From assembly GCF_016862575.1 (NCBI RefSeq), contig NZ_BONF01000025.1, positions 1 through 64,000 on the forward strand: 64,000 bases of DNA, in the 5' to 3' direction. Below the pieces are notes generated by a model. It worked only from the letters and a program-made list of their open reading frames with translations. It ran no database searches and was not told the origin of the DNA. The position numbers and the translations under genes are program-made. Source of the DNA: Catellatospora bangladeshensis (lineage in GTDB: Bacteria; Actinomycetota; Actinomycetes; Mycobacteriales; Micromonosporaceae). This document shows positions 1-64,000 of the stretch, one piece after another. Positions within the stretch are counted from its first letter, which is position 1; the number at the start of each line of letters is the position of its first letter.

Positions 1-68
1 GTGACGTAGGCGGGGTGCCGGAAATCGCGGGATTGGCGCGGTCCACCGGGTTTGCGGGCATGCAACAA

Positions 69-84
69 ATCTGCGAATGCAGAT
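69..84. repeat. 16-bp inverted repeat upstream of the sulfotransferase operon
   Basis: ATCTGC and GCAGAT arms flank a 4-base centre. The repeat lies just upstream of the LacI-type palindrome at 95-108 and could be a second regulator site or the first of a row of stem-loops. No promoter hexamers could be placed with confidence here. Confidence 0.4.
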
Positions 85-94
85 GCTTGTTTGA

Positions 95-108
95 GGAAAG
101 CGCTTACC
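95..108. promoter_or_regulatory. LacI-family-type operator (copy 1)
   Basis: GGAAAGCGCTTACC is a near-perfect palindrome centred on CG, the usual style of LacI/GalR operators. The same 13-base core (GAGGAAAGCGCTT) recurs at 12549-12561. This suggests that one regulator controls both + units of the locus. The regulator is not obvious in this window. Confidence 0.5.
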
Positions 109-189
109 CGTAGCGTGGGCTACGTCGCTCGGTCTCCTGCTCGAGACCGAGAAGTGCAGATGGGGGCGGCCGGCATGCCGCCCCCATCT
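109..189 (+). other. Structured leader: three tandem stem-loops, the last terminator-like
   Basis: Three perfect inverted repeats follow each other: 109-114/119-124 (6 bp), 128-136/143-151 (9 bp) and 158-169/178-189 (12 bp, GC-rich, followed by a short T/C tract). They sit between the LacI-type palindrome and the ATG at 209. The last could be an attenuator of the sulfotransferase/ABC operon, or simply a terminator insulating it from upstream transcription. Confidence 0.5.
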
Positions 190-208
190 TCTTCCGGGGA
201 CGGGGTGG

Positions 209-1261
209 ATGGCCGAGCTGCTCGCACTGGTCGACCGGGGCAAGCCCTACCCCTTGGCGGTGGCGGGCCCGGCCGACCTGCGCTGCGAACGAGCGGGCTC
301 CGTCGACGCCCGGATCGTGGTGACCGACCCGGCGTACAGCCTGTACTGCCTGGACCACGACAACCGCCGGGCGTTGTTCGTCAGGACCGACACCGAACCC
401 GCCCACGCGCCGTTCTACTTCCTCGCCCAGTACGAGCACGCCACCGGTGCCGTCGCGCTGTCCTACGACGAGCTGCACGCGCTGGAGACGCCGGAGCCGC
501 GCGGGGTGTTCCTCCACTCCACCGGCCGCTGCGGCTCTACCCTGGTCGCCGCCGCGCTGGCAGGGCCGGGCGGCATGGTGGGGGTGTCCGAACCGGACGC
601 GCTCACCCAGCTCGTCACCCTCTCCCCCCGGCTGGCCGAGCGCGAGCTGCGCGAGCTGGCCCGCAGCTGCGTGCGGGTGCTGTCGCGGGGACGCCCCGTG
701 GTGATCAAGCCCCGCAGCTTCGTCATCGAGCTCGCCGCGCTGCTGCACGAGGAGTGCCCCGCGTTCGCCGCCGTCTTCCTCTACCGCGACCCGCTGGCGT
801 GGGCCCGCTCCACCGCGCGGGCGTTCGCCGGATACGACCCGGCGCTGGTCACCGACCCGGCGGCGGTGCAGGACCGGCTCGGCACCCTGATCCCGCTGGT
901 CGCCCGGTGGCGCGCCCGGACGGGACGGCTGCTGTCGCCCGAGGAGGTGATGGCCTGCCAGTGGGTGTCGCAGCTGGAACGTGCGCTGGCCCTGCGCCAC
1001 CGCGGCGTGGACCTGTTCACCGCGACGTACGAGGACCTGCAGGCTGATCCGCACACGGTGCTGACGGCGCTGTTCGCGCACTGCGGCCTGCCCGCCCCGG
1101 ACGGGCTGGACGCGATCCTGGCCGAGGACGCGCAGGCCGGGACGGCACTGTCCCGCGCCGCCACGTCCGCCCGCGACGCGGGGTCCGGTGACGGGGCGCT
1201 GTTCGACGAGGCCGCGCTGACCAGAGCAGTGGCCGGGCTGTGGGCGGAGGCGCTGCGGTGA
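209..1261 (+). CDS. Sulfotransferase-family protein
   Basis: Predicted cytoplasmic P-loop sulfotransferase that would move a sulfuryl group from PAPS to a small-molecule acceptor. Residues ~103-112 read HSTGRCGSTL, which fits the 5'-phosphosulfate-binding loop. LYRDPLAWARST near residue 190 fits the 3'-phosphate-binding element. The first ~95 residues are not recognised. The 350 aa length is normal for bacterial members. The start at ATG 209 has only a diffuse G-rich stretch before it. The stop overlaps the GTG of the next gene (GTGA), so translation is coupled to the ABC exporter. The acceptor is unknown; proximity to the NRPS operon suggests tailoring of its product, which is inference. Confidence 0.7.
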   Translation: MAELLALVDRGKPYPLAVAGPADLRCERAGSVDARIVVTDPAYSLYCLDHDNRRALFVRTDTEPAHAPFYFLAQYEHATGAVALSYDELHALETPEPRGVFLHSTGRCGSTLVAAALAGPGGMVGVSEPDALTQLVTLSPRLAERELRELARSCVRVLSRGRPVVIKPRSFVIELAALLHEECPAFAAVFLYRDPLAWARSTARAFAGYDPALVTDPAAVQDRLGTLIPLVARWRARTGRLLSPEEVMACQWVSQLERALALRHRGVDLFTATYEDLQADPHTVLTALFAHCGLPAPDGLDAILAEDAQAGTALSRAATSARDAGSGDGALFDEAALTRAVAGLWAEALR

Positions 1262-2994
1262 GGGCACGGGAGCTGATCGGCCGTGGCACGCGACTGTGCG
1301 GCCACATGATCCGGTCCGAGCCCCGGCTGTTCGCCGTCTCGCTGGGCGGGGCGTGCCTGGTGGTGGGCCTGTCCATCGGCAGCGCGTTCGTCATCGGCGC
1401 CGTCGTGGCCGATGTGGTGGCGCCGATGCTCGACCGCGGCCGGGTCGACGCCGGGCTGCTGGCCGTGGCCGCCGCCGCGCTGCTGGGGGTGAGCGCGCTG
1501 AAGGTGCTGGGCATCTTCAGCCGCCGGCTGGGCGCGGTGCACCTGCAGCAGAGCCTGCAGGCGCGGCAGCGCAAGCAGATCGTGCGCAAGTACCTCAGCC
1601 TGCCGCCGGCCTGGCACCGGGACAACCCGACCGGTGCGCTGCTGTCCAACGCGTCGTCGGACGTGGACGCCGCCGCGTCGCCGGCGGGCAGCCTCGCGTA
1701 CGCCATCGCTACGGTGTTCCTGCTGGCCGGGGCGCTCACCGCGCTGTTCGCCGTCGACTGGACGCTCGGCCTGGTCGGGGTGGTCGTCTTCCCGGGGCTG
1801 GTCACGGTGTTCGCCGCGTACTCGCGCCTGGTGGCCCCGCGCCACCGGCGCAGCCAGGCGATCCGCGCCCAGGTCACCGCGCTGGCGCACGAGAGCTTCG
1901 ACGGCGCGCTGACGGTCAAGGTGATGGGCCGTGAGGAGCACCAGACGGCAAGGTTCGCCGCGCAGGTCGGCGAGCTGCGCGGCACCCTGGTGTCGATCGG
2001 CCGGGCCCGCGCCTGGCACGACCCGGTCATCGACGCGCTACCCCAGCTCGGCACGGTCGCGGTGCTCATCGTGGGCGCCTGGCGGTGCGAGCAGGGCGCG
2101 CTCGGGCTGAGCGAGCTGACCACGGCGGCGTTCCTGTTCGCGCTGCTGGACATGCCGATCCGGGCCATCGGCTGGCTGCTCGGGGCGCTGCCCCGGGCGG
2201 TGGCGGGGGCCGAGCGGGTGGACCGGGTGCTCGTCGCGCCGGACGCGCCGCCGTACGGCTCCGCCGAGGTGAGCGGGCCGGCCGAGCTGCGGTTCGCCCG
2301 GGTGGGTGTGCGAAGCCTGGACGACGTGTCGTTCCGGGTGGCGCCCGGCCGGGTGGTCGCGGTGGTCGGCCAGACCGGCGCCGGTAAGTCGAGCGTGGCG
2401 GCCGTCGCCGCGCGGCTGCTGCCGCCCGAGTCCGGGGCGGTGCTGCTCGGCGGCGTGGACGTCCGCGAGCTGAGCGCCGCCGCGTACGCGCGCGCGGTGG
2501 CCTACCTGCCGCAGGTGCCGTTCCTGTTCCAGGACAGCGTGCGGGCCAACGTGACGCTGGACCGGCCCGGCCTCGACGACGACGCGGTGTGGCAGGCGCT
2601 GGCCGTGGCGCAGGCCGACGGCTTCGTACGGGCGCTGCCGGACGGGCTGGACACCACGGTCGGCGAGCGGGGCGCGGCGCTGTCCGGCGGACAGCGGCAG
2701 CGGCTCGCGCTGGCCCGCGCGCTGGCCGGGCGGCCCCGGCTGCTCGTGCTCGACGACGCCACCAGCGCCGTCGACCCGGTGGTGGAGGCGGACATCCTGG
2801 CCGGGCTGCGGGCCGCGCACGGCCCGGCGATGCTCGTGGTCGCCACCCGCCGGCCCGCGATCGCGCTGGCCGACGAGGTCGTCTACCTGGAGGGCGGCCG
2901 GGTCGCGGCGACCGGCACGCATCAGGAGCTGATGGCGGGCGAGCCGGGCTACCGGGAACTGCTGGCGGCGTACGACCGGAGGGTGGCGGCGTGA
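1258..2994 (+). CDS. ABC exporter half-transporter, degenerate-site subunit
   Basis: Fused membrane and ATPase half-transporter of 578 aa. About six membrane helices fill residues 1-320, and the nucleotide-binding domain follows. Walker A is GQTGAGKSS (~370) and the signature is intact (LSGGQ, ~474). After Walker B, however, the catalytic Glu is Asp (LLVLDDATSAVD), and the switch His is replaced (VVATRRPA where AHRL is usual). Such changes mark the degenerate half of heterodimeric exporters. GTG 1258 is chosen because it overlaps the previous stop; an in-frame GTG at 1240 is less likely. The gene is coupled by GTGA to its partner. It probably exports the locus product; substrate inferred from context only. 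Confidence 0.85.
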   Translation: MRARELIGRGTRLCGHMIRSEPRLFAVSLGGACLVVGLSIGSAFVIGAVVADVVAPMLDRGRVDAGLLAVAAAALLGVSALKVLGIFSRRLGAVHLQQSLQARQRKQIVRKYLSLPPAWHRDNPTGALLSNASSDVDAAASPAGSLAYAIATVFLLAGALTALFAVDWTLGLVGVVVFPGLVTVFAAYSRLVAPRHRRSQAIRAQVTALAHESFDGALTVKVMGREEHQTARFAAQVGELRGTLVSIGRARAWHDPVIDALPQLGTVAVLIVGAWRCEQGALGLSELTTAAFLFALLDMPIRAIGWLLGALPRAVAGAERVDRVLVAPDAPPYGSAEVSGPAELRFARVGVRSLDDVSFRVAPGRVVAVVGQTGAGKSSVAAVAARLLPPESGAVLLGGVDVRELSAAAYARAVAYLPQVPFLFQDSVRANVTLDRPGLDDDAVWQALAVAQADGFVRALPDGLDTTVGERGAALSGGQRQRLALARALAGRPRLLVLDDATSAVDPVVEADILAGLRAAHGPAMLVVATRRPAIALADEVVYLEGGRVAATGTHQELMAGEPGYRELLAAYDRRVAA

Positions 2995-4757
2995 CGGACG
3001 GCTCCATGTGGGACACGCTGCGCCGGGCCCTGCGGCTGTCGCCCGAGCTGCGCCGCGGCCTGGCGGTCACGCTGCTGCTGGCGGTGGGCATGACGGCGGG
3101 CCGGGCGGCGGTGCCGGTGGCGGTGCAGCGGGCGATCGACGACGGCCTGCGCGGTCCGGGCGGCCCGGACTTCGGCGTGGTCGCCGCGATCGGCGCGGCG
3201 GGGCTGGGCGTGCTCGCCGTGTCGATGCTGTGCGGGTACGCGATGATGCTGCGCCTGTTCGACGTGAGCGAGACGGCGCTGGCGGCGGTCCGGGTGAAGG
3301 TGTTCCGGCACATCCACGAGCTGTCGGTGCACCACGTCGCGGCGCAGCGGCGCGGCGCGCTGGTTGCCCGGGCGACCTCCGACGTGGACCAGGTCACCTC
3401 GTTCCTGCAGTGGAACGGCGTGGTGCTGTTCATCTGCGCCGGGCAGACGCTGGTCACCGGGGCGGTGATGTTCTTCTACTCGTGGCCGCTGGCGCTGGTG
3501 GTGCTCGCCGTGTTCGCCCCGGTCGGGTGGGTGGTGCGGGCCTGCATGCGCAACCTCGCCGCGGCGTACGGGACGGTGCGCGAGCGCTCGGCGGAGATGC
3601 TCGCGATGGTGTCGGAGAGCGTCACCGGCGCTGACGTGATCCGCTCCTACGACGTCGCCGACCGCGCCGTGGGGCGCCTGGACCGGGCGGTGGACGCGCA
3701 CCGGCACGCCTCGCAGCGCGCCTCCCGGCTGACCGTCACCGCGTACTCGGTCGGCGAGCTGGCCACCGGGGTCGCGCTGGCCGCCACGGCCGTGCTCGGG
3801 GTGGTGCTCGGCGTGGCGGGACGGCTGACGGTCGGCGAGATCGCGGCGTTCCTGTTCCTGGTGGCCCAGTTCGCGCTGCCCGCGCAGGTGGCCGGGGAGA
3901 TGCTCAACGGGCTGCAGAACGCGGTCGCCGGGTGGCGGCGGGTGCTGGACGTGCTCGACCTCCCGCCGGACGTCACCGAGCACGCCGAGGCGGTCGAGCT
4001 GCCGCCGGGCCCGGTGCCGGTGTCGCTGCGGGGCGTGGGGTTCACCTACCCGGGCGGGGCCGAGCCGGTGCTGCGTGAGGTGGATCTCGACATCGCGGCG
4101 GGCAGCCGGGTCGCGGTGGTGGGCCGGACCGGGGCCGGCAAGACCACGCTGGCCAAGCTCGTCGCCCGGCTGGCCGACCCGTCGTCCGGCCGGATCCTGC
4201 TGGCGGGGGTGCCCGTGGACCGGGTACGCCTGAGCAGCCTGCGCGAGCGGGTGATCCTGGTGCCGCAGGAGGGTTTCCTGTTCCGGGGGACGCTGGCCGA
4301 CAACATCCGGTTCGGGCGCCCGCTCGACTACGACGACGTGGCAGACGTCCTGCGCGAGCTGGGACTGCTCGACTGGGCGGCTCGCCTGCCGGAGGGGCTG
4401 GACACGGTCGTCGGCGAGCGTGGCGAGAGCCTGAGCGTGGGCGAGCGGCAGTTCGTGGCGCTGGCCCGCGCCCACGCGGCCGGCGCGGACCTGCTGATCC
4501 TGGACGAGGCGACCAGCGCCGTCGACCCGGCGGCCGAGGTGCGGCTGCGCACCGCGATGGCGCAGGTGGCGCACGGGCGGACCACGATCACCGTCGCGCA
4601 CCGGCTGGCCACGGCCCGCGAGGCCGACGAGGTGATCGTCATCGACGGGGGCCGGGCGGTGCAGCGCGGCCACCACGACGAACTCGTCGCGGTGGCCGGT
4701 TCGGCGTACGCGAAGCTGCACGAGGCCTGGCTCGCCGGGGAGCGGGCGCTGGCCTGA
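2991..4757 (+). CDS. ABC exporter half-transporter, catalytic-site subunit
   Basis: Second half-transporter, 588 aa, with an N-terminal membrane domain and a C-terminal nucleotide-binding domain. Walker A is GRTGAGKTT (~376). Walker B carries the catalytic Glu (LLILDEATSAVDP) and the switch His is present (TVAHRLAT). Its signature motif is altered to LSVGE in place of LSGGQ (~480). The defects are exactly complementary to those of the upstream partner, as in asymmetric heterodimeric exporters. GTG 2991 overlaps the upstream stop (GTGA). The reading frame is open far upstream, but that part is not coding for this protein. It ends a three-gene + operon. Confidence 0.87.
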   Translation: MTDGSMWDTLRRALRLSPELRRGLAVTLLLAVGMTAGRAAVPVAVQRAIDDGLRGPGGPDFGVVAAIGAAGLGVLAVSMLCGYAMMLRLFDVSETALAAVRVKVFRHIHELSVHHVAAQRRGALVARATSDVDQVTSFLQWNGVVLFICAGQTLVTGAVMFFYSWPLALVVLAVFAPVGWVVRACMRNLAAAYGTVRERSAEMLAMVSESVTGADVIRSYDVADRAVGRLDRAVDAHRHASQRASRLTVTAYSVGELATGVALAATAVLGVVLGVAGRLTVGEIAAFLFLVAQFALPAQVAGEMLNGLQNAVAGWRRVLDVLDLPPDVTEHAEAVELPPGPVPVSLRGVGFTYPGGAEPVLREVDLDIAAGSRVAVVGRTGAGKTTLAKLVARLADPSSGRILLAGVPVDRVRLSSLRERVILVPQEGFLFRGTLADNIRFGRPLDYDDVADVLRELGLLDWAARLPEGLDTVVGERGESLSVGERQFVALARAHAAGADLLILDEATSAVDPAAEVRLRTAMAQVAHGRTTITVAHRLATAREADEVIVIDGGRAVQRGHHDELVAVAGSAYAKLHEAWLAGERALA

Positions 4758-4764
4758 GCTGCGG

Positions 4765-5361
4765 CTAGCGGGGGTCGCCGCAGGCGATCTTCGCGCCGGG
4801 CCGATCGCCCTCGGGCAGCTGCAGCACGGTCACCTGGTCCACCCCGGGCAGCTTCCACAGCGGCGCGAGCTGCTCGCAGTCGAACCAGACGGCCGTGACG
4901 ACGGCCCGCCAGGACTCGGGCATGTTCGACGCGTCGCCGGTGAGGAGGTCGGGGCGGTCCTTGAGCATCCCCTTGAACTTCGCCCACGCCTGCTCGCGGC
5001 TCTCGTAGCCGAGCTCCTCCGGTTCAAGCGCCGCCAGCGCGCGACCCACCGCCTCCCTCTGCTCGGCGGACGGGTCGCGCTTGAGGTAGACCGCCACGTC
5101 GAACCGGCCGGCCGGGGCGAACCGCCCCGTGAACACGATCGCCCCGGTGGCCACCAGGGCCCCGGCGAGCACGCCCGCCAGCGCGGCGAACACCACGAGA
5201 CGTCCTCGCCGGGCAGGCGGGTGCTCGGTGCCCGGCGCGGCGGCCACCTCGCCGGGCTCGGCGGCCGTCACCTCGCCGGGCACGGGGGTGGGCACGGGCT
5301 CGGGCACGTCAGGCAGGGATTCATTACTCGGCTCGGACACGAGGAACAGTTCTACCATCAT
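4765..5361 (-). CDS. Single-pass membrane protein with FtsX-like extracellular domain
   Basis: 198 aa. A Pro/Glu-rich cytoplasmic N-terminus leads to one membrane helix (~52-78) and an external domain. That domain reads like the FtsX ectodomain: FDVAVYLKRDPSAEQREAV, then ESREQAWAKFKGML, then NMPESWRAVV, then LPGVDQVTVL. The four-helix permease part of FtsX is absent. In FtsEX the ectodomain recruits peptidoglycan hydrolases, so this protein may act on cell-wall enzymes or be a decoy; that is inference. It lies 33 bp downstream of the glycosyltransferase stop on the same strand and could be the last gene of that operon. Starts at 5358 (ATG) and 5340 (GTG) are also possible. Confidence 0.6.
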   Translation of the reverse strand: MMVELFLVSEPSNESLPDVPEPVPTPVPGEVTAAEPGEVAAAPGTEHPPARRGRLVVFAALAGVLAGALVATGAIVFTGRFAPAGRFDVAVYLKRDPSAEQREAVGRALAALEPEELGYESREQAWAKFKGMLKDRPDLLTGDASNMPESWRAVVTAVWFDCEQLAPLWKLPGVDQVTVLQLPEGDRPGAKIACGDPR

Positions 5362-5394
5362 GATCCGCTTCGTGGGGGGCGGCCGGTTCGCCCG

Positions 5395-6570
5395 TCAGCG
5401 CAGGCAGTCCTCGATGACGTCGGCGGCCCGCGCCGCGCCGCCCGCGGTGGCGACCGCGCGGCGCAGGTGGTCCACGCCGTCGCCGATCGCCGGGTCCTTG
5501 ACCATCAGCTCGACGGTGTCCTTCAGCCCGCCGGGATCGGTCAGGCCGGCCGGCAGCCGTACGCCGAGGCTCAGCTCCTCCACCCGCAGCGCGTTGGCCT
5601 CCTGCTCCAGGGTCTGCGGCGCGGCGAGCACCGGCACGCCGTGGCTCATCGCCTCCATGATCCCGCCCATGCCCGCGTGGCAGATCAGCGCGGTGGCGTG
5701 GGCGAGCACGTCCAGCTGCGGCACGAAGCGGTGCAGCTCGACGTTGCGCGGCAGGCGGCCGAGCGCGGTCAGGTCGATCCGCTCCCCGACGGCGAGCACC
5801 ACGTGCCAGTCGCTGCCCGCGAACGCGTCGGCGCAGTAGCGGTAGAAGTCGGGCCGGGCGTTGTAGATCGTGCCGAGGGTGACCAGGATGACGTCCCGGT
5901 CGCGGGGCGGCTGCCAGCGCAGCGGCGTACGCCGCAGGCACGGCCCGACGAACCGGTAGCCGGGGCCGAACCGCTCCCCGGCGTACTGGAACGCGCGGGG
6001 GTAGAACGCGAGCTGCGCCTCGGGCTGCGGGGTGAGGAACTCCTCCGGGGCCAGGGCCGGGCAGTGCGTGCCGAGGAACCGCTCCAGCTTGGCGAGGTAG
6101 GTGTGCAGGACCGGGTCGGCGGGGTCGAACGCGTCCAGCGCCTGCCCCATCGACCAGTGCTCGTTGGAGACGAGCATCGGCCACAGCTGCACCGACGGCA
6201 GCTCCATCCGGGCGGCCAGGACCCGCCCGGCGAACGCCATCCGGTCGAACACGACCAGGTCCGGCGGGTCGTTCCGGTAGACGGGCGCGAGCTGCTCGTA
6301 CGCGGCCTCGGCCTCTTCCAGGAAGCTGAGCAGGCTGTGGCTGATGTAACCGGCGCGGTCGGGCGCCCGTACGGTCGGGTCGCTGTCCGGCGGGCGCAGC
6401 GACCGGTACGCGTGCACGGCCGCCCCCGCCTCGGCCAGCGCCGCGCGGCGGCTCTCGGAGGTGCCGTAGGTGACCCGGTGCCCGCGGCGCGTCAGCTCCT
6501 GCACCACGGCCAGGGTGGGGAACACGTGCCCGATCGCGGGGATGTTGACGAACGCGATGTGCCTACCCAC
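5395..6570 (-). CDS. Macrolide-family (GT1) glycosyltransferase
   Basis: 391 aa, cytoplasmic GT-B enzyme expected to transfer a nucleotide-activated sugar to a hydroxyl of a natural product. The N-terminal NIPAIGHVFPTLAVVQEL is the acceptor-side signature. The C-terminal HAGMGGIMEAMSHGVPVL with PQTLEQEANA is the nucleotide-sugar-binding region of the MGT/OleD group. The GTG start overlaps the upstream condensation gene by 8 bases, so it belongs to the same coupled operon. Members either decorate antibiotics or inactivate them for self-protection; the position at the end of an NRPS operon favours decoration. No sugar-biosynthesis genes are nearby. Confidence 0.8.
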   Translation of the reverse strand: MGRHIAFVNIPAIGHVFPTLAVVQELTRRGHRVTYGTSESRRAALAEAGAAVHAYRSLRPPDSDPTVRAPDRAGYISHSLLSFLEEAEAAYEQLAPVYRNDPPDLVVFDRMAFAGRVLAARMELPSVQLWPMLVSNEHWSMGQALDAFDPADPVLHTYLAKLERFLGTHCPALAPEEFLTPQPEAQLAFYPRAFQYAGERFGPGYRFVGPCLRRTPLRWQPPRDRDVILVTLGTIYNARPDFYRYCADAFAGSDWHVVLAVGERIDLTALGRLPRNVELHRFVPQLDVLAHATALICHAGMGGIMEAMSHGVPVLAAPQTLEQEANALRVEELSLGVRLPAGLTDPGGLKDTVELMVKDPAIGDGVDHLRRAVATAGGAARAADVIEDCLR

Positions 6571-7879
6571 GGAGTGCCCCCAGCTCGGAGAGGCGGTCCC
6601 CCGGCCGGGCGACCGCGGCGGACAGGATCTGCTCGTAGCGTTCGGCCAGCTCCGCGACGGTGTCCGGCCGGAACAGCGCGGTGTCGTAGCGGATCCCGGC
6701 GCGCAGTCCCGCCTCGTCCAGCCGCCAGATGTCGAACACCAGGTCGTGCAGCACCTTGGCGTGCCCGTGCGGGAAGCCTTCGATCTCCAGCGGGCCCAGG
6801 TGCGAGGCGAGCACCGGGTTGTCGTTGCGCATGCTGAACACGACGTCGAACAGCTGGGTGCGGCCGGGGTCGCGGGGCACGCCCAGCGTCGAGATGATCT
6901 TCCCGAGCGGTACGGACTGCCGCTGGAGTCCCCCGATGACGCCGGTCCGGGTGCGCCGGAGCAGGTCGGTGAAGGTCGGGTCGCCGGACAGGTCGGCGCG
7001 CAGCGCGAGGGTGTTCGCGAACAGCCCCACCACCGGCTCGAACTCGGCCCGCACCCGCCCGGCGACCGGGGTGCCGACGCAGAAGCCGTCCTGGCCGCTG
7101 CGCTCGTGCAGCAGCACCTGCAACGCCGCGAGCAGCACCATGAACGGGGTGCACCGGGCCCTGCGGGACAGCTCGATCACCTGCGTGGCCAGGTCCGGGC
7201 CCATCTGGTGGATGTGCTCGGCGCTGTGCGCGGACTTCTCGGCCGGGCGGGGCGAGTCGGTGGGCAGCTCCAGCGAGGTGGCGCCGGCCAGCCGCTCGCA
7301 CCAGTACGCCAGGTCGGCGGCCTGGTCCTGGGCCGCCTGCCACTGCGCGAAGTCGCCGTACTGCAGCGTCAGCTCCGGCAGGTCGGGTTTGGTGCCGTCG
7401 AGGGCGGCGAGGTAGGCGGCGCGGATCTCGCGGCCGACGATGCGCAGCGACGCGCCGTCGGCCAGCAGGTGGTGCATGGTGAAGCAGAAGACGTGGTGGT
7501 CGTCGTCCAGCCGCAGCAGGCACGAGCCGACCAGCGGGTCGGCGGTGAGGTCCAGCAACCGGTGGGTACGCGCGCGCAGCAGCTCCCCGGCCCGCGCGTC
7601 CCGCTCGTCGCCGGGCAGCTCCCGCAGGTCCACCAGCTCGGTGTCCATGCCGGCCGGCGGCATGACGACCTGCACCGGCTCGCCGTCGCGGAGCACGAAG
7701 CCGGTGCGCAGGCTCTCGTGCCGGTCCACGACGGCGTCCACCGCCGCCCGCCAGGCGGCCACGTCCAGCGGGCCGCGCAGCCGCCAGTTGAGCACCAGGA
7801 TCGGCGACGCGTCGCCGGGGTACGCCGTGCACAGGTACCAGAAGCGCTGTTGCAGCGCCGACAGCGGCAGATGCCTCAC
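6563..7879 (-). CDS. Stand-alone NRPS condensation domain
   Basis: 438 aa, one condensation domain with nothing fused. It begins with LPLSALQQRFWYL (motif C1) and carries an intact HHLLADG (HHxxxDG motif C3) near residue 135. Later it has the VGLFANTLALR and QRQSVPLGKII stretches of C5-C6. It should catalyse amide or ester bond formation between two carrier-bound acyl groups, one probably on the free carrier protein encoded just upstream. Start and stop overlap its neighbours (ATGA with the carrier protein; 8 bases with the glycosyltransferase). Confidence 0.85.
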   Translation of the reverse strand: MRHLPLSALQQRFWYLCTAYPGDASPILVLNWRLRGPLDVAAWRAAVDAVVDRHESLRTGFVLRDGEPVQVVMPPAGMDTELVDLRELPGDERDARAGELLRARTHRLLDLTADPLVGSCLLRLDDDHHVFCFTMHHLLADGASLRIVGREIRAAYLAALDGTKPDLPELTLQYGDFAQWQAAQDQAADLAYWCERLAGATSLELPTDSPRPAEKSAHSAEHIHQMGPDLATQVIELSRRARCTPFMVLLAALQVLLHERSGQDGFCVGTPVAGRVRAEFEPVVGLFANTLALRADLSGDPTFTDLLRRTRTGVIGGLQRQSVPLGKIISTLGVPRDPGRTQLFDVVFSMRNDNPVLASHLGPLEIEGFPHGHAKVLHDLVFDIWRLDEAGLRAGIRYDTALFRPDTVAELAERYEQILSAAVARPGDRLSELGALRG

Positions 7880-8115
7880 AGCCGTTCCTCCACCATCCGG
7901 GTGATCGCGTCGAGGGTGTCCGCGCCGGGCCCGTCACCGAGGTCCACCTCGACGCCGAACTCCAGGTCGATGGCGTCGATGAGCCGCAGCGCGCCGAGCG
8001 AGTCCAGGCCCAGCGCCCGCAGCGAGCCCCCGGCCAGCGCCTGCTCGGCGGTGACCGTGCCCGTGGTGGCGTCGTGCACCAGCGCGGCTAGGCGGCCGCT
8101 CAGCTCCGCGCTCAC
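7876..8115 (-). CDS. Free acyl/peptidyl carrier protein
   Basis: 79 aa, the usual size of a discrete carrier protein. LGLDSLGALRLIDA holds the Ser that receives the phosphopantetheine arm, near residue 39. The acidic helix-2 face (AIDLEFGVEVDLGDG) is typical. It is sandwiched by 4-base overlaps between the C-A-T NRPS and the free condensation domain. The AMP ligase of the same operon is the obvious candidate to load it, and the two condensation domains to unload it. No phosphopantetheinyl transferase is in the window. Confidence 0.85.
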   Translation of the reverse strand: MSAELSGRLAALVHDATTGTVTAEQALAGGSLRALGLDSLGALRLIDAIDLEFGVEVDLGDGPGADTLDAITRMVEERL

Positions 8116-10982
8116 GGCTGCTCCCGCAGGTACTGCGCGATCTCGGCGATGGTGGGCGTGTCGAAGAAGACGTCCAGCGGCACGTCGCGGCCGAGCTGCT
8201 GGGTGATCCGCACACTGATCCGGGTGATGGTCAGCGAGTGACCGCCCAGGTCGAACAGGTCCTCGTCGTCGCCGACGTCCTCGACGGACAGCACCTCCTG
8301 CCAGATCGCCCGCAGCGTCTCGACCAGCTCGTCGTCACCGGAGGCGCGCGTGTCGCGGACCGGCGCGGCGGTGCGGGACAGGACCGGCTCGGGCAGCGCG
8401 GCGCGGTCGAGCTTGCCGCTCGGGGTGAGCGGCAACCGGTCCAGGACCGTCCAGGAGGTCGGCACGGTGGCGGCGGGCAGCCGCTGGCCAAGGTGGCGGC
8501 GCAGCTCGGCGGCGTCGGGGGCGGTGTCCCGGGGCACCAGGTATCCGGCCAGCTCGCCGCCGCGCAGGGTCACGGCCGCCTGGGCCACGCCGGGGTGCTC
8601 GCGCAGGTGGGCCTCGATCTCCTCCAGCTCGACCCGGTGCCCGCGTATCTTGACCTGGCCGTCGTCGCGGCCGCCGTAGACGAGCCGCCCGTCCGCCGAC
8701 CACCGGCACCGGTCCCCGGTGCGGTAGAGGCGGCCGGGTCCGAACGGGTCGGGCACGAAGCGCTCGGCGGTGAGATCCGGGCGGCGCAGATAGCCGTCGG
8801 CCACGCCGTCGCCGCCGATGCACAGCTCGCCCCAGACCCCGGCGGGCAGCGGCCGCCCGGCGGGATCCAGCACGTAGGTGCGGGTGTTGGCGATCGGGCG
8901 GCCGATGGTGACCGTGTCCGGCTGGTCGGGGATCTCGTCGGCGGTGGACCAGATGGTGGTCTCGGTCGGGCCGTACACGTTGATCAGCCGGGCCGTCCGG
9001 GCGCGCAGCCGCCGGGCCAGGTCCGGCGGCAGCGCCTCGCCACCGGCCAGCGCCGTGACCGCCGGGCCGTCGAAGCCCGCCTCCAGCAGCACCTGCCAGC
9101 CGGACGGGGTCGCCTGCACATGGGTCACGCCCTCGCGCTCGATCAGCGCGGCGACGGCGCGGCCCTCCAGCGCGCTCAGATCGCTGGCGATCACCAGGCG
9201 ACCGCCGGTGACCAGCGGCAGGAACAACTCCAAACCGGAGATGTCGAACGACAGCGGGGTCAGCCCGAGCCACCGGTCCCCCGGCCGGCTGCCGACCGCC
9301 TCGGCCATGCCGAGCAGCAGGTTGGCCAGCGCGGAGTGCGGCACCACGACACCCTTCGGCCGCCCGGTGGTGCCTGAGGTGTACATGACGTACGCCGTCC
9401 CGGCCGGGACCGCGCCGCCGGGACGCGCCTGCGGGACGGCGTCCAGGCCCTCGAGGATCAGCGCCGGGTCGGCGTCGGCGAGGATCAGCTCCTGCCGGGC
9501 CTGCGGGTAGGACGGGTCGACGGGCACGTACGCCGCGCCCGCGCGCAGCACCGCGAGCATCGCGACCAGCGCCTGCCAGCCGCGCGGCAGCCGGACCGCG
9601 ACCAGCGCGCCCTCCCCCGGCAGCCGCGCGGCGAGCGCGGTGACGGCGCGGTCGAGTTCGGCGTAGCTCAGGCGCACGTCGCCGTCGACGACCGCCGTCT
9701 CGTCCGGGTGCAGCCCGGTCTGCGTGGCCAGCAGCCGGACCAGGCTCTCGCGCCGGGGGCGGGCGGTGTCGTTCCAGCGGTGCAGCACGGTGTCGGCCTC
9801 GGCGGCGGGCATGATCGGCAGCGTCGCGACGTCGGCGTCCGGGTCGGCCGCGACGGCGGTCAGGACCGTGCGCAGGTGCTCGCCGATCCGCCGCGCCGCG
9901 GCCACGGGCAGCCGGGCCGGGTCGTGCTGGAGGCTCGCGATGAGCCCGTCCGGGCCATCGACGAACTGCAGGTGCAGCGCGTTGCGGGCACTGCCGCCGA
10001 ACAGCGCCCACTGCACCTCGGCGGCCAGGCCGGGGAACTCCGGCGCCGGGCCGCGCCGCCGGTAGCCCACCGACACCGCGGTCAGCGAAGGCGCGGCCCG
10101 CAGTCCGCCGCTGACCTGCGCCAGCGGCACGGCCCGATGCCGGTACAGGTCACGCAGGCGCGACCGCAGCGCCGTGGCGTAGTCCCGGAACCGCCCGGCG
10201 GCCGGTGCGACGGTGACGGGCAGCTCGTTGACGTGCAGGCCGATGTGGCGCGCGGTGTGCTCGGTGCGGGTGGACAGCCCGATCGCGACGGGCAGGCCGG
10301 TGTTGCCGTAGCGGGCCAGCAGCACGTGGATCGCGGCGAGCAGCACCTCGAACCGGGTGAAGCCCGCGACGTCCACGGTTGGCAGCTCGACCTCCATGGC
10401 ATGTCCGGGCTCCGCCGCGATGGGGACACCGGTCAGGTCGGGCAGCACCACCTCGCCGCCGGGGCTGACGGCCTGGTCGGTCCAGTAGGCGCGCGCGGCG
10501 GCGACGGCCTGCTCGCCGGGCGCGCCGTCCGTGGCAGCGGGGAGCGGGGCGAGTTCGGTCCCGGCGTACGCGGCGGCTAGGTCGGCCAGCAGCAGGTCCT
10601 TGGACATGCCGTCGAAGACCAGGTGGTGGGCGGTGAACAGGAGCAGGTGCCGGGTGGGCGTCTCGCGCAGCAGCAGGAACCGGGCCAGCGGCCCGCGCGC
10701 CAGGTCGTACGGGCGGGCGATCTCCTCGCGCACCCGCTGCTCGCTGTACGCCGCGTCGGTCAGCGTGACCTTCTCCGCGGCGGGGACCAGCTCCGGCAGG
10801 TCACCGGCGAGCGTCACCGCACTCGACAGCATCGGATGCCGGGCGACGACCGCCGCGCACGCCTCCCCCAGCGCGTGCCGGTCGAGGTCGCCGTCGAGCC
10901 GGACTCCGAGCGCCATGTGGTACGCGGTGCCCGCGACCTGTGCCTGCTCGGTGAACCACACGCCGTGCATGATCGGATTCAC
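8112..10982 (-). CDS. NRPS module, condensation-adenylation-thiolation
   Basis: 956 aa single module. The condensation domain (~1-430) has an intact HHLVFDG. The adenylation domain (~430-870) has YTSGTTGRPKG, NVYGPTETT, YRTGDRC and the catalytic Lys in TPSGKLDR. The carrier domain (~880-950) has DLFDLGGHSL. There is no thioesterase or epimerase. Reading the eight pocket positions from FDISGLE, HVQATPSGW, ALAGGE and NVYGPTETTIW plus the invariant Asp and Lys gives D-I-L-Q-L-G-V-I-W-K. This differs at one position from the glycine code I remember (DILQLGLIWK), so glycine is predicted. GTG 10982 overlaps the ligase stop (GTGA). Confidence 0.9.
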   Translation of the reverse strand: MNPIMHGVWFTEQAQVAGTAYHMALGVRLDGDLDRHALGEACAAVVARHPMLSSAVTLAGDLPELVPAAEKVTLTDAAYSEQRVREEIARPYDLARGPLARFLLLRETPTRHLLLFTAHHLVFDGMSKDLLLADLAAAYAGTELAPLPAATDGAPGEQAVAAARAYWTDQAVSPGGEVVLPDLTGVPIAAEPGHAMEVELPTVDVAGFTRFEVLLAAIHVLLARYGNTGLPVAIGLSTRTEHTARHIGLHVNELPVTVAPAAGRFRDYATALRSRLRDLYRHRAVPLAQVSGGLRAAPSLTAVSVGYRRRGPAPEFPGLAAEVQWALFGGSARNALHLQFVDGPDGLIASLQHDPARLPVAAARRIGEHLRTVLTAVAADPDADVATLPIMPAAEADTVLHRWNDTARPRRESLVRLLATQTGLHPDETAVVDGDVRLSYAELDRAVTALAARLPGEGALVAVRLPRGWQALVAMLAVLRAGAAYVPVDPSYPQARQELILADADPALILEGLDAVPQARPGGAVPAGTAYVMYTSGTTGRPKGVVVPHSALANLLLGMAEAVGSRPGDRWLGLTPLSFDISGLELFLPLVTGGRLVIASDLSALEGRAVAALIEREGVTHVQATPSGWQVLLEAGFDGPAVTALAGGEALPPDLARRLRARTARLINVYGPTETTIWSTADEIPDQPDTVTIGRPIANTRTYVLDPAGRPLPAGVWGELCIGGDGVADGYLRRPDLTAERFVPDPFGPGRLYRTGDRCRWSADGRLVYGGRDDGQVKIRGHRVELEEIEAHLREHPGVAQAAVTLRGGELAGYLVPRDTAPDAAELRRHLGQRLPAATVPTSWTVLDRLPLTPSGKLDRAALPEPVLSRTAAPVRDTRASGDDELVETLRAIWQEVLSVEDVGDDEDLFDLGGHSLTITRISVRITQQLGRDVPLDVFFDTPTIAEIAQYLREQP

Positions 10983-12445
10983 GCGTCACCTCCGGTGCCG
11001 GCGGGGAACAGCGCCACCAGCTGTCGTTTGAGGACCTTGCCCGCGTCGTTGCGCGGGAGTTCGTCGAGCACGAGCAGGTCGCCGGGCAGCTGGTGGTCGG
11101 CGAGCCGGGCGGCGAGGAAGGCCCGGACGGCGGGCAGGTCGAGCCGGGCCGCGTCCGGGCGGGGCACGACCACGGCGGCCAGCCGGGTGCCCAGCACCGC
11201 GTGCGGCACGCCGAGCACGGCCGCGGCGGCGACGCCAGGGTGCTCGTGCAGCGCGTTCTCGACCTCCAGCGTGGAGATCTTGTAGGCGCCGGATTTGACC
11301 ACGTCGCCGTCCCGGTCGGACAGGTAGAGGAAGCCCTCGTCGAGGCGGCCCAGGTCGCCCATGCGCACCCAGCCGTCCTGGAAGGTGTCCCGGGTGGCGC
11401 GCTCGTCGCCGAGGTAGCGGCGGGCGAACGGCGAGCGCAGCCATACGTGCCCGGTCTCGCCGTCGGGCAGAGGGCTGCCGTCGGCGCCGGTGATGCGTAC
11501 CGCGCCACCGGTGACGCGGCCGACGGCGTCCGGCCGCCGGGGGTCGAAGATGGTGGTGGTGTGCGCGGGCGCGGCCTCGGTGGACGTGTAGTGGTTGACG
11601 ATCGCGGCGTTGGGGAAGGCGCGGGCCAGCCGCAACGCGACAGCGGGCGGCAGCGGCGCGGCGGTCGAGCCGACCAGGTGTACGCCGCCCAGGTCGACGC
11701 CGTCCAGCGCGCCGGAGTCGAGCAGCTCGATGGCCGTCGCGGGGACCAGGAACACGGTGCCCGCCTCGGGCAGCCGCGCGGCGAATCGGCGCGGGGTGAA
11801 GCGGGGCAGGGTCAGCGCGGCGGGCCGGGCGGTGAGCGCGTTGACGAGCATCGTCTGCGCGGCGTTGGTGCCGATCGGAAAGGCGTGCAGGAACCGCCGG
11901 GAGTGGGCCAGCGGCATCCGGTTCGGGTGAGTGGGCGCGCCCGAGGTGAGGTTGGCGTGGGTCGCGGCGACCGCCTTGGGCACGCCGGACGTGCCGGAGG
12001 TGAACAGGATCTGGGCGGCGTCGGCCGGGCGGGACAGGTCCACGCCGTCGGGCGTCCCGGCCGCGACCAGCGCGTCGACGTCGTCGCGGCCGTTGACGAC
12101 CAGCTGCGCGCCGCACGCGTCCAGCAGCTGCGCCAGCCGGGCCGGGGGCAGCTGGTCGGGCAGCGGCACGGCGATCCCGCCGGCCAGCTGCACGCCGCAG
12201 TACGCGACGGCGAAGGCGGTCCAGTCGCGGCCCGCGAACGCCAGCCCGACGGCGGTGCCCGGCGTGACGCCCCGGTCGCGCAGCGCCGCGGCAAGGGCGG
12301 CGGAGCCGTCGGCCCACTGCGCGAAGGTGAGCGTGTCGACGCCCGCGACCTCGATGGCGATCTGGTCCGGGTGCCGGGCACGCCGCGCGGCCAGCAGGCC
12401 GGGCACGGTGCACGGTCGCGGGGGGTGCTCGCCGATCCCGGGCAT
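10979..12445 (-). CDS. Acyl-AMP ligase / CoA-ligase-like adenylating enzyme
   Basis: 489 aa, first gene of the NRPS operon. The ATP-binding P-loop is ILFTSGTSGVPK (~145). HYTSTEAAPAHTT matches the A5 motif, GDLGRLDEGFLYLSDRDGD the A7 motif, and NDAGKVLK carries the catalytic Lys near the C-terminus. SGAYKISTLEVE is more like acyl-CoA synthetases than NRPS A domains. It likely activates a carboxylic acid starter and loads the free carrier protein or makes a CoA ester; the substrate cannot be read. ATG 12445 is chosen because AGGAGA lies about 9 bases upstream; the frame is open further upstream without coding support. Confidence 0.82.
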   Translation of the reverse strand: MPGIGEHPPRPCTVPGLLAARRARHPDQIAIEVAGVDTLTFAQWADGSAALAAALRDRGVTPGTAVGLAFAGRDWTAFAVAYCGVQLAGGIAVPLPDQLPPARLAQLLDACGAQLVVNGRDDVDALVAAGTPDGVDLSRPADAAQILFTSGTSGVPKAVAATHANLTSGAPTHPNRMPLAHSRRFLHAFPIGTNAAQTMLVNALTARPAALTLPRFTPRRFAARLPEAGTVFLVPATAIELLDSGALDGVDLGGVHLVGSTAAPLPPAVALRLARAFPNAAIVNHYTSTEAAPAHTTTIFDPRRPDAVGRVTGGAVRITGADGSPLPDGETGHVWLRSPFARRYLGDERATRDTFQDGWVRMGDLGRLDEGFLYLSDRDGDVVKSGAYKISTLEVENALHEHPGVAAAAVLGVPHAVLGTRLAAVVVPRPDAARLDLPAVRAFLAARLADHQLPGDLLVLDELPRNDAGKVLKRQLVALFPAGTGGDA

Positions 12446-12550
12446 GGGAGAACGTCTCCTAACACGACGGAGAAGCGGGGATCGGCATCTCGCCCGCACA
12501 TCGACACGAGTCTGCATCCGGGCCGCCGGGCGGGGCATCGTCCGAACGGA

Positions 12551-12564
12551 GGAAAGCGCTTTCC
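12551..12564. promoter_or_regulatory. LacI-family-type operator (copy 2)
   Basis: GGAAAGCGCTTTCC is a perfect 14-bp palindrome in the 144-bp divergent promoter region between the AMP ligase and the condensation-like gene. It covers the expected -35 position of the leaderless + promoter whose -10 is at 12578-12583. It shares 13 consecutive bases with the site at 95-108. Confidence 0.6.
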
Positions 12565-12577
12565 ATCGGCCCCGGCC

Positions 12578-12583
12578 TACGCT
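12578..12583 (+). promoter_or_regulatory. -10 element, leaderless promoter
   Basis: TACGCT fits the TAnnnT -10 consensus and ends 6 bases before ATG 12590. No Shine-Dalgarno sequence lies at the right distance, so the mRNA probably starts at or next to the start codon. Confidence 0.45.
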
Positions 12584-12589
12584 GTCGTG

Positions 12590-14032
12590 ATGTCCATCCA
12601 CGGTCATCACATCGATGCCGCTCCGGCGGACCTCGCCCGGCGGTGGCGGGCGACGCAGGTGAGCACGCCGTTCGCCGGGCCGCCCGACCCCGGCGCGCCG
12701 CTCACCTGGGGCCAGCGGGCACTGTGGATCGCCATCCGCCGGCACGGCGCCGCGCAGGCCATGTTCAGCCTCCGCCGGGTCGTCGCCGCACCCCGCCGCA
12801 CCCCGCTCGGCGTGCCCGCGGCGCTGCGCGCCGTCGGCGCCCTCGTCACCCGGCACGGCTCGCTGCGCACCCGCGTCCGCGCCGTGGACGGCGAGCTGCG
12901 CCAGGTCGTCGCCGCGTCAGGCGAGCACCCGGTGCTGATCGTGCCGATCGGCGACGCCCCGGCCGACGACGGCGCGGCGCTGGCGCAGCAGCTCGCCGCC
13001 GACCTCGCCGCGACCCCGTTCGACCACGCCGAGGAGTGGCCCCAGCGTTTCGCGCTGCTGGTCGCGGGCGAGCGGGTATGCCAGGTGGCCGTCGTGCTCA
13101 GCCACACCACCGTCGACTTCCGCGCAGCCGAGCTGGTCCTGCGCGACCTGCGCCTGCTGCTGGTACGCGGCGGCGTGCCCGCCCCCGCCCCGCCCCAGTC
13201 GGCCGACATCGCCCGCCTCGAACAGAGCGAGCGGCACCGGCGGCGCTGCGAGCGCGCCGTACGCCACTGGATCGACAGCACGCGGCGGCTGCCCGCCGAG
13301 ACGCTGCCGGCCGTCGGGCCGGCGCTGGTCCCGCGCTTCCGCCGGTGCGTGCTCACCTCGTCGGCGGCAGGCGCCGCGGCCCGGCTGATCGCCCGCCGCG
13401 AGCAGGTGTCCAGCTCCACCGTGCTGCTCGCTGCGGTCGCCGGGGTGATCACCGCCTGGTCGGGCGAGCCGGTCTGCGGCGTGTACACGATGGTCAACAA
13501 CAGGTCGGCCGACGACTACCGCGAGGCGATCTCGAAGCTCAACCAGCTCGGCCTGCTCGTGATCGACCTCGGCGACCGGCCGTCGTTCGCCGCGGCGCTG
13601 CCCCGGGTGTGGCACGCGGCCGTCGAGGCGTACCGGCACGCGTACTACGACCCGGAGGAGATGGCGCGGGCGCACGAGGCGGCCGGGCTGCCCTACGCCA
13701 CCGGCGTCAACCGGCACTGCTACTTCAACGACATCCGCCTCGCGCCGGAGTCCGAGACGGCAGGCGACGCCGTGGACCCGGCGGACCTGCGCGCGGCCAT
13801 GGCCCGCACGACCTTCGCCCCGGCCGAGGAGCTGGACACCTTCACCTGGCTGATGCGGGTCGAGGTGATCGACGCGCCGGGCGCGCTCGGCCTGGCCGTC
13901 ACCGGCGACACCGCCCACCTGCCCCCAGCCGTTGCCGAGCGCTTCCTGCGCGCCCTGGAACGGCTGCTGGTCGACGCGGCCCTCGGCGACCTGCCGTGGC
14001 CCTGGAGCGCACCGGCGGACGCCACCGGCTGA
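12590..14032 (+). CDS. Condensation-domain-like protein with altered active-site motif
   Basis: 480 aa, divergent from the NRPS operon. The fold signals of condensation/acyltransferase superfamily members are visible: LTWGQRALWIAIRR near residue 38, and RHGSLRTRVRAVDG like motif C2. In place of HHxxxDG it has SHTTVDF, so the second (catalytic) His and the Asp are kept while the first His and the Gly are lost. VYTMVNNR and FNDIRL stand near the usual C5-C6 positions. It may be an acyl or peptidyl transferase that releases the chain, or a non-catalytic partner. ATG 12590 is chosen over GTG 12587 because of the -10 spacing. Confidence 0.65.
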   Translation: MSIHGHHIDAAPADLARRWRATQVSTPFAGPPDPGAPLTWGQRALWIAIRRHGAAQAMFSLRRVVAAPRRTPLGVPAALRAVGALVTRHGSLRTRVRAVDGELRQVVAASGEHPVLIVPIGDAPADDGAALAQQLAADLAATPFDHAEEWPQRFALLVAGERVCQVAVVLSHTTVDFRAAELVLRDLRLLLVRGGVPAPAPPQSADIARLEQSERHRRRCERAVRHWIDSTRRLPAETLPAVGPALVPRFRRCVLTSSAAGAAARLIARREQVSSSTVLLAAVAGVITAWSGEPVCGVYTMVNNRSADDYREAISKLNQLGLLVIDLGDRPSFAAALPRVWHAAVEAYRHAYYDPEEMARAHEAAGLPYATGVNRHCYFNDIRLAPESETAGDAVDPADLRAAMARTTFAPAEELDTFTWLMRVEVIDAPGALGLAVTGDTAHLPPAVAERFLRALERLLVDAALGDLPWPWSAPADATG

Positions 14033-14149
14033 CCGCCCCCACCGAATCCCCGGCCCGGGTCGTCCTACCTGACGGGTTCGCGTGGGGGGCAGCCACTGCC
14101 GAGCACGCTCTCTATTGTGGACCGTTGTCGTCGACCAAGGGGAGGACCT

Positions 14150-14878
14150 ATGAGCGGAGTGGGACCGGCCGCGACGAGCCCGGGCGCCAAGGGCGCCAAC
14201 GGAGGCGGCTGCCTGTCCGGCGTGCCGCTGCTGCTCTGCATCGGCGGAGCGGTCTTCGGCGTGCTGATGATCCTGTGCACGGGCGGCAAGCTCGCCGCCG
14301 ACCAGTCGGGGCCGGGGGTGTGGGTGATCATCGTGAGCATCAGCCTCGGCACCCTGATCGTCGGCTGGGTGATGCGCGGCAGTCAGGCCGCCGGGAAGAC
14401 CGGCGCCGGGGTCGCGGCGCTGCTGCTGCTCGCCCTGTCGGTCGGGGTGACGCTGGCGGCGGTCACCGGCCTGCTGGTCCGCTGGCAGGCGCCCGCCTCG
14501 TACCACGCGCGGGTCGGCACGCTGGTGACCGCACAGCTGCCCAACGGCTGCGCGGCGGACGTACCCACCAAGATCGGGCGCGGCACCCGGATCGACATCG
14601 AGTGCGAGGGCGCCCGCTGGCAGGACGGCGGGCAGGACCGGAGCGGCACGATCGTGATCGCGAGCGCGGACATGGGCAGCGGCTACAAGGCGCCCGCACA
14701 GATCGACGCGTACGTGATCGACGACCAGGGCTACAGCATCGCGGAGGCGGGCCGCCAGCCCAGCATCGGCGGCTGGGGTGCGATGCCGCTGTGGCCGCTG
14801 CTGCCCGCGCTGCTGGCGGGCGCCGGGGCCGGATACCTGCTGCGCCGCATCCGGTGGAGCGCCGACGCCCCGGCCTGA
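14150..14878 (+). CDS. Membrane protein of unknown function, four predicted helices
   Basis: 242 aa, not recognised. Three hydrophobic segments lie in the first ~115 residues (LLLCIGGAVFGVLMIL, WVIIVSISLGTLIVGWV, ALLLLALSVGVTLAAV). A soluble external stretch of ~95 residues with two Cys (NGCAADV, IECEGARW) follows, then a C-terminal helix and a basic end (LLRRIRW). The two Cys could form a disulfide outside the cell. ATG 14150 has a strong AGGGGAGG nine bases upstream. It is a single-gene unit between the NRPS locus and a serine hydrolase. Confidence 0.6.
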   Translation: MSGVGPAATSPGAKGANGGGCLSGVPLLLCIGGAVFGVLMILCTGGKLAADQSGPGVWVIIVSISLGTLIVGWVMRGSQAAGKTGAGVAALLLLALSVGVTLAAVTGLLVRWQAPASYHARVGTLVTAQLPNGCAADVPTKIGRGTRIDIECEGARWQDGGQDRSGTIVIASADMGSGYKAPAQIDAYVIDDQGYSIAEAGRQPSIGGWGAMPLWPLLPALLAGAGAGYLLRRIRWSADAPA

Positions 14879-14887
14879 CCGGGCGTC

Positions 14888-14928
14888 CCTGCCCGCTTCG
14901 TGACGGGTGCCGTCGCGGAGCGGGCAGG
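14888..14928 (+). terminator. Stem-loop terminator candidate
   Basis: A 10-bp perfect stem (14888-14897 with 14919-14928) lies ten bases after the stop of the membrane protein gene. There is no T-run, as is common in high-GC actinomycetes. Confidence 0.5.
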
Positions 14929-15063
14929 TCCCGCGGGTGAGCGCGGTCGTCCCCCAGAACGACGGCCGCGTCCGCCCCGAGACCGACGCACGTGTCCGTC
15001 GCCGGGCTGACGGCAGGAACCTGCGGCTGGGGCAGCATGGCAGGTGTCCAAAGGGGAGGTTTG

Positions 15064-16242
15064 ATGACCAGAAGAACCGTTCATGCCGCCTTCGGCGCGG
15101 CTGTCGCCCTCGTCCTGCTGGCCGGGGCCGTGCCCGCCCAGGCCGCCACCGGCACGCTGCGCCCGCAGCTGGAGGCAATCACCGCCGCCGGGATGCCGGG
15201 CGTGTTCGCCCAGGCCGCCGACGGCCGCCGCCGGGAGTCCGCCGCCGCCGGGGTCGCCGACGTCACGACCGGCGCGCCCACCACGCCGGGCATGCGCCAC
15301 CGCGTCGGCAGCATCACCAAGACCTTCACCGCGACCGTGCTGCTCCAGCTCGTCGGCGAGGGCCGGCTGCGGCTGGACGCCCCGATCGGCCGCTACCTGC
15401 CCGATCATGCGGCGGCCGGGGTCACCGTGCGGATGCTGCTCAACCACACCAGCGGGATCGCGGACTACGACCACGTCATCTTCGCCACCGACGCGTCGCT
15501 GGAGGAGAACCGCCACCGCACCTTCGCCCCGGCCGAGCTGGCCGCGATCGGGCTGCAGCAGCCCCGCACCGGCGAGCCGGGCGCGGCGTGGGCCTACTCG
15601 AACACCAACTACGTCCTGGCCGGGATGATCCTCGAGCGGATCACCGGGCGGACCGTGGCGCACGAGATCGACAAGCGGATCATCCGCCCGCTGGACCTGC
15701 GCCACACCTACCTGCCCGGCACCGCCATCCGCATCCGCGGCCCGCACGCCGCCGCGTACATCCCTTGGTACGGCGGCGTCCTGCTCGACTTCGCGGACTA
15801 CAACATGTCCTGGGCGTGGGCCGCCGGGGAGCTGGTGTCCACCACGGGCGACCTGAACACGTTCTACCGGGCGCTGCTGACCGGCCGGCTGCTTCGGCCG
15901 GCGCTGCTGGCCCAGATGCAGACCACCGTGCCGTGGGTGCCGGGCGCGCCGGAGTACGGCGGCTACGGCCTCGGCCTGTACTCGAACCTGCTGTCCTGCG
16001 GGCTGGTGTGGGGCCACGACGGGCTCGTGCTGGGCCACAGCGCCATCTCCTGGCACACCGCCGACGGCCGCCGCCAGGTCACCGTCGCGCAGAACATGAC
16101 CCACTACGTCGCCCCGGGGCAGCCCGACCCGATCACCGACGCCACGATCGCGATGCTGAACACGCAGCTGTGCGGCGAGCAGCCCGCCACCGCCCGGGCC
16201 GCGGTCCGCCCGCACCTGGCCGACCAGGCGATACTCCGCTGA
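15064..16242 (+). CDS. Secreted serine hydrolase of the class C beta-lactamase / DD-peptidase family (S12)
   Basis: 392 aa. A signal peptide ends at about VPAQAA (residue 25). The family's SxxK is GSITKTF (~85), the second motif is YSNTNY (Tyr-x-Asn, ~182), and a His-x-Gly-like HDGLVLGHS lies near 320. It acts outside the cell on a D-Ala-D-Ala-like or ester/amide substrate. Most secreted actinomycete members are DD-peptidases or esterases, not true beta-lactamases, so resistance should not be assumed. ATG 15064 is preceded by AAAGGGGAGG at a good distance. Confidence 0.85.
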   Translation: MTRRTVHAAFGAAVALVLLAGAVPAQAATGTLRPQLEAITAAGMPGVFAQAADGRRRESAAAGVADVTTGAPTTPGMRHRVGSITKTFTATVLLQLVGEGRLRLDAPIGRYLPDHAAAGVTVRMLLNHTSGIADYDHVIFATDASLEENRHRTFAPAELAAIGLQQPRTGEPGAAWAYSNTNYVLAGMILERITGRTVAHEIDKRIIRPLDLRHTYLPGTAIRIRGPHAAAYIPWYGGVLLDFADYNMSWAWAAGELVSTTGDLNTFYRALLTGRLLRPALLAQMQTTVPWVPGAPEYGGYGLGLYSNLLSCGLVWGHDGLVLGHSAISWHTADGRRQVTVAQNMTHYVAPGQPDPITDATIAMLNTQLCGEQPATARAAVRPHLADQAILR

Positions 16243-16248
16243 CCCCCG

Positions 16249-16281
16249 GTGTCCGGGCGGCCGCGTCGGCCGCCCGGACAC
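16249..16281 (+). terminator. Strong stem-loop terminator
   Basis: A 15-bp perfect GC-rich stem with a 3-base loop (16249-16263 with 16267-16281) starts seven bases after the serine hydrolase stop. Confidence 0.75.
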
Positions 16282-16324
16282 ACGTCTGTGTGATCAGGCG
16301 CAGGGAGCCGGGTATGGGAGCGCC

Positions 16325-17482
16325 ATGACTTCCACCCTCGTTCCCGCCGACGTGCCCGCTCCAGGGCTGCCCGGCCCCCCGCAGAACCCGTCCGGCGACG
16401 ACGCCACCCGCCTTCGCATCGCCATGGTGGCGCCGCCGTATTTCGACATCCCGCCGGCGGGATACGGCGGCATCGAGGCGGTCCTGGCCGATCTGAGCAA
16501 CGCGCTGGTCGCGGCAGGTCACCGGGTCACCCTGGTCGCCGCGGGCCGCGACGGCACCCGCGCCGACTTCCGCCCGGTGCTGCCCGCCGCCGTCCCGGAG
16601 CGGCTCGGCGAGCCCGGCCCGGAGATCATCTACGCGGCGCAGGCGCGGCGCGTGGTCGAGCAGCTGGCCGCCGAGGACGCGATCGACCTGGTACACGACC
16701 ACACGTTCGCCGGTCCGCTCAACGCCCCGGCGTACGCGAAGCTCGGGCTGCCCACCGTGGCCACCGTGCACGGCCCGGTGAACTCCGAGCTGCGCGACTA
16801 CTACCGGGCCCTGGGCGCGGACCTGCCGCTCATCGCGATCAGCAACCGGCAGCGCGCGCTGGCCCCGGAGCTGCACTGGATCGACACCGTGCACAACGGC
16901 CTCGACCCGGCCGACTGGCCGTTCCAGCTGATGAAGGGCGACTACGCGCTGTTCCTGGGCAGGTTCAGCCCGGACAAGGGCGCGCACACCGCGGTCACCG
17001 CCGCGCACGAGGCGGGGCTGCCGATCATCCTCGCCGGCAAGTGCAACGAGCCGCCCGAGCGCCGCTACTTCGCCGAGCAGGTGGAGCCGCTGCTCGGCCC
17101 CCGGGACCGCATGTTCGGCCCCGCCGACGCGACGGCCAAGCGCGAGCTGCTCGCCAACGCCCGCTGCCTGCTGTTCCCGGTGCAGTGGGAGGAGCCGTTC
17201 GGCATGGTGATGATCGAGTCGATGGTGTGCGGCACGCCGGTGGTGGCGCTGCGCGCCGGTGCGGTGCCGGAGGTGCTGGAAGACCGGGTCACGGGTCTCA
17301 TCTGCGACGACCCGGGCGAGCTGCCGCAGGCCCTGGCCGACGTCCGGGAGCTCGACCCCGCCGACTGCCGCGCCCACGTGGTGCGCAACTTCAGCGCCAA
17401 GCACATGGCGCTGGGGTACGCGCGGGCGTACCGCCGTGCGCTGACCTCGTTCGAGACGCCGCTCTACATCACCACCCCCTGA
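16325..17482 (+). CDS. GT4-family glycosyltransferase
   Basis: 385 aa, cytoplasmic GT-B enzyme. The N-terminal Rossmann half has MVAPPYFDIPPAGYGGIE (glycine-rich donor/acceptor loop). The C-terminal half has the retaining-enzyme E-x7-E pair in EEPFGMVMIESMVCGTPVV. Such enzymes transfer sugars to lipids, glycans or cell-wall precursors; the substrate cannot be told. ATG 16325 follows a GGGAG sequence. It is a single-gene unit flanked by strong terminators. Confidence 0.82.
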   Translation: MTSTLVPADVPAPGLPGPPQNPSGDDATRLRIAMVAPPYFDIPPAGYGGIEAVLADLSNALVAAGHRVTLVAAGRDGTRADFRPVLPAAVPERLGEPGPEIIYAAQARRVVEQLAAEDAIDLVHDHTFAGPLNAPAYAKLGLPTVATVHGPVNSELRDYYRALGADLPLIAISNRQRALAPELHWIDTVHNGLDPADWPFQLMKGDYALFLGRFSPDKGAHTAVTAAHEAGLPIILAGKCNEPPERRYFAEQVEPLLGPRDRMFGPADATAKRELLANARCLLFPVQWEEPFGMVMIESMVCGTPVVALRAGAVPEVLEDRVTGLICDDPGELPQALADVRELDPADCRAHVVRNFSAKHMALGYARAYRRALTSFETPLYITTP

Positions 17483-17486
17483 GCAG

Positions 17487-17524
17487 AGCTCCCACCATGC
17501 TCCTGTACCGGCATGGTGGGAGCT
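17487..17524. terminator. Bidirectional terminator between convergent genes
   Basis: A 14-bp perfect stem (17487-17500 with 17511-17524, 10-base loop) lies between the GT4 stop and the stop of the convergent DUF5997 gene. Confidence 0.75.
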
Positions 17525-17544
17525 TGCTCCGGTAAGGGAGCCGG

Positions 17545-18033
17545 TCAGCGGCCGGAGCGACCGCGGTTGGAGCTGAGCCTGGAGCTGAGCTTGGCGCCGA
17601 GCTTGTGCTTGGGCTTGGGCTTGGCGCTGGCTTTGGGGCTGGGCTTGGCGCTCGGCTCGGGTGCGTCGCGGCGGCTTTCGAGGCGGCGCTGCTCGCGCTG
17701 GGCCTCGGCGTAGGTCTCGCGCTCGCGGGTCAGCCACTCCGGCGGGTCGGCGGCCAGCGCGGCGATCTCCTCGCTGGTGAGCGCCTCGGTGACGCCCGCG
17801 CGGGCCAGGCCGCTGTTGGACACGCGCAGCCGCGCGGCCACCACGGAACGCGGGTGTGGGCCGTTGCGGCGCAGGTCGGTGAGCCACTGGGGCGGGTTCT
17901 GCTGGAGCTCGTCGAGCTCCTCGCGGGACACCATGCCCTCCTGGAACTCCCGAGGTGTGGCCGGCAGGTACACGTCCAGCTTCTGCGCCGCCGTGGCGGG
18001 CTTCATCACCTGGGGCTTCTTAGGCTTGCTCAC
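17545..18033 (-). CDS. DUF5997-like protein with basic tail
   Basis: 162 aa, function unknown. The core (~10-110) has KPATAAQKLDVYLPATP, LQQNPPQWLTDLRRNGPHPR, LRVSNSGLARAGV and DPPEWLTRER, which I recognise as the actinobacterial DUF5997 family. The last ~45 residues are Lys/Pro/Ser/Arg repeats likely to bind nucleic acid or be disordered. The GTG at 18033 follows TATCCT by 6 bases, indicating a leaderless start. It diverges from an orphan LysR-type ligand-binding protein; I recall this pairing in other actinomycetes. Confidence 0.7.
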   Translation of the reverse strand: MSKPKKPQVMKPATAAQKLDVYLPATPREFQEGMVSREELDELQQNPPQWLTDLRRNGPHPRSVVAARLRVSNSGLARAGVTEALTSEEIAALAADPPEWLTRERETYAEAQREQRRLESRRDAPEPSAKPSPKASAKPKPKHKLGAKLSSRLSSNRGRSGR

Positions 18034-18039
18034 CGCGTC

Positions 18040-18045
18040 AGGATA
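18040..18045 (-). promoter_or_regulatory. -10 element, leaderless promoter of the DUF5997 gene
   Basis: On the - strand TATCCT ends 6 bases before GTG 18033. No Shine-Dalgarno is present. Confidence 0.45.
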
Positions 18046-18122
18046 GCGGCCGCCCGATGGGCCGGACATTTCACCCGGGCCGCGGGGTGCCTCCGGTCAC
18101 CCGCCCCGAGATCGGCGGCCGG

Positions 18123-18128
18123 TACGCT
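18123..18128 (+). promoter_or_regulatory. -10 element, leaderless promoter of the LysR-like gene
   Basis: TACGCT ends 6 bases before GTG 18135. The divergent -10 elements of this pair are about 78 bp apart. Confidence 0.45.
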
Positions 18129-18134
18129 GGGGCC

Positions 18135-18890
18135 GTGCCTGCCGAGAATGACCTGCCCAACGTGTTCCGTCTGGTGGTCGTGCCCGGCGTCACCCCCGAC
18201 AAGTGGGCCCGCGTCTGGTCGGAACGGCTGCCGGACGTCTCGCTGGAGCTGGTGCCCGCCACCGCCGCCGACGCCGCCGCGCTGCTGCGCGAGCAGGCCG
18301 ACGCCGGGCTGGTCCGGCTGCCGGTGGACCCGGAGGCCTGCCACGCCATCCCGCTCTACACCGAGACCACCGTCGTCGTGGTGCACCGCGAGCACCTGCT
18401 CGCCGCCGCGGACGAGGTCACCGTCGCCGAGCTGGCCGACGAGACCGTGGTGTGGCCGCTGGACGACGTGCTCGGCTGGCCCGGCACCCCGGCGGCGCCC
18501 GCTCCCGTGGCCGAGTACCGCCCCGAGACCACGGCCGAGGCGGTCGAGCTGGTCGCGGCGAGCGTCGGCGTGCTGCTCGTGCCGCAGTCCCTGGCCCGCG
18601 CCCACCACCGCCGCGACCTCACCTACCGCGTGGTCACCGACGCCCCCACCGCCTCGATCGGGCTGGCGTGGGACCGCGACCGGCACACCGACCTGGTCGA
18701 GGAGATGATCGGCATCGTCCGCGGCCGGACCGCGAACAGCACCCGGGGTCGCGGCCCCGCCCCGGCGGACAAACCGGCGGCCGCGAAGGCTCCCGTCAAA
18801 GCCGCCGGCCGCGCCACGCCCGGCCGGGACGGTGGACGCCGCGGCGCCGCCGCCCCGCGCACCCCGGCCAAGAAGCGGCGCGGCCGCTGA
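18135..18890 (+). CDS. Orphan LysR-type substrate-binding domain protein
   Basis: 251 aa. Residues ~10-200 read like the effector-binding domain of LysR regulators: FRLVVVPGVTPDKWARVW at the start, IPLYTETTVVVVHREHLLA in the middle, then ELVAASVGVLLVPQSLARAHH. The winged-helix DNA-binding domain is missing. Instead the C-terminus is a ~60-residue Ala/Pro/Lys/Arg tail ending KKRRGR, which might bind DNA. It is divergent from the DUF5997 gene, which also ends in a basic tail. A role as a ligand sensor working with that protein is inference. Confidence 0.7.
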   Translation: MPAENDLPNVFRLVVVPGVTPDKWARVWSERLPDVSLELVPATAADAAALLREQADAGLVRLPVDPEACHAIPLYTETTVVVVHREHLLAAADEVTVAELADETVVWPLDDVLGWPGTPAAPAPVAEYRPETTAEAVELVAASVGVLLVPQSLARAHHRRDLTYRVVTDAPTASIGLAWDRDRHTDLVEEMIGIVRGRTANSTRGRGPAPADKPAAAKAPVKAAGRATPGRDGGRRGAAAPRTPAKKRRGR

Positions 18891-18897
18891 CCACGGC

Positions 18898-19989
18898 TCA
18901 GCCCCGGCCCACGCCGGTGAGCAGGTAGTCGTCGGTCTCGGTGTCCCAGCGCAGGTCCACCGCCCCGGCCGTCGCCGCGGCCTTGCAGAACTGCAGGAAG
19001 CTCCGGTAGCCGAGCTTCTTCTCGCTGAAGTCCGGCTGCACCCGGCGCAGCTGGTTCTTCAGCCCCGACAGCGCCACCGGGCCGGCGTTGCGGTCCAGGT
19101 CGGCCACGACCGAGCGGAGCAGGCCGAACGCGGTCTCCCGCTCGCCGTGCTCGGGCAGCGTCACCTCGGGGTCGCCCTTGGCGGGCCCCTCCCCCAGCTC
19201 GACGACGTTGCGCTCGGCGAGGTGGCGCAGCAGCTCACCGAACGTCCGGAAGCCGAAGTCGCCCTCGTTGAAGGTCGGGTCCTTGCGCAGCAGGGTGCGC
19301 TTGAGCGTGGACGCGCTCACCGTGCCGCCGGAGCTGCCCTGCAGGCCCGCGACGGTCTGCGCGACCAGCACCGCGAGGGCGTCCGCGTCGCGGCCCGGCC
19401 CTTCCGGAGCGGCCACCGGTTCGAGATCCTGCTCCAGCGGCGGCGGTGCGGTCTCCGGCTGGCGGGCCGCGGCCGTGGGGGTACGCCCACCGCGGCTGCG
19501 CGCTGGACGGATCTCCACGCCTTCGAGCCGGTCGTAGTAGAGGAACTCGTCGCACGCGGGCGGCAGCAGAGCCGAGGTGGAGTGTTCCACGCCGACGCCG
19601 ATGACCCGCTTGTTCAGCTCGCGGAGCTTGTGGACCAGCGGAGTGAAGTCGCTGTCGCCGGTGCCGAACACGAACGTGGAGATGTAGTCGCGCTCGAAGG
19701 CCAGCTGCAGGGCGTCGACGGCCATCTTGATGTCGGCGGCGTTCTTGCGCGAGGCGCCCATCTTCTGCGGAATGTCGATCAGCTCCACATGCGACCTGGT
19801 CAGCAGGCGCCGGTCCTCGTCGAAGTACGACCAGTCGGCGTAGGCGCGGCGCACCACGACCCGCCCGCGCTCGGCGAGCGCGTCGGTGATCGGCCTGAGG
19901 TCGAAGGTCATGCCGCCGAGATGCTCCCGCGCGCCGATGGCGAGGTTCTCGTAGTCCAGGAACAGGGCGATGCGATCCTCTTGATCCAC
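18898..19989 (-). CDS. NYN (PIN-like) RNase with two LOTUS/OST-HTH domains
   Basis: 363 aa. The NYN domain (~1-155) shows the acidic residues of the nuclease site: LFLDYENL, then KNAADIKMAVDAL, then FGTGDSDFTPLV. After a Pro/Arg linker come two similar ~70-residue segments (~205-275 and ~285-355). Their shared patterns SASTLKRTLLRKDPTFNE..GFRTFGELL and LSGLKNQLRRVQPDFSE..GYRSFLQFC fit OST-HTH/LOTUS RNA-binding domains. It probably cleaves or processes structured RNA; the target is unknown. GTG 19989 follows the -10 TAGGCT (19996-20001) by 6 bases and appears leaderless. Confidence 0.8.
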   Translation of the reverse strand: MDQEDRIALFLDYENLAIGAREHLGGMTFDLRPITDALAERGRVVVRRAYADWSYFDEDRRLLTRSHVELIDIPQKMGASRKNAADIKMAVDALQLAFERDYISTFVFGTGDSDFTPLVHKLRELNKRVIGVGVEHSTSALLPPACDEFLYYDRLEGVEIRPARSRGGRTPTAAARQPETAPPPLEQDLEPVAAPEGPGRDADALAVLVAQTVAGLQGSSGGTVSASTLKRTLLRKDPTFNEGDFGFRTFGELLRHLAERNVVELGEGPAKGDPEVTLPEHGERETAFGLLRSVVADLDRNAGPVALSGLKNQLRRVQPDFSEKKLGYRSFLQFCKAAATAGAVDLRWDTETDDYLLTGVGRG

Positions 19990-19995
19990 GCACCC

Positions 19996-20001
19996 AGCCT
20001 A
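19996..20001 (-). promoter_or_regulatory. -10 element, leaderless promoter of the NYN-LOTUS gene
   Basis: On the - strand TAGGCT is followed by 6 bases and GTG 19989, with no Shine-Dalgarno. Confidence 0.45.
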
Positions 20002-20008
20002 CCGAGGT

Positions 20009-20042
20009 GTGGCGGGCCGGGGTGGCACCCCCGGCCCGCCAC
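20009..20042 (-). terminator. Terminator of the namZ-nagZ operon
   Basis: A 14-bp perfect GC-rich stem (20009-20022 with 20029-20042, 6-base loop) begins seven bases past the namZ stop. Confidence 0.75.
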
Positions 20043-20048
20043 GGCCGG

Positions 20049-21335
20049 TCAGTAGAGCAGGTACGGGCGGCGCTGCTGCTCGAACGCGGCCAGCTCCGCC
20101 GACCAGGCGCCGACCACGTCGGCCACGTCGGCCCCGGCGTCGATCATGGTGCGCAGCCGGGTCGAGCCGGTGAGCTTGTCCACCCAGTACGGCCGGACCG
20201 GGTCGTAGGAGTCCGCGCGCCACGCGAACGCCGGGTACTTACGCGCCTCGACCAGCATCGCCACGGCGGTGCGGATCGGGTCGTACGCCGCCCGGTCGGT
20301 CACCTTGACCTCGACGCCCGCGCACAGCTTGTTGAGCAGCGGCGGGTGGTGCCCGGCGATCGTCGGCACGAAGTACGCCTCCCGGAACCGCACGCCCGGC
20401 AGCTCGCGGGCGTTGAGCCGGTCCGCCCAGTGGTGGTCGAAGTCGGTGGCCAGGCCGCCCACCAGCTCGAACGGGCGGGTGGTGCCCCGGCCCTCGCTGA
20501 TCGAGGAGACGCCCTCGAACAGGCCCGTGCCGGGGTAGACCAGCGCGGTGTCCGGGGTGGGCATGTTGGGGCTGGGCATCACCCACGGCACGTCGGTGTC
20601 GGCGGCGAACATGTCCCGCTTCCAGTGGCGGCAGGCCACCACCTCCAGGTCCACCGCGCGCCCGGCCTCGGCGGGCAGGAACACGGCGTTGAAGTAGCGC
20701 GCCAGCTCGCCGACGGTCATGCCGTGCTGCTGGATGATCTCCTTGAGGCCTACGCCCGAGGTGAACGGCGTGGTCATCATCGGGCCGTAGGCCTTGCCGC
20801 CGATCGGGTTCGGCCGGTCGAGCACGACGTACCGCCTGCCCAGCCGCGCTGCCGCGCACATCGAGACGTACATGGTCCAGATGTAGGTGTAGAAGCGGAC
20901 GCCGACGTCCTGGATGTCGAACACGACCGTGTCCACCCCGGCCCGGGTGATCAGCTCCTCCCACTTGGCCTGCGAGGCGCCGTACGCGTCGTACACCGTG
21001 ATGCCGGTGCGGGCGTCCACGCCGGTGCCCTCGCTGCCGCCGGCCTGCGCCGAGCCGCGGAAGCCGTGCTCGGGGCCGAACGCCGCGACCAGGTTCACCC
21101 GGCCGGACTCGTGGATGAGGTCGACCAGGTGGCGGTAGTCGGCGTCCACGCCGGTCGGGTTCGACACGACGCCGACCCGCTGCCCGGCGAGCAGCGCGTA
21201 GTCACCGGCGACCAGCCGGTCCAGTCCGGTCTGGACGCGGTGGGGCTTGGGCGCGGCGCCGGCGGGCAGCGCCAGCCCCGTCGCCCCGAGCGCGCCCGCC
21301 GCGGCGGCTCCGGTGAGCAGATTCCTGCGTTCCAA
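20049..21335 (-). CDS. namZ: Exo-beta-N-acetylmuramidase (DUF1343 / NamZ)
   Basis: 428 aa, exported. The N-terminus MERRNLLTG followed by an Ala/Gly-rich stretch to LPAGAA looks like a signal sequence, possibly Tat. Family landmarks are GQRVGVVSNPTGVD, FGPEHGFRGSAQAG, VFDIQDVGVRFYTYIWTM, VVLDRPNPIGG and GGLATDFDHHWADRLN. NamZ enzymes release MurNAc from the non-reducing end of muropeptide glycans, in sequence with NagZ, which is encoded 9 bases upstream in the same operon. The pair indicates peptidoglycan recycling or use of foreign cell walls. Confidence 0.88.
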   Translation of the reverse strand: MERRNLLTGAAAAGALGATGLALPAGAAPKPHRVQTGLDRLVAGDYALLAGQRVGVVSNPTGVDADYRHLVDLIHESGRVNLVAAFGPEHGFRGSAQAGGSEGTGVDARTGITVYDAYGASQAKWEELITRAGVDTVVFDIQDVGVRFYTYIWTMYVSMCAAARLGRRYVVLDRPNPIGGKAYGPMMTTPFTSGVGLKEIIQQHGMTVGELARYFNAVFLPAEAGRAVDLEVVACRHWKRDMFAADTDVPWVMPSPNMPTPDTALVYPGTGLFEGVSSISEGRGTTRPFELVGGLATDFDHHWADRLNARELPGVRFREAYFVPTIAGHHPPLLNKLCAGVEVKVTDRAAYDPIRTAVAMLVEARKYPAFAWRADSYDPVRPYWVDKLTGSTRLRTMIDAGADVADVVGAWSAELAAFEQQRRPYLLY

Positions 21336-21344
21336 GGGGTCCTC

Positions 21345-23144
21345 CTACCAGGTGATGCGGTGACCGATGGGGTAGAGCGCGGTGCCGGGGCCGCCGGCGG
21401 TGACGATGGTGACCGGCAGGCGCCCCTGCGGGGACAGCTCGCCGTGCAGCGCCCGGACCAGGGTGTCCATCGCGGCCGGGGTGTAGGTGTACGCCGCCAG
21501 GTAGGTGCTCGCGCCCGGCAGGTACGCGATGTCGTACGGGTCGCGCACCGCGACGACGACCACTGGGCGGCCGGTGGCCAGCAGCGCCGCTACCAGCCGC
21601 TGCTGGCTGGCGCGCGGATCGCCGACGGCGGTGTCCCAGGCCTTGTTGACCAGCACCACGGTGAGGTCGTGCCCGGCGGCCCGCGTGGCGGCGTTCGCGA
21701 TCGCCTGGTCGGACGGCAGCGTCGCGGGCAGCGCGGTGGCGCGGGAGCCGCGGTCGGCGAATCCCTTCGCCAGATTGCCGATCGGGTTGAAGGCGGCGTT
21801 GTTCCAGCCGGTGACCAGCACGGACCGGTCCGTCCCGGACAGCGGCAGCAGCCCGGCGTCGTTGCGTACTGCCGTCAGCGTCTGGTCGGTGACCTGGGCG
21901 ACCGCGGCCAGATGCGGGGCGGAGCCGACCAGCGCGACAGCCGCGTCGGCATCGACCGACTGCGGGCGGGCCAGGCCCTGGCGGTACTTGAGCGCCAGGA
22001 TGCGGCGCACCGACTCGTCGATGCGGCGTTCGGTCAGTTCGCCGTCGCGCACGGCCTGGAGCACCGAGCGGTAGGCCAGGTCGAGGTCCGGCGGCATGAG
22101 CAGCTGGTCCGCCCCGGCCTTCAGCGCGAGCACGGGCACGCGGGCGTCGCCGTACTTGGTCCGTACGCCGGCCATGTTGAGCGCGTCGGTGACGACGACG
22201 CCCTGGTAGCCGAGCTGCCCGCGCAGCACGCCGTCGAGGATGACCGGCGACAGGGTCGCGGGGTCGCCGGACGGGTCCAGCGCGGGCACCACGATGTGCG
22301 CGGTCATGATCGAGTCCACGCCCGCGGCGATGGCGGCCCGGAAGGCCGGGGCGTCGATCTGCTCCCACTGCTCCCGGGTGTGGTGGATGACGGGCAGGCC
22401 GGTGTGGCTGTCGGTCGCGGTGTCGCCGTGGCCGGGGAAGTGCTTGGCCACGGCGGTGACCCCGGCGTCCTGCTCGAACCCGGCGACCTGCGCTGCGGTG
22501 AGTTCGGCGACCAGCGCCGGGTCCGCGCCGAAGGAGCGCACCCCGATCACCGGGTTGGCCGGGTTGACGTTGACGTCGGCGATCGGGGCGTAGGGCTGCC
22601 GGATGCCGACGGCCGCCAGCTCACGGCCGGTGATCTCGGCGGCCAGCCGGGCGGCGGCGTCCGAGCGCGACGCGCCCAGCGCCATCGCGCCCGGGAACTG
22701 CGCGGACGGGGTGGGCATCCGCTGGACCACGCCCTGTTCCTGGTCGGTGGAGATGAGCAGCGGCACCTCGCCCTTGGCTCCCGTGCCCACGGCGGCGGTC
22801 TGCAGGCCGTTGGACAGGGTCGCGATCTGCCGCACGTTGTCGAGGTTGTGCGACCAGGCGAAGTAGACGACGCCGCCGAGGTGGTAGCGGTCGACGACCT
22901 CGGCCGGGGTCTCCACCCCGAACGCCGCCCGGTTGGCCGTGCGGTCGGCGGCGGCCGGGTTCACCGCGTCGTTGCCGTAGACGTAGGTGACGAACAGCTG
23001 GCCGACCTTCTGTTCCAGGCTCATGTGCCGCAGCGTCGAGGTCACCCAGCCGTGCTCGGCGTTCGGCGGGCGGGCCGGTTCGGCGTACCCGGCGCTGGGG
23101 AGCAGGACCGCCACGGCCGCGACGGCGGCGACTAATTTCCTCAT
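21345..23144 (-). CDS. nagZ: Secreted GH3 beta-N-acetylglucosaminidase (NagZ type)
   Basis: 599 aa. Sec signal peptide MRKLVAAVAAVAVLLPSAGYA. The GH3 N-terminal barrel has FVTYVYGNDAVN, then the NagZ loop KHFPGHGDTATDSHTGLP (~233), whose Asp-His dyad acts as acid/base. TDALNMAGVRTKYG carries the nucleophile Asp. A C-terminal GH3 domain follows (VLVTGWNNAAFNPI, VVVVAVRDPYDIAYLP). It removes GlcNAc from muropeptide ends so that NamZ can take the exposed MurNAc. It is the first gene of a two-gene operon and seems leaderless: TAACTT ends 6 bases before ATG 23144. Confidence 0.9.
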   Translation of the reverse strand: MRKLVAAVAAVAVLLPSAGYAEPARPPNAEHGWVTSTLRHMSLEQKVGQLFVTYVYGNDAVNPAAADRTANRAAFGVETPAEVVDRYHLGGVVYFAWSHNLDNVRQIATLSNGLQTAAVGTGAKGEVPLLISTDQEQGVVQRMPTPSAQFPGAMALGASRSDAAARLAAEITGRELAAVGIRQPYAPIADVNVNPANPVIGVRSFGADPALVAELTAAQVAGFEQDAGVTAVAKHFPGHGDTATDSHTGLPVIHHTREQWEQIDAPAFRAAIAAGVDSIMTAHIVVPALDPSGDPATLSPVILDGVLRGQLGYQGVVVTDALNMAGVRTKYGDARVPVLALKAGADQLLMPPDLDLAYRSVLQAVRDGELTERRIDESVRRILALKYRQGLARPQSVDADAAVALVGSAPHLAAVAQVTDQTLTAVRNDAGLLPLSGTDRSVLVTGWNNAAFNPIGNLAKGFADRGSRATALPATLPSDQAIANAATRAAGHDLTVVLVNKAWDTAVGDPRASQQRLVAALLATGRPVVVVAVRDPYDIAYLPGASTYLAAYTYTPAAMDTLVRALHGELSPQGRLPVTIVTAGGPGTALYPIGHRITW

Positions 23145-23147
23145 CGT

Positions 23148-23193
23148 TGAAAGTTAGCTACGACTCAAGGCAAGGTCAAGAAGCTAACTTTCA
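23148..23193. promoter_or_regulatory. Inverted-repeat operator spanning the nagZ promoter
   Basis: Two perfect 12-bp arms, TGAAAGTTAGCT (23148-23159) and its complement (23182-23193), bracket the promoter. On the - strand the -35 is TTGACC (23174-23179), the spacer is 17 bases and the -10 is TAACTT (23151-23156), six bases before the ATG. One arm covers the -10, the other lies just upstream of the -35. A dimeric or tetrameric repressor such as an RpiR/MurR or GntR type is plausible; no such gene is nearby. Confidence 0.6.
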
Positions 23194-23242
23194 GTAGCCG
23201 GACACGAGAAGGCCGTCTGGATCGGAGTCGCTGAAGGCCGGA

Positions 23243-24031
23243 TCAGCCGGTGCGGCGCGCCAGCCAGAGATCGGTGGTCAGCTTCTGCTCGACCACGCCG
23301 CCGTGCGCGTCGACCAGGTCGGCCAGGGCCCCGTGCAGGCGCACGCGCTGCGGCTCGGGCAGCATCCGATGTGGGGAGAACGTCGTCAGCAGGGTCAGGT
23401 AGCGGGCGGTGGGATACGGCACCACCGTGACCACCTGCTGCAGCTCGACGTCGGTGAACCACGGTGACCCGCGCAGTTCCTCAGGGCGGAACGCGCCGGG
23501 ATGGCGGTTGTTGACCGGCCGTCCGGGCTGGTCGGCGATCTCCGGCGCGTGCTCCTGATAGACCGCGTTCATCGCGGAGCGCAGATCCTCGTCGGCGAAG
23601 CCGAAGTCGTGCCCGAACACGGCGAGCACCCCGCCCGCAGCGAGCGCGTCGGCGGCCAGCCGGGTGCGCCGGGTGTGGTCGACCCAGTGCCACGCCTGCG
23701 CGCTGGCCAGCAGGTCCACGCCGCCGGCCGGGGGCGTCCAGTCCTCGAACCGGCCCACCGTCACCGACACCAGCGGGTCGCCGCCGAAGCGGCGGGACAG
23801 CACGGCGGCCATCGCCGGGTCCGGCTCGACGCAGGTCAGCGGTGCGTCGAGGGTACGCAGCAGCGCCGTGCCCTTGCCCGTGCCGGCACCCGACTCGGCC
23901 ACCGTCCGCGGTGCCCGGCCCGCGTACCCGACGATCAGGTCCAGGATCTCGGCCGGGTAACCCGGCCGCACGTCGTCGTAGTCCTCCGCGACCTCACCGA
24001 ACACCCGCTGCTGCTCCCGTGGCACAGTCAC
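23243..24031 (-). CDS. Class I SAM-dependent methyltransferase
   Basis: 262 aa, cytoplasmic. The SAM-binding motif I is VAESGAGTGKGTALL with the following acidic strand end CVEPDPAM. A later SAQAWHWVDHTRR is typical of methyltransferase type-11/25 proteins. The acceptor is unknown. The start GTG 24031 lies 6 bases after TAGGGT (24038-24043), again a leaderless arrangement. It is a single-gene unit. Confidence 0.78.
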   Translation of the reverse strand: MTVPREQQRVFGEVAEDYDDVRPGYPAEILDLIVGYAGRAPRTVAESGAGTGKGTALLRTLDAPLTCVEPDPAMAAVLSRRFGGDPLVSVTVGRFEDWTPPAGGVDLLASAQAWHWVDHTRRTRLAADALAAGGVLAVFGHDFGFADEDLRSAMNAVYQEHAPEIADQPGRPVNNRHPGAFRPEELRGSPWFTDVELQQVVTVVPYPTARYLTLLTTFSPHRMLPEPQRVRLHGALADLVDAHGGVVEQKLTTDLWLARRTG

Positions 24032-24037
24032 ACGGGA

Positions 24038-24043
24038 ACCCTA
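24038..24043 (-). promoter_or_regulatory. -10 element, leaderless promoter of the methyltransferase gene
   Basis: On the - strand TAGGGT is followed by 6 bases and GTG 24031. Confidence 0.4.
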
Positions 24044-24074
24044 CCGGCCCGGATGCGTCGGGCCGCCCGCCGCG

Positions 24075-26024
24075 CTATCGTCCCGAGGGTCGGTGGCGCC
24101 GTGACATCCGGTGACGCCCGAAGATGCGCACCGGCCCGTCCTGGTGCTGTCCGTTCGTCTGCTCGCGAGCCTGGTACATGGCGGTGTCCGCGCGGGCGAT
24201 GAGGTCTTCGACCGTGCCGGGCGTCTGATGGTCGAAGACGGTCGCCCCCACCGTGACGGCGAGCCGCTGCTCCTGCGGAACCGACTCGTTGTGCCGGGCG
24301 ACCTGCTCCCGCAGCCGTTCCGCCCACAGGTCGGCGTCGGCCAGCGTGCCCGCCTCGGTCAACAGCACGCAGAACTCGTCGCCGCCGATCCGGCCCAGCA
24401 CGTCCCGGCGGCGGGTGTTGGCGCGCAGCAGCCGGGCGGTGGCGCGCAGCGCCTCGTCGCCGACGCGGTGGCCGTGCGTGTCGTTGATCCGTTTGAGGCC
24501 GTCGAGGTCGATGAAGAGCAGCACCCCGGCCCGGTGCGCCTGCCGCGCGGACGCGATCTCGGTACGGGCGGCCAGCAGGAAGCCGCGCCGGTTGTTGACA
24601 CCGGTCAGCTCGTCGATGACCGAGAGCTGCCGCAGTTCCTCGGCCATCTCCCGCTCGTCGGTGATGTCGGCGAACGCGGTGAGCACGTACTGCACCTGCT
24701 CGCCGTCGCGGATCGGGGTGGCGACCACCCGCAGGTGGCGGCGCTGCGCGTCGCGATCGACCGCTATGTCGTCGACGCTCGCGACGTGCCCCTGCCGGGC
24801 CTTGTTGATGGGGAAGCGCTCCGGCGGGAACGGCTCCCCCGTGCCGGTGGCATAGAGGTTGGGCAGCTGGTCGAGCGACGTGTACCGGCCGGGGTCGTAA
24901 CCCAGGATCCGGCGGGCCACGCCGTTGACGTACACCGGCTCGCCGGTGTCGGCCGCGCGCACGTCGACGCCGACGGGTATGGCGTCCAGGAACCGCTGGA
25001 GCCGCCCGTGCTCGCGGCGCCCGGCGGCGACGATCTTCGCGAGCAGGTCGCTGACCCGGAGCATGAGCAGGAGGAACATGACCGCCGAGGCGCAGGACAG
25101 CACGATCGGCTCGATGCGCTGACCGTGGCGCACGGTCTGCACCACCAGCACGGGGACCGCGAGACCGCACACGGCGAGCGCCATCAGCCTGATCCGCCCG
25201 GCGCTGTGCAGCCGCTCCCGCTCCGCGGCGACGTCGCGCATGGTCGGATGCAGCGCGGCCACGCCGACGAACAGGAACGACACCAGGTAGCCGTAGAACG
25301 CCAGATCCCCGTCCGCCTCCACACCGCGGACCTGTTCCAGCCCGTAGACGGTGTCCGCGACCAGCAGCGCCGCCGCCCACCCGGCCAGCGGCACCAGTGC
25401 GCCCCGGGTGCGCCCGGCGCCGAAGAACAGCCGGGTGGCCAGCATCAGGATGATCATGTCGAGGAACGGGTAGACCCCGGCGAGCACCTGGCCGTACCTG
25501 GACAGCCGCGAAGCGTCCAGCAGTGGCGCGACGAGCAGCACGAAGTTGGCACTGGTGACCGCGACGGTCACGATGAGCGCGTCGAGCAGCGCCGACCAGT
25601 CCCCACCGGACCGTCTGGCTCGGATGAGCTGGAGCAGGGCTAGCGCGCTGAGCAGGTAGGACAGCAGGAAGATCTCGGCCGCGGGTGAGGGGAAGACGGT
25701 CTGCCGCTGGGCGGCGGCGGGCGCGACGTACCAGTACACGTTGCCCACCAGGTACGCGGCCTGACCGGCGGCGAGCAGATACCAGGCGACCGGGCGGGCC
25801 GGCCGGTGCACGGCGATGCCGACGAGGATCGCGATGAGGGCGGCGAGATTGGCGCCCGCGAAGATGACCGCCTGGACCAGCTCGTCACCCGCGGCGGCCA
25901 GGTACGCCGCGATGAGCGCCAGGACCACCCCCAGGTAGCCCAGCCACATCCTGTCGCTGATGCGCCGGCACCGATCTTTGCTGGTATCGCTCACGGCAGA
26001 GCCGGAGCCTACGTCTGTGGACAT
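24075..26024 (-). CDS. Membrane diguanylate cyclase with PAS domain
   Basis: 649 aa. Eight to ten membrane helices fill residues ~25-300. A PAS-like sensor follows (FLDAIPVGVDVRAADTGEPV, ~350), then a GGDEF domain at the C-terminus. The active loop is intact (GRIGGDEFCVLL, ~545), and a product-inhibition RxxD (RRRD) stands five residues before it. It should make cyclic di-GMP in response to a membrane or PAS-sensed signal. ATG 26024 is preferred because GGAGGCG lies upstream at a good distance; an open frame extends to 26075. It is divergent from the L7/L12-like gene. Confidence 0.88.
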   Translation of the reverse strand: MSTDVGSGSAVSDTSKDRCRRISDRMWLGYLGVVLALIAAYLAAAGDELVQAVIFAGANLAALIAILVGIAVHRPARPVAWYLLAAGQAAYLVGNVYWYVAPAAAQRQTVFPSPAAEIFLLSYLLSALALLQLIRARRSGGDWSALLDALIVTVAVTSANFVLLVAPLLDASRLSRYGQVLAGVYPFLDMIILMLATRLFFGAGRTRGALVPLAGWAAALLVADTVYGLEQVRGVEADGDLAFYGYLVSFLFVGVAALHPTMRDVAAERERLHSAGRIRLMALAVCGLAVPVLVVQTVRHGQRIEPIVLSCASAVMFLLLMLRVSDLLAKIVAAGRREHGRLQRFLDAIPVGVDVRAADTGEPVYVNGVARRILGYDPGRYTSLDQLPNLYATGTGEPFPPERFPINKARQGHVASVDDIAVDRDAQRRHLRVVATPIRDGEQVQYVLTAFADITDEREMAEELRQLSVIDELTGVNNRRGFLLAARTEIASARQAHRAGVLLFIDLDGLKRINDTHGHRVGDEALRATARLLRANTRRRDVLGRIGGDEFCVLLTEAGTLADADLWAERLREQVARHNESVPQEQRLAVTVGATVFDHQTPGTVEDLIARADTAMYQAREQTNGQHQDGPVRIFGRHRMSRRHRPSGR

Positions 26025-26087
26025 AAGGTAACGCCTCCGACCACGGCCGTCTTGCCACCAGCATGCCCTACTCACCGCGAGGGGCCA

Positions 26088-26122
26088 AATGTGACAAAAA
26101 CGGTCACATTGCCGTTAACGGC
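26088..26122. promoter_or_regulatory. Two adjacent palindromes in the divergent promoter region
   Basis: AATGTGAC (26088-26095) and GTCACATT (26103-26110) form an 8-bp inverted repeat with a 7-base centre. GCCGTTAACGGC (26111-26122) is a perfect 12-bp palindrome immediately next to it. Both sit between the diguanylate cyclase gene and the L7/L12-like gene. The spacing does not match the CRP consensus (TGTGA-N6-TCACA). Confidence 0.45.
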
Positions 26123-26172
26123 GCGGCGGCGGCCGCCGTCCCGCGTGCGGGCGTTGGCTAGCGTGTGTGGCC

Positions 26173-26646
26173 ATGACCGGGTTCCTGATCACCGTCATCG
26201 TGCTGCTCGTCTGCGCGCTCGGCGTAGTCCTCGCCCGCCGGGGCCGCGCCGACCCGAAGGACCTGCTCCAGTCGGCGCTGGCCGCCCGCGAGGCCGAGCC
26301 CGCCCGCGCCCCCTCCCCGGCACCCGACTCCGAGACCCTCACCCAGCAGGTGTGGGTGCTGATGAGCCAGGGCAGGAAGATCCCCGCGGTGAAGCTGTGG
26401 CGGGAGGCCACCGGCGTCTCCCTCGCCGACGCGGTACGAGCCGTCGAGCGGATCGCGGCCGCCGGCACCCCGCCGCGCCGGCTCCCACCGGCCGATCCGC
26501 AGATCGCCGCCCTGCTCGGCCCGCAGGTGCTGGCGGATGCGCGGCATCTCAAGGGGCAGGGCCGCGCGATTCAGGCGATCAAGCTGGTCCGCGAGCAGAC
26601 CGGCCTCACCCTGCGCGAAGCCAAGGACTTCGTCGACCACCTCTGA
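26173..26646 (+). CDS. Membrane-anchored protein with two L7/L12 C-terminal-like helix motifs
   Basis: 157 aa. One N-terminal membrane helix (~3-22) is followed by two similar segments. The first is KIPAVKLWREATGVSLADAV (~75) and the second is RAIQAIKLVREQTGLTLREA (~133). Both match the helix-turn-helix of ribosomal protein L7/L12's C-terminal domain, which contacts translational GTPases. The rest of L7/L12 is absent, so it is a ribosomal-protein-derived fold with an unknown job. ATG 26173 lies 8 bases after TAGCGT (26159-26164); GTG 26167 is also in frame. Confidence 0.65.
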   Translation: MTGFLITVIVLLVCALGVVLARRGRADPKDLLQSALAAREAEPARAPSPAPDSETLTQQVWVLMSQGRKIPAVKLWREATGVSLADAVRAVERIAAAGTPPRRLPPADPQIAALLGPQVLADARHLKGQGRAIQAIKLVREQTGLTLREAKDFVDHL

Positions 26647-26649
26647 CGG

Positions 26650-26668
26650 TCGAAGCTCGCGGCTTCGA
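26650..26668. terminator. Bidirectional terminator candidate
   Basis: A 7-bp perfect stem (26650-26656 with 26662-26668, 5-base loop) lies between the convergent L7/L12-like and rhamnulokinase genes and touches the kinase stop. Confidence 0.5.
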
Positions 26669-28171
26669 TCACGGCAGGGACGGGACGCCGCTCAGCCGCC
26701 GGCGCGCGGCGTCCCACCCTGAGCGGTCCGTCCCAGGCAGGTGGACCCGCGGCGCGGTGTGGGCCCGCAGCAGCGCGCGCAGGTCGGTCAGCGTGCCGTG
26801 CAGCGTGCCCAGGGCCCTCGCCTGGACCAGGGCGTTGCCCAGCGCGGTCGCCTCGACCGGCCCGGCCACCACGGGCAGCCCGCACGCGTCGGCGGTGAGC
26901 CGGCACAGCAGCTCGTTGCGCGCGCCGCCGCCCACCACGTGCACCACCTCGACGGACCGCCCGGCCAGCTCCTGCGCCTGCTCGACCGCGCGGGCGTGGG
27001 CCAATGCGAGGCTCTCGAGAATGCAGCGCACCAGCGCGGGACGCGAGGCGGGCACCGGCTGGCCGGTACGGCGGCAGAACGCCGCGATCCGGCCCGGCAT
27101 GTCCCCGGGCGGCAGGAACGCCGCGTCGTCGGGATCGACCAGGCTCACGAACCCGGGCTCCCGCGCGGCGGCGGCCAGCAGCTCGCCCAGCTCGGCGGGC
27201 TCGCCCTGCTCCTGCCAGCCGCGCAGGCACTCCTGCAGCAGCCACAGGCCCATCACGTTGCGCAGGTAGCGCACCGTGCCGTCCACCCCGGCCTCGTTGG
27301 TGAACCCGGCCCGGTGGCTCGCCGCGGTGCGGACCGGCGCATCGAGTTCGAGGCCGACCAGCGACCAGGTGCCGCACGAGATGTACGCGAAGCGCTCGCC
27401 CTCGGCCGGGACGCCGACCACCGCCGAAGCGGTGTCGTGCGAGCCGACCGCCAGCACCGGCACCGTCGCGTCCAGGCCGGTCCGGGCCGCCGCGTCCGGC
27501 GTCAGCGTGCCGATCAGGTCCCCCGGCCGCCACAGCGGCGGCAGTGCCCCGGGAGCCAGGCCCACAGCGGTGGCCAGCTCTGCCGACCAGGCGCCGGTCC
27601 CCGCGTCGAGCAGCCCCGTGGTGGACGCGTTGGTCAGCTCCGCGCCCTGCTGCCCGGTCAGCCAGTAGGCGAGCAGGTCGGGTATCAGCAGCAGGCGGCG
27701 CGCCGCCGCAGCAGCGGGGGTGCCGTGCGCGGCGGCTACCTGGTAGATCGTGTTGAACGGCAGCTGCTGCACGCCGGTGACCTCATACAGGCGCTCCGCG
27801 CCGAGCCGGGCGTGCACCCGCTCCGGCACGCCCTCGGTGCGCCGGTCGCGGTAGCAGACCGGGTTGCCGATCAGCGCGCCGCTGGCGTCGAGCAGCCCGT
27901 AGTCCACCGCCCACGAGTCGATGCCGATGCCGTCCAGACCCCGCTCCGGTCCCCCGGCGGCACGGGCGGCCCGCCCCGCCTCCCGCAGCCCGGCGAGCAC
28001 GCCCCGATACAGGGCGAGCACGTCCCAGTACAGGGTGAGGCCGAGCTGCACCGGCTCGTTGGCGAACCGGTGCACCTCGGTCAGGTCGAGCAGGTCGCGG
28101 CCGACCCTGGCCAGCATCACGCGGCCGCTCGCGGCGCCCAGGTCGGCGGCGGCGACGGTGGCGACGGTCAT
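26669..28171 (-). CDS. rhaB: L-rhamnulokinase
   Basis: 500 aa FGGY-family kinase that phosphorylates L-rhamnulose to L-rhamnulose 1-phosphate. Markers are AADLGAASGRVML at the N-terminus, GIGIDSWAVDYGLLD, CYRDRRTEGV, AVGSHDTASAVVGVP, YISCGTWSLVG and the adenine-site VHVVGGGARNELLCRLTADA. It is the last gene of the rha operon, 20 bases after rhaEW. ATG 28171 has GAGAGGGG upstream. The reading frame is open far beyond this start through the next gene, without being coding there. Confidence 0.92.
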   Translation of the reverse strand: MTVATVAAADLGAASGRVMLARVGRDLLDLTEVHRFANEPVQLGLTLYWDVLALYRGVLAGLREAGRAARAAGGPERGLDGIGIDSWAVDYGLLDASGALIGNPVCYRDRRTEGVPERVHARLGAERLYEVTGVQQLPFNTIYQVAAAHGTPAAAAARRLLLIPDLLAYWLTGQQGAELTNASTTGLLDAGTGAWSAELATAVGLAPGALPPLWRPGDLIGTLTPDAAARTGLDATVPVLAVGSHDTASAVVGVPAEGERFAYISCGTWSLVGLELDAPVRTAASHRAGFTNEAGVDGTVRYLRNVMGLWLLQECLRGWQEQGEPAELGELLAAAAREPGFVSLVDPDDAAFLPPGDMPGRIAAFCRRTGQPVPASRPALVRCILESLALAHARAVEQAQELAGRSVEVVHVVGGGARNELLCRLTADACGLPVVAGPVEATALGNALVQARALGTLHGTLTDLRALLRAHTAPRVHLPGTDRSGWDAARRRLSGVPSLP

Positions 28172-28191
28172 CGCGGGGTCCCCTCTCCCGG

Positions 28192-30222
28192 TCAGCGCAG
28201 GAACGCCGCGGCGACGCCCCCGTCGACCGGCACGTGCAGGCCGGTGGTGTGCGACAGCTCGCCCGCGGTCAGCACGAACACGGCGTTGGCCACGTGCTCG
28301 GGCAGCACCTCGCGTTTGAGCAGGGTGCGCTGGGCGTAGAAGGCACCCAGCTCGGCTTCGGGCACGCCGTAGACGGCGGCGCGCCGGGCGCCCCAGCCCC
28401 CGGCGAAGATGCCCGAGCCGCGTACCACGCCGTCGGGGTTGACGCCGTTGACGCGGATGCCGTGCCCGCCCAGCTCGGCGGCCAGCAGCCGGACCTGGTG
28501 CGCCTGGTCGGCCTTGGCGGCGCTGTAGGCGACGTTGTCCGGGCCGGCGAAGACCGCGTTCTTGCTGGCGATGTAGACGATGTCGCCGCCCATGCCCTGC
28601 GCGGTCATCAACCGGGCGGCCTCGCGGGAGACCAGGAACGAGCCCCGGGCCATCACGTCGTGCTGCACGTCCCAGTCGGCCAAGGTGGTGTCCAGCAGCG
28701 GTTTGGACAGCGACAGCCCGGCGTTGTTGACCACCAGGTCCACCCCGCCGAAGGCCAGCGACGCCGCCGCCATCGCCGCGCGGATCTGGTCCTCGTCGGT
28801 GACGTCGGCGGTCACCGCGACGGCGTGGTCGGCGGTGCCGATCTCGGCGGCGACCCGTCCCGCGGCCTCGGTGTCGCGGTCGGCGACCACGACGCAGGCA
28901 CCCTCGGCTGCCAGGCGCAGCGCGATGGCCCGGCCGATGCCCGAGCCGCCACCGGTCACCAGCGCGACCCGCGCGGCCAGCGGTTTCGGCCGGGGCATCC
29001 GGGCCAGTTTCGCCTCCTCCAGGGCCCAGTACTCGATGCGGAACTTCTCCGACTCGCCGATGGGCTGGTAGCGGGAGACGGCCTCGGCGCCGCGCATCAC
29101 GTTGACGGCGTTGACGTAGAACTCCCCGGCCACCCGCGCGGTCTGCTTGTCGCGGCCGAAGCTGAACATGCCGACGCCGGGCACCAGCACGATCGCCGGG
29201 TCGGCGCCGCGCATCGGCGGCGAGCCGGGCTCGGCGTGCCGGTGGTAGTAGGCGGCGTACTCCTCCCGGTAGGCCGTGTGCAGCTCCCGCAGCCGGGCGA
29301 CCGTCTCGTCGAGATCGGCCGCGGGCGGCAGGTCCAGCACCATGGGGCGGACCTTGGTGCGCAGGAAGTGGTCCGGGCAGGAGGTGCCCAGCGCGGCCAG
29401 CCTCGGGTGCTCGGCCCGGTGGAGGAAGTCCAGCACCACGTCGGCGTCGGTGAAGTGGCCGACCTGCGGCCCGTCCGTGGAGGCCAGGCCGCGCAGCACC
29501 GGGGCGAGCGCCGCGGCGCGGGCCAGCCGTTCCGGGACGGGCAGCGGCGCGAACTGCGGCAGTGCGGGCCCGAACGGCTCCGGCCGGCCGCGCTCGTCGA
29601 GGAACTCCTGCGCAGTGTGGATGATCTCCAGGGAGCGCCGCTCGCACTCCTCGCTGGTATCGCCCCAGGCGGTGATGCCGTGCCCGCCCAGGATCACGCC
29701 GATCGCCTGCGGATGCGCCCTGCGTACCGCGGCGATGTCCAGGCCGAGCTGGAAGCCGGGCCGCCGCCACGGCACCCAGCACACCCGGTCGCCGAAGCAC
29801 TCCTTGGTCAGCGCCTCGCCGTCGGCGGCGGCGGCCAGCGCGATCCCGGCGTCGGGGTGCAGGTGGTCGACGTGTTCGGCGTCGAGCAGGCCGTGCATCG
29901 CGGTGTCGATGGAGGGCGCGGCACCGCCGCGGCCGTGCAGGCAGTAGTCGAACAGGGCGACCATCTCGTCCTCGCGGTCGGCGCCCGGGTAGACGCCGGC
30001 CAGCGCGTGCAGCCGGTCCAGGCGCAGCGCGGCCAGACCCGCCTCGGTCAGCGTGCCCAGATCGCCCCCGGAGCCCTTGACCCACAGCAGGCGCACCGGC
30101 TCGCCCGTCACCGGGTCGGTCTCGGTGCCCTTGGCGGAGGTGTTGCCGCCCGCGTAGTTGGTGTAACGCGGGTCGGCGCCCAGCCGCCGCGAGCGGGCGA
30201 GCAGCTCGTCCTTCTCCCCCAT
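28192..30222 (-). CDS. rhaEW: Bifunctional rhamnulose-1-phosphate aldolase / lactaldehyde dehydrogenase
   Basis: 676 aa fusion. The N-terminal class II aldolase half has TNYAGGNTSAKG, VDHLHPDAGIAL and GGHGITAWGDTSEE, whose His residues bind the metal. The C-terminal half is a short-chain dehydrogenase with ALVTGGGSGIGRAIALRLA (~435), NNAG and the YSAAK catalytic pair. The enzyme splits rhamnulose 1-phosphate to DHAP and L-lactaldehyde and oxidises the latter to lactate. ATG 30222 shares one base with the rhaI stop (TGATG); a GTG at 30234 is possible. Confidence 0.9.
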   Translation of the reverse strand: MGEKDELLARSRRLGADPRYTNYAGGNTSAKGTETDPVTGEPVRLLWVKGSGGDLGTLTEAGLAALRLDRLHALAGVYPGADREDEMVALFDYCLHGRGGAAPSIDTAMHGLLDAEHVDHLHPDAGIALAAAADGEALTKECFGDRVCWVPWRRPGFQLGLDIAAVRRAHPQAIGVILGGHGITAWGDTSEECERRSLEIIHTAQEFLDERGRPEPFGPALPQFAPLPVPERLARAAALAPVLRGLASTDGPQVGHFTDADVVLDFLHRAEHPRLAALGTSCPDHFLRTKVRPMVLDLPPAADLDETVARLRELHTAYREEYAAYYHRHAEPGSPPMRGADPAIVLVPGVGMFSFGRDKQTARVAGEFYVNAVNVMRGAEAVSRYQPIGESEKFRIEYWALEEAKLARMPRPKPLAARVALVTGGGSGIGRAIALRLAAEGACVVVADRDTEAAGRVAAEIGTADHAVAVTADVTDEDQIRAAMAAASLAFGGVDLVVNNAGLSLSKPLLDTTLADWDVQHDVMARGSFLVSREAARLMTAQGMGGDIVYIASKNAVFAGPDNVAYSAAKADQAHQVRLLAAELGGHGIRVNGVNPDGVVRGSGIFAGGWGARRAAVYGVPEAELGAFYAQRTLLKREVLPEHVANAVFVLTAGELSHTTGLHVPVDGGVAAAFLR

Positions 30223-31397
30223 CAGGCGCCCCACCCGGCGGCCTGGCCGACGGCCCGCTCCTCGCGGATCCGCTCGAAGTAGCCCGAGCCGCGGTAGGCG
30301 GCGATCGGGTCCGGGTCCAGGCCCAGGTCCGCGCGCAGGTCACGCAGCAGGGGCCGCACATCGGTGTGGTACGCGTCCATCAGCGCCGCGTTGGCCTCCA
30401 GCACGTCGCCGGCCTGCTGCGCGGCACGCAGCGCGGTGTGGTCGACCAGCAGCGCCTTGGCCGTGGCCTCCTGCACGTTCATCACCGAGCGGATCACCGC
30501 GGGGATCTTCGGCTCGATGTTGTGGCACTGGTCGAGCATGAACGCGATGCCCTTGTCCAGCTCGTCGGCGAGCACGATCTCGTGCATGATCCGGAACAGC
30601 TGGAACGGGTCGGCGGCACCGACCATCAGGTCGTCGTCGGCGTAGAAGCGGGAGTTGAAGTCGAAGCCGCCGAGGCGGCCGGCGCGCAGCAGCATCGCGA
30701 CGATGAACTCGATGTTGGTGCCCGGCGCGTGGTGGCCGGTGTCGATGACGACCTGGGCGCGCTCGCCGAGCTGGACGCAGTGCAGGTAGGCGGTGCCCCA
30801 GTCGGGCACGTCGGTCATGTAGAAGGCCGGTTCGAACAGCTTGTACTCCAGCAGCATCCGCTGGTCCCCGGTGAGCCGGGCATACGTCTCGGCCAGTGCT
30901 TCGGCGAGCCGGTCCTGGCGGGTGCGCACGTCGTCCTGGCCGGGGTAGTTGGTGCCGTCGGAGAACCACAGCTTCAGGTCGCGCGAGCCGGTGGCGTCCA
31001 TGACGTCGACGCATTCGAGCAGGTGATCGGTGGCTTTGCGGCGGACGGCCGGGTCGGCGTTGGTGACGCTGCCGAGCTTGTAGTCGTCGTCCTGGAACAC
31101 GTTGGCGTTGATCGTGCCGAGCGTGACGCCCAGGTCCTTCGCGTGCCGGGCCAGGTCGGCGTAGTCGTCGACCCTGTCCCAGGGGATGTGCAGGGCGACC
31201 GTGGGCGCGACGCCGGTGAACCGGTGCACCGTGGCCGCGTCGGCGACCTTCTCGTACGGGTCACGCGGCACGCCCTGCTGGGCGAACACCTTGAACCGGG
31301 TCCCCGAGTTGCCGTAGGCCCAGGATGCCGTCTCGATGCGCTGTGTGCGCAGGCTCGACAGGACGCGCGACCGGGTCTGCGGCGCGAGGTCAGTCAT
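30222..31397 (-). CDS. rhaI: L-rhamnose isomerase (RhaI type)
   Basis: 391 aa, cytoplasmic TIM-barrel isomerase converting L-rhamnose to L-rhamnulose. The metal and substrate residues lie in LLEYKLFEPAFYMTDVPDWG, VVIDTGHHAPGTNIEF and GGFDFNSRFYADDDLMVGA. It belongs to the type shared by actinomycetes and Pseudomonas rather than the E. coli RhaA type. Its start overlaps the rhaM stop by 8 bases and its stop touches the rhaEW start. Confidence 0.92.
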   Translation of the reverse strand: MTDLAPQTRSRVLSSLRTQRIETASWAYGNSGTRFKVFAQQGVPRDPYEKVADAATVHRFTGVAPTVALHIPWDRVDDYADLARHAKDLGVTLGTINANVFQDDDYKLGSVTNADPAVRRKATDHLLECVDVMDATGSRDLKLWFSDGTNYPGQDDVRTRQDRLAEALAETYARLTGDQRMLLEYKLFEPAFYMTDVPDWGTAYLHCVQLGERAQVVIDTGHHAPGTNIEFIVAMLLRAGRLGGFDFNSRFYADDDLMVGAADPFQLFRIMHEIVLADELDKGIAFMLDQCHNIEPKIPAVIRSVMNVQEATAKALLVDHTALRAAQQAGDVLEANAALMDAYHTDVRPLLRDLRADLGLDPDPIAAYRGSGYFERIREERAVGQAAGWGA

Positions 31398-31725
31398 GGC
31401 TTTCTCCCAGCTGGTCGTCCAGGTTGAACACTTCGGTGAGCACGTGCATGTGCTGGTCGGGGCGGCCGGTGTCGAAGAACCCGGCCATCTCCGCCTGCCA
31501 GCGGGCGTTGACGTCGGTCACGTCCATCGCGGCGAGCGCCGCGTCGAAGTCGTCGGTGTGCAGGTAGCCGACGAGCAGGCCGTCCTCGCGCAGGAAGAGG
31601 CTGTAGTCGTGCCAGCCGGTTTCGCGCAGGGCGGCCAGCATCTCCGGCCACACCCGGGCGTGGCGGCGCCGGTACTCCTCCAGCCGGTCGGGTCTGACCT
31701 GAAGGGTGAAGCAGATCCGGCGCAC
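31390..31725 (-). CDS. rhaM: L-rhamnose mutarotase
   Basis: 111 aa, a small ferredoxin-like dimer that interconverts alpha and beta anomers of L-rhamnose for the isomerase. RRHARVWPEMLAALRETGW holds the catalytic His, and HDYSLFLREDGLLVGYLHTDDF is the core of the family. GTG 31725 is chosen because AGGGAGG lies 7-8 bases upstream and the length then fits (~105 aa is usual). It overlaps rhaI. Confidence 0.9.
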   Translation of the reverse strand: MRRICFTLQVRPDRLEEYRRRHARVWPEMLAALRETGWHDYSLFLREDGLLVGYLHTDDFDAALAAMDVTDVNARWQAEMAGFFDTGRPDQHMHVLTEVFNLDDQLGESHD

Positions 31726-31748
31726 GCCATACCTCCCTGGGGAATCGA

Positions 31749-32801
31749 TCAGAAGTCGAACTGGTCGATGTTGGACGCGTTGAACGTGTACGGGTCGCCC
31801 AGCAGCACGGTGGCGTCCTTGCCGACCGTGAACTCGCCGAGCTTGCCCGCCTTGAACCTGTCGCCCTCCTTGCCGGTGATCAGCCCGGAGGACAGCGCGC
31901 CGCCCGCGTACGCGGCGAGGTAGCCCAGGTCGGCCGGGTTCCACAGGGCGAACGCCTTGACCGTGCCGTCCTTGACGAACGCGCGCATCTGGTTGGGCGT
32001 GCCCAGGCCGGTGAGCTGCACCTTGCCCTTGTACGTCGAGCCGGACAGGTAGCGGGCGGCCGCGGCCACGCCGACCGTGGTGGGCGAGATGATGCCCTTC
32101 AGATTGGGGTGCTTGGCCAGCAGCGCCTGGGTCTCGGTGAACGACTTCTGGTCCTGGTCGTCGCCGTAGACGGTGTCGACGAGCTTGAGCTTGGCGTACT
32201 CGGGCTGGGCCAGCTCGGCCTTCATCAGCTCGATCCAGGCGTTCTGGTTGGTGGCGTTGGCGGTGGCCGACAGGATCGCGATCTCGCCGCCGTCCGGGCC
32301 GACCGCCTCGGCGATCAGCTTGACCTGGTTCTGCGCGATGCCCTCGGCGGTGGCCTGGTTGATGAACAGGTCCCGGCAGGACGGGTTGGTGTCGGAGTCG
32401 AAGGTGACCACCTTGGCCCCGGCGGTGCGGGCCTCGTTCAGCGCGCCGCAGATGGCGTCCTTGTCGTTGGCGGACACCACGATCACGTCGGTGTTCTGCT
32501 GCGACAGCGTGTTGATGTAGCTGACCTGCGCCGACGGGCTCGCCTCGGACGGCCCGGTCTCGCTGTAGACGCCCTTGAACTCCTCGACCGCGGCCTTGCC
32601 GCCGTTGTCGGAGGTGGTGAAGTACGGGTTGTTGACCTGCTTGGGCAGGAAGGCGATCTTCAGGCCGGTCTTCATGCCACCGGCGCCGGTCTCGCTGCCG
32701 GGGTCGCCGCCGGTGTCCTCCGCGCACGCGGCGGTGCCGAGGGCGAGCGCCGCCAGCACGGCCGCCGCGACCAGGCGGGCCCGTGTATTACCTGCTCTCA
32801 T
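31749..32801 (-). CDS. rhaS: Rhamnose ABC transporter substrate-binding lipoprotein
   Basis: 350 aa. A signal sequence with lipobox-like LGTAAC places Cys at about residue 26, so the mature protein is membrane-anchored outside the cell. The sugar-binding fold has KIAFLPKQVNNPYFTTSDNGGKAAVEE split over its first strand-helix, then NDKDAICGALNEARTAGAKVVTFDSDTN and ISPTTVGVAAAARYL, typical of CUT2 periplasmic-binding proteins. The neighbouring rhamnose enzymes define the likely ligand. It lies 42 bases after the permease RhaQ. Confidence 0.9.
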   Translation of the reverse strand: MRAGNTRARLVAAAVLAALALGTAACAEDTGGDPGSETGAGGMKTGLKIAFLPKQVNNPYFTTSDNGGKAAVEEFKGVYSETGPSEASPSAQVSYINTLSQQNTDVIVVSANDKDAICGALNEARTAGAKVVTFDSDTNPSCRDLFINQATAEGIAQNQVKLIAEAVGPDGGEIAILSATANATNQNAWIELMKAELAQPEYAKLKLVDTVYGDDQDQKSFTETQALLAKHPNLKGIISPTTVGVAAAARYLSGSTYKGKVQLTGLGTPNQMRAFVKDGTVKAFALWNPADLGYLAAYAGGALSSGLITGKEGDRFKAGKLGEFTVGKDATVLLGDPYTFNASNIDQFDF

Positions 32802-32843
32802 CGTTGAGTTCCCTTCGCTCGGAAGCCGCGATCACCTGCGGCA

Positions 32844-33857
32844 TCAGGTGGTGGGCGTAGCGGTTGGTGCGGTGGAGCGCCGCCGGCGCAGCCGCTCGCG
32901 CAGCATCCCGGCGACATTCGGTCCGACGACCGAGGCGATCAGCAGTGCCCCCGTGATGACCGTGAGCGTGTTCGCCGGCACGTACGCCAGTTGCAGCGCG
33001 TTGCGCAGCACGCCGAGCAGGGCCACGGCGGCGAGCACGCCCAGCAGCGCGCCGCGCCCGCCGAAGATGGACACGCCGCCGAGCAGGACCGCGGCGACCA
33101 CGGCCAGCTCCAGGCCGCTGCCGTTGTCGGCGCGGGCGCTGGCGAACCGCAGCGTCCAGAAGACCCCGGCCAGCGCGGACATCGTGCCGGTCGCCACGAA
33201 CAGCCAGAACTTGGTGAGCCGGACGTTCACCCCGGCGAAGCGGGCCGCCTCGGCGTTGTTGCCCATGGCGTAGAGGGCGCGGCCGACGGGGGTGGCGTGC
33301 AGCACGACGGCGAACACCACGGCGAGCGCGGCCAGCACCAGGATCATCCAGGGGATGGTGGTGCCGGGGATCGGCGCGATCGCCGAACTCGTCCACTCCC
33401 GGGGGTAGTTCGCCACCGCCCGGTCGCCGAGCACCACGTACGCCAGGCCCCGGTACAGGGCCAGCGTGCCGATGGTGACGGCGAGCGAGGGCAGCCCGAA
33501 GCCGGTGACGAACAGCCCGTTGACCGCGCCCAGCACGGCGCCCAGCAGCAGGCAGAGCGCGATCAGCAGCGGCAGCGACGTCACCCCGGACACCCACAGC
33601 TGCCCCATGACCGTGCAGGTCAGGCCGAGCACGCTGGCGACGGACAGGTCGATCTCGCCGGTGATGACGACCAGCGTCATCGGCAGCGCGATCAGCGCGA
33701 TCGGCAGCGCCTCCAGCGCCACGAACCGCCAGAAGCGGGGACTGGCGACGCCCTCGATGGTGAACGCGCCGACCGTGGCGACGGCCACCACCGCGAGCAG
33801 CACGATCACGTCCCAGGAGCCGAGGACGCGGCGGACCGGGGCGATGCGCTCAGCCAT
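32844..33857 (-). CDS. rhaQ: Rhamnose ABC transporter permease
   Basis: 337 aa, about nine membrane helices. CUT2 permease motifs are TLVVITGEIDLSVASVLGL, TIGTLALYRGLAYVVLGD and VNVRLTKFWLFVATGTMSALAG. It pairs with RhaP as the channel. Its start overlaps rhaP's stop by 8 bases. A short Arg/Thr-rich tail ends the protein. Confidence 0.9.
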   Translation of the reverse strand: MAERIAPVRRVLGSWDVIVLLAVVAVATVGAFTIEGVASPRFWRFVALEALPIALIALPMTLVVITGEIDLSVASVLGLTCTVMGQLWVSGVTSLPLLIALCLLLGAVLGAVNGLFVTGFGLPSLAVTIGTLALYRGLAYVVLGDRAVANYPREWTSSAIAPIPGTTIPWMILVLAALAVVFAVVLHATPVGRALYAMGNNAEAARFAGVNVRLTKFWLFVATGTMSALAGVFWTLRFASARADNGSGLELAVVAAVLLGGVSIFGGRGALLGVLAAVALLGVLRNALQLAYVPANTLTVITGALLIASVVGPNVAGMLRERLRRRRSTAPTATPTT

Positions 33858-34881
33858 GGGCCTTCCCTTCGCGCAGGCTGCGGCCCACCCGGGCGGACAG
33901 GGCCCGGTCGAGGCCGATCGAGGCGAGGATCAGCGCGCCGACGGCGGCGTCCTGCCAGAACGGGTTGACGCCGAGCACCGGCAGGGCGGCGCGGATCGTG
34001 GTCAGCAGCACGGCGCCCAGGGCCGCGCCGTACACCGAGCCGCTGCCGCCGAAGATGGCGACACCGCCGACGACCACCGCCGCGACGACGTTCAGCTCGA
34101 TGCCGAGCCCGGCGTTGGCGTCGATGGTGCCGAACCGGGCGGCGTGCAGCACCCCGGCCAGCCCGGCCAGCGCCCCGCTCGCGACGAACGCGGCGAACAC
34201 GCGCCGCCCGCCGGGGATGCCGGACAGCCTGGCCGCGGCGGGGTCGGAGCCGATCGCGTACAGCTCCCGCCCGCCCCGGTAGTGGCGCAGGTAGTAGCCG
34301 ACCGCGACGAGCACGGCCACCGCGAACAGCGCCAGCACCGGCACCCCGAGCACGGTCTCGGTGCCCATCCGCAGGAACGCGGGCGGCATGTCGGCGGCGT
34401 TGATCTGCCGCGAGGTGGCCCAGGTGTAGTCCAGGCCCCGGAACATGTACAGCGTGCCGAGCGTGACCACCAGCGCGGGCACCTTCGCCGCCGCGATCAG
34501 CCCGCCGTTGACGGCGCCGAGCACCGCGCCCAGCGCCGTGCCGATGACCAGCATCAGCGGGATGGGCAGCCCGGGGGCGGCCACGAACACGGCGCCGGTG
34601 GCGAACGCGGACAGGCCCAGCACGGACCCGGCGGACAGGTCGACGTTGCGGGTGATGACGACGACGGCCTGCCCGACCGCGAGGATCGCCAGGATGGTCG
34701 AGCCGAGCAGCAGGTCCTTGATGTTCTGCGCGCTGAGAAAACGCGGGTTGACGGCGTAGGTGACCGCGATCAGCAGCACCAGCGCCAGCCCGATGCCCAG
34801 CTCGCGGACGAGGAACGCGCGCCGGGCCACCCGGGTGCCCTGGGTCGCCGCCTCGGCGGGCGGGGAGTCGACGAGGGTCAT
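33850..34881 (-). CDS. rhaP: Rhamnose ABC transporter permease
   Basis: 343 aa, about nine membrane helices. [20 protein letters not shown] and [17 protein letters not shown] are the CUT2 permease hallmarks, and [22 protein letters not shown] follows near the end. ATG 34881 overlaps the stop of the ATPase gene (ATGA), which fixes the start; the frame is open upstream but is not coding there. Confidence 0.9.
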
Positions 34882-36377
34882 GCGGCGGCCGCCTGCCCGG
34901 TGGCGGCGCGCATGACCGTCTCCTGGTCGGCGCGGGCGCGCGGGATGTCGGCGGTCAGCCTGCCTTCGTGCATCACCAGGACGCGGTCTGCCATGCCGAG
35001 CACCTCCGGGAGTTCGCTGGAGACCATGAGCACCGCGACGCCGTCGGCGGCCAGCTCGGACAGCAGCCGGTGCACCTCGGCCTTGGTGCCGACGTCGATG
35101 CCGCGGGTGGGTTCGTCGACGATGAGGACCTTCGGCTCGGTGGCCAGCCACTTGGCCAGCACGACCTTCTGCTGGTTGCCGCCGGACAGGGTGGACACGG
35201 GGTCGGTGAGCCGTCCCGCCTTGACCTGCAGGCGCTGCGCCCAGCCCACGGCCGCGCGCCGCTCGGCGCCGCCGAACAGCAGGCCGCCGCGGGTGAGCCG
35301 CCACCGGCGGGGCAGGTTGGTGTTGCGCTCGACCGACAGCTCCATGACCAGGCCCTGCTGGCGGCGGTCCTCGGGCACCAGCGCGAGGCCGGCCCGGATC
35401 GCGGCGGCGATGTCGCCGGGCGGCAGGCGTACACCGTCGACCAGCACCTCGCCGGAGTCGTACCGGTCGACGCCGAAGATCGCGCGGCTGACCTCGCTGC
35501 GCCCGGCCCCGACCAGCCCGGCCAGCGCGACGATCTCGCCCGCGTGCACCGTGAAGCCGACGTCGGCGAACGCCCCCCGCCGGGTCAGGCCGCGCACCTG
35601 GAGCCGGGGCGCCCCGGCGGCGGAGTCCTGCCTCGGGTACATGGCCGAGACCTCCCGGCCGACCATGCGCCGCACCACCTCGTCCACGCCCAGCGCGGAC
35701 GCGGGATCGGTGGACACCCACCGGCCGTCGCGCATGACGGTGATCCGCTGGCACAGCGCGAAGACCTCGTCGAAGCGGTGCGAGATGAACAGCACCGCGG
35801 TGCCCGCGTCGCGCAGCGACCTCGTGACCGCGAACAGCCGCTCCACCTCCACTCCGGACAGCGCGGCGGTCGGCTCGTCCATCACCAGCACCCGCGCGTC
35901 GAGCGAGATGGCCTTGGCGATCTCGACGAGCTGCTGGTCGGCGATGGACAGGCCGCGCGCGGGCCGGTCCGGGTCGAGGCGTACGCCGAGGCGGTCGAAC
36001 AGCTCGGCGGCGCGGGCGCGCATCAGCGCGGTGTCGATGCGGCGCAGGCTGCGCAGGGGCTGGCGGCCCATGAAGATGTTCTCCGAGACGCTGAGGTCGG
36101 GGAACAGCGTGGGCTCCTGGTAGATGACGGCGATCCCGGCGGCGCGCGCGTCGGCGGGGCCGGCCGGGCGCAGCGGGCGGCCGTCGAGGGTGATCGTGCC
36201 GGTGTCCGGGGCGTGCACCCCGGCGAGGATCTTCACCAGGGTGGACTTGCCGGCGCCGTTCTCCCCCACCAGCCCGTGCGCCTCGTGCGCGTGCAGCTCG
36301 AGGTGCACGTCGCGCAGCGCGGCGACGGCGCCGAAGGACTTGCTGACCCCTTCGAGTGCGAGCACCGGTGTCGGCAC
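34878..36377 (-). CDS. rhaT: Rhamnose ABC transporter ATPase (double NBD)
   Basis: 499 aa with two nucleotide-binding domains, as in CUT2 sugar importers. The first has Walker [11 protein letters not shown] and signature [14 protein letters not shown] with [11 protein letters not shown]. The second has a degenerate Walker A ([10 protein letters not shown]) and signature [15 protein letters not shown] with [12 protein letters not shown]. It is the first gene of the rha operon. The - strand promoter and LacI-type operator lie just upstream at 36402-36458. Confidence 0.92.
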
Positions 36378-36401
36378 GGGTTCCCCTTTCGGCGACGTGC
36401 C

Positions 36402-36413
36402 TGAAACGTTTCA
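36402..36413. promoter_or_regulatory. LacI-type operator of the rha operon
   Basis: TGAAACGTTTCA is a perfect 12-bp palindrome. It lies 25-36 bases before the rhaT start and just downstream of the predicted transcription start, where a bound repressor would block elongation. Related sites lie at 38502-38513 and 44898-44909. Confidence 0.75.
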
Positions 36414-36428
36414 TCGTGTCGTACGAAG

Positions 36429-36458
36429 ACGTTAGGAGATCGACGGATGTGCCGTCAA
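36429..36458 (-). promoter_or_regulatory. Promoter of the rhamnose operon
   Basis: On the - strand TTGACG (36453-36458), an 18-base spacer and TAACGT (36429-36434) form a sigma-70-type promoter. Transcription would start near 36422, upstream of the operator. Confidence 0.6.
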
Positions 36459-36540
36459 GGATTCCGCCCGCGTTACCGAGTTGTTACGTGCCAACGGATT
36501 CAGCCGGCCTCGACGGCCGCCTCCCACCAGCGCCGGCCTA

Positions 36541-36583
36541 TGCACAGAAGTTGTGCAAAGGAGATGTGCACAGTTATTGTGCA
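36541..36583. promoter_or_regulatory. Tandem TGCACA-N5-TGTGCA operators on a leaderless promoter
   Basis: Two 17-bp sites (36541-36557 and 36567-36583) share TGCACA and TGTGCA arms and are 26 bases apart. The second covers the -10 TATTGT (36575-36580), which ends 6 bases before ATG 36587. The first covers the -35 region. This suggests autoregulation by the ArsR-like protein. Confidence 0.65.
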
Positions 36584-36586
36584 TCC

Positions 36587-37183
36587 ATGGTCGAAGAGTC
36601 GAGCAGTCCCACCCACCGCGTCGTGCGGCTGAGCGCGACGCAGATCCGCACCCTGGCCCACCCGCTGCGCGTCCGCCTGCTCGGCATGCTGCGCGTGGAC
36701 GGCCCCGCCACGGCCACGACCCTCGCCCGGCTGCTCGACACGAACACCGGCGCCACCAGCTACCACCTGCGCCAGCTCGCCGAGGTCGGCCTGGTGACCG
36801 AGGAGACCGACCGGGGCACCGCCCGGCAGCGCTTCTGGCGCGCCGCGCACGAGGCCAGCACCTGGCAGCCCACCGACTTCGACGACGATCCCGACGCCCG
36901 CGCCGCGGCCGACTGGATCGGCGGCGAGCAGCTGCGCTTCCTCAGCGAGCAGGCCGAGAAGTGGTTCACCGCGCGCGACACCGCCGACCGGGCCTGGCGC
37001 GAGGCCGCCACGATCGGCGACGCGCTGCTGACCCTGTCCCCCGCCCGCCTGCGCGCCCTCAACGACGAGATCTGGGATGTGATCGTGAAATACCGCCAGG
37101 ACGCCGCCTTCGCCGAGGAGGAGGACGCCAGCCAGGTGCACGTGTTCCTGGCGAGCTTCCCCCGGGCGGAGGAGCTGCGATGA
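36587..37183 (+). CDS. ArsR-like winged-helix transcription regulator
   Basis: 198 aa. The DNA-binding domain (~12-90) reads LAHPLRVRLLGMLRVDGPATATTLARLLDTNTGATSYHLRQL, then LVTEE, in the ArsR/HTH_20 style. The C-terminal half (FLSEQAEKWFTAR..SPARLRALNDEIWDVIVKY) is helical and may bind a ligand or dimerise. It has no Cys metal-site motif, so metal sensing is unlikely. It is coupled by ATGA overlap to an MFS transporter, which it probably controls. Confidence 0.8.
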   Translation: MVEESSSPTHRVVRLSATQIRTLAHPLRVRLLGMLRVDGPATATTLARLLDTNTGATSYHLRQLAEVGLVTEETDRGTARQRFWRAAHEASTWQPTDFDDDPDARAAADWIGGEQLRFLSEQAEKWFTARDTADRAWREAATIGDALLTLSPARLRALNDEIWDVIVKYRQDAAFAEEEDASQVHVFLASFPRAEELR

Positions 37184-38460
37184 GTGCGCTGACCGTGACG
37201 CAGGTGCGCCGCCGCTACCTGCTCCTGCACGGCCTCCGCTGGCTGCCCACCGGCCTGATGATCCCCGTGCTGATCCTGTTCATGCAGGAGCGGGGCCTGT
37301 CGCTGCCCGAGATCGGCCTCGCGGCGACCGCGCAGGGGCTCCTCGTGCTCGCCCTCGAACTGCCCACCGGCGGCCTCGCCGACGCGATCGGCCGCAAGCC
37401 CGTGCTCGTGGCCTCCTGGACAGTGAACCTGCTGTCGCTGGCCGTGCTCCTGACCGCCGGCTCTTTCTGGATGTTCTTCCTCGCCTGGGCGCTGCAGGGT
37501 GTGCACCGGGCACTGGACAGCGGCCCGCTGGAGTCCTGGTACGTCGATGCCACCCTGGCCGCCGACCCCGAGGCGAACTACGAATCAGGGCTCGGCCACG
37601 CCGGCACCGTCATCGGCGTGGCCATCGCGTCCGGTGCGCTGCTGGCCGGCGGTCTGGTCGCCCTGGGCCCGCTCGGCCCGTTCAGCGCGCTCACCGTCCC
37701 CCTGGTCGCGGCGACCGTCCTGCAGGTCGTCGCGCTGATCGTGCTGCTGGTGCTGCTCACCGAGCACCGCCCCGCGCGCGGTGCCGCCGCGCTGCGGGCG
37801 TCCGTACGCGAGGCGCCCCGGATGGTGGGGCAGGCGTTCGGCCTGCTGCGCCGGTCGCGGGTGCTGCTGGCGCTGGTCTGCGTGGAGCTGTTCTGGGGCT
37901 TCGGCATGGTCACCTTCGAGTCCCTGCTGCCGGTGCGCCTGGCCGAGGTGACCGCCGACGCCGACCGCGCCGCCGCGCTGCTCGGCCCCGCCAGCTCGGC
38001 CGCCTGGCTGATGTCCGCGGCGGGCGCGGCGCTGACCCCGCTGCTGCTGCGCTGGCCCGGAGCCGCTCCCGGCGCCGCGCTGCTGCGCATCCTGCAGGGC
38101 CTGACCGTGGTCGGCATGGGACTGTTCGCCGGCCCGGCCGGTGTCCTGGTCGCCTACCTGTGCTGCTACGCCGTGCACGGAGCGTCCAATCCGCTGCACA
38201 CCGGCCTGCTGCACCGCCAGGTGGACGGCCCCTACCGGACCAGCGTGATCTCGCTGAACTCGATGATGGCGCAGCCCGCGGGCGCGCTCGGCGGCGTCGT
38301 GCTCACCGCCCTGGCCGCCGGGACCAGCGTCAGCACGGCGATGCTGGTCGGCGCGGTGGTGCTGGCCCTGGCCGCCCCGCTCTACCTGCCCGCCTGGCGC
38401 GCGGCCCGGCGCGCCCCGGCGCCCGCCGCGGACCCCGCCGAGCTGGTGGCCGCTCGCTGA
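37180..38460 (+). CDS. MFS transporter
   Basis: 426 aa, about twelve membrane helices. The motif between helices 2 and 3 is GGLADAIGRKPVLVASW, the standard MFS A-motif. ESWYVDATLAADPEANYESGLG lies in the next loop. It likely exports a small molecule, perhaps a drug, in exchange for protons; the substrate is unknown. The ATG overlaps the stop of the ArsR-like gene, so the pair forms a regulator/efflux unit. No obvious link to rhamnose use. Confidence 0.85.
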   Translation: MSALTVTQVRRRYLLLHGLRWLPTGLMIPVLILFMQERGLSLPEIGLAATAQGLLVLALELPTGGLADAIGRKPVLVASWTVNLLSLAVLLTAGSFWMFFLAWALQGVHRALDSGPLESWYVDATLAADPEANYESGLGHAGTVIGVAIASGALLAGGLVALGPLGPFSALTVPLVAATVLQVVALIVLLVLLTEHRPARGAAALRASVREAPRMVGQAFGLLRRSRVLLALVCVELFWGFGMVTFESLLPVRLAEVTADADRAAALLGPASSAAWLMSAAGAALTPLLLRWPGAAPGAALLRILQGLTVVGMGLFAGPAGVLVAYLCCYAVHGASNPLHTGLLHRQVDGPYRTSVISLNSMMAQPAGALGGVVLTALAAGTSVSTAMLVGAVVLALAAPLYLPAWRAARRAPAPAADPAELVAAR

Positions 38461-38501
38461 CCGGGAGGGCGGGGCCGTGGGCACCGCGGAAGCCATTGGC
38501 T

Positions 38502-38513
38502 TGTATCGTTTCA
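38502..38513. promoter_or_regulatory. Probable autoregulatory LacI-type site
   Basis: TGTATCGTTTCA matches 10 of 12 bases of the rha operator at 36402-36413 and lies 34 bases before the LacI start codon. Confidence 0.5.
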
Positions 38514-38546
38514 GCAACCGGGGTGTACGGCGAGGAGGGGCGAGCG

Positions 38547-39578
38547 GTGACCGCGAGCATCAAGGAGGTCGCCCAGCGCGCGGGAGTGTCGCTGGGCACG
38601 GTCAGCAACGTGCTCAACCGCCCCGACGCGGTCGCCCCGCAGACGCGGCAGCGGGTGCTCGACGCGATCAGGGAGCTGGGCTACGTCCGCAACGACTCGG
38701 CCCGGCAGCTGCGCGCCGGTCGCAGCCGGACGGTGGCGATCGTCGTGCTCGACGTGTCCAACCCGTTCTTCACCGACGTGGTCCGGGGCGCGGAGGCCGT
38801 GGTCGAGGCAGCAGGCGGCATGCTCGTGGTGTGCAGCAGCGGCGAGGATCCCGCCCGCGAGCGCCACCACCTGGATCTTCTGGAGGAGCAGCGGGTACGC
38901 GGCCTGCTGATCACGCCGGTCGGCGACGACCACCACCGCCGCCTGGAGCGGCTGGTGGCGCGCGGTATCCCGGTGGTGCTGGTGGACCGGGGGTCCGGCC
39001 AGTCCAACCGCTGCTCGGTGGCGGTGGACGACCGGCTCGGCGGGCGCCTGGCAGCCGAGCATCTCGCCGCGGCCGGGCACCGCAGGATCGGGTTCGTCGG
39101 CGGTCCGCTCGCCATCCCGCAGGTCGCCGACCGGCACGCGGGTGCGTCGGAGGCGCTGGCCGCGCACGGCGACGGGGTCGAGCTGCGGATGTTCGAAACC
39201 CGCTCGCTGACCGTCGCGGCGGGGCGGGAGGCCGCCGAGCGCGTCTGCGCGCTGCCCGCCAAGCAGCGGCCGACCGCGCTGTTCTGCGCCAACGACCTGC
39301 TGGCGCTGGGCGCGCTGCAGGGCCTCACTGTGGGCGGGCTGCGCGTGCCGCAGGACATCGCGCTGGTCGGCTACGACGACATCGAGTTCGCCGGTGCGGC
39401 CGCGGTGCCGCTGACCTCGGTACGCCAGCCGCGCGAGCAGCTCGGCCGCACCGCCGCGCAGATGCTGCTCGAGGAGGCGGAGAACGACGGCGACCACGGC
39501 CACCGCCACGTCGTCTTCCAGCCCCAGCTCGTCGTCCGCCAGTCCACCTCGGGTGTGGGCCGGCCGCAAACGACCTGA
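38547..39578 (+). CDS. LacI-family regulator, probable rhamnose repressor
   Basis: 343 aa. The HTH is SIKEVAQRAGVSLGTVSNVLN followed by the hinge helix YVRNDSARQLRAGRSR. The effector domain has VVLDVSNPFFTDVVRGAE, IPVVLVDRG and FCANDLLALGALQGL, ending ALVGYDDIEFA..PLTSVRQP. The SNVLN recognition helix fits a CG-centred palindrome such as TGAAACGTTTCA. GTG 38547 has GAGGAGGGG upstream. It probably releases the operators when rhamnose or a derivative is bound. Confidence 0.85.
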   Translation: MTASIKEVAQRAGVSLGTVSNVLNRPDAVAPQTRQRVLDAIRELGYVRNDSARQLRAGRSRTVAIVVLDVSNPFFTDVVRGAEAVVEAAGGMLVVCSSGEDPARERHHLDLLEEQRVRGLLITPVGDDHHRRLERLVARGIPVVLVDRGSGQSNRCSVAVDDRLGGRLAAEHLAAAGHRRIGFVGGPLAIPQVADRHAGASEALAAHGDGVELRMFETRSLTVAAGREAAERVCALPAKQRPTALFCANDLLALGALQGLTVGGLRVPQDIALVGYDDIEFAGAAAVPLTSVRQPREQLGRTAAQMLLEEAENDGDHGHRHVVFQPQLVVRQSTSGVGRPQTT

Positions 39579-39686
39579 CACCCCTACCCCCTCGGGAAAC
39601 CGGGCCGGTCACCCGAACGTGCTGTATTCGCTTTTCCCCGGCTCAGCTCTGAAATATGTTCGGCGGGGCTCGTCTCGGGAGGACCA

Positions 39687-41054
39687 GTGGTGGCGTTCAA
39701 CGAACAGTTTAGGCACTTCCTTGTGCCGTCCAAAGATGACATTCAACAGGCGTTCTCCTCGGGCCTCGTCGTGCTGGACACCAATGTGCTGTTCAGCGCC
39801 TACCGATATACCTCGGAGGCGAGTGAGCAACTGCTGACGGTCATCGAGAAGATGCGCGATCGCGTATGGATCCCGCATCAGGTCGGTCTGGAGTTCTACC
39901 GCAACCGGGTCAACGTCGTGTCAGACCTGCGAAACGGCTACTCGTCGCTTCTCGCGCACGTCAATCAGACTAGCGCCAAGGTCACCAAGGAGCTTCAGGA
40001 ACGGGTGAACGAGCTTTTCAAGCGAGTCTCACTTTCCGAAGAGGAACGAAGCCTGCTCACCTCCTCCCTGAACAGCGCGTTCGATCCTCTGCTCGAGGCG
40101 ATCGAGACACTCCGAAAGAAGCACGCGCAGGCAGGCTCGCTCGACGACGATCCCATTCTCCGCCGCATCGAGACGATGCTGGAAGGCCGTATCGGCGCAC
40201 CGTTCGGCGCGGACACGGAAGCCCATATGGCCGAGGCTGCCCGCCGGATCGAGAACTCCGTTCCGCCTGGGTTCCGCGACGCCGAGAAGGTAGAACCCTA
40301 CGGCGACTACTTCGTGTGGGCCCAGACGCTCAGCAGAGCCAAGGAGATCAATGCGCGCGATCTGCTGTTCATCACCGGCGACGAGAAAGAGGACTGGTAC
40401 CGCCAGGTCAATCGCAAGAACGTCTCCGCCCGGCCCGAACTGTCCGCCGAAGCCAGGGAGGTGGCCGGTTGCAGTCTCGTCATGATGAACGTCGGGGACT
40501 TCCTGAAGAACGCTCGTCGGTACCTGGACGCAACGGTGAGCGAGGAGACGATCCGGCAAGCCGAAATCCATGCCACGGAGATCGGCACGATGTTCCACTA
40601 CCCATCGCAGATACAGCGGCTCGATGAGGCCGAGGCAGATCTAGGCCACCGGCTCGCCAACGCGCGCGCCAGATTCTTCGAAGCCAGGAACAGGGTGGCC
40701 GTGACGAACCGCAAGTATGCCGATGCCCGGGAGCGAGAGGTCGGGTTGAAAGAACTCATGTCTTCCGGCGAAGCCCACGACGCCGACATGCTCCGCCACC
40801 TTGCCCACGAGGCCGAGCACGCGCTCGATGCCCGGGAGATCGCACACGCCCAGTTTCGGGAAAGCCAGGTAGAGGTCAACTCGCTGGAGTTGCAGCTCGA
40901 TCAGCTACGCATGCTTGCGACGCTAGCTCGGTCCGCCAGCGAAGCCACCTGGCGAGATGCGGCAGCTCAGGCTCTATTCCTCAATGGCCACGACGATTCG
41001 CTCACGCATCTGGAGGTGCTCCGGCAGGCCCTGGCCAACGTTCACCGAACGTGA
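39687..41054 (+). CDS. PIN-like domain protein with coiled-coil tail
   Basis: 455 aa. The N-terminal ~270 residues look like the PIN_8/DUF4935 group: LVVLDTNVLFSAYRYTSEA (catalytic Asp), VWIPHQVGLEFYRNR, then NARDLLFITGDEKEDWYR with the later acidic residues. PIN folds are usually metal-dependent RNases. The C-terminal third (~300-450) is charged and helical, likely coiled coil. A/T-ending codons are visibly more common than in neighbours, suggesting transfer. GTG 39687 follows GGGAGGA closely; GTG 39690 would give better spacing. It sits alone between the rhamnose regulator and the rhamnosidase. Confidence 0.7.
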   Translation: MVAFNEQFRHFLVPSKDDIQQAFSSGLVVLDTNVLFSAYRYTSEASEQLLTVIEKMRDRVWIPHQVGLEFYRNRVNVVSDLRNGYSSLLAHVNQTSAKVTKELQERVNELFKRVSLSEEERSLLTSSLNSAFDPLLEAIETLRKKHAQAGSLDDDPILRRIETMLEGRIGAPFGADTEAHMAEAARRIENSVPPGFRDAEKVEPYGDYFVWAQTLSRAKEINARDLLFITGDEKEDWYRQVNRKNVSARPELSAEAREVAGCSLVMMNVGDFLKNARRYLDATVSEETIRQAEIHATEIGTMFHYPSQIQRLDEAEADLGHRLANARARFFEARNRVAVTNRKYADAREREVGLKELMSSGEAHDADMLRHLAHEAEHALDAREIAHAQFRESQVEVNSLELQLDQLRMLATLARSASEATWRDAAAQALFLNGHDDSLTHLEVLRQALANVHRT

Positions 41055-41077
41055 CCGAAGGCCCGCCAACGGGCAGA

Positions 41078-41125
41078 CCGGCTGCTCGCCTCACCTGGCC
41101 GAACCCAGGTGAGGCGAGCAGCCGG
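41078..41125. terminator. Bidirectional terminator, 21-bp perfect stem
   Basis: 41078-41098 pairs perfectly with 41105-41125 around a 6-base loop. It lies between the convergent PIN-like and rhamnosidase genes. It is the longest perfect stem I found in the window. Confidence 0.8.
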
Positions 41126-41154
41126 CAGACTGCTTCAGCCCTCGACCCGCCGGA

Positions 41155-44100
41155 TCACGCCGGGGCGGTGAACACGTAGCTGCCCGAGGGCAGGTGGTAC
41201 GCGGCCGCGCCCGAGGCGTAGCCGAACGGCACCGCCTGCGCCGGTGCGGTCACCGCCGCGGCCGAGGCGGCGGGCACGCGTACCGTCGCCGAGGTCCCCG
41301 CCGGGACGGTCACCCGCAGCGTGAGCACGCCCCCGGAGACCGACCAGTCGCTGACCGCCTGCCCGTACGGCGTCTGCAGCGCCGTGCGGGCCGAGGTCAG
41401 GCCGCCGCCCAGCCGGGGTGCGACCAGCTGCGACTGGTAGCCGGGGCTCGCCGGGCTGAGGCCGCCGACCTGCCGGTAGAGGAAGTCGCCGACCGAGCCG
41501 AGCCCGTAGTGGTTGAAGGAGTTCATCGACGGCGTGTTGAACGCGCCGTCGGTCATGATGCCGTCCCAGCGCTCCCAGATGGTGGTGGCGCCCTTGCCCA
41601 GCATGTAGCCCCAGCCGGGGAATCCGGGCTGCAGCAGGATCTGGTACGCCAGGTCGGCCCGCCCGTTGTCGGCCAGCACCGGCAGCAGGTTCTCCACGCC
41701 GAGGAAGCCGACGGTCAGGTGCCCGCCCGCGGCGGAGACCTCCCCGGCGAGCTTGTTCACGGCCGGGGCCACCAGGTTGGCGGGCAGCAGCCCGAACGAC
41801 AGCGCGAGCACGTACCCGGTCTGGGTGTTGCCCGCCACCGTGCCGTCGCCGGACACCCAGCGGTTGCGGAACGCCGCCGCGACCTGGTCGGCGAGCGTGC
41901 CGTAGCTGCTCGCCTGCGCGGTGCGCCCGGTGGCCGCGGCCATCCGCGACACCAGCCGCGCCGACCAGGAGAAGTACGCCGTGGCGATCAGGTCCCGGGC
42001 GGTGTCGTCGTTGACGTTGAGCCAGTCGCCGTAGCCGCCGGTGTTGCGGATCAGGTCCGCGCCGGAGGTGGCGCGCAGGTAGTCCACCCAGCGGGCCATC
42101 GCGTCGAAGTGCTCGTCGACCACGCGCAGGTCGCCGTAGCGCTGCCACAGGGTGTACGGCACGATCACGCCCGCGTCGCCCCATCCGGCGGTCCCGGCGC
42201 CGCAGCAGGCGTCGGGCGCGGTGTCGGTGAACGCCCCGTCGGCGTGCTGCGCGTCGGTCAGGTCGTCGGCGAACTTGTCCAGGAACGCCTGCATGTCCAC
42301 GTTGAACGTGGAGGTGCCCGCGAACGCGGCGATGTCGCCGGTCCAGCCCAGCCGCTCGTCGCGGTTGGGGCAGTCGGTGGGGATGGACAGCATGTTGGAC
42401 CGCTGCCCCCAGACGATCGCCTGCTGGAGCTGGTTGACCAGGCTGTTGGACGTGGTGAGCGTGCCGAGCTGGGCGCCCTTGGTCCAGGCCGCGAGCCCGG
42501 TCACGGTGTCCAGGTTCGGCGTGCCCGGGAAGCCGGTCAGCTCGACGTAGCGGTAGCCGTGCACGGTGAACCGCGGCACGTACACCTCCTGCGCGCCGGT
42601 GCCGGCCAGGGTGTAGCGGTCGGTGGCCAGGCCGGCCACGCGCAGGTTGTCGGTGTAGAGGGTGCCGTCGGCGTTGAGCACCTCGGCGTGGCGCATGGTG
42701 ACGGTGGTCCCGGCCGGGCCGGTGACCCGCAGCCGGTTCCAGCCCGCGAAGTTCTGGCCCAGGTCGAGAACCCATACCCCCGGCTTGGGTTGGCTCACCG
42801 AGACGGGCCGGATCTCGGCCTGCACGGCGACGCCGTTGTCCACCTGGGACACCAGCCGGGGCGCGGTGCCGGAGCGCACGGCCGCGGCGGGCCAGGCGGA
42901 GTCGTTGAAGTCGGGCCCGTCCCAGCCGCTGACGGCCAGCCGGGCGTCGTAGTCCTCCCCGGTGTAGAGGTCCTCGGCCCGGATCGGGCCGGTGACGGTC
43001 TTCCAGGTGCCGTCGGTGCGGATCACGGTGCTGGTGCCGTCGGTGTACGAGATGTGCAGCTGCGCCGAGTACCACGGCTGGGTGCCGTAGCGCTGCGAGC
43101 CGGCCATGCCGAGGCTGCCGGAGTACCAGCCGTTGCCCAGCCAGGCCCCGAGCGCGTTGGTGCCCTGCCGCAGCTGGCCCGTCACGTCGTGGACGTGGTA
43201 CTGCACCCGTTTGTTGTAGTCGGTCCAGCCGGGGGCGAGCACGTCGTTGCCGACGCGGGCGCCGTTGAGGCGGGTCTCGTGCAGGCCGAGCGCGGTGGTC
43301 AGCAGCCGGGCCGAGGCGACCGGCTTGCTGATGGTGAAGCCTTTGCGCAGCAGCGGGGCCGGTCGGCGGACCACCACGTTGGCGCCCCACGGGCCGGTGC
43401 CGTACGCGGTCAGCGCCCGCGCCGCGGCCCAGCCGGAGTCGTTGAAGCCGGTCTGCTGCCAGCCGGACGGGCCGCTCTGGAACGCCTTCCAGCCCGCGTC
43501 CGTGACGATGGTCGGGCCGCCGCCGACGGTGAGCTTGGCGATGAGCCCGGCCGGGGACTGGGTGGTGTTCTGCGCCGAGACGGCGATGACGTTGGTGCCG
43601 CTCGTCAGCCGTCCGGCGAGGTCGAGCACGGCGGCCTGTTTCCACGAGTCGGTGACCCGCGGCGAGCTGCTGACCTGTGTGCCGTTGACCCACACGTCGG
43701 CGGTGTCGTCGCCGGTGACGACCAGGCTCGCCTGCGTGGGCGCGGCCGAGAGGGTGAACGTGCGCCGGTAGTAGCGGGTCATCGGCGGCAGCCCGGCGAT
43801 CGGGTCGCCCTCGGGATACCAGATCCAGCTCGCGCCGGACAGGCCGTCGGTGACGGCGGGCTGGCCGATGAACGCGCCCTGCCACTCCGTGCCGGGGTTG
43901 CGCAGGCCGGTCTCGAAGAACTGCACGGCGCTCCAGCCGCCGGTGCGGCCCTGGGTGTCCCAGACCCGCACCCGCCAGTGGTATCGCCGCAGCGAGGTGA
44001 GCGCGGGACCGGCGTACGCGACGTCGACCGCCTGGCGGCTGCCGACCCGGCCGCTGTCCCACACGTCGCCCACCCCGCTGTTCGCGTTGGCCGCGCTGCT

Positions 44101-44868
44101 CGCCACGATCACCTGGTACGCCGCCTGGTACTGCTGCGCGGTGCCCGAGCTGAGCTTCCAGCCGAACCGGGGCACGGCGGCGTCCACGCCGAGCGGGTTG
44201 ACGCGCCGTTCCGTGGTGGCCTCGGCGACGGCCAGCGGTGAGACCGCGCCCGTGTCAGGGCCGACCACCTGGCTGTTCCATGGTGCGATGCCGTAGGCGC
44301 CGAGGTCGGCGGCGGCCGGCCAGGACCCGTCGCCGAAGCCGGACTGCTCCCATCCGGACGGTGAGCTCTGGAACGCCTTCCAGCTCGCGTCGGTGATCAG
44401 GTCGACGGTGCCGCCCGCCGTGGCGACGCGCACCCGGCCGAGCAGGCCCGCCGGTCCGGAGGTCGTGTTACGCGCCGCCACGGCCAGCGTGTTGACGCCC
44501 GTGACCAGGGCGGGCGCGAGGTCGACGTAGACGGCGCTCTTCCAGGAGTCGACCGCGCGGGCGGAACCGGCCAGGGGCTTGCCGTTGAGCCAGACGTCCA
44601 CGGTGTCGTCGCCGGTGACGACGAGCTGGGCGTCGGTGACCGCGCCGGCGGCCACGGTGAAGGTCTTGCGGAAGTAGCGGTTCGCGACCGGGGCTGTGGT
44701 GCGCGGATCGCCTTCGGGATACCAGATCCAGTGCGCGCCGCTGACGCTGACCGGGGCCGCGGCCGCGGCGGGGGGCGGCGCGGACAGGGCGGCGGTGGCG
44801 CTGAGCAGGACGGTGACCAGCGCGGCGGTGCGGGCGCGGGCACGGGCGAGAGGGACGTGATCGGGCAT
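41155..44868 (-). CDS. Secreted alpha-L-rhamnosidase (GH78)
   Basis: 1237 aa. A signal peptide ends near APPPAAAAAP (residue ~38). Residues ~40-190 and ~345-500 are two copies of one jelly-roll-like domain (both have WIWYPEGDP, VVTGDDT.DVW.NG and WKAFQS.PSGW). An Fn3-like segment lies between them. The GH78 catalytic barrel contains PTDCPNRDERLGWTGD (~829), with the acid residues of the family, then FNHYGLGSVGDFLYR. A C-terminal beta domain follows. It frees L-rhamnose from glycosides or pectin outside the cell. ATG 44868 has GAGGAG upstream. The rha-type operator at 44898-44909 ties it to the rha operon. Confidence 0.9.
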   Translation of the reverse strand: MPDHVPLARARARTAALVTVLLSATAALSAPPPAAAAAPVSVSGAHWIWYPEGDPRTTAPVANRYFRKTFTVAAGAVTDAQLVVTGDDTVDVWLNGKPLAGSARAVDSWKSAVYVDLAPALVTGVNTLAVAARNTTSGPAGLLGRVRVATAGGTVDLITDASWKAFQSSPSGWEQSGFGDGSWPAAADLGAYGIAPWNSQVVGPDTGAVSPLAVAEATTERRVNPLGVDAAVPRFGWKLSSGTAQQYQAAYQVIVASSAANANSGVGDVWDSGRVGSRQAVDVAYAGPALTSLRRYHWRVRVWDTQGRTGGWSAVQFFETGLRNPGTEWQGAFIGQPAVTDGLSGASWIWYPEGDPIAGLPPMTRYYRRTFTLSAAPTQASLVVTGDDTADVWVNGTQVSSSPRVTDSWKQAAVLDLAGRLTSGTNVIAVSAQNTTQSPAGLIAKLTVGGGPTIVTDAGWKAFQSGPSGWQQTGFNDSGWAAARALTAYGTGPWGANVVVRRPAPLLRKGFTISKPVASARLLTTALGLHETRLNGARVGNDVLAPGWTDYNKRVQYHVHDVTGQLRQGTNALGAWLGNGWYSGSLGMAGSQRYGTQPWYSAQLHISYTDGTSTVIRTDGTWKTVTGPIRAEDLYTGEDYDARLAVSGWDGPDFNDSAWPAAAVRSGTAPRLVSQVDNGVAVQAEIRPVSVSQPKPGVWVLDLGQNFAGWNRLRVTGPAGTTVTMRHAEVLNADGTLYTDNLRVAGLATDRYTLAGTGAQEVYVPRFTVHGYRYVELTGFPGTPNLDTVTGLAAWTKGAQLGTLTTSNSLVNQLQQAIVWGQRSNMLSIPTDCPNRDERLGWTGDIAAFAGTSTFNVDMQAFLDKFADDLTDAQHADGAFTDTAPDACCGAGTAGWGDAGVIVPYTLWQRYGDLRVVDEHFDAMARWVDYLRATSGADLIRNTGGYGDWLNVNDDTARDLIATAYFSWSARLVSRMAAATGRTAQASSYGTLADQVAAAFRNRWVSGDGTVAGNTQTGYVLALSFGLLPANLVAPAVNKLAGEVSAAGGHLTVGFLGVENLLPVLADNGRADLAYQILLQPGFPGWGYMLGKGATTIWERWDGIMTDGAFNTPSMNSFNHYGLGSVGDFLYRQVGGLSPASPGYQSQLVAPRLGGGLTSARTALQTPYGQAVSDWSVSGGVLTLRVTVPAGTSATVRVPAASAAAVTAPAQAVPFGYASGAAAYHLPSGSYVFTAPA

Positions 44869-44897
44869 GGCGACTCCTCGGACGGGATCGCATGGAT

Positions 44898-44909
44898 TAA
44901 AACGTTTCA
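44898..44909. promoter_or_regulatory. LacI-type operator of the rhamnosidase gene
   Basis: TAAAACGTTTCA matches 11 of 12 bases of the rha operator. It lies about 20 bases downstream of the -10 at 44929-44934, the same geometry as at the rha operon. Confidence 0.65.
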
Positions 44910-44928
44910 ATTGCCCATGGGTGTCCAG

Positions 44929-44957
44929 ACCCTATGACCCGCTTTCAAGACTGTCAA
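44929..44957 (-). promoter_or_regulatory. Promoter of the rhamnosidase gene
   Basis: On the - strand TTGACA (44952-44957), a 17-base spacer and TAGGGT (44929-44934) form a near-consensus actinomycete promoter. Confidence 0.7.
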
Positions 44958-45001
44958 TGCATGCCGGAAACCTGCCCGACACATTCCGGCCGCGCCCACC
45001 C

Positions 45002-45036
45002 GGGTGCGCGCCCACCCCGTGCGGGCGGGCGCACCC
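45002..45036 (-). terminator. Stem-loop terminator of the FMN reductase gene
   Basis: GGGTGCGC (45002-45009) pairs with GCGCACCC (45029-45036), a dozen bases past the reductase stop on the - strand. Confidence 0.45.
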
Positions 45037-45047
45037 CCGGGGTCCGC

Positions 45048-45692
45048 TCAGGAGGCCTGCGCCCGAGCCATGGCGGCGCGTGCCCGCATCATGCCGGGGA
45101 CCAGCTCACCCTCCGCACGGGCCTTGTCCAGCGCGGTCGACCACCAGGCCAGGTCGTCCAGCAGGACGCCCATGCCGATGTCGGCCGCCGGGTTGACCGG
45201 CTGCCCCTGCTCGTCGAACGCCTGCCCGACGAACGGCAGGATCACGGTGTTGCGCAGCGGCACCGACTCGGTCTCGACGAACACGTGCGCCAGGTGCTCG
45301 ATGGCACGGATGCCGCCGCCGATGCCGTTGCTGTATCCCACGGCGGCGACGGGCTTGTTGCGGAAGCCGAAGGAGAGCCAGACGCTGTCGATGGCGTTCT
45401 TCAGGCCGCCGGGGATGCTGTGGTTGTACTCCGGCGTGACGACGATGAAGGCGTCCGACTCCTTGATCTTCTTGTTCCACGCCCGCACGATCGGCTCGGA
45501 GTACGTCGGGTCGTTGATGTCGCCGAGGCTGCCCGGGTGTTCGGCGAAGATGGGCAGCGGCCAGTCCCGCAGGTCCGCGACCTCGACCTCGAAGGACCCG
45601 TGGGCGCTCGCCCGGGACACGACCCAGGGTGCCACCGTGTCGGCGGCCCGGCCGGGCCGGATGCTGCCGATGATGACCAGAAGTTTCGACAT
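45048..45692 (-). CDS. NADPH-dependent FMN reductase / flavodoxin-fold oxidoreductase
   Basis: 214 aa, cytoplasmic. IIGSIRPGRAADTVAPWV is the phosphate-binding loop of NADPH:FMN reductases, and VVTPEYNHSIPGGLKNAIDSV is the flavin-site signature of the ArsH/ChrR/azoreductase-like group. It likely reduces quinones, chromate or azo compounds. ATG 45692 has GGAGA upstream. A divergent MarR gene shares its promoter region, so it is probably induced by a phenolic or electrophilic ligand. Confidence 0.85.
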   Translation of the reverse strand: MSKLLVIIGSIRPGRAADTVAPWVVSRASAHGSFEVEVADLRDWPLPIFAEHPGSLGDINDPTYSEPIVRAWNKKIKESDAFIVVTPEYNHSIPGGLKNAIDSVWLSFGFRNKPVAAVGYSNGIGGGIRAIEHLAHVFVETESVPLRNTVILPFVGQAFDEQGQPVNPAADIGMGVLLDDLAWWSTALDKARAEGELVPGMMRARAAMARAQAS

Positions 45693-45751
45693 GGCTGTCT
45701 CCGTGATCAGGTGCGGTGCCGGGCGGGCGCCCGGCTGATGTTCAGGAAGCG

Positions 45752-45790
45752 TACTGTACGCGCCGCGTACTATCCGCGACGTGTACAGTA
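45752..45790. promoter_or_regulatory. MarR-type inverted repeat holding both divergent -10 elements
   Basis: TACTGTAC (45752-45759) and GTACAGTA (45783-45790) are inverted copies. Each holds a TACAGT -10: 45784-45789 on + lies 7 bases before GTG 45797, and 45753-45758 on - serves the reductase. Between them GTACGCG-C-CGCGTAC (45757-45771) adds a 15-bp palindrome. One repressor could shut both promoters. Confidence 0.6.
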
Positions 45791-45796
45791 GGCGGC

Positions 45797-46306
45797 GTGA
45801 GTGAGACAGCGCAAGCCGCCACCGGCACGCCGGCCGGGGCAAGGCCGCGCTGCGACTCCGGCCCGGACTTCCTGGCCCACGGCCCCGACCTGGCCGTGAC
45901 CGCCGGGTTGGTGCAGCTCACCGCTCTGGTGCAGAGCGTCTACACGCGCGTGTCCGAGCGCCACGACCTGACCCCGGTCCAGGCGAAACTGCTGTGCGTG
46001 CTGCTCGCCGGCCCCCGGGGCATGGCCGAGCTGGCGCAGATCCTGGGCGTCGAGAAGGCCGCGATGACCGGGCTCATGGACCGGGCCGAGCGGCGCGACC
46101 TCGCGCGCCGGCAACCCGTGCCGGGCGACCGGCGCGCGGTTCAGGTCACGCTGACCGGCGACGGCCGCCAGGCCGCCACCGCCTTCCACACCGAGGTCGG
46201 CGCGGAGCTGGACGATCTCGTCGCGGCCCTCGGCGCAGCCGGGCGGGAGCAGTTCCGCCAGGCAATGGCGCAGATCCTGGCGAGCTGCCGCGACGGCGGC
46301 CGCTGA
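45797..46306 (+). CDS. MarR-family regulator
   Basis: 169 aa. The winged-helix core reads LTPVQAKLLCVLLAGPRGMAELAQILGVEKAAMTGLMDRAER followed by the wing PVPGDRRAVQVTLTGDG. The flanking helices would form the dimer. It probably represses itself and the divergent FMN reductase. GTG 45797 follows TACAGT by 7 bases and lacks a Shine-Dalgarno. The stop is 8 bases from the convergent NnrD-like stop. Confidence 0.85.
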   Translation: MSETAQAATGTPAGARPRCDSGPDFLAHGPDLAVTAGLVQLTALVQSVYTRVSERHDLTPVQAKLLCVLLAGPRGMAELAQILGVEKAAMTGLMDRAERRDLARRQPVPGDRRAVQVTLTGDGRQAATAFHTEVGAELDDLVAALGAAGREQFRQAMAQILASCRDGGR

Positions 46307-46313
46307 GGCGCGG

Positions 46314-47171
46314 TCAGACCGCGGCGAGCACCGCCGGGATCTCGTCGGCCAGTTCCCTGGCCAGGAAGCCGATGCGCCCGAAGCGCGGCGCCAGCCGCTG
46401 GGCGCTGCCGGCGTGGGCGTACGCGGCCCAGCACGCCGCCTGTGCGGGGTCCGCGCCGCGCGCCAGCAGCCCGGTCACCAGCCCGGCGCGCACGTCGCCG
46501 CTGCCGGAGGTGCCCAGGCCGCTGCCGCCGGTCTGCTCCCACCAGATGCGCCCGCCGGGGTCGGCGACGCGGCCGAACAGCGACACCACCGCCTGGTAGC
46601 GCTCGGCGATGCGCAGCGCCGTCGCCGCGAGATCGTCGCCGAGATCGTCCACGCCCAGCAGGTAGCGCGCCTCCTCCAGGTTGGGGGTGAGCAGGTAGCG
46701 GCCGGGGCGGCCGGCGAGCACCGACGGATCGCGGCTGAGCGCGCCCAAGGCGTAGGCGTCCAGCACCACGGTCGTGTCGGCGGGCGCGGCGTCGAGCACG
46801 TACCGCATGATCTCGGCGGTGTGGTCGATGTCGCCCATGCCCGGCCCGATCGCGATGGACGACGCGTGAGCGGCCAGCTCCGCCAGCCGCTCGGGCAGCC
46901 CGCCCGGGGTCTCGGGCAGGTCGAGGACCAGCGCCTCGGGCATCTGGATGCTCAGCGCCGCCGCGGTGGACTCGGCCACGGCCAGCTGCAGCACGCCCGC
47001 CCCGGCACGCAGCGCGGCGACCCCGGCCAGCAGCACCGCCCCCGGCGTGTGCCGCGAGCCGCCGACGATCAGCGCGGTGCCCCGGCTGTCCTTGGCCCCC
47101 TCCGGTTCGGGCAGCGGCCAGTCGCGCAGCAGCTGCACGGTGACGACCGTGGGTTCAGACGGGTTCGGCAC
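46314..47171 (-). CDS. nnrD: ADP-dependent NAD(P)HX dehydratase-like protein
   Basis: 285 aa, ribokinase-like fold of the YjeF C-terminal (CARKD) family, which repairs hydrated NAD(P)H. Markers are GTALIVGGSRHTPGAVLLAGVAALRAGAG, SSIAIGPGMGD, VVLDAYALGAL and LLTPNLEEARYLLG. The ADP/catalytic loop reads GLGTSGSGDVRAGLVTGLLA; GGTGDVLAG-like is usual, so one position differs but the Asp is kept. The epimerase (NnrE) half is not fused. GTG 47171 is preferred over 47177 for spacing from GGAGG. It overlaps the phosphatase gene by 17 bases. Confidence 0.78.
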   Translation of the reverse strand: MPNPSEPTVVTVQLLRDWPLPEPEGAKDSRGTALIVGGSRHTPGAVLLAGVAALRAGAGVLQLAVAESTAAALSIQMPEALVLDLPETPGGLPERLAELAAHASSIAIGPGMGDIDHTAEIMRYVLDAAPADTTVVLDAYALGALSRDPSVLAGRPGRYLLTPNLEEARYLLGVDDLGDDLAATALRIAERYQAVVSLFGRVADPGGRIWWEQTGGSGLGTSGSGDVRAGLVTGLLARGADPAQAACWAAYAHAGSAQRLAPRFGRIGFLARELADEIPAVLAAV

Positions 47172-47877
47172 GCACACCCTCCTCGGCGGTGGGCTCGGTG
47201 TCCTGCGCGCGCAGGTGCGCGATGTCGTTGAAGGCCCGCGCGGCCAGGCGCCCGCCGCCGTCGCCGGTCCAGGTGCTGACCGAGGCGTTGGCGATGGCCT
47301 GCCGCCGGGCGGCCTCCATCAGCTCCTGCTCGGTCATGTCCTCGACGAGGTAGCGCACGAGCTGCACGACGACGTCGTGGGTGACCAGCAGGACGCGCCC
47401 GCCGGGATGGTCGCGGCGCAGGTCGGCCAGCAGGGCGCGCAGGCGCAGCGCCACGTCGGCCCAGGACTCGCCGCCGGGCGGGCGGTAGTAGAACTTGCCG
47501 AGCCGGGCCCGGCGCTCGGCCTCCTGGGGATAGAGACTGCGTACCCCGTGGGTGGTCAGCAGGTCGAGCTGGCCCAGGTCACGGTCGCGCAGGCGCTCGT
47601 CGCAGGAGGTCGGGAGATCAAGCCCGGCGAGCGCGGCGCGGGCCGTCTCGACGGTGCGCAGGTACGGGGAGATCAACACGAGGTCCGGTTGCGGGACGGT
47701 GCGCAGCCAGCGCCCCACCGCGGCCGCCTGCTCCCGGCCCAGGGGCGACAGCGGCACGTCCGGGTCGCGCGGGGCGAGGTCGAGCCGTTCGGCGCCCTCC
47801 TGCTCGGCGCGCAGCGCGGCCAGGTTGCCGACGCTCTCCCCGTGCCGCACCACACCCAGCCAGCCGAGTTCGTTCAT
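47155..47877 (-). CDS. Histidine phosphatase (phosphoglycerate mutase-like)
   Basis: 240 aa, cytoplasmic. The phospho-accepting His lies in VVRHGESVGN, and later catalytic parts are ISPYLRTVETARAAL, FYYRPPGGESWADVALRLRALL and LLVTHDVVVQ. The substrate of such enzymes cannot be read from sequence. ATG 47877 follows GGGAAGGG. It is transcribed with the NnrD-like gene, which it overlaps. Confidence 0.82.
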   Translation of the reverse strand: MNELGWLGVVRHGESVGNLAALRAEQEGAERLDLAPRDPDVPLSPLGREQAAAVGRWLRTVPQPDLVLISPYLRTVETARAALAGLDLPTSCDERLRDRDLGQLDLLTTHGVRSLYPQEAERRARLGKFYYRPPGGESWADVALRLRALLADLRRDHPGGRVLLVTHDVVVQLVRYLVEDMTEQELMEAARRQAIANASVSTWTGDGGGRLAARAFNDIAHLRAQDTEPTAEEGVRAEPV

Positions 47878-47954
47878 GAGTCCCTTCCCCCACCGTGCCG
47901 CAAGCCCGGCATACCCCGTCGTGGCCGCGCGCAATCGGGCGATGTGGGTCCCGC

Positions 47955-48010
47955 TTGACACCACCTGGCTTGGGACATAGCCTTCCGTCGAACTGGTAAG
48001 ACACTTTACC
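47955..48010 (+). promoter_or_regulatory. Promoter and operator of the GH20 hexosaminidase gene
   Basis: TTGACA (47955-47960), a 17-base spacer and TAGCCT (47978-47983) form a near-consensus promoter. The inverted repeat GGTAA..TTACC (47995-48010) lies just past the expected transcription start, 20 bases before GTG 48030. The repressor is unknown; the sequence does not match the DasR consensus I remember. Confidence 0.6.
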
Positions 48011-48029
48011 GTTCTGCTGGGAGGTCGCC

Positions 48030-50009
48030 GTGTACCGTCGCGCCCGTCAGATGCGGACCGCCTGCGCGGTCGCCGCCGCCGTCACCGCCTTCGCCGCCAC
48101 CCTGCTCATCGCGCCGGCATCGGCCCAGGCCGCCCCGTCCGCCCTCGGCAGCGTGGTGCCCGTGCCGGTGTCGGTGCAGCCGGCCGCCGGAGTCGTGCAC
48201 ACCATCGCGTCCGGTGCCGCGATCCAGACCCAGGCGGGCTCGACCGCCGCGACGGACGTCGGCAACCACCTCGCCGCACTGCTGCGCCCCTCCACCGGGT
48301 ACGCGCTGCCCGTCACCGCCGCGAGCGGCACCCCCACCAGCGGCATCGCGCTGCTGCTGTCCGGCGCCGACCCGAGCGTGGGCAGCGAGGGCTACCAGCT
48401 CGACGTGACCGCCGCGCTGATCACCATCCGCGCACAGACCGCGGCGGGGCTGTTCCACGGCGTGCAGACGCTGCGCCAGCTGCTGCCGGCCGCCGTCGAG
48501 GCGCGCACCGTCCAGTCCGGACCGTGGGAGGTCGCGGGCGGCCGGATCGTCGATCACCCCCGCTACGGCTACCGCGGGGCGATGCTGGACGTGTCCCGGC
48601 ACTTCTTCGGCGTGGACGTCGTCAAGCGCTACCTCGACGAGATCGCCCAGTACAAGGTGAACGTGCTGCACCTGCACCTGTCCGACGACCAGGGCTGGCG
48701 CATCGTGATCGACGCCTGGCCCCGGCTGGCCACCTACGGCGGCAGCACCCAGGTCGGCGGCGGCGCGGGCGGCTACTACACCAAGGCGCAGTACAGCGAC
48801 CTCGTCGCGTACGCCGCGGCGCGGCACATCACGATCGTGCCCGAGATCGACATGCCTGGCCACACCAACGCCGCGCTCGCCTCCTACGCCGAGCTGAACT
48901 GCAACAACACGGCGCCGGCGCTGTACACCGGCACCGCCGTGGGCTTCAGCTCGCTGTGCGTGGGCAAGGAGGTCACCTACACCTTCGTGCAGCAGGTGCT
49001 CGCCGAGCTGGCCGCGCTCACCCCGGGGCCGTACCTGCACATCGGCGGCGACGAGGCCAGCAGCACCTCGGACGCCGACTACCGCACCTTCATGAACCGC
49101 ATCCAGCCGTACGTCACCGCCAACGGCAAGACCGTCATGGGCTGGCACCAGCTCGGCCAGGCCGACCACTCCCCCGGCCGGATCGCGCAGTACTGGGGCA
49201 CCTCGACCTCCGACGCCGACCTGAGCGCCGCGGTCAGCAAGGGCGCGAAGGTGCTGATGTCGCCCGCCAACAAGGCCTACCTCGACATGAAGTACACCAG
49301 CCAGACCCCGCTCGGGCTCAGCTGGGCGGGCCTGATCGAGGTGCAGACGGCGTACAACTGGGACCCTGCCACGCTCGTGCCGGGCGTCCCGGCGAGCGCG
49401 ATCATCGGCGTCGAGGCGCCGCTGTGGTCCGAGACGCTCACCAAGCTCGCCGACATCGAGTTCATGGCGTTCCCGCGCCTGCCCGCACTCGCCGAGCTGG
49501 GCTGGTCGCCGCAGTCGGCGCGCACCTGGGACACGTTCAAGGTGCGCCTGGGCGCGCAGGGCCCGCGCTGGACCGCACAGGGCATCAACTTCTACCGCTC
49601 GCCGCAGGTCCCGTGGGCCACCCCGCCGGTGACCGGCCGGGTCGAGGCGGAGTCGTACACGTCGCAGTCGGGTGTGCAGATCGTGGCCGACGCGGCGGCC
49701 AACGGCGGCAACCGCGTCGGCTACATCGACAACGGGGACTGGATCGGGTTCTCCGGCGTCAACGTCTCCGGCAAGACCGGCTTCACCGCCCGGATCTCGT
49801 CCGGCGGCACGGGCGGGACGATCCAGATTCGCGCCAACTCGGCCACCGGCACCCTGCTCGGCTCGGTCGCCGTCGCGAGCACCGGCGGCTGGGGCGTCTA
49901 CGCCGACGTCAGCACCACCGTGAGCGCCGGATCAGGACCGCTGTACCTCGTGTTCACCGGAGCGGGCACCGGCCTGTTCGACGTGGACTCATTCGCCCTC
50001 ACCCCCTGA
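48030..50009 (+). CDS. Secreted GH20 beta-N-acetylhexosaminidase with CBM6 module
   Basis: 659 aa. A signal peptide ends near ASAQAA (~35). A GH20b-type domain is followed by the catalytic barrel with YRGAMLDVSRHFFGVD, VLHLHLSDDQGWRI, IVPEIDMPGHTNAAL and the Asp-Glu pair in HIGGDEA (~336). Residues ~537-659 form a CBM6-like module (VEAESYTSQSGVQIV, VGYIDNGDWIGFSGV, VDSFALTP). It removes terminal GlcNAc or GalNAc from chitin or glycans. GTG 48030 has GGGAGG five bases upstream. Confidence 0.92.
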   Translation: MYRRARQMRTACAVAAAVTAFAATLLIAPASAQAAPSALGSVVPVPVSVQPAAGVVHTIASGAAIQTQAGSTAATDVGNHLAALLRPSTGYALPVTAASGTPTSGIALLLSGADPSVGSEGYQLDVTAALITIRAQTAAGLFHGVQTLRQLLPAAVEARTVQSGPWEVAGGRIVDHPRYGYRGAMLDVSRHFFGVDVVKRYLDEIAQYKVNVLHLHLSDDQGWRIVIDAWPRLATYGGSTQVGGGAGGYYTKAQYSDLVAYAAARHITIVPEIDMPGHTNAALASYAELNCNNTAPALYTGTAVGFSSLCVGKEVTYTFVQQVLAELAALTPGPYLHIGGDEASSTSDADYRTFMNRIQPYVTANGKTVMGWHQLGQADHSPGRIAQYWGTSTSDADLSAAVSKGAKVLMSPANKAYLDMKYTSQTPLGLSWAGLIEVQTAYNWDPATLVPGVPASAIIGVEAPLWSETLTKLADIEFMAFPRLPALAELGWSPQSARTWDTFKVRLGAQGPRWTAQGINFYRSPQVPWATPPVTGRVEAESYTSQSGVQIVADAAANGGNRVGYIDNGDWIGFSGVNVSGKTGFTARISSGGTGGTIQIRANSATGTLLGSVAVASTGGWGVYADVSTTVSAGSGPLYLVFTGAGTGLFDVDSFALTP

Positions 50010-50067
50010 TCAGACCTGCCTCTGCCCGCAGACTCCGGCCGCTGTGCCGCAGTCGATGAGAACGGAC

Positions 50068-50073
50068 TAGATT
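50068..50073 (+). promoter_or_regulatory. -10 element, leaderless promoter of the RidA gene
   Basis: TAGATT ends 7 bases before GTG 50081. No Shine-Dalgarno is present. Confidence 0.45.
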
Positions 50074-50080
50074 CACTCCC

Positions 50081-50467
50081 GTGATCGAGAAGATCCATAG
50101 CGACGATATCGCGTCCCTGCCGGTGCCCCTGTCCCACGCGACGCGGGCCGGAGACTACGTCTTCGTCTCCGGCCAGGTGGCCGTCCGGCCCGACGGCAGC
50201 ACCGTCACCGGCGACTTCGAGGCCGAGGTCCGCCAGGTCCTCGACAACCTCCAGGCGGTCTGCCGGGCGGCGGGCGGGGACCTCGGCGACGTGTGCAAGG
50301 TGACCGCGTTCCTGCTCAGCGCCGCCCTGTTCGCGCCGTTCAACGCGGTGTACCGGGAGTACTTCGCCGAGCCGCTGCCCGCGCGGTCGACGGTGCTCGC
50401 CGCGCTGGCCAATCCGGACCTGCGCGTCGAGGTCGAGGCGATCCTCTACCTGCCCCGCGAGGCGTAA
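50081..50467 (+). CDS. RidA-family (YjgF/UK114) protein
   Basis: 128 aa, one Rid domain, probably a cytoplasmic trimer. YVFVSGQVAVRPDGS, VCKVTAFLLSAALFAPFNAVYREYF and ARSTVLAALANPDLRVEVEAI match the family. The Arg of ARSTV is the residue that holds the substrate carboxylate in imine deaminases, so enamine/imine hydrolysis is plausible. Some subfamilies have other roles. It is a single-gene unit downstream of the GH20 gene. Confidence 0.82.
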   Translation: MIEKIHSDDIASLPVPLSHATRAGDYVFVSGQVAVRPDGSTVTGDFEAEVRQVLDNLQAVCRAAGGDLGDVCKVTAFLLSAALFAPFNAVYREYFAEPLPARSTVLAALANPDLRVEVEAILYLPREA

Positions 50468-50528
50468 CCACCGGACGTTCCCGTCGGCGCGGGCCTCGGC
50501 CTGCACCGAGTGACCGGCCGCACGCTCT

Positions 50529-51287
50529 CTACATCGTCCTAGGAGACTGTCCTGGCAGCGCGGCCATGATGGTCACCAGATGGGCCGCCCACGTGCGGTA
50601 ACCGTCGGCGCCGGGGTGGAAGCCGTCCTCGGCGTAAAGGCCGCTCGTGTCGATGCCGAAGGCGGGCGCGTGCACGGCCCACGGCGTGTCCGCGGCGACC
50701 CGGGCCAGGCCCTGGTCCAGGTGCCGGGCGTGCAGGCCCAGCACGGTCCGGGTCGGCTTCGGCAGCGCCGGGAAGCCCGCCATGTCCGGCACTCCCGCCA
50801 GGACGACCCGGCCGCCGGGGCGCAGGCGCGGCCGCAGGGCGCCCAGCAGCGCGGCGATGTCGCGCCGCCACCCGCGGCCCGAGCGCATCTCCAGCACGTC
50901 GTTGACACCGAGGACGACCACGACCACGTCGTACGTCTCATCGGGCAGCTGCGGGACGAGCCGGCCGAGGACCTTGCGGGCGCTGTACCCGGTGTGTGCC
51001 GCGACCCGCCAGGTCACCGGCCGGCCGCTGTGCCCGGACAACCCGGCCGCGAGCGCCGGCGCCAGGCCGTCGGCCTGGGTGGCCACGCCGACCCCGGCCG
51101 CGGTCGACTCGCCCAGGACCAGCAGCGACAGCGGGTCACCGGGCGCATCACCCCGCACGCCTTCGCGTGCACCGGCGGCCTCGGGCAGCACCGGGGTCCG
51201 GCGGCGTACGCGTGCCCCCTGCACCAGCAGGACCGGTGCGATCGCCAGGGCGAGCGGGCGGCCTGCCCAAGTCATGATCCGGCGCAT
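50529..51287 (-). CDS. SGNH/GDSL-type hydrolase, membrane-anchored or secreted
   Basis: 252 aa. An N-terminal hydrophobic segment (ALAIAPVLLVQ) suggests export or anchoring. Block I is LVLGESTAAG, in which GDS is GES. Block III is VLGVNDVLEM (GxND) and block V is AEDGFHPGADGY (DxxH), so the catalytic Ser, Asn, Asp and His are all present. It probably removes acyl groups from sugars or lipids. ATG 51287 lies 7 bases after TAGCAT (51295-51300). Confidence 0.8.
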   Translation of the reverse strand: MRRIMTWAGRPLALAIAPVLLVQGARVRRRTPVLPEAAGAREGVRGDAPGDPLSLLVLGESTAAGVGVATQADGLAPALAAGLSGHSGRPVTWRVAAHTGYSARKVLGRLVPQLPDETYDVVVVVLGVNDVLEMRSGRGWRRDIAALLGALRPRLRPGGRVVLAGVPDMAGFPALPKPTRTVLGLHARHLDQGLARVAADTPWAVHAPAFGIDTSGLYAEDGFHPGADGYRTWAAHLVTIMAALPGQSPRTM

Positions 51288-51294
51288 CCCGCGG

Positions 51295-51300
51295 ATGCTA
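51295..51300 (-). promoter_or_regulatory. -10 element, leaderless promoter of the SGNH hydrolase gene
   Basis: On the - strand TAGCAT ends 7 bases before ATG 51287. Confidence 0.4.
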
Positions 51301-51390
51301 GCGACGAGGCTCCCCCGCCTGGCCACCGGGTGGCGGGACCGCGTCGCCGCCGTCTTGGCGCGGCACACCTCGACACCCCATCCTGTCAGG

Positions 51391-52608
51391 ATGACGATCA
51401 CCACGCGTGCCCGCCCACGGCTGCTCCTGCTCCGTGCCGCCCGCCTGTTCGACGGCGAAGCCCTGCTGGACGACCCGGCCGTGCTGGTGGACGGGGCCCG
51501 GATCGTATCGGTCACGCAGGGCACGGCCGGAGTGCCGGACGGCGCCGAGGTGGTCGGCCTGCCCGGCGCGACGCTGCTGCCCGGCCTGATCGACACGCAC
51601 GTGCACCTGGCGTTCGACGCGTCCGCCCAGCCGGTCACGCGGCTGGGCGAGCGCGACGAGGCGGCGGCGTACGAGGCGATGTGCCGCGCGGCGCGCTCGG
51701 CCGCGGCCGGTGGCGTCACCACTGTGCGCGACCTCGGCGACCGGGGATACCTCGCGCTCGGCGTCCGGGCCGCGGCGCGCGACGGCGACCACACGCTGCC
51801 GGAGATCGTGGCGGCCGGAGTGCCGATCACGACGCCCGGCGGGCACTGCCACTTCCTCGGCGATGCCGCGGGCGACGTGGCGCAGCTGCGCGAGGCGGTG
51901 CGGGCGCGGGCCGCGCGCGGCGTGGACGTCATCAAGGTCATGGCCAGCGGCGGCCACATGACCCCGGGCAGCCGTCCGGAGGTGGCGCAGTACACCGTGG
52001 CCGAGCTGCGGGCGGTGGTCGAGCAGGCGCACGCGCTGGGGCTGCCGGTCGCCGCGCACGCGCACGGCACGGCGGCGATCGCCGCCGCGGTCGAGGCCGG
52101 GGTGGACTGCCTGGAGCACGCCACGTTCATGACCCCGGACTCGGTCGAGGACGTGCCCGCCGAGCTGCTGGACGCGATCGTGGCCCGGCGTGTCGCGCTG
52201 AGCCTCACCTTCGGCACCCGCCAGGTCGAGGGGCACGCGGTGCCGCCGAGCATCGCCACCCGGATGACCGGCTTCATCCGCAACGCGGGCCGGATGCACC
52301 GGGCGGGCGCGCGGATCGTGATCGGCACCGACGCGGGCATCGCCCCGGTGAAACCCCATTTCGTGCTGCGCCATGCGGTGCCGCAGCTGGCGCCGCTGGG
52401 CATGAGCGGCGCGGAGGCGCTGCACGCGGTGACGGCGCGCGCGGCCGAGGTGATCGGGCTGGGCCACCGCAAGGGGCGCATCGCGGCCGGCTACGACGCC
52501 GACATCCTGGCGGTCTCGGGAGACCCGGTCGCCGAGCCGGCCGCGATCCACCGGCTGCTGACCGTGTACGTGCGCGGCCGGCAGGTGGTGGGTGGTCCGG
52601 CGGCCTAG
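51391..52608 (+). CDS. Metal-dependent amidohydrolase (imidazolonepropionase-like)
   Basis: 405 aa, cytoplasmic. The binuclear-metal residues are visible: DTHVHLAF (HxH), the Lys in VDVIKVMASGG, the His in VAAHAHGTAA and CLEHATF, and the Asp in VIGTDAGIAP. A C-terminal composite domain holds ADILAVSGDPVAEP. Relatives hydrolyse dipeptides (Xaa-Pro-like) or cyclic amides; the substrate is not clear. ATG 51391 has only a weak AGG upstream. The stop overlaps the convergent phosphodiesterase stop by 4 bases, with no terminator between them. Confidence 0.83.
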   Translation: MTITTRARPRLLLLRAARLFDGEALLDDPAVLVDGARIVSVTQGTAGVPDGAEVVGLPGATLLPGLIDTHVHLAFDASAQPVTRLGERDEAAAYEAMCRAARSAAAGGVTTVRDLGDRGYLALGVRAAARDGDHTLPEIVAAGVPITTPGGHCHFLGDAAGDVAQLREAVRARAARGVDVIKVMASGGHMTPGSRPEVAQYTVAELRAVVEQAHALGLPVAAHAHGTAAIAAAVEAGVDCLEHATFMTPDSVEDVPAELLDAIVARRVALSLTFGTRQVEGHAVPPSIATRMTGFIRNAGRMHRAGARIVIGTDAGIAPVKPHFVLRHAVPQLAPLGMSGAEALHAVTARAAEVIGLGHRKGRIAAGYDADILAVSGDPVAEPAAIHRLLTVYVRGRQVVGGPAA

Positions 52609-53474
52609 GCGATGTCGATGGAGAAGTCCGCGACGACGCCGTTGTGGTCGGAGTTGGTGCCGGTGACGATCCGGTAGTCGGTCATCCACATCACCTGGGA
52701 GCTCTCGACCCGCTTCCAGAAGTACACGTAGTCGATGTGCCGGTTGCCGTGGGTGCCGGTGCCCTTCTCGCCGTACAGGTTGTAGACCGAGCGCAGGTTG
52801 GGCAGCTGGTTGGCCTCGAAGGTCTTCCACGGGAACTTCGCGTACCCGTAGGCGCGGTCGGCGCTGAAGTCGACGTTGAGATCACCGCTGACGATAACCT
52901 GGCCCTCGTCCTTCTTCCGGGCGGCCAGGTTCTTGATCTCCTGGAACTGCTGCTCGGCGCACTCCGTGCGCGGGATGTCGATCGGCCGGCCGTTGTCCTC
53001 GATGCTCGCGTTGGCGTGGAAGTTGATGTGGAACACCACCCGCCCGCTGGCCTTGTGCCGGTACTTGACCCAGTTGTTGTACCGGGCCGGGGGCACCTCG
53101 CCGGGGCCGTTGGTGTCGCACACGAAGATCGAGTCCTTGTCCAGCACGTCGAACATGCTCTTGCGGGCGAGCAGGGCCTCGTTCTCGGCCTGGGACGGCG
53201 CGGGGGCGTAGAACCACCAGCCGTTGTTCGCGGCCCAGGTGGTCAGGAAGTCCTTGCGGCCGTTGACCTCGTTCAGGCCGACCAGGTCGGCCTTTGCCGT
53301 GATCGACTCCAGGTCCTGCACGAACTGGGCCTGGGTCAGCCCGTAGTAGATGTTGAGCGTGCCGGCCCGGAAGGTCGCGTTGGCGGCCGCGGCCGGGGTC
53401 GCCGGGACGAGCGTGGCCAGGAGGGTGGCCGCTGCCGCCAGCGCGACGGCCGGCCGGAATCTGCTGCGCTGCAT
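52605..53474 (-). CDS. Secreted endonuclease/exonuclease/phosphatase-family protein
   Basis: 289 aa. A signal peptide runs to about PATPAAAA (~31). The DNase I-like fold shows AGTLNIYYG, LVGLNEVNG (metal Glu), INFHANASIEDN, VIVSGDLNVDFSAD, HIDYVYFW and NSDHNGVVADF (catalytic His near the C-terminus). It could be a nuclease, phospholipase C-like or other phosphodiesterase. ATG 53474 has AAGGAGA upstream. The GH43 gene ends 21 bases away on the same strand and is upstream, so the two may be co-transcribed. Confidence 0.82.
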   Translation of the reverse strand: MQRSRFRPAVALAAAATLLATLVPATPAAAANATFRAGTLNIYYGLTQAQFVQDLESITAKADLVGLNEVNGRKDFLTTWAANNGWWFYAPAPSQAENEALLARKSMFDVLDKDSIFVCDTNGPGEVPPARYNNWVKYRHKASGRVVFHINFHANASIEDNGRPIDIPRTECAEQQFQEIKNLAARKKDEGQVIVSGDLNVDFSADRAYGYAKFPWKTFEANQLPNLRSVYNLYGEKGTGTHGNRHIDYVYFWKRVESSQVMWMTDYRIVTGTNSDHNGVVADFSIDIA

Positions 53475-53494
53475 GGGATGTCTCCTTGAATCCG

Positions 53495-54532
53495 TCAGAG
53501 GAACGCGCCGACGCTCGGGGTGGCGCCGTCCGCGCCCCAGCCGAAGACCGCCGCGTACAGGGCCCGGCGCTTGGCGGCGCCGTTGCTGATCTGGCTCGGG
53601 GTGCATGCCTGGGTGCCGGTGCCGCAGACCCAGCCGTGCAGGAACAGCCGCCAGCCGCCGTCCAGCGACGGGGTGACGTCCGCGCCGCCCGGCCCGCAGA
53701 TGCCGGTGCCCGCCGTGGTCAGCAGGGTGTGCTCGGTCGCGCCCGCGAAGTGCCAGCGGTCCGCCGAGCGCAGCCACACCGTGGCGTAGCTGCAGTTGTC
53801 GTAGCCGTAGCGCGACGCGAGCAGGACGAACTGGCTGCCGCGCTGCACCAGCACCGGGTTCTCGATGATGCCGTCGCGCTGCAGCAGCTCGCCGCTGTCG
53901 TTACCGAACCAGTGCGTCCCGTCGGCGGTCAGCCGGACCATCCGCAGCGAGGACGGGGTCTGCTGGGTCTTGTACAGCAGGAAGCGCTTGCCGTCGCTGT
54001 CGGCGAACGGGGACGGGTCGATCACGCCCGCGTCGGCGACGGGCCGTCCGGGCACCCGGTCCTCACCGCCGTGCCTGCCGCCGGGGCAGACCAGCGGCGC
54101 GGCGGTGGGCCGGAACAGCGCGCCGGGGTCGGCGGTGGTGTTGACCGCGACGCCGATGCACCGCTGGCCGCCGAAGTCCTTCGCCGGGGCCGAGAAGTAC
54201 ATGACGAGTCCCGCGCTGGTCCGCCATACGTCGGGCGCCCAGACGTCGTCGGACGCCATCCAGCCCGGCATCGGGTCGAGGTCGAGCCCGGCGCCCTCGG
54301 CGTTCCACGGCCCGGCCGCCTCGTCGCCCCGGCTGACGCGGGCGCCGCCGCCGGTCGAGTACGCGTAGAAGTCGCCGTCCTCCCGGAACACGCCCGGGTC
54401 GGCGATCGAGTGGGCGGGGGCGTACACAGGCTGCGGCGCGGCCGCGTGTGCCGGCCTTGGAGTGACGAGCAGCAGTGTCGTGAGCAGCATCGTGCCGAGC
54501 GCCGCCGATCCGGGCTTCCTCATGCGCCGCAC
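53495..54532 (-). CDS. Secreted GH43-like glycosidase
   Basis: 345 aa. A signal peptide is followed by a five-bladed beta-propeller. HSIADPGVFREDGDFYAYST has the general-base Asp, DDVWAPDVWRTSAGLVMYFSA the blade-2 motif, AGVIDPSPFADSDGKRFLLYK the pKa-modulating Asp, and GIIENPVLVQRGSQFVLLAS the acid Glu. GH43 enzymes act on arabinan, xylan or galactan side chains. A TAGATA -10 (54544-54549) lies 11 bases before GTG 54532, so the leader is very short; ATG 54523 is also possible. Confidence 0.83.
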   Translation of the reverse strand: MRRMRKPGSAALGTMLLTTLLLVTPRPAHAAAPQPVYAPAHSIADPGVFREDGDFYAYSTGGGARVSRGDEAAGPWNAEGAGLDLDPMPGWMASDDVWAPDVWRTSAGLVMYFSAPAKDFGGQRCIGVAVNTTADPGALFRPTAAPLVCPGGRHGGEDRVPGRPVADAGVIDPSPFADSDGKRFLLYKTQQTPSSLRMVRLTADGTHWFGNDSGELLQRDGIIENPVLVQRGSQFVLLASRYGYDNCSYATVWLRSADRWHFAGATEHTLLTTAGTGICGPGGADVTPSLDGGWRLFLHGWVCGTGTQACTPSQISNGAAKRRALYAAVFGWGADGATPSVGAFL

Positions 54533-54630
54533 GGTAGGCGGCTTATCTACATGAATCCCACAATTTCATTCCAGAGCCGCGCATCGCGCCTGACCAGTTG
54601 CGTATTGGTAAGCAGAGCAAAGCCGACGGG

Positions 54631-55494
54631 TCAGCGGCTCAAGCCGACCGTGACCTCGCGCAGATACGCCAGACCCGCGGTGGCCAGTTCGTCCTGGCTG
54701 GGTGCGAGCGGCCGCCAGATCGCGGCGGCCACGGCGATGGCCTCGTTCTCACCCGTGAACGACTCGATGCAGATCGGCCCCCGGTAACCGGTCCCGGCCA
54801 GCGCGCCCAGCCAGCGCGGCCAGTCCAGGTGGTCGCGGCCGGGTGCGCCGCGGTCACTGCCGGACACCTGCACGTGCACGATGCGCGGCCCGGCCAGGGT
54901 GACCGCGGCGTACGGATCGGACTCCTCGATGTTCATGTGGTAGCTGTCGAGCATGATGCCGACGTTGCCGGGCAGGCCGTCGAGCGCCTCCATGGTCTGC
55001 GCCATGGTGTTGACGACGGAGGTCTCGTAGCGGTTGAGCGCCTCGACGCCGATGGCGACGCCCCGCTCCCCCGCGTACCAGGCGACCGGCTCCAGCGCGG
55101 CGCGCAACTGCCGGTAGCAGTCGCGGCGCTCGGCGGCGTCCATTCGCCACAAGCGGCCGACGGCGGCGTAGACAGGCCCGCACACGCTGGGCGCACCCAG
55201 CACGGCCGCCGCGTCGACCAGGCCGCGCAGGTACGCCTGCGACCCGGCTACCGTGGCGGCGTCGGTGCACACCAGGTCACGGCCGGGAGGGGTGACCGCG
55301 AGCACCGCCGCCGCGGCCAGCCCGTGCTCGGCGAGCAGGTCGCGTACGCCCTCGGCGGACCAGTCGCCGGGCTGCTCGACCGGGATCTCGATCGCGTCGA
55401 AGCCCCAGGCCGCGATGCGGGGCACGAGTTCCCGCAGGGCGCGGTCGTCGACGGGCGAGGTCCAGATCCACGGGTTGGCGCCGATGGCGAACAT
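54631..55494 (-). CDS. Sugar epimerase/isomerase of the xylose-isomerase-like TIM-barrel family
   Basis: 287 aa, cytoplasmic. GANPWIWTSP starts strand 1. GFDAIEIPVEQPGDW, VAIGVEALNRYETSVVNTM (metal Glu), VGIMLDSYHMNIEESDP (metal Asp, His) and GPICIESFTGEN (metal Glu) match ketose 3-epimerases such as D-psicose/tagatose epimerase. It is the last gene of the second CUT2 operon, after an intercistronic hairpin. It likely converts the imported sugar. ATG 55494 has AGGAGAGG upstream. Confidence 0.85.
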   Translation of the reverse strand: MFAIGANPWIWTSPVDDRALRELVPRIAAWGFDAIEIPVEQPGDWSAEGVRDLLAEHGLAAAAVLAVTPPGRDLVCTDAATVAGSQAYLRGLVDAAAVLGAPSVCGPVYAAVGRLWRMDAAERRDCYRQLRAALEPVAWYAGERGVAIGVEALNRYETSVVNTMAQTMEALDGLPGNVGIMLDSYHMNIEESDPYAAVTLAGPRIVHVQVSGSDRGAPGRDHLDWPRWLGALAGTGYRGPICIESFTGENEAIAVAAAIWRPLAPSQDELATAGLAYLREVTVGLSR

Positions 55495-55517
55495 GTCACC
55501 TCTCCTGGAGAGCGAAG

Positions 55518-55546
55518 GGCGGCTGCCCGCGAACGGGGCAGCCGCC
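55518..55546 (-). terminator. Intercistronic hairpin between sugar-binding protein and epimerase
   Basis: An 11-bp perfect stem (55518-55528 with 55536-55546) lies between the binding-protein stop and the epimerase ribosome site. It could attenuate the epimerase or protect upstream mRNA from decay. Confidence 0.6.
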
Positions 55547-55558
55547 GGTTCGAGCCGG

Positions 55559-56743
55559 TTACTTGCCGCCCCAGTCGCCCGGATAGCCGGGCAGGGTCGA
55601 GCAGCCGCACATGGCGTAGTGCAGCGGCGGCATGTCCTTCTGCACGAAGTTGCTCAGGTTGTCCTGGGTGATGGTGGGCTGGGGCAGCTTCCAGGGGCTG
55701 GGCACCGGCTGGCCGCCGAGGATCTGCAGCGCGGCGATGACCGGGGTGCGCCACTGGTAGGTGGGGTAGGTCGGGGCGATCGCGGTGAGCTTCTTGTCCT
55801 GCCACATCTTGAGGAAGTCCTGCTGGTCCTCACCGACGATGGCCGGGAACGGCTTGCCCGCGTCCTCGAACGCCTCGGCCGCGGCGACGGCGGTGGCGCC
55901 GGCGTCCATCCAGATGCCGTCGATGTCGCCGAAGCGCTGGAGGTAGTTGGTGACGATGGTCTTGGTCTTGGCCGCGTCGCCGTCGGTGAACTCGACGCCG
56001 ACGACGTCCAGGTCGGACTTGTCGAAGACCACCTTGGCCGCGCCCCAGCGGGCTTCGAGCACGTCGACGCCGGGCAGGATGCGCAGCGCCAGGATCTTGC
56101 CCTTCGGCTTCACCTTCTCGACGAGGAACTCCGCGCCGGTGGCGCCGAACGCGTACCCGCCGATGGGGTTGATGAAGGTGACCGGGCACTTGGTGTTGAC
56201 GCCGCGGTCGAAGACGATGACCGGCACCTTGGCGCAGGCCTGCTCGACGGCGGGGGTCAGCGTCGCGGTGGTGTTCGGGGAGACGATGAGCGCGTCGCAG
56301 CCCTTGCCGAGCAGGTCGGTGATGTCGGAGATCTGCTTGTCGTCCTTGCTCTCCGCGTCGGCCACGGTGAAGGTCTTGATCTCGGGGTGCAGCTTGACCT
56401 CGGCCTGCATGTTCTTGAAGCCGACCTGCCGCCACGGATTGCCGACGCCCGCGTTCGAGAAGCACAGGTGGTACGGCCCGGCCTTCTTGTACTTGGCGGT
56501 GTCCACGGTCTTCGGGTCGAGGGCCTGCTCCCACGGCTTGTCGGCGGGGCCGGTGGCTGCCTTGGTGCGCAGGGCCAGCTCGTTGTCGTGGTCGGCCTGG
56601 ACGAAGAACTTCGACGTCTCGCCGGTGCCGGCGCCGCTGGGCCCGGCGCTGGGCGACGCGCCGGGCACGTCGCTGGTGCAGCCGACCACGCCCACCGCCA
56701 AGGCGGTGCACACGGCCAGCAATACGGGGGTGCTTCTCCTCAT
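55559..56743 (-). CDS. CUT2 sugar ABC transporter substrate-binding lipoprotein
   Basis: 394 aa. The lipobox VGVVGC puts the lipid Cys at about residue 22. The sugar-binding fold has YHLCFSNAGVGNPWRQVGFKNM, ISDITDLLGKGCDALIVSPN, VPVIVFDRGVNTKCPVTFINP and GIWMDAGATAV. The C-terminus carries an unusual CGC (YAMCGCSTLPGYPG). The ligand is unknown and unlikely to be rhamnose, since a separate rha transporter exists. It is longer than usual (~330-350 aa). ATG 56743 follows GAGAGGAA-like purines. Confidence 0.87.
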   Translation of the reverse strand: MRRSTPVLLAVCTALAVGVVGCTSDVPGASPSAGPSGAGTGETSKFFVQADHDNELALRTKAATGPADKPWEQALDPKTVDTAKYKKAGPYHLCFSNAGVGNPWRQVGFKNMQAEVKLHPEIKTFTVADAESKDDKQISDITDLLGKGCDALIVSPNTTATLTPAVEQACAKVPVIVFDRGVNTKCPVTFINPIGGYAFGATGAEFLVEKVKPKGKILALRILPGVDVLEARWGAAKVVFDKSDLDVVGVEFTDGDAAKTKTIVTNYLQRFGDIDGIWMDAGATAVAAAEAFEDAGKPFPAIVGEDQQDFLKMWQDKKLTAIAPTYPTYQWRTPVIAALQILGGQPVPSPWKLPQPTITQDNLSNFVQKDMPPLHYAMCGCSTLPGYPGDWGGK

Positions 56744-56775
56744 GTGCGTTCCTCTCTGGTGCGGATCAGGGCGTT

Positions 56776-57789
56776 TCAGGTACGGCGGCGCAGCGTGCCG
56801 ACCGCGACCGCGGCGAGGATGATCAGGCCCTGCACGGCGGAGCTGAGCGCTCCGGACACGCCGAGCAGGTTGAGCAGCGTGAGCAGGGTCTGCAGGGTGA
56901 GCGCGCCGAGCATGGCCCCGGCGACCGAGCCGCGCCCGCCGCCGAGCACCACCCCGCCGAGCACCACCGCGGTGATCGCGGTGAACTCCAGCCCGGCGCC
57001 GACCTGGAAGGACACCCCGCCGAAGCCGCCCAGCAGGATCGCCGCGACGGCGGCGCAGGCGCCGCTGACCAGGAAGGCGATGGTGCGAACGCGCGCCGTC
57101 CGCACCCCGGTGAGCCGGGCCGCGCGCGGGTTGTCCCCGACTGCCAGCAGCACCTTGCCGAAGTCCGCCCGCATCGCCAGCACCGCGAGCACGGCCACCC
57201 CGGCCAGCACGAGCACCGCGTACGGCAGCTGCCCGAGCACGGGTACGCCGTCGACGCCGCGGCGGCCGAGCATCCGGAACTCCTCCGACAGCGCCCCGCG
57301 CGGCGAGCCGCCGGTCCAGGTGTAGACGGCGCCGACGAGCACCAGGTACATGCCGAGCGTGGTGATGAACGACGGCACCTGCAGCAGCGTGGTGACCACG
57401 CCGTTGACCAGGCCGACGAGCAGCCCGAAGGCGAGCAGCAGCGCGACGACGGGCCAGGTCGCGGCGGGGTCGCCGTCGATGAGCCGGGCGGCGATGACCA
57501 CCTCGGCGGTGACCAGCGAGCCGACCGACAGGTCGAAGTCGCCCGCGACGATGACGAAGTACTGCCCGGCGGCGAGGATGATCAGCGGGGCGGCGCGTTT
57601 GAGGAACGCCAGCAGCACGGGCGGGTCGTAGAAGTCGGGCTGGCGGATGCCGACCGCGATCAGCAGCAGCACCAGGATGATCAGCACGGGCCGGATGCTG
57701 CCCGCGCCCCACCCGCCGCGCCCGCCGCCGCCCAGCCCGGCGGGGACGGCGGGCGCGGAGCCGGTGGGGCTCGCCACGTCGGTGCTCAT
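56776..57789 (-). CDS. CUT2 sugar ABC transporter permease
   Basis: 337 aa, about nine membrane helices after a Gly-rich N-terminus. FVIVAGDFDLSVGSLVTAEV and VPSFITTLGMYLVLVGAVYTW are the CUT2 permease motifs, and AVVLGGVVLGGGRGSVAGAMLG follows. ATG 57789 overlaps the upstream permease stop (ATGA). Confidence 0.9.
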   Translation of the reverse strand: MSTDVASPTGSAPAVPAGLGGGGRGGWGAGSIRPVLIILVLLLIAVGIRQPDFYDPPVLLAFLKRAAPLIILAAGQYFVIVAGDFDLSVGSLVTAEVVIAARLIDGDPAATWPVVALLLAFGLLVGLVNGVVTTLLQVPSFITTLGMYLVLVGAVYTWTGGSPRGALSEEFRMLGRRGVDGVPVLGQLPYAVLVLAGVAVLAVLAMRADFGKVLLAVGDNPRAARLTGVRTARVRTIAFLVSGACAAVAAILLGGFGGVSFQVGAGLEFTAITAVVLGGVVLGGGRGSVAGAMLGALTLQTLLTLLNLLGVSGALSSAVQGLIILAAVAVGTLRRRT

Positions 57790-58790
57790 GCCACGGCCGC
57801 CTTCCGCCGGTCGGAGGTGCGGCGCAGGCGCAGCGCGTAGACCGCGACCGCGGCGACGATGACCACGCCGCGCACCATCTGCTTGAAGAAGGAGTCCACT
57901 TCGAGCTGGTTGAACACGCCGTCGATCACGGCCAGCAGCAGGACGCCGCCGACCGTGCCCGCCACGCCGCCGCGGCCTCCGGCGAGCACGGTGCCGCCGA
58001 GCACGACCGCGGCGATCGACTCCAGGTCGTAGCCGCCCTCGGCGCCGACCCGGGGTGCGCCCGCGCCGAGGCGGCTGGCCAGGTAGAGCCCGGCGATCCC
58101 GGCGCACAGCGAGCAGATGACGTGGGTGCGGATGAGAACCCGGTCGGTGCGCACCCCGGACAGCCGGGCCACGTCGAGGTCGCCGCCGGTGGCGATCAGG
58201 TGGTGGCCGTAGCGGGTGCTGCGCAGGGTGAACCAGGCCGCGGCGGCGACCGCGGCGAACAGCACGAACGACAGCGGCACCGGTCCGATCCGGTCGTAGC
58301 CCAGGTGCTGGAAGGACGTGGGCACGCTGCCGGCCGGTCCGGCGTAGCCCTGTTCGAGGTAGCCCTTGATGAGCAGGCCGACGCCGAGCGTCGCGATGAA
58401 CGCGTTGATCCGCAGCTTGGTGATGAGCAGGCCGTTGAGCAGCCCGATCGCGGCGGACACGGCGAGGACGGCGGCGATCGCGGGCAGCACCATGCCGTCG
58501 GATCCGGCCATGGTCTCGGCGGCGACGAGCGAGGTCAGGCTGATCACGTACGCCACCGACAGGTCCAGCGACCCGGCGAGGATGGCCATGGTCTGCCCGA
58601 CCGCGACGATGCCGAGCCCGGCCGCCCGCTGCAGCAGGCTGATCGTGCTCGACTCGCTGAACAGCGACCCGCCGTCCAGGGCGACCAGGGTGCCGCCGAG
58701 CATCAGCGCGAGGGCGAGCGCGGCCCAGACGCCGCTGGTCGCGTCGAGGGCGGGCAGGCGCAGCCTCGTGCGCGCCCCGTCTGTGCTCAT
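57786..58790 (-). CDS. CUT2 sugar ABC transporter permease
   Basis: 334 aa, about nine membrane helices. Motifs are MAILAGSLDLSVAYVISLTS, FIATLGVGLLIKGYLEQGY and AVVLGGTVLAGGRGGVAGTVGG. It forms the channel together with the next gene product. Both ends overlap neighbours by 4 bases. Confidence 0.9.
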   Translation of the reverse strand: MSTDGARTRLRLPALDATSGVWAALALALMLGGTLVALDGGSLFSESSTISLLQRAAGLGIVAVGQTMAILAGSLDLSVAYVISLTSLVAAETMAGSDGMVLPAIAAVLAVSAAIGLLNGLLITKLRINAFIATLGVGLLIKGYLEQGYAGPAGSVPTSFQHLGYDRIGPVPLSFVLFAAVAAAAWFTLRSTRYGHHLIATGGDLDVARLSGVRTDRVLIRTHVICSLCAGIAGLYLASRLGAGAPRVGAEGGYDLESIAAVVLGGTVLAGGRGGVAGTVGGVLLLAVIDGVFNQLEVDSFFKQMVRGVVIVAAVAVYALRLRRTSDRRKAAVA

Positions 58791-60304
58791 GCGGGCACCT
58801 CCGTACTGGTGGCGGCGCCGGTGGCCAGGCCCATCACGGCTTCCTCGCTCGCTCCGGCGGGCAGCTCGCCCGCGATCGCGCCGTCGCGCATGACGACGAT
58901 GCGGTCGCTCATGCCGATCAGCTCGGGCAGCTCCGACGAGATCATCAGCACCGCCGCACCGTCGGCGGCGAGCCTGCGGATCAGGTCGTGGATCGCGGCC
59001 TTCGCGCCGACGTCGATGCCCCGGGTGGGTTCGTCGAACAGCAGCACCCGCGGGGTCATCGCCAGCCAGCGGGCCAGCACGACCTTCTGCTGGTTGCCGC
59101 CCGACAGGTAGCGGATCTCCTGCTCGGTGCCCGCGGCGTGCACCTCCACGGCGTCGAGCAGCTCGCGCACGGTGGTGGTGCGGGCAGCGCGGCCGAACCA
59201 GCGGGGCCGTACGGCGCGCTGCGCGAGCAGGGCGTTGTCCAGCACCGACTGGCTGAGCGCGAGGCCCTCGCCCTTGCGGTCCTCGGTGACGTACGCGATG
59301 CCCGCCCGGACCGCCTGGCGCGGCGAGCGCACCCGCACCGGCTCGCCGTCGAGCAGCACGCGCCCGGTGCGGAAGCCGTCGATGCCGAACACGGCGCGGG
59401 CCAGTGCCGAGCGCCCGGAGCCCTGCAGCCCACCGACGCCGAGCACCTCACCGGCGCGCAGCTCCAGGTCGACCGGGTGCAGGCGGCCGTTGCCGGCGGC
59501 GGACAGGGTGAGCCGGGCCGCTCCCGCGCTGCCGGGGGCGGCGCGTTCGGGGTAGTAGTGCGACAGCTCGCGGCCGACCATGTGCCGGACCAGGGTGTCG
59601 GCGGTTGCCTCGGCGGTGTCGAGGGTGGTGACGCGCCGGCCGTCCTTGAGCACGGTGATCCGGCCGGACAGGTCGAAGACCTCGGTGAGCCGGTGCGACA
59701 CGTACAGGATGCCGATGCCGCGCTGCTGCAGCCGCCGGACCAGCTGGTAGAGCAGCTCGACCTCGTGCTCGGCCAGCGAGGCGGTGGGCTCGTCCATGAT
59801 GAGCACCCGCGCGTCCAGCGCGAGCGCCTTGACGATCTCGACGACCTGCTGCTGGGCGACGCTGAGCCGGCCGACCCTGGCCTGCGGCGTGATCGCGTCC
59901 TCGCCGATGCCCGCGAGCAGCTCGGCGGTGCGGGCGTGCATGGCCCGGCGGTCGACCAGGCCGCGGCGCATGGGCTCGCGGCCGAGGAAGACGTTCTCGG
60001 CGACGGTGCGCTCCGGCAGGAGGTTGAACTCCTGGTGGATGATGCCGATCCCGGCCGCCTGGGCGGCCCGCGGGTCGGGCAGCGTCACCGGCTGCCCGGC
60101 CAGCTCCAGGGTCCCGGCGTCGGGCTGGTACACCCCGCTGGCGATCTTCATGAGGGTGGACTTGCCGGCGCCGTTCTCGCCGACGAGGGCGTGCACCTGT
60201 CCGGAGTGGAGGTCGAGGTCGACGTCGTCGAGCACGCGTACCCCGAAGAAGGCCTTGCCGACGCCGCGCATCCGCAGCAGGGGGCCGTCGCTGTCTGGCG
60301 GCAC
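58787..60304 (-). CDS. CUT2 sugar ABC transporter ATPase (double NBD)
   Basis: 505 aa with two nucleotide-binding domains. The first has [24 protein letters not shown] and VLIMDEPTASL. The second has [25 protein letters not shown] and [12 protein letters not shown]. It starts the operon ATPase-permease-permease-binding protein-epimerase. GTG 60304 is chosen because GAGGAGG precedes it; an ATG at 60346 without a ribosome site would add 14 residues. Confidence 0.9.
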   Translation of the reverse strand: MPPDSDGPLLRMRGVGKAFFGVRVLDDVDLDLHSGQVHALVGENGAGKSTLMKIASGVYQPDAGTLELAGQPVTLPDPRAAQAAGIGIIHQEFNLLPERTVAENVFLGREPMRRGLVDRRAMHARTAELLAGIGEDAITPQARVGRLSVAQQQVVEIVKALALDARVLIMDEPTASLAEHEVELLYQLVRRLQQRGIGILYVSHRLTEVFDLSGRITVLKDGRRVTTLDTAEATADTLVRHMVGRELSHYYPERAAPGSAGAARLTLSAAGNGRLHPVDLELRAGEVLGVGGLQGSGRSALARAVFGIDGFRTGRVLLDGEPVRVRSPRQAVRAGIAYVTEDRKGEGLALSQSVLDNALLAQRAVRPRWFGRAARTTTVRELLDAVEVHAAGTEQEIRYLSGGNQQKVVLARWLAMTPRVLLFDEPTRGIDVGAKAAIHDLIRRLAADGAAVLMISSELPELIGMSDRIVVMRDGAIAGELPAGASEEAVMGLATGAATSTEVPA

Positions 60305-60471
60305 CGCACCTCCTCGATCGTTCCGGCACACTTTCGCTGACGTCACAAGAACTTTTGCTCTGCGTACCGGAAGTCTTGGCGTCGGACGTTAAACGGCGCC
60401 GCTCGATCTAGCAAGCCTGTAACGAGCGGGAAATGATAACGGTTCGGCATTGGTGCATCCACCAGCCGCGA

Positions 60472-60485
60472 TGTGACCGCTCACG
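60472..60485. promoter_or_regulatory. Operator-like palindrome resembling a lac-type site
   Basis: TGTGACCGCTCACG has GTGA/TCAC arms around a CG centre and matches 12 of 14 bases of the ideal E. coli lac operator. It lies about 170 bases upstream of the CUT2 ATPase start. No LacI-family gene is adjacent. Confidence 0.4.
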
Positions 60486-60623
60486 GGCTTTCCACCAGAG
60501 CGACCCTAGTTTTGCCCGGTCAACAAGAAACTTTCAGTGATTCTTCTAAAACTGGCATCGCCTGAATATTGACGTTGCCCACTTGCACGGGCCATGCTCG
60601 GCTTCGCACTCAGGTAACAACAC

Positions 60624-60643
60624 CGACACATTTCGATGTGTCG
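60624..60643. repeat. 8-bp-arm hairpin or operator in the leader of the ThuA gene
   Basis: CGACACAT and ATGTGTCG flank TTCG. In RNA this is a stem with a UUCG loop; in DNA it is a 20-bp operator-like repeat. It lies about 80 bases before ATG 60721. Confidence 0.5.
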
Positions 60644-60720
60644 ACGAGTGCTGCACAGTCGTGCGTCGCGGCGGGCGCATGACGGACCGACCGTCCTTTT
60701 CCGCGTACCAAGGAGACGGC

Positions 60721-63700
60721 ATGAGCCGCCGCAAACCTGTCCTCGGCGCGTTCCTCGCGCTGGCCACCGCAGTCGCGGTGAGCCTGCTGCCCGCGGGACC
60801 CGCCACCGCCGCACCCGCGTTCCGCGCACTGGTGTTCAGCGAGACCGCCGGCTACCGGCACGGATCCATCGCCGCCGGCGTCAGCATGTTCACCCAGCTC
60901 GCCGCGGCCAACAACTTCGAGGTCGTGTTCAGCGAGGACTCCAGCGTGCTGAACACCGCCAACCTCAGCACCTTCGACGTGCTGGTCATGTTCCAGACCT
61001 CCGGCATGGTGTTCGACAACGACGCCCAGCGCACGGCCACCCAGAACTTCCTGCGCAGCGGCAAGGGCATCGTCGCCATCCACAACGCCACCGACATGGG
61101 CATCGAGTCGGCGTTCCCCTGGTGGGACGCGACGATCAACGGCGGCGCACACATGCCCGAGCACTCCCCCGGCTCGCTGCAGGGCTGGGCGCGGGTCGCC
61201 GACAAGGTGCACCCGTCCACCTCGCACCTGCCGGACAACTGGCAGCGCACCGAGGAGTGGTACAACTTCGACGTCAACGCGCGCGGCAACGTGCACGTGC
61301 TGGTCACCGCCGACGAGCGCACCTACAACCCGGGCGGCGCGGCGATGGGCCCCGACCACCCGATCTCCTGGTGCCGCGAGGCCGAGGGCGGCAAGGTGTG
61401 GGCGACCGCGATGGGCCACGACGACGCGTCGTACAGCGAGACGAACTTCCGCAACCACATCCTGGGCGGCGTGCGCTACGCGGCGGGCAACCTGGCCGGC
61501 GACTGCGGCGGCACGGTGTGGGGCAACTTCGAGAAGGTCACCCTCGACTCGAACACCGTCGACCCGATGGCCATGGACATCGCCCCCGACGGCCGGGTGT
61601 TCTACGTGCAGCGCGGCGGCAAGATCGCCGTCTTCAAGCCCGCCCAGCAGCAGACCGTTACCGCCGGGCAGCTCTCGGTGTACACGGGCGGTGAGGACGG
61701 CCTGGTCGGCATGGTGCTCGACCCGAACTTCGCCACCAACGGATGGATCTACCTCTACTACTCGCCGGCGTCCAGCTCGACGGATGTCAACAGGCTGTCC
61801 CGGTTCACGGTCAGCGGCGACACCGTCAACCTCTCCAGCGAGCAGGTGCTGCTCAGCGTGCCCGCGTACCGGGACCGGACGTTCAGCGAGCCCGGCCACA
61901 CCGGCGGCTATCTGGCCTTCGGGCCGGGCGGCAACCTGTTCCTGTCCACGGGTGACGACACCCCGCCCAACCTCGACCCGGCCTGGCAGGGCTACGCCCC
62001 GCTGGACTGGCGGTCCGGCAAGAGCTTCCTGGATGCGGCCCGCAGCGCCGGCAACACCAACGACCTGCGGGGCAAGTTGCTGCGCATCCACCCGGAGAGC
62101 AACGGCACCTACACCATCCCCAGCGGCAACCTGTTCGCGCCGGGCACGGCGCAGACCAAGCCCGAGATCTACGCGATGGGCTTCCGCAACCCGTTCCGGT
62201 TCGAGGTCGACATGCAGACCGGCTGGGTGAACCTGGCCGACTACGGCCCCGACCGCGGCGGCGCGACCACCAACCGCGGCCCGGAGGGCCTGGTCGAGCT
62301 GAACGTGATCAAGCAGGCGGGCAACTTCGGCTGGCCGTTCTGCCACGGCAACAACCAGGCGTACGCGCCGTACAACCCGGACACCGGCGTGGTCGGCGCG
62401 AAGTTCAACTGCAACGCGCCGGTCAACGACTCCCCGAACAACACCGGCCTGCGCACCCTGCCGCCGCTGGTCCAGCCGCAGATCTGGTACGGCTACGGCG
62501 TCTCCCCCACCTTCCCCGAGATGGGCGAGGGCGGCTCGGCGCCGATGGGCGGCCCGGTCTACCGCTACAACGCAGCCAGCACCTCGGCGACGAAGTTCCC
62601 CGCGTACTACAACGGCGTGCACTTCTTCTACGAGTGGTCGCGCAACTACATCAAGGAGATCCACTTCGACTCCTCGGGCAACCTGGTGAAGATCAACCCG
62701 TTCCTGCCCGGCGGCGGCTACATCAAGCCGATGGCCATGCGCTTCGGCCCGGACGGCTCGCTCTACCTGCTCGAATGGGGCTCCGAGTTCGGCGGCGGCA
62801 ACAACGACTCCGGGCTCTACCGCATCGACTACATCCACGGCGGGCGCGCTCCGATCGCCAAGGCCACCGCGACCCCGACCAACGGCCTCGCCACGCTCAA
62901 CGTGACGTTCTCCAGCGCCGGCTCCTACGACCCGGACGCCGGGGACACCATCTCCTACGCGTGGGACTTCGACAGCAACGGCAGCACCGACTCCACCGCC
63001 GCGAACCCGACCCGGGCGTACACCAGCAACGGCAACTACGTCGCGAAGCTGACCGTCACCGACAACACCGGCCGGTCGTCGTTCGTCAACGTGCCGATCA
63101 CCGTCGGCAACAACGCCCCGGTGGTCACGATCAACTCACCGCCCAACGGCGGCATGCTCGACTTCGGGCAGAACGTCGCCTACAACCTCACCGTCACCGA
63201 CGCGCAGGACGGCACCATCAACTGCTCGCAGGTGTTCACCAACCCGGCACTCGGGCACGACGACCACGCCCACCCGACCACCGACCTGCCCGGCTGCTCC
63301 GGCACCGTCAACACCGGCAACCTCGGCGGCCACCCCGACGGCGCCAACCTGTTCTACCTGCTCAACTCCCGCTACCAGGACAACGGCAACGGGACGGTGG
63401 CGCGGCTGACCGGATACGCCAACGTGGTCCTGCAGCCCAAGCACAAGCAGGCCGAGTACTTCACCAGTCAGTCCGGCGTGCGGGTGGTCGCCCAGTCCGG
63501 GGCCGAGAGCGGCAACCGCATCGGCGACGTCAGCAACAACGACTGGATCATGTTCGACCCGATGAGCCTGCAGGGCATCACCAGCGTCAGCTACCGGGTG
63601 TCCTCGCCGAGCGGCGGCGGCAGCATCGAGCTGCGCGCCGACTCGCCGACCGGCACCCTGCTGGCGACCAACCCCGTCGCGGCGACCGGCGGCTGGGACA

Positions 63701-64000
63701 CCTACGTCCAGCAGGCCGCCGTCAACGTCGGGGCCCTGTCCGGCACGCACAAGCTGTACATGGTGTTCAAGTCGAGCGCGAACAACAGCTTCGACGTCGA
63801 CTCGTTCACCTTCGCCGGGACAGGGGTCGGCACCAACCCGACCGGCGGCATCGCGGGTAAGACGTACACCCTGACCGCGCAGCACAGCGGCAAGCTCGCC
63901 GATGTCAGCGGGGTCTCCACCGCGGACAACGCGACGGTCGTGCAGTGGCCCGCCACGGGCGGCAACAACCAGAAGTGGCAGGCCGTGGACGCGGGCGGCG
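60721..64000 (+). CDS. Secreted ThuA / sugar dehydrogenase-like / PKD / CBM6 multidomain protein (partial)
   Basis: Open to the right edge, at least 1093 aa. Signal peptide to about PATAAP (~30). A ThuA-like domain (~33-250) has ALVFSETAGYRHGSI and GIVAIHNATDMGIES. A soluble-quinoprotein-type propeller (~260-700) has PMAMDIAPDGRVFYVQRGG, GHTGGYLAFGPGGNLFLSTG and EIYAMGFRNPFRFEVD. A PKD domain (~710-795), a linker, and a CBM6-like domain (~911-1035, QAEYFTSQSGVRVV) follow. A ricin-type lectin repeat seems to begin at GKTYTLTAQHSGKLADVSG (~1045). AAGGAGA precedes the ATG. It probably binds and oxidises sugars outside the cell. Confidence 0.85.
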   Translation, partial: MSRRKPVLGAFLALATAVAVSLLPAGPATAAPAFRALVFSETAGYRHGSIAAGVSMFTQLAAANNFEVVFSEDSSVLNTANLSTFDVLVMFQTSGMVFDNDAQRTATQNFLRSGKGIVAIHNATDMGIESAFPWWDATINGGAHMPEHSPGSLQGWARVADKVHPSTSHLPDNWQRTEEWYNFDVNARGNVHVLVTADERTYNPGGAAMGPDHPISWCREAEGGKVWATAMGHDDASYSETNFRNHILGGVRYAAGNLAGDCGGTVWGNFEKVTLDSNTVDPMAMDIAPDGRVFYVQRGGKIAVFKPAQQQTVTAGQLSVYTGGEDGLVGMVLDPNFATNGWIYLYYSPASSSTDVNRLSRFTVSGDTVNLSSEQVLLSVPAYRDRTFSEPGHTGGYLAFGPGGNLFLSTGDDTPPNLDPAWQGYAPLDWRSGKSFLDAARSAGNTNDLRGKLLRIHPESNGTYTIPSGNLFAPGTAQTKPEIYAMGFRNPFRFEVDMQTGWVNLADYGPDRGGATTNRGPEGLVELNVIKQAGNFGWPFCHGNNQAYAPYNPDTGVVGAKFNCNAPVNDSPNNTGLRTLPPLVQPQIWYGYGVSPTFPEMGEGGSAPMGGPVYRYNAASTSATKFPAYYNGVHFFYEWSRNYIKEIHFDSSGNLVKINPFLPGGGYIKPMAMRFGPDGSLYLLEWGSEFGGGNNDSGLYRIDYIHGGRAPIAKATATPTNGLATLNVTFSSAGSYDPDAGDTISYAWDFDSNGSTDSTAANPTRAYTSNGNYVAKLTVTDNTGRSSFVNVPITVGNNAPVVTINSPPNGGMLDFGQNVAYNLTVTDAQDGTINCSQVFTNPALGHDDHAHPTTDLPGCSGTVNTGNLGGHPDGANLFYLLNSRYQDNGNGTVARLTGYANVVLQPKHKQAEYFTSQSGVRVVAQSGAESGNRIGDVSNNDWIMFDPMSLQGITSVSYRVSSPSGGGSIELRADSPTGTLLATNPVAATGGWDTYVQQAAVNVGALSGTHKLYMVFKSSANNSFDVDSFTFAGTGVGTNPTGGIAGKTYTLTAQHSGKLADVSGVSTADNATVVQWPATGGNNQKWQAVDAGG

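What the first reader, a model, noticed from the sequence alone, without database searches (positions are those of the whole stretch)
209..14032. Compact NRPS locus for an acylated, glycine-containing, glycosylated and perhaps sulfated product
One C-A-T module, a free carrier protein, a free condensation domain, an AMP ligase, a GT1 glycosyltransferase, a sulfotransferase, a heterodimeric exporter and a condensation-like protein lie together. No thioesterase, reductase or phosphopantetheinyl transferase is present. Two full condensation domains serve one A domain plus a ligase-loaded carrier. A logical reading: the ligase loads an acid on the carrier protein, the NRPS loads glycine, and the condensation enzymes join and release the chain. 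I do not recognise this layout as a known pathway.
Basis: partly seen in the sequence, partly recalled or inferred. Interest (0 to 1): 0.72.

Follow-up and report, generated by a model that had tools for sequence, protein, structure and literature searches.

The report
Pectin-regulon NRPS cluster in Catellatospora
A small, conserved bacterial gene cluster that appears to make an exported, sugar- and sulfate-decorated acyl-glycine compound carries the same DNA switches as the bacterium's pectin-digesting enzymes, which suggests that it is made when the bacterium meets plant cell walls.

Summary
The genes are real and correctly read. Nine belong together: sulfotransferase, two ABC half-exporters, GT1 glycosyltransferase, free condensation enzyme, free carrier, C-A(Gly)-T NRPS, AMP ligase, divergent C-like enzyme. 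A tenth (FtsX_ECD, 4765-5361) is a local insertion. The set occurs in 8 of 11 Catellatospora genomes and in another genus (G019); Allorhizocola has it on three contigs, Rhizocola without the glycosyltransferase in place.

A LacI-type palindrome (GGAAAGCGCTTTCC) between the ligase and C-like genes is identical in 11 of 11 loci; a near-copy precedes the sulfotransferase. Of 12 such sites in the genome, two are here, seven adjoin pectate-lyase-type or pectinesterase genes, one a DUF6807 gene, one a LacI/GFO-IDH-MocA pair, one is unassigned. A second motif has five genomic copies: four before pectate-lyase-type genes, one before the sulfotransferase.

Best reading: a pectin-triggered, exported, acylated glycine metabolite with glycosyl and probably sulfate groups, controlled in the manner of cellobiose/CebR/thaxtomin. 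Acid, sugar and order of steps are unknown. Regulon membership is well supported by sequence; product chemistry is inferred.

The parts
61..74 (+). second regulatory motif TGCAACAAATCTGC upstream of the sulfotransferase promoter
   Evidence: 5 exact TGCAACAAANCTGC matches in the 8.8 Mb genome, 0 for the reversed control; of the other 4, three precede genes that Pfam calls pectate lyase and one a Pel9A-like gene
95..108 (.). LacI-type operator GGAAAGCGCTTACC between a -35-like TTGTTT (87-92) and a -10-like TAGCGT (111-116)
   Evidence: the two hexamers are my reading, not a tool result
209..1261 (+). PAPS-type sulfotransferase
   Evidence: Pfam PF13469; invariant GRCGST loop, R193 and S201 in 17 aligned sequences; fold match
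1258..2994 (+). ABC exporter half 1 (mechanical ORF begins at 1240)
   Evidence: Pfam ABC_membrane + ABC_tran; start 1258 inferred from the overlap with the ST stop
2991..4757 (+). ABC exporter half 2
   Evidence: Pfam ABC_membrane + ABC_tran
4765..5361 (-). FtsX extracellular-domain protein; NOT part of the cluster (local insertion)
   Evidence: Pfam PF18075; no kept match in the 20 related loci
5395..6570 (-). GT1 glycosyltransferase, macrolide-glycosyltransferase (MGT) subfamily
   Evidence: NCBIfam TIGR01426 350 bits, over cut-off; PDB relatives oleandomycin glycosyltransferase, CalG2, YjiC
6563..7879 (-). free-standing condensation enzyme, HHLLADG intact
   Evidence: PF00668 8.7e-83; motif
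7876..8115 (-). free carrier protein, LGLDSL serine motif
   Evidence: PF00550 5.2e-6; motif in relatives
8112..10982 (-). NRPS module C-A-T, pocket DILQLGVIW (glycine)
   Evidence: Pfam; pocket residues
10979..12445 (-). stand-alone AMP-forming acid ligase
   Evidence: Pfam; family-wide conserved pocket segments
12551..12564 (.). LacI-type operator GGAAAGCGCTTTCC in the ligase/C-like divergent promoter region
   Evidence: identical in 11 of 11 loci (window and 10 relatives); mean pairwise identity 1.00 against 0.60 and 0.49 in the flanks
12590..14032 (+). divergent condensation-like enzyme (SHTTVDF: the catalytic-type His and the Asp kept)
   Evidence: PF00668 4.4e-15; C-domain fold; HxxxD in all 102 aligned rows (some rows are duplicates or other C domains)

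Best explanation
A nine-gene biosynthetic locus, probably read as three transcripts, that belongs to the pectin-degradation regulon of Catellatospora and close genera. Shown by sequence: the two promoter regions carry the operator (and one of them the second motif) found before pectate-lyase genes, and in several genomes the cluster lies among such genes. Inferred: a LacI-family repressor, best candidate the one encoded divergently from a GFO/IDH/MocA oxidoreductase at G000:C48, keeps the locus off until a pectin breakdown product appears. Inferred chemistry: the ligase activates one particular carboxylic acid and loads the free carrier; the C-A-T module loads glycine and its C domain joins acid and glycine; the free C enzyme, translationally coupled to the glycosyltransferase, moves the acyl-glycyl chain onto an acceptor alcohol or amine, so releasing it without a thioesterase; the glycosyltransferase adds a sugar; the C-like enzyme makes a further acyl transfer from the carrier; the sulfotransferase adds sulfate; the ABC pair, whose genes follow the sulfotransferase, exports the finished compound.
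For: Conserved set: 8 of 11 Catellatospora genomes, the window's included, carry the C-like gene at 77-100% and the ligase at 81-100%. The full set is seen in G019; Allorhizocola G028 has it on three contigs; Rhizocola G051 lacks a GT in place. Operator: 12 sites against 3 for the reversed control; genes at the sites; same kind of genes at sites in G006, G019 and G051 and, without this cluster, in G005, G007 and G009 (11 of the 16 sites inspected, out of 22). Second motif. Neighbourhood: lyase and GDSL-type hydrolase left of the ST; two pectate-lyase relatives before the ST in G019 and six tblastn hits in a row in G051, two of them Pfam-confirmed; a pectate-lyase-like gene to the right in four species, one Pfam-confirmed in part. 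Ligase to carrier: Lig-T-C in tandem in eight sister loci, one open frame in the three translated. Gly. ST fold.
Against: No binding, expression or metabolite data. Operators of this shape serve other LacI-type regulators (IolQ of B. subtilis, PMC5504672, passages), and a second LacI gene lies closer to the cluster (L229:3679-4758), so the repressor is not identified. The second motif was found at only one of the cluster's two promoter regions, and a looser form of it hit 17 times in 1.98 Mb of related loci. Within the window alone the operator count is not significant (3 matches at up to 3 mismatches, 1.7 expected). Two ST copies of Rhizocola lack the operator in the stretch searched. One of the 12 genomic sites (C12) has no recognised gene beside it; 4 of 16 sites inspected in G005, G007 and G009 matched no query protein and one matched only an ABC half at 30%. 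Acid and sugar are unknown; the order of steps is a guess. Rhizocola has no GT in place.
Confidence: 0.6

Rival explanations
1. The locus makes a sulfated, acylated glycolipid of the cell surface, the C-like and free C enzymes acting as acyltransferases like mycobacterial PapA proteins (recalled), with the ABC pair as a flippase.
For: The nearest NCBIfam model of both ABC halves is MsbA, though below cut-off; the ST is followed by ABC1 in this locus type wherever the contig goes on; Rhizocola has a separate C-like/ST/ABC1/ABC2 set; the C-like protein has a C-domain fold without the first His of HHxxxDG.
Against: A glycine-type A domain and two C domains with HHxxxDG are conserved; no fatty-acid synthesis gene is among the ten proteins; pectin control is not an obvious fit for an envelope lipid.
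Confidence: 0.2
2. The operator is a general sugar or catabolite site (CcpA/cre-like), so the link with pectin is incidental.
For: A similar palindrome serves IolQ in Bacillus (passages); a paper on CcpA cre boxes holds the 12-base core (search listing only).
Against: Only 12 sites in 8.8 Mb, 7 of the 10 outside the cluster beside pectate-lyase-type or pectinesterase genes; an independent second motif singles out pectate-lyase-type genes and this ST promoter.
Confidence: 0.12
3. The cluster is a decayed or incomplete remnant of a larger NRPS pathway whose thioesterase module was lost.
For: Related Micromonospora loci carry a further C-A-T protein, in the one scanned (L047) C-A(Asp-like)-T-TE-MFS, and show no match to the GT, ST or a free C gene beside the core.
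Against: All nine genes are open and under purifying selection; the same set is kept in at least two genera.
Confidence: 0.05

Closest known systems
Thaxtomin (txt) cluster under CebR in Streptomyces scabiei (PMC8914351, passages; PMC8552735, passages and one section)
   Same: NRPS cluster with two binding sites of a plant-polymer repressor inside it; plant cell-wall sugar as trigger
   Different: cellulose/CebR instead of pectin-type sites; pathway activator TxtR there, no regulator gene among the ten proteins here; unrelated enzymes (recalled)
Acyl-starter lipopeptide systems (ligase + free ACP feeding an NRPS, e.g. rotihibin RthH/RthK, PMC8552735 section 6)
   Same: stand-alone ligase and carrier with an NRPS
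   Different: here a single A domain, no TE, no acyl-CoA dehydrogenases; GT and sulfotransferase added
C-domain type II peptide synthetase, PDB 4znm (that this is SgcC5 of the C-1027 pathway is recalled)
   Same: free-standing C fold acting on carrier-bound substrate (recalled); best sequence hit of the C-like protein
   Different: only 35.5 bits; substrate and bond type unknown here
Ligase/C-A-T/carrier/C-like loci of Micromonospora, Streptosporangiaceae, Streptomyces and others
   Same: homologous parts side by side, in varied forms; conserved ligase pocket
   Different: mostly in larger NRPS clusters, many with C-T in place of C-A-T; ST and operator not seen outside the present locus type in these loci
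Sister cluster in Catellatospora, Rhizocola and G019 (free C, GT, Lig-T-C, C-A-T)
   Same: homologous ligase, C-A-T, free C and GT
   Different: A pocket not glycine (FDMSVPE in the five read), no ST match in these loci, a P450 in the one scanned (L173), no operator

Membership tests
NRPS-type biosynthetic gene cluster | C, A and T domains with intact catalytic motifs | tested here: met
   Pfam; HHxxxDG in Cc and Cf, LGGHSL and LGLDSL carriers
NRPS-type biosynthetic gene cluster | release domain (TE, R) in the cluster | tested here: not met
   none among the ten proteins; a C enzyme is proposed to release
NRPS-type biosynthetic gene cluster | conserved gene set in relatives | tested here: met
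Pectin regulon of Catellatospora (defined here) | operator GGNAAGCGCTTNCC in the promoter region | tested here: met
   two sites, conserved
Pectin regulon of Catellatospora (defined here) | second motif TGCAACAAANCTGC | tested here: met
   at 61-74 before the ST only; within 60 bases at 3 of the 12 operator sites of G000, so optional
Pectin regulon of Catellatospora (defined here) | regulated by the same repressor in response to pectin products | not testable with these tools
   needs binding and expression data
PAPS-dependent sulfotransferase | fold, 5'-PSB loop and 3'-PB Arg/Ser | tested here: met
   (motif names recalled; TM-scores low)
PAPS-dependent sulfotransferase | sulfation of a small-molecule substrate | not testable with these tools
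   listed folds include Teg12/Teg14, Stf0 and protein-tyrosine sulfotransferases alike
MGT (macrolide glycosyltransferase) subfamily | NCBIfam TIGR01426 over cut-off | tested here: met
   350 bits against 260
CebR-type control as in thaxtomin | sites of a plant-polymer LacI repressor inside the cluster | tested here: inconclusive
   two operator-like sites shared with pectinolytic genes; binding by a LacI protein not shown
CebR-type control as in thaxtomin | repressor is CebR and inducer is cellobiose | tested here: inconclusive
   operator differs from the CebR box (recalled); regulon genes are pectinolytic; inducer untested

The most novel reading that the evidence does not exclude
A new class of pectin-triggered bacterial metabolite: an exported, glycosylated and sulfated N-acyl-glycine product built by a thioesterase-free assembly line with free C enzymes, made only while the bacterium digests plant pectin, and acting on the plant or on competitors at that site.
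Probability: 0.3. Interest if true: 0.85.

Novelty: new variant of a known kind. Interest (0 to 1): 0.68.

Why it matters
Many orphan clusters stay silent because the trigger is unknown. Here the DNA names a testable one: pectin fragments. If it holds, it gives another case beside cellobiose/CebR/thaxtomin in which a natural product is wired into plant-polymer digestion. The chemistry, a glycine-loading line with one acid ligase, two carriers and three C-type enzymes but no thioesterase, would also show how free C enzymes release and decorate small acyl-amino acids.

Tried and rejected
FtsX_ECD gene as a cluster part: rejected. Sulfotransferase doubt, because its PDB sequence hits were AAA-type proteins at weak scores: answered by the fold. 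Ligase as an aryl or amino-acid ligase: pocket segments read from alignment, no conclusion; the acid stays unknown. Rotihibin as the known relative: gene list differs. A named product of the cluster or of the wider ligase family: none found (narrow term combinations). Prior report of a pectin-controlled NRPS cluster: none noticed in the listings (one search showed 10 of 20 papers). Prior report of the motifs in actinomycetes: one search listed six papers; none of the six titles concerns an actinomycete (four Bacillus, Lactobacillus or Clostridium papers by title or abstract, one Bacillus expression tool among them, and one human); I read passages of one. Subscription papers are not held. C-domain subtype (starter, LCL, DCL): only PDB hits, no tree. 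MIBiG and antiSMASH are not available. A-pocket of G028: attempted, nothing printed.

Limits of counts: sampled 300 family genomes and scored at most the best 5 or 6 candidates in each. One search kept 80 of 184 relatives. One search scanned 115 loci, not all of them ligase loci, and some are the same genome stretch fetched twice (L045/L060, L046/L062, L047/L063, L048/L069, L049/L072, L055/L070); the same doubling enters the rows. Regulon hits go down to 30% identity; L184 and its counterpart L199 have no recognised neighbour. In Rhizocola L162 two of the six lyase hits overlap, so the genes may be fewer.

Full report
What is there. The window is the first 64 kb of contig 25 of an 8.8 Mb genome; its left edge is a contig end. 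Starts and stops overlap by a few bases along ligase, C-A-T, carrier, free C and GT, and along ST, ABC1 and ABC2, which suggests two operons converging on the GT/ABC2 gap, with the C-like gene divergent from the ligase.

Which genes belong. tblastn against 20 relatives' loci finds the nine genes in one order in G006, G003, G004, G008, G010 and G019. In G001 the fetched stretch begins inside ABC1 and the ST lies just outside it. In G002 the ABC and ST genes are on a second contig. Allorhizocola (G028) has all nine on three contigs. Rhizocola (G051) has the others on two contigs but no GT in place; its best GT match, 51%, lies in a sister cluster. The FtsX_ECD gene had no kept match in the 20 loci. 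In a sample of 300 family genomes, sulfotransferase relatives at 48% or more occur in 11, the same 11 that carry this locus type; five more genomes have 37-40% relatives.

Boundaries. In G006 the genes left of the ST are a GDSL-type hydrolase (Pfam on the G003 copy) and a Pel9A-like lyase with its own operator. The window genome has that lyase at the end of contig 72, so I infer that contig 72 precedes contig 25. In G019 two pectate-lyase relatives precede the ST. In Rhizocola six lyase hits in a row do, two of them confirmed by Pfam and two overlapping, so perhaps five genes. On the right, four Catellatospora species have a pectate-lyase-like gene 220-223 bases behind an operator; one was confirmed in part by Pfam.

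Control elements. The ligase/C-like gap holds GGAAAGCGCTTTCC, identical in all 11 loci examined, while the flanks average 0.60 and 0.49 pairwise identity. The ST promoter holds GGAAAGCGCTTACC; of 12 ST upstream stretches examined, 10 have this or a close variant and the two Rhizocola copies do not. Within the window a 3-mismatch search alone is not significant (3 matches, 1.7 expected); the evidence is conservation and genome context. GGNAAGCGCTTNCC occurs 12 times in the genome, against 3 for the reversed pattern and about 1 expected from base composition. Beside the ten sites outside the cluster lie one pectinesterase, six pectate-lyase or Pel9A-like genes, one DUF6807, one LacI/GFO-IDH-MocA divergent pair and one unassigned gene. 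The LacI/GFO pair with a site in its divergent region (within the first codons of the mechanical lacI ORF in G000) recurs in G006, G019, G051, G007 and G009; in G005 only 6 of 11 sites could be read. Of 115 fetched loci scanned, 11 have the operator and all 11 are pieces of this locus type; none of the Micromonospora, Streptosporangiaceae or Streptomyces ligase loci among them has it.

Second motif. TGCAACAAANCTGC occurs 5 times in the genome (control 0): at window 61-74, before three pectate-lyase genes and before the Pel9A-like gene. In G006 it also occurs 5 times and in G019 6 times (control 0 each). A looser form of the motif is less specific: 17 hits in 1.98 Mb of related loci, this locus type included. 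In some promoters it lies just before a TTGAC-like hexamer, as an activator site would; that is my reading.

How it may work. The A pocket is DILQLGVIW in the window and in all nine type-I relatives read (G028 not read). The ligase keeps nearly the same pocket segments in 92 aligned rows, some of them duplicates, so one kind of acid is probably used throughout. Eight sister loci show ligase, carrier and C domain in tandem, one open frame in the three translated, which places the ligase before the carrier. The C-like protein has a C-domain fold and HxxxD in all 102 aligned rows, though some rows are duplicates or other C domains with HHxxxDG. The free C enzyme and the GT overlap, and they are neighbours in 7 of the 8 sister loci (the eighth starts at a contig end). 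Release by a free C enzyme (known for other such enzymes, recalled) is the simplest way to end a line without a thioesterase. The ST is followed by ABC1 wherever the contig goes on in this locus type, so sulfation and export may be linked. None of these steps has been shown by experiment.

Against. The repressor is not identified, since a second LacI gene lies nearer. Operators of this shape serve other LacI-family proteins (passages of PMC5504672). The cluster is missing from 3 of 11 Catellatospora genomes that keep the regulon, so it is an optional member. One genomic site in the window's genome, and 4 of 16 inspected in G005, G007 and G009, have no recognised regulon gene beside them; a fifth of those 16 matched only an ABC half at 30%.

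Compared with what is known. Two CebR sites in the thaxtomin cluster and cello-oligosaccharide induction are reported (PMC8914351, passages); the proposed control works like that, with pectinolytic genes in place of cellulolytic ones. I noticed no report of a pectin-controlled NRPS cluster in the listings, nor of these motifs in actinomycetes, within an open-licence library.

Verdict. The layout is a conserved new variant of NRPS chemistry, and its main interest lies in the control region that ties it to pectin digestion.

Noticed in passing
4765-5361: FtsX extracellular-domain protein gene inserted between the two convergent operons; in G001 a set with a radical-SAM-like gene (by eye) sits at the same place, so the gap seems to accept insertions.
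   Followed up: partly
L181:9-6013 (own genome contig 47): A second, related cluster at a contig start: ligase-carrier-C in one open frame and a C-A-T with a non-glycine pocket; relatives have a GT and free C beside it, one a Pfam-confirmed P450.
   Followed up: partly
L047:2478-8060: A related Micromonospora locus carries an NRPS protein C-A-T-TE fused to an MFS transporter.
   Followed up: no
L227:9910-11292 (Rhizocola): A lone C-like gene, 59% identical to the window's, with its own exact operator and no match to the other cluster genes in the 20 kb fetched.
   Followed up: no
L147, L149, L151: Distant ST relatives (35-37%) directly follow a GT1-like gene (by eye; weak GT hits in two) in three genomes of another genus (g34); in L148 and L150 the next gene looks like GlgE (by eye).
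   Followed up: no
L058:6774-8090, L059:6822-8123, L038:18706-19501: A P450-like gene (by eye) lies right of the C-like gene in three Catellatospora species; not seen there in the window.
   Followed up: no
53979-53992: A 3-mismatch operator-like site; could be chance.
   Followed up: no
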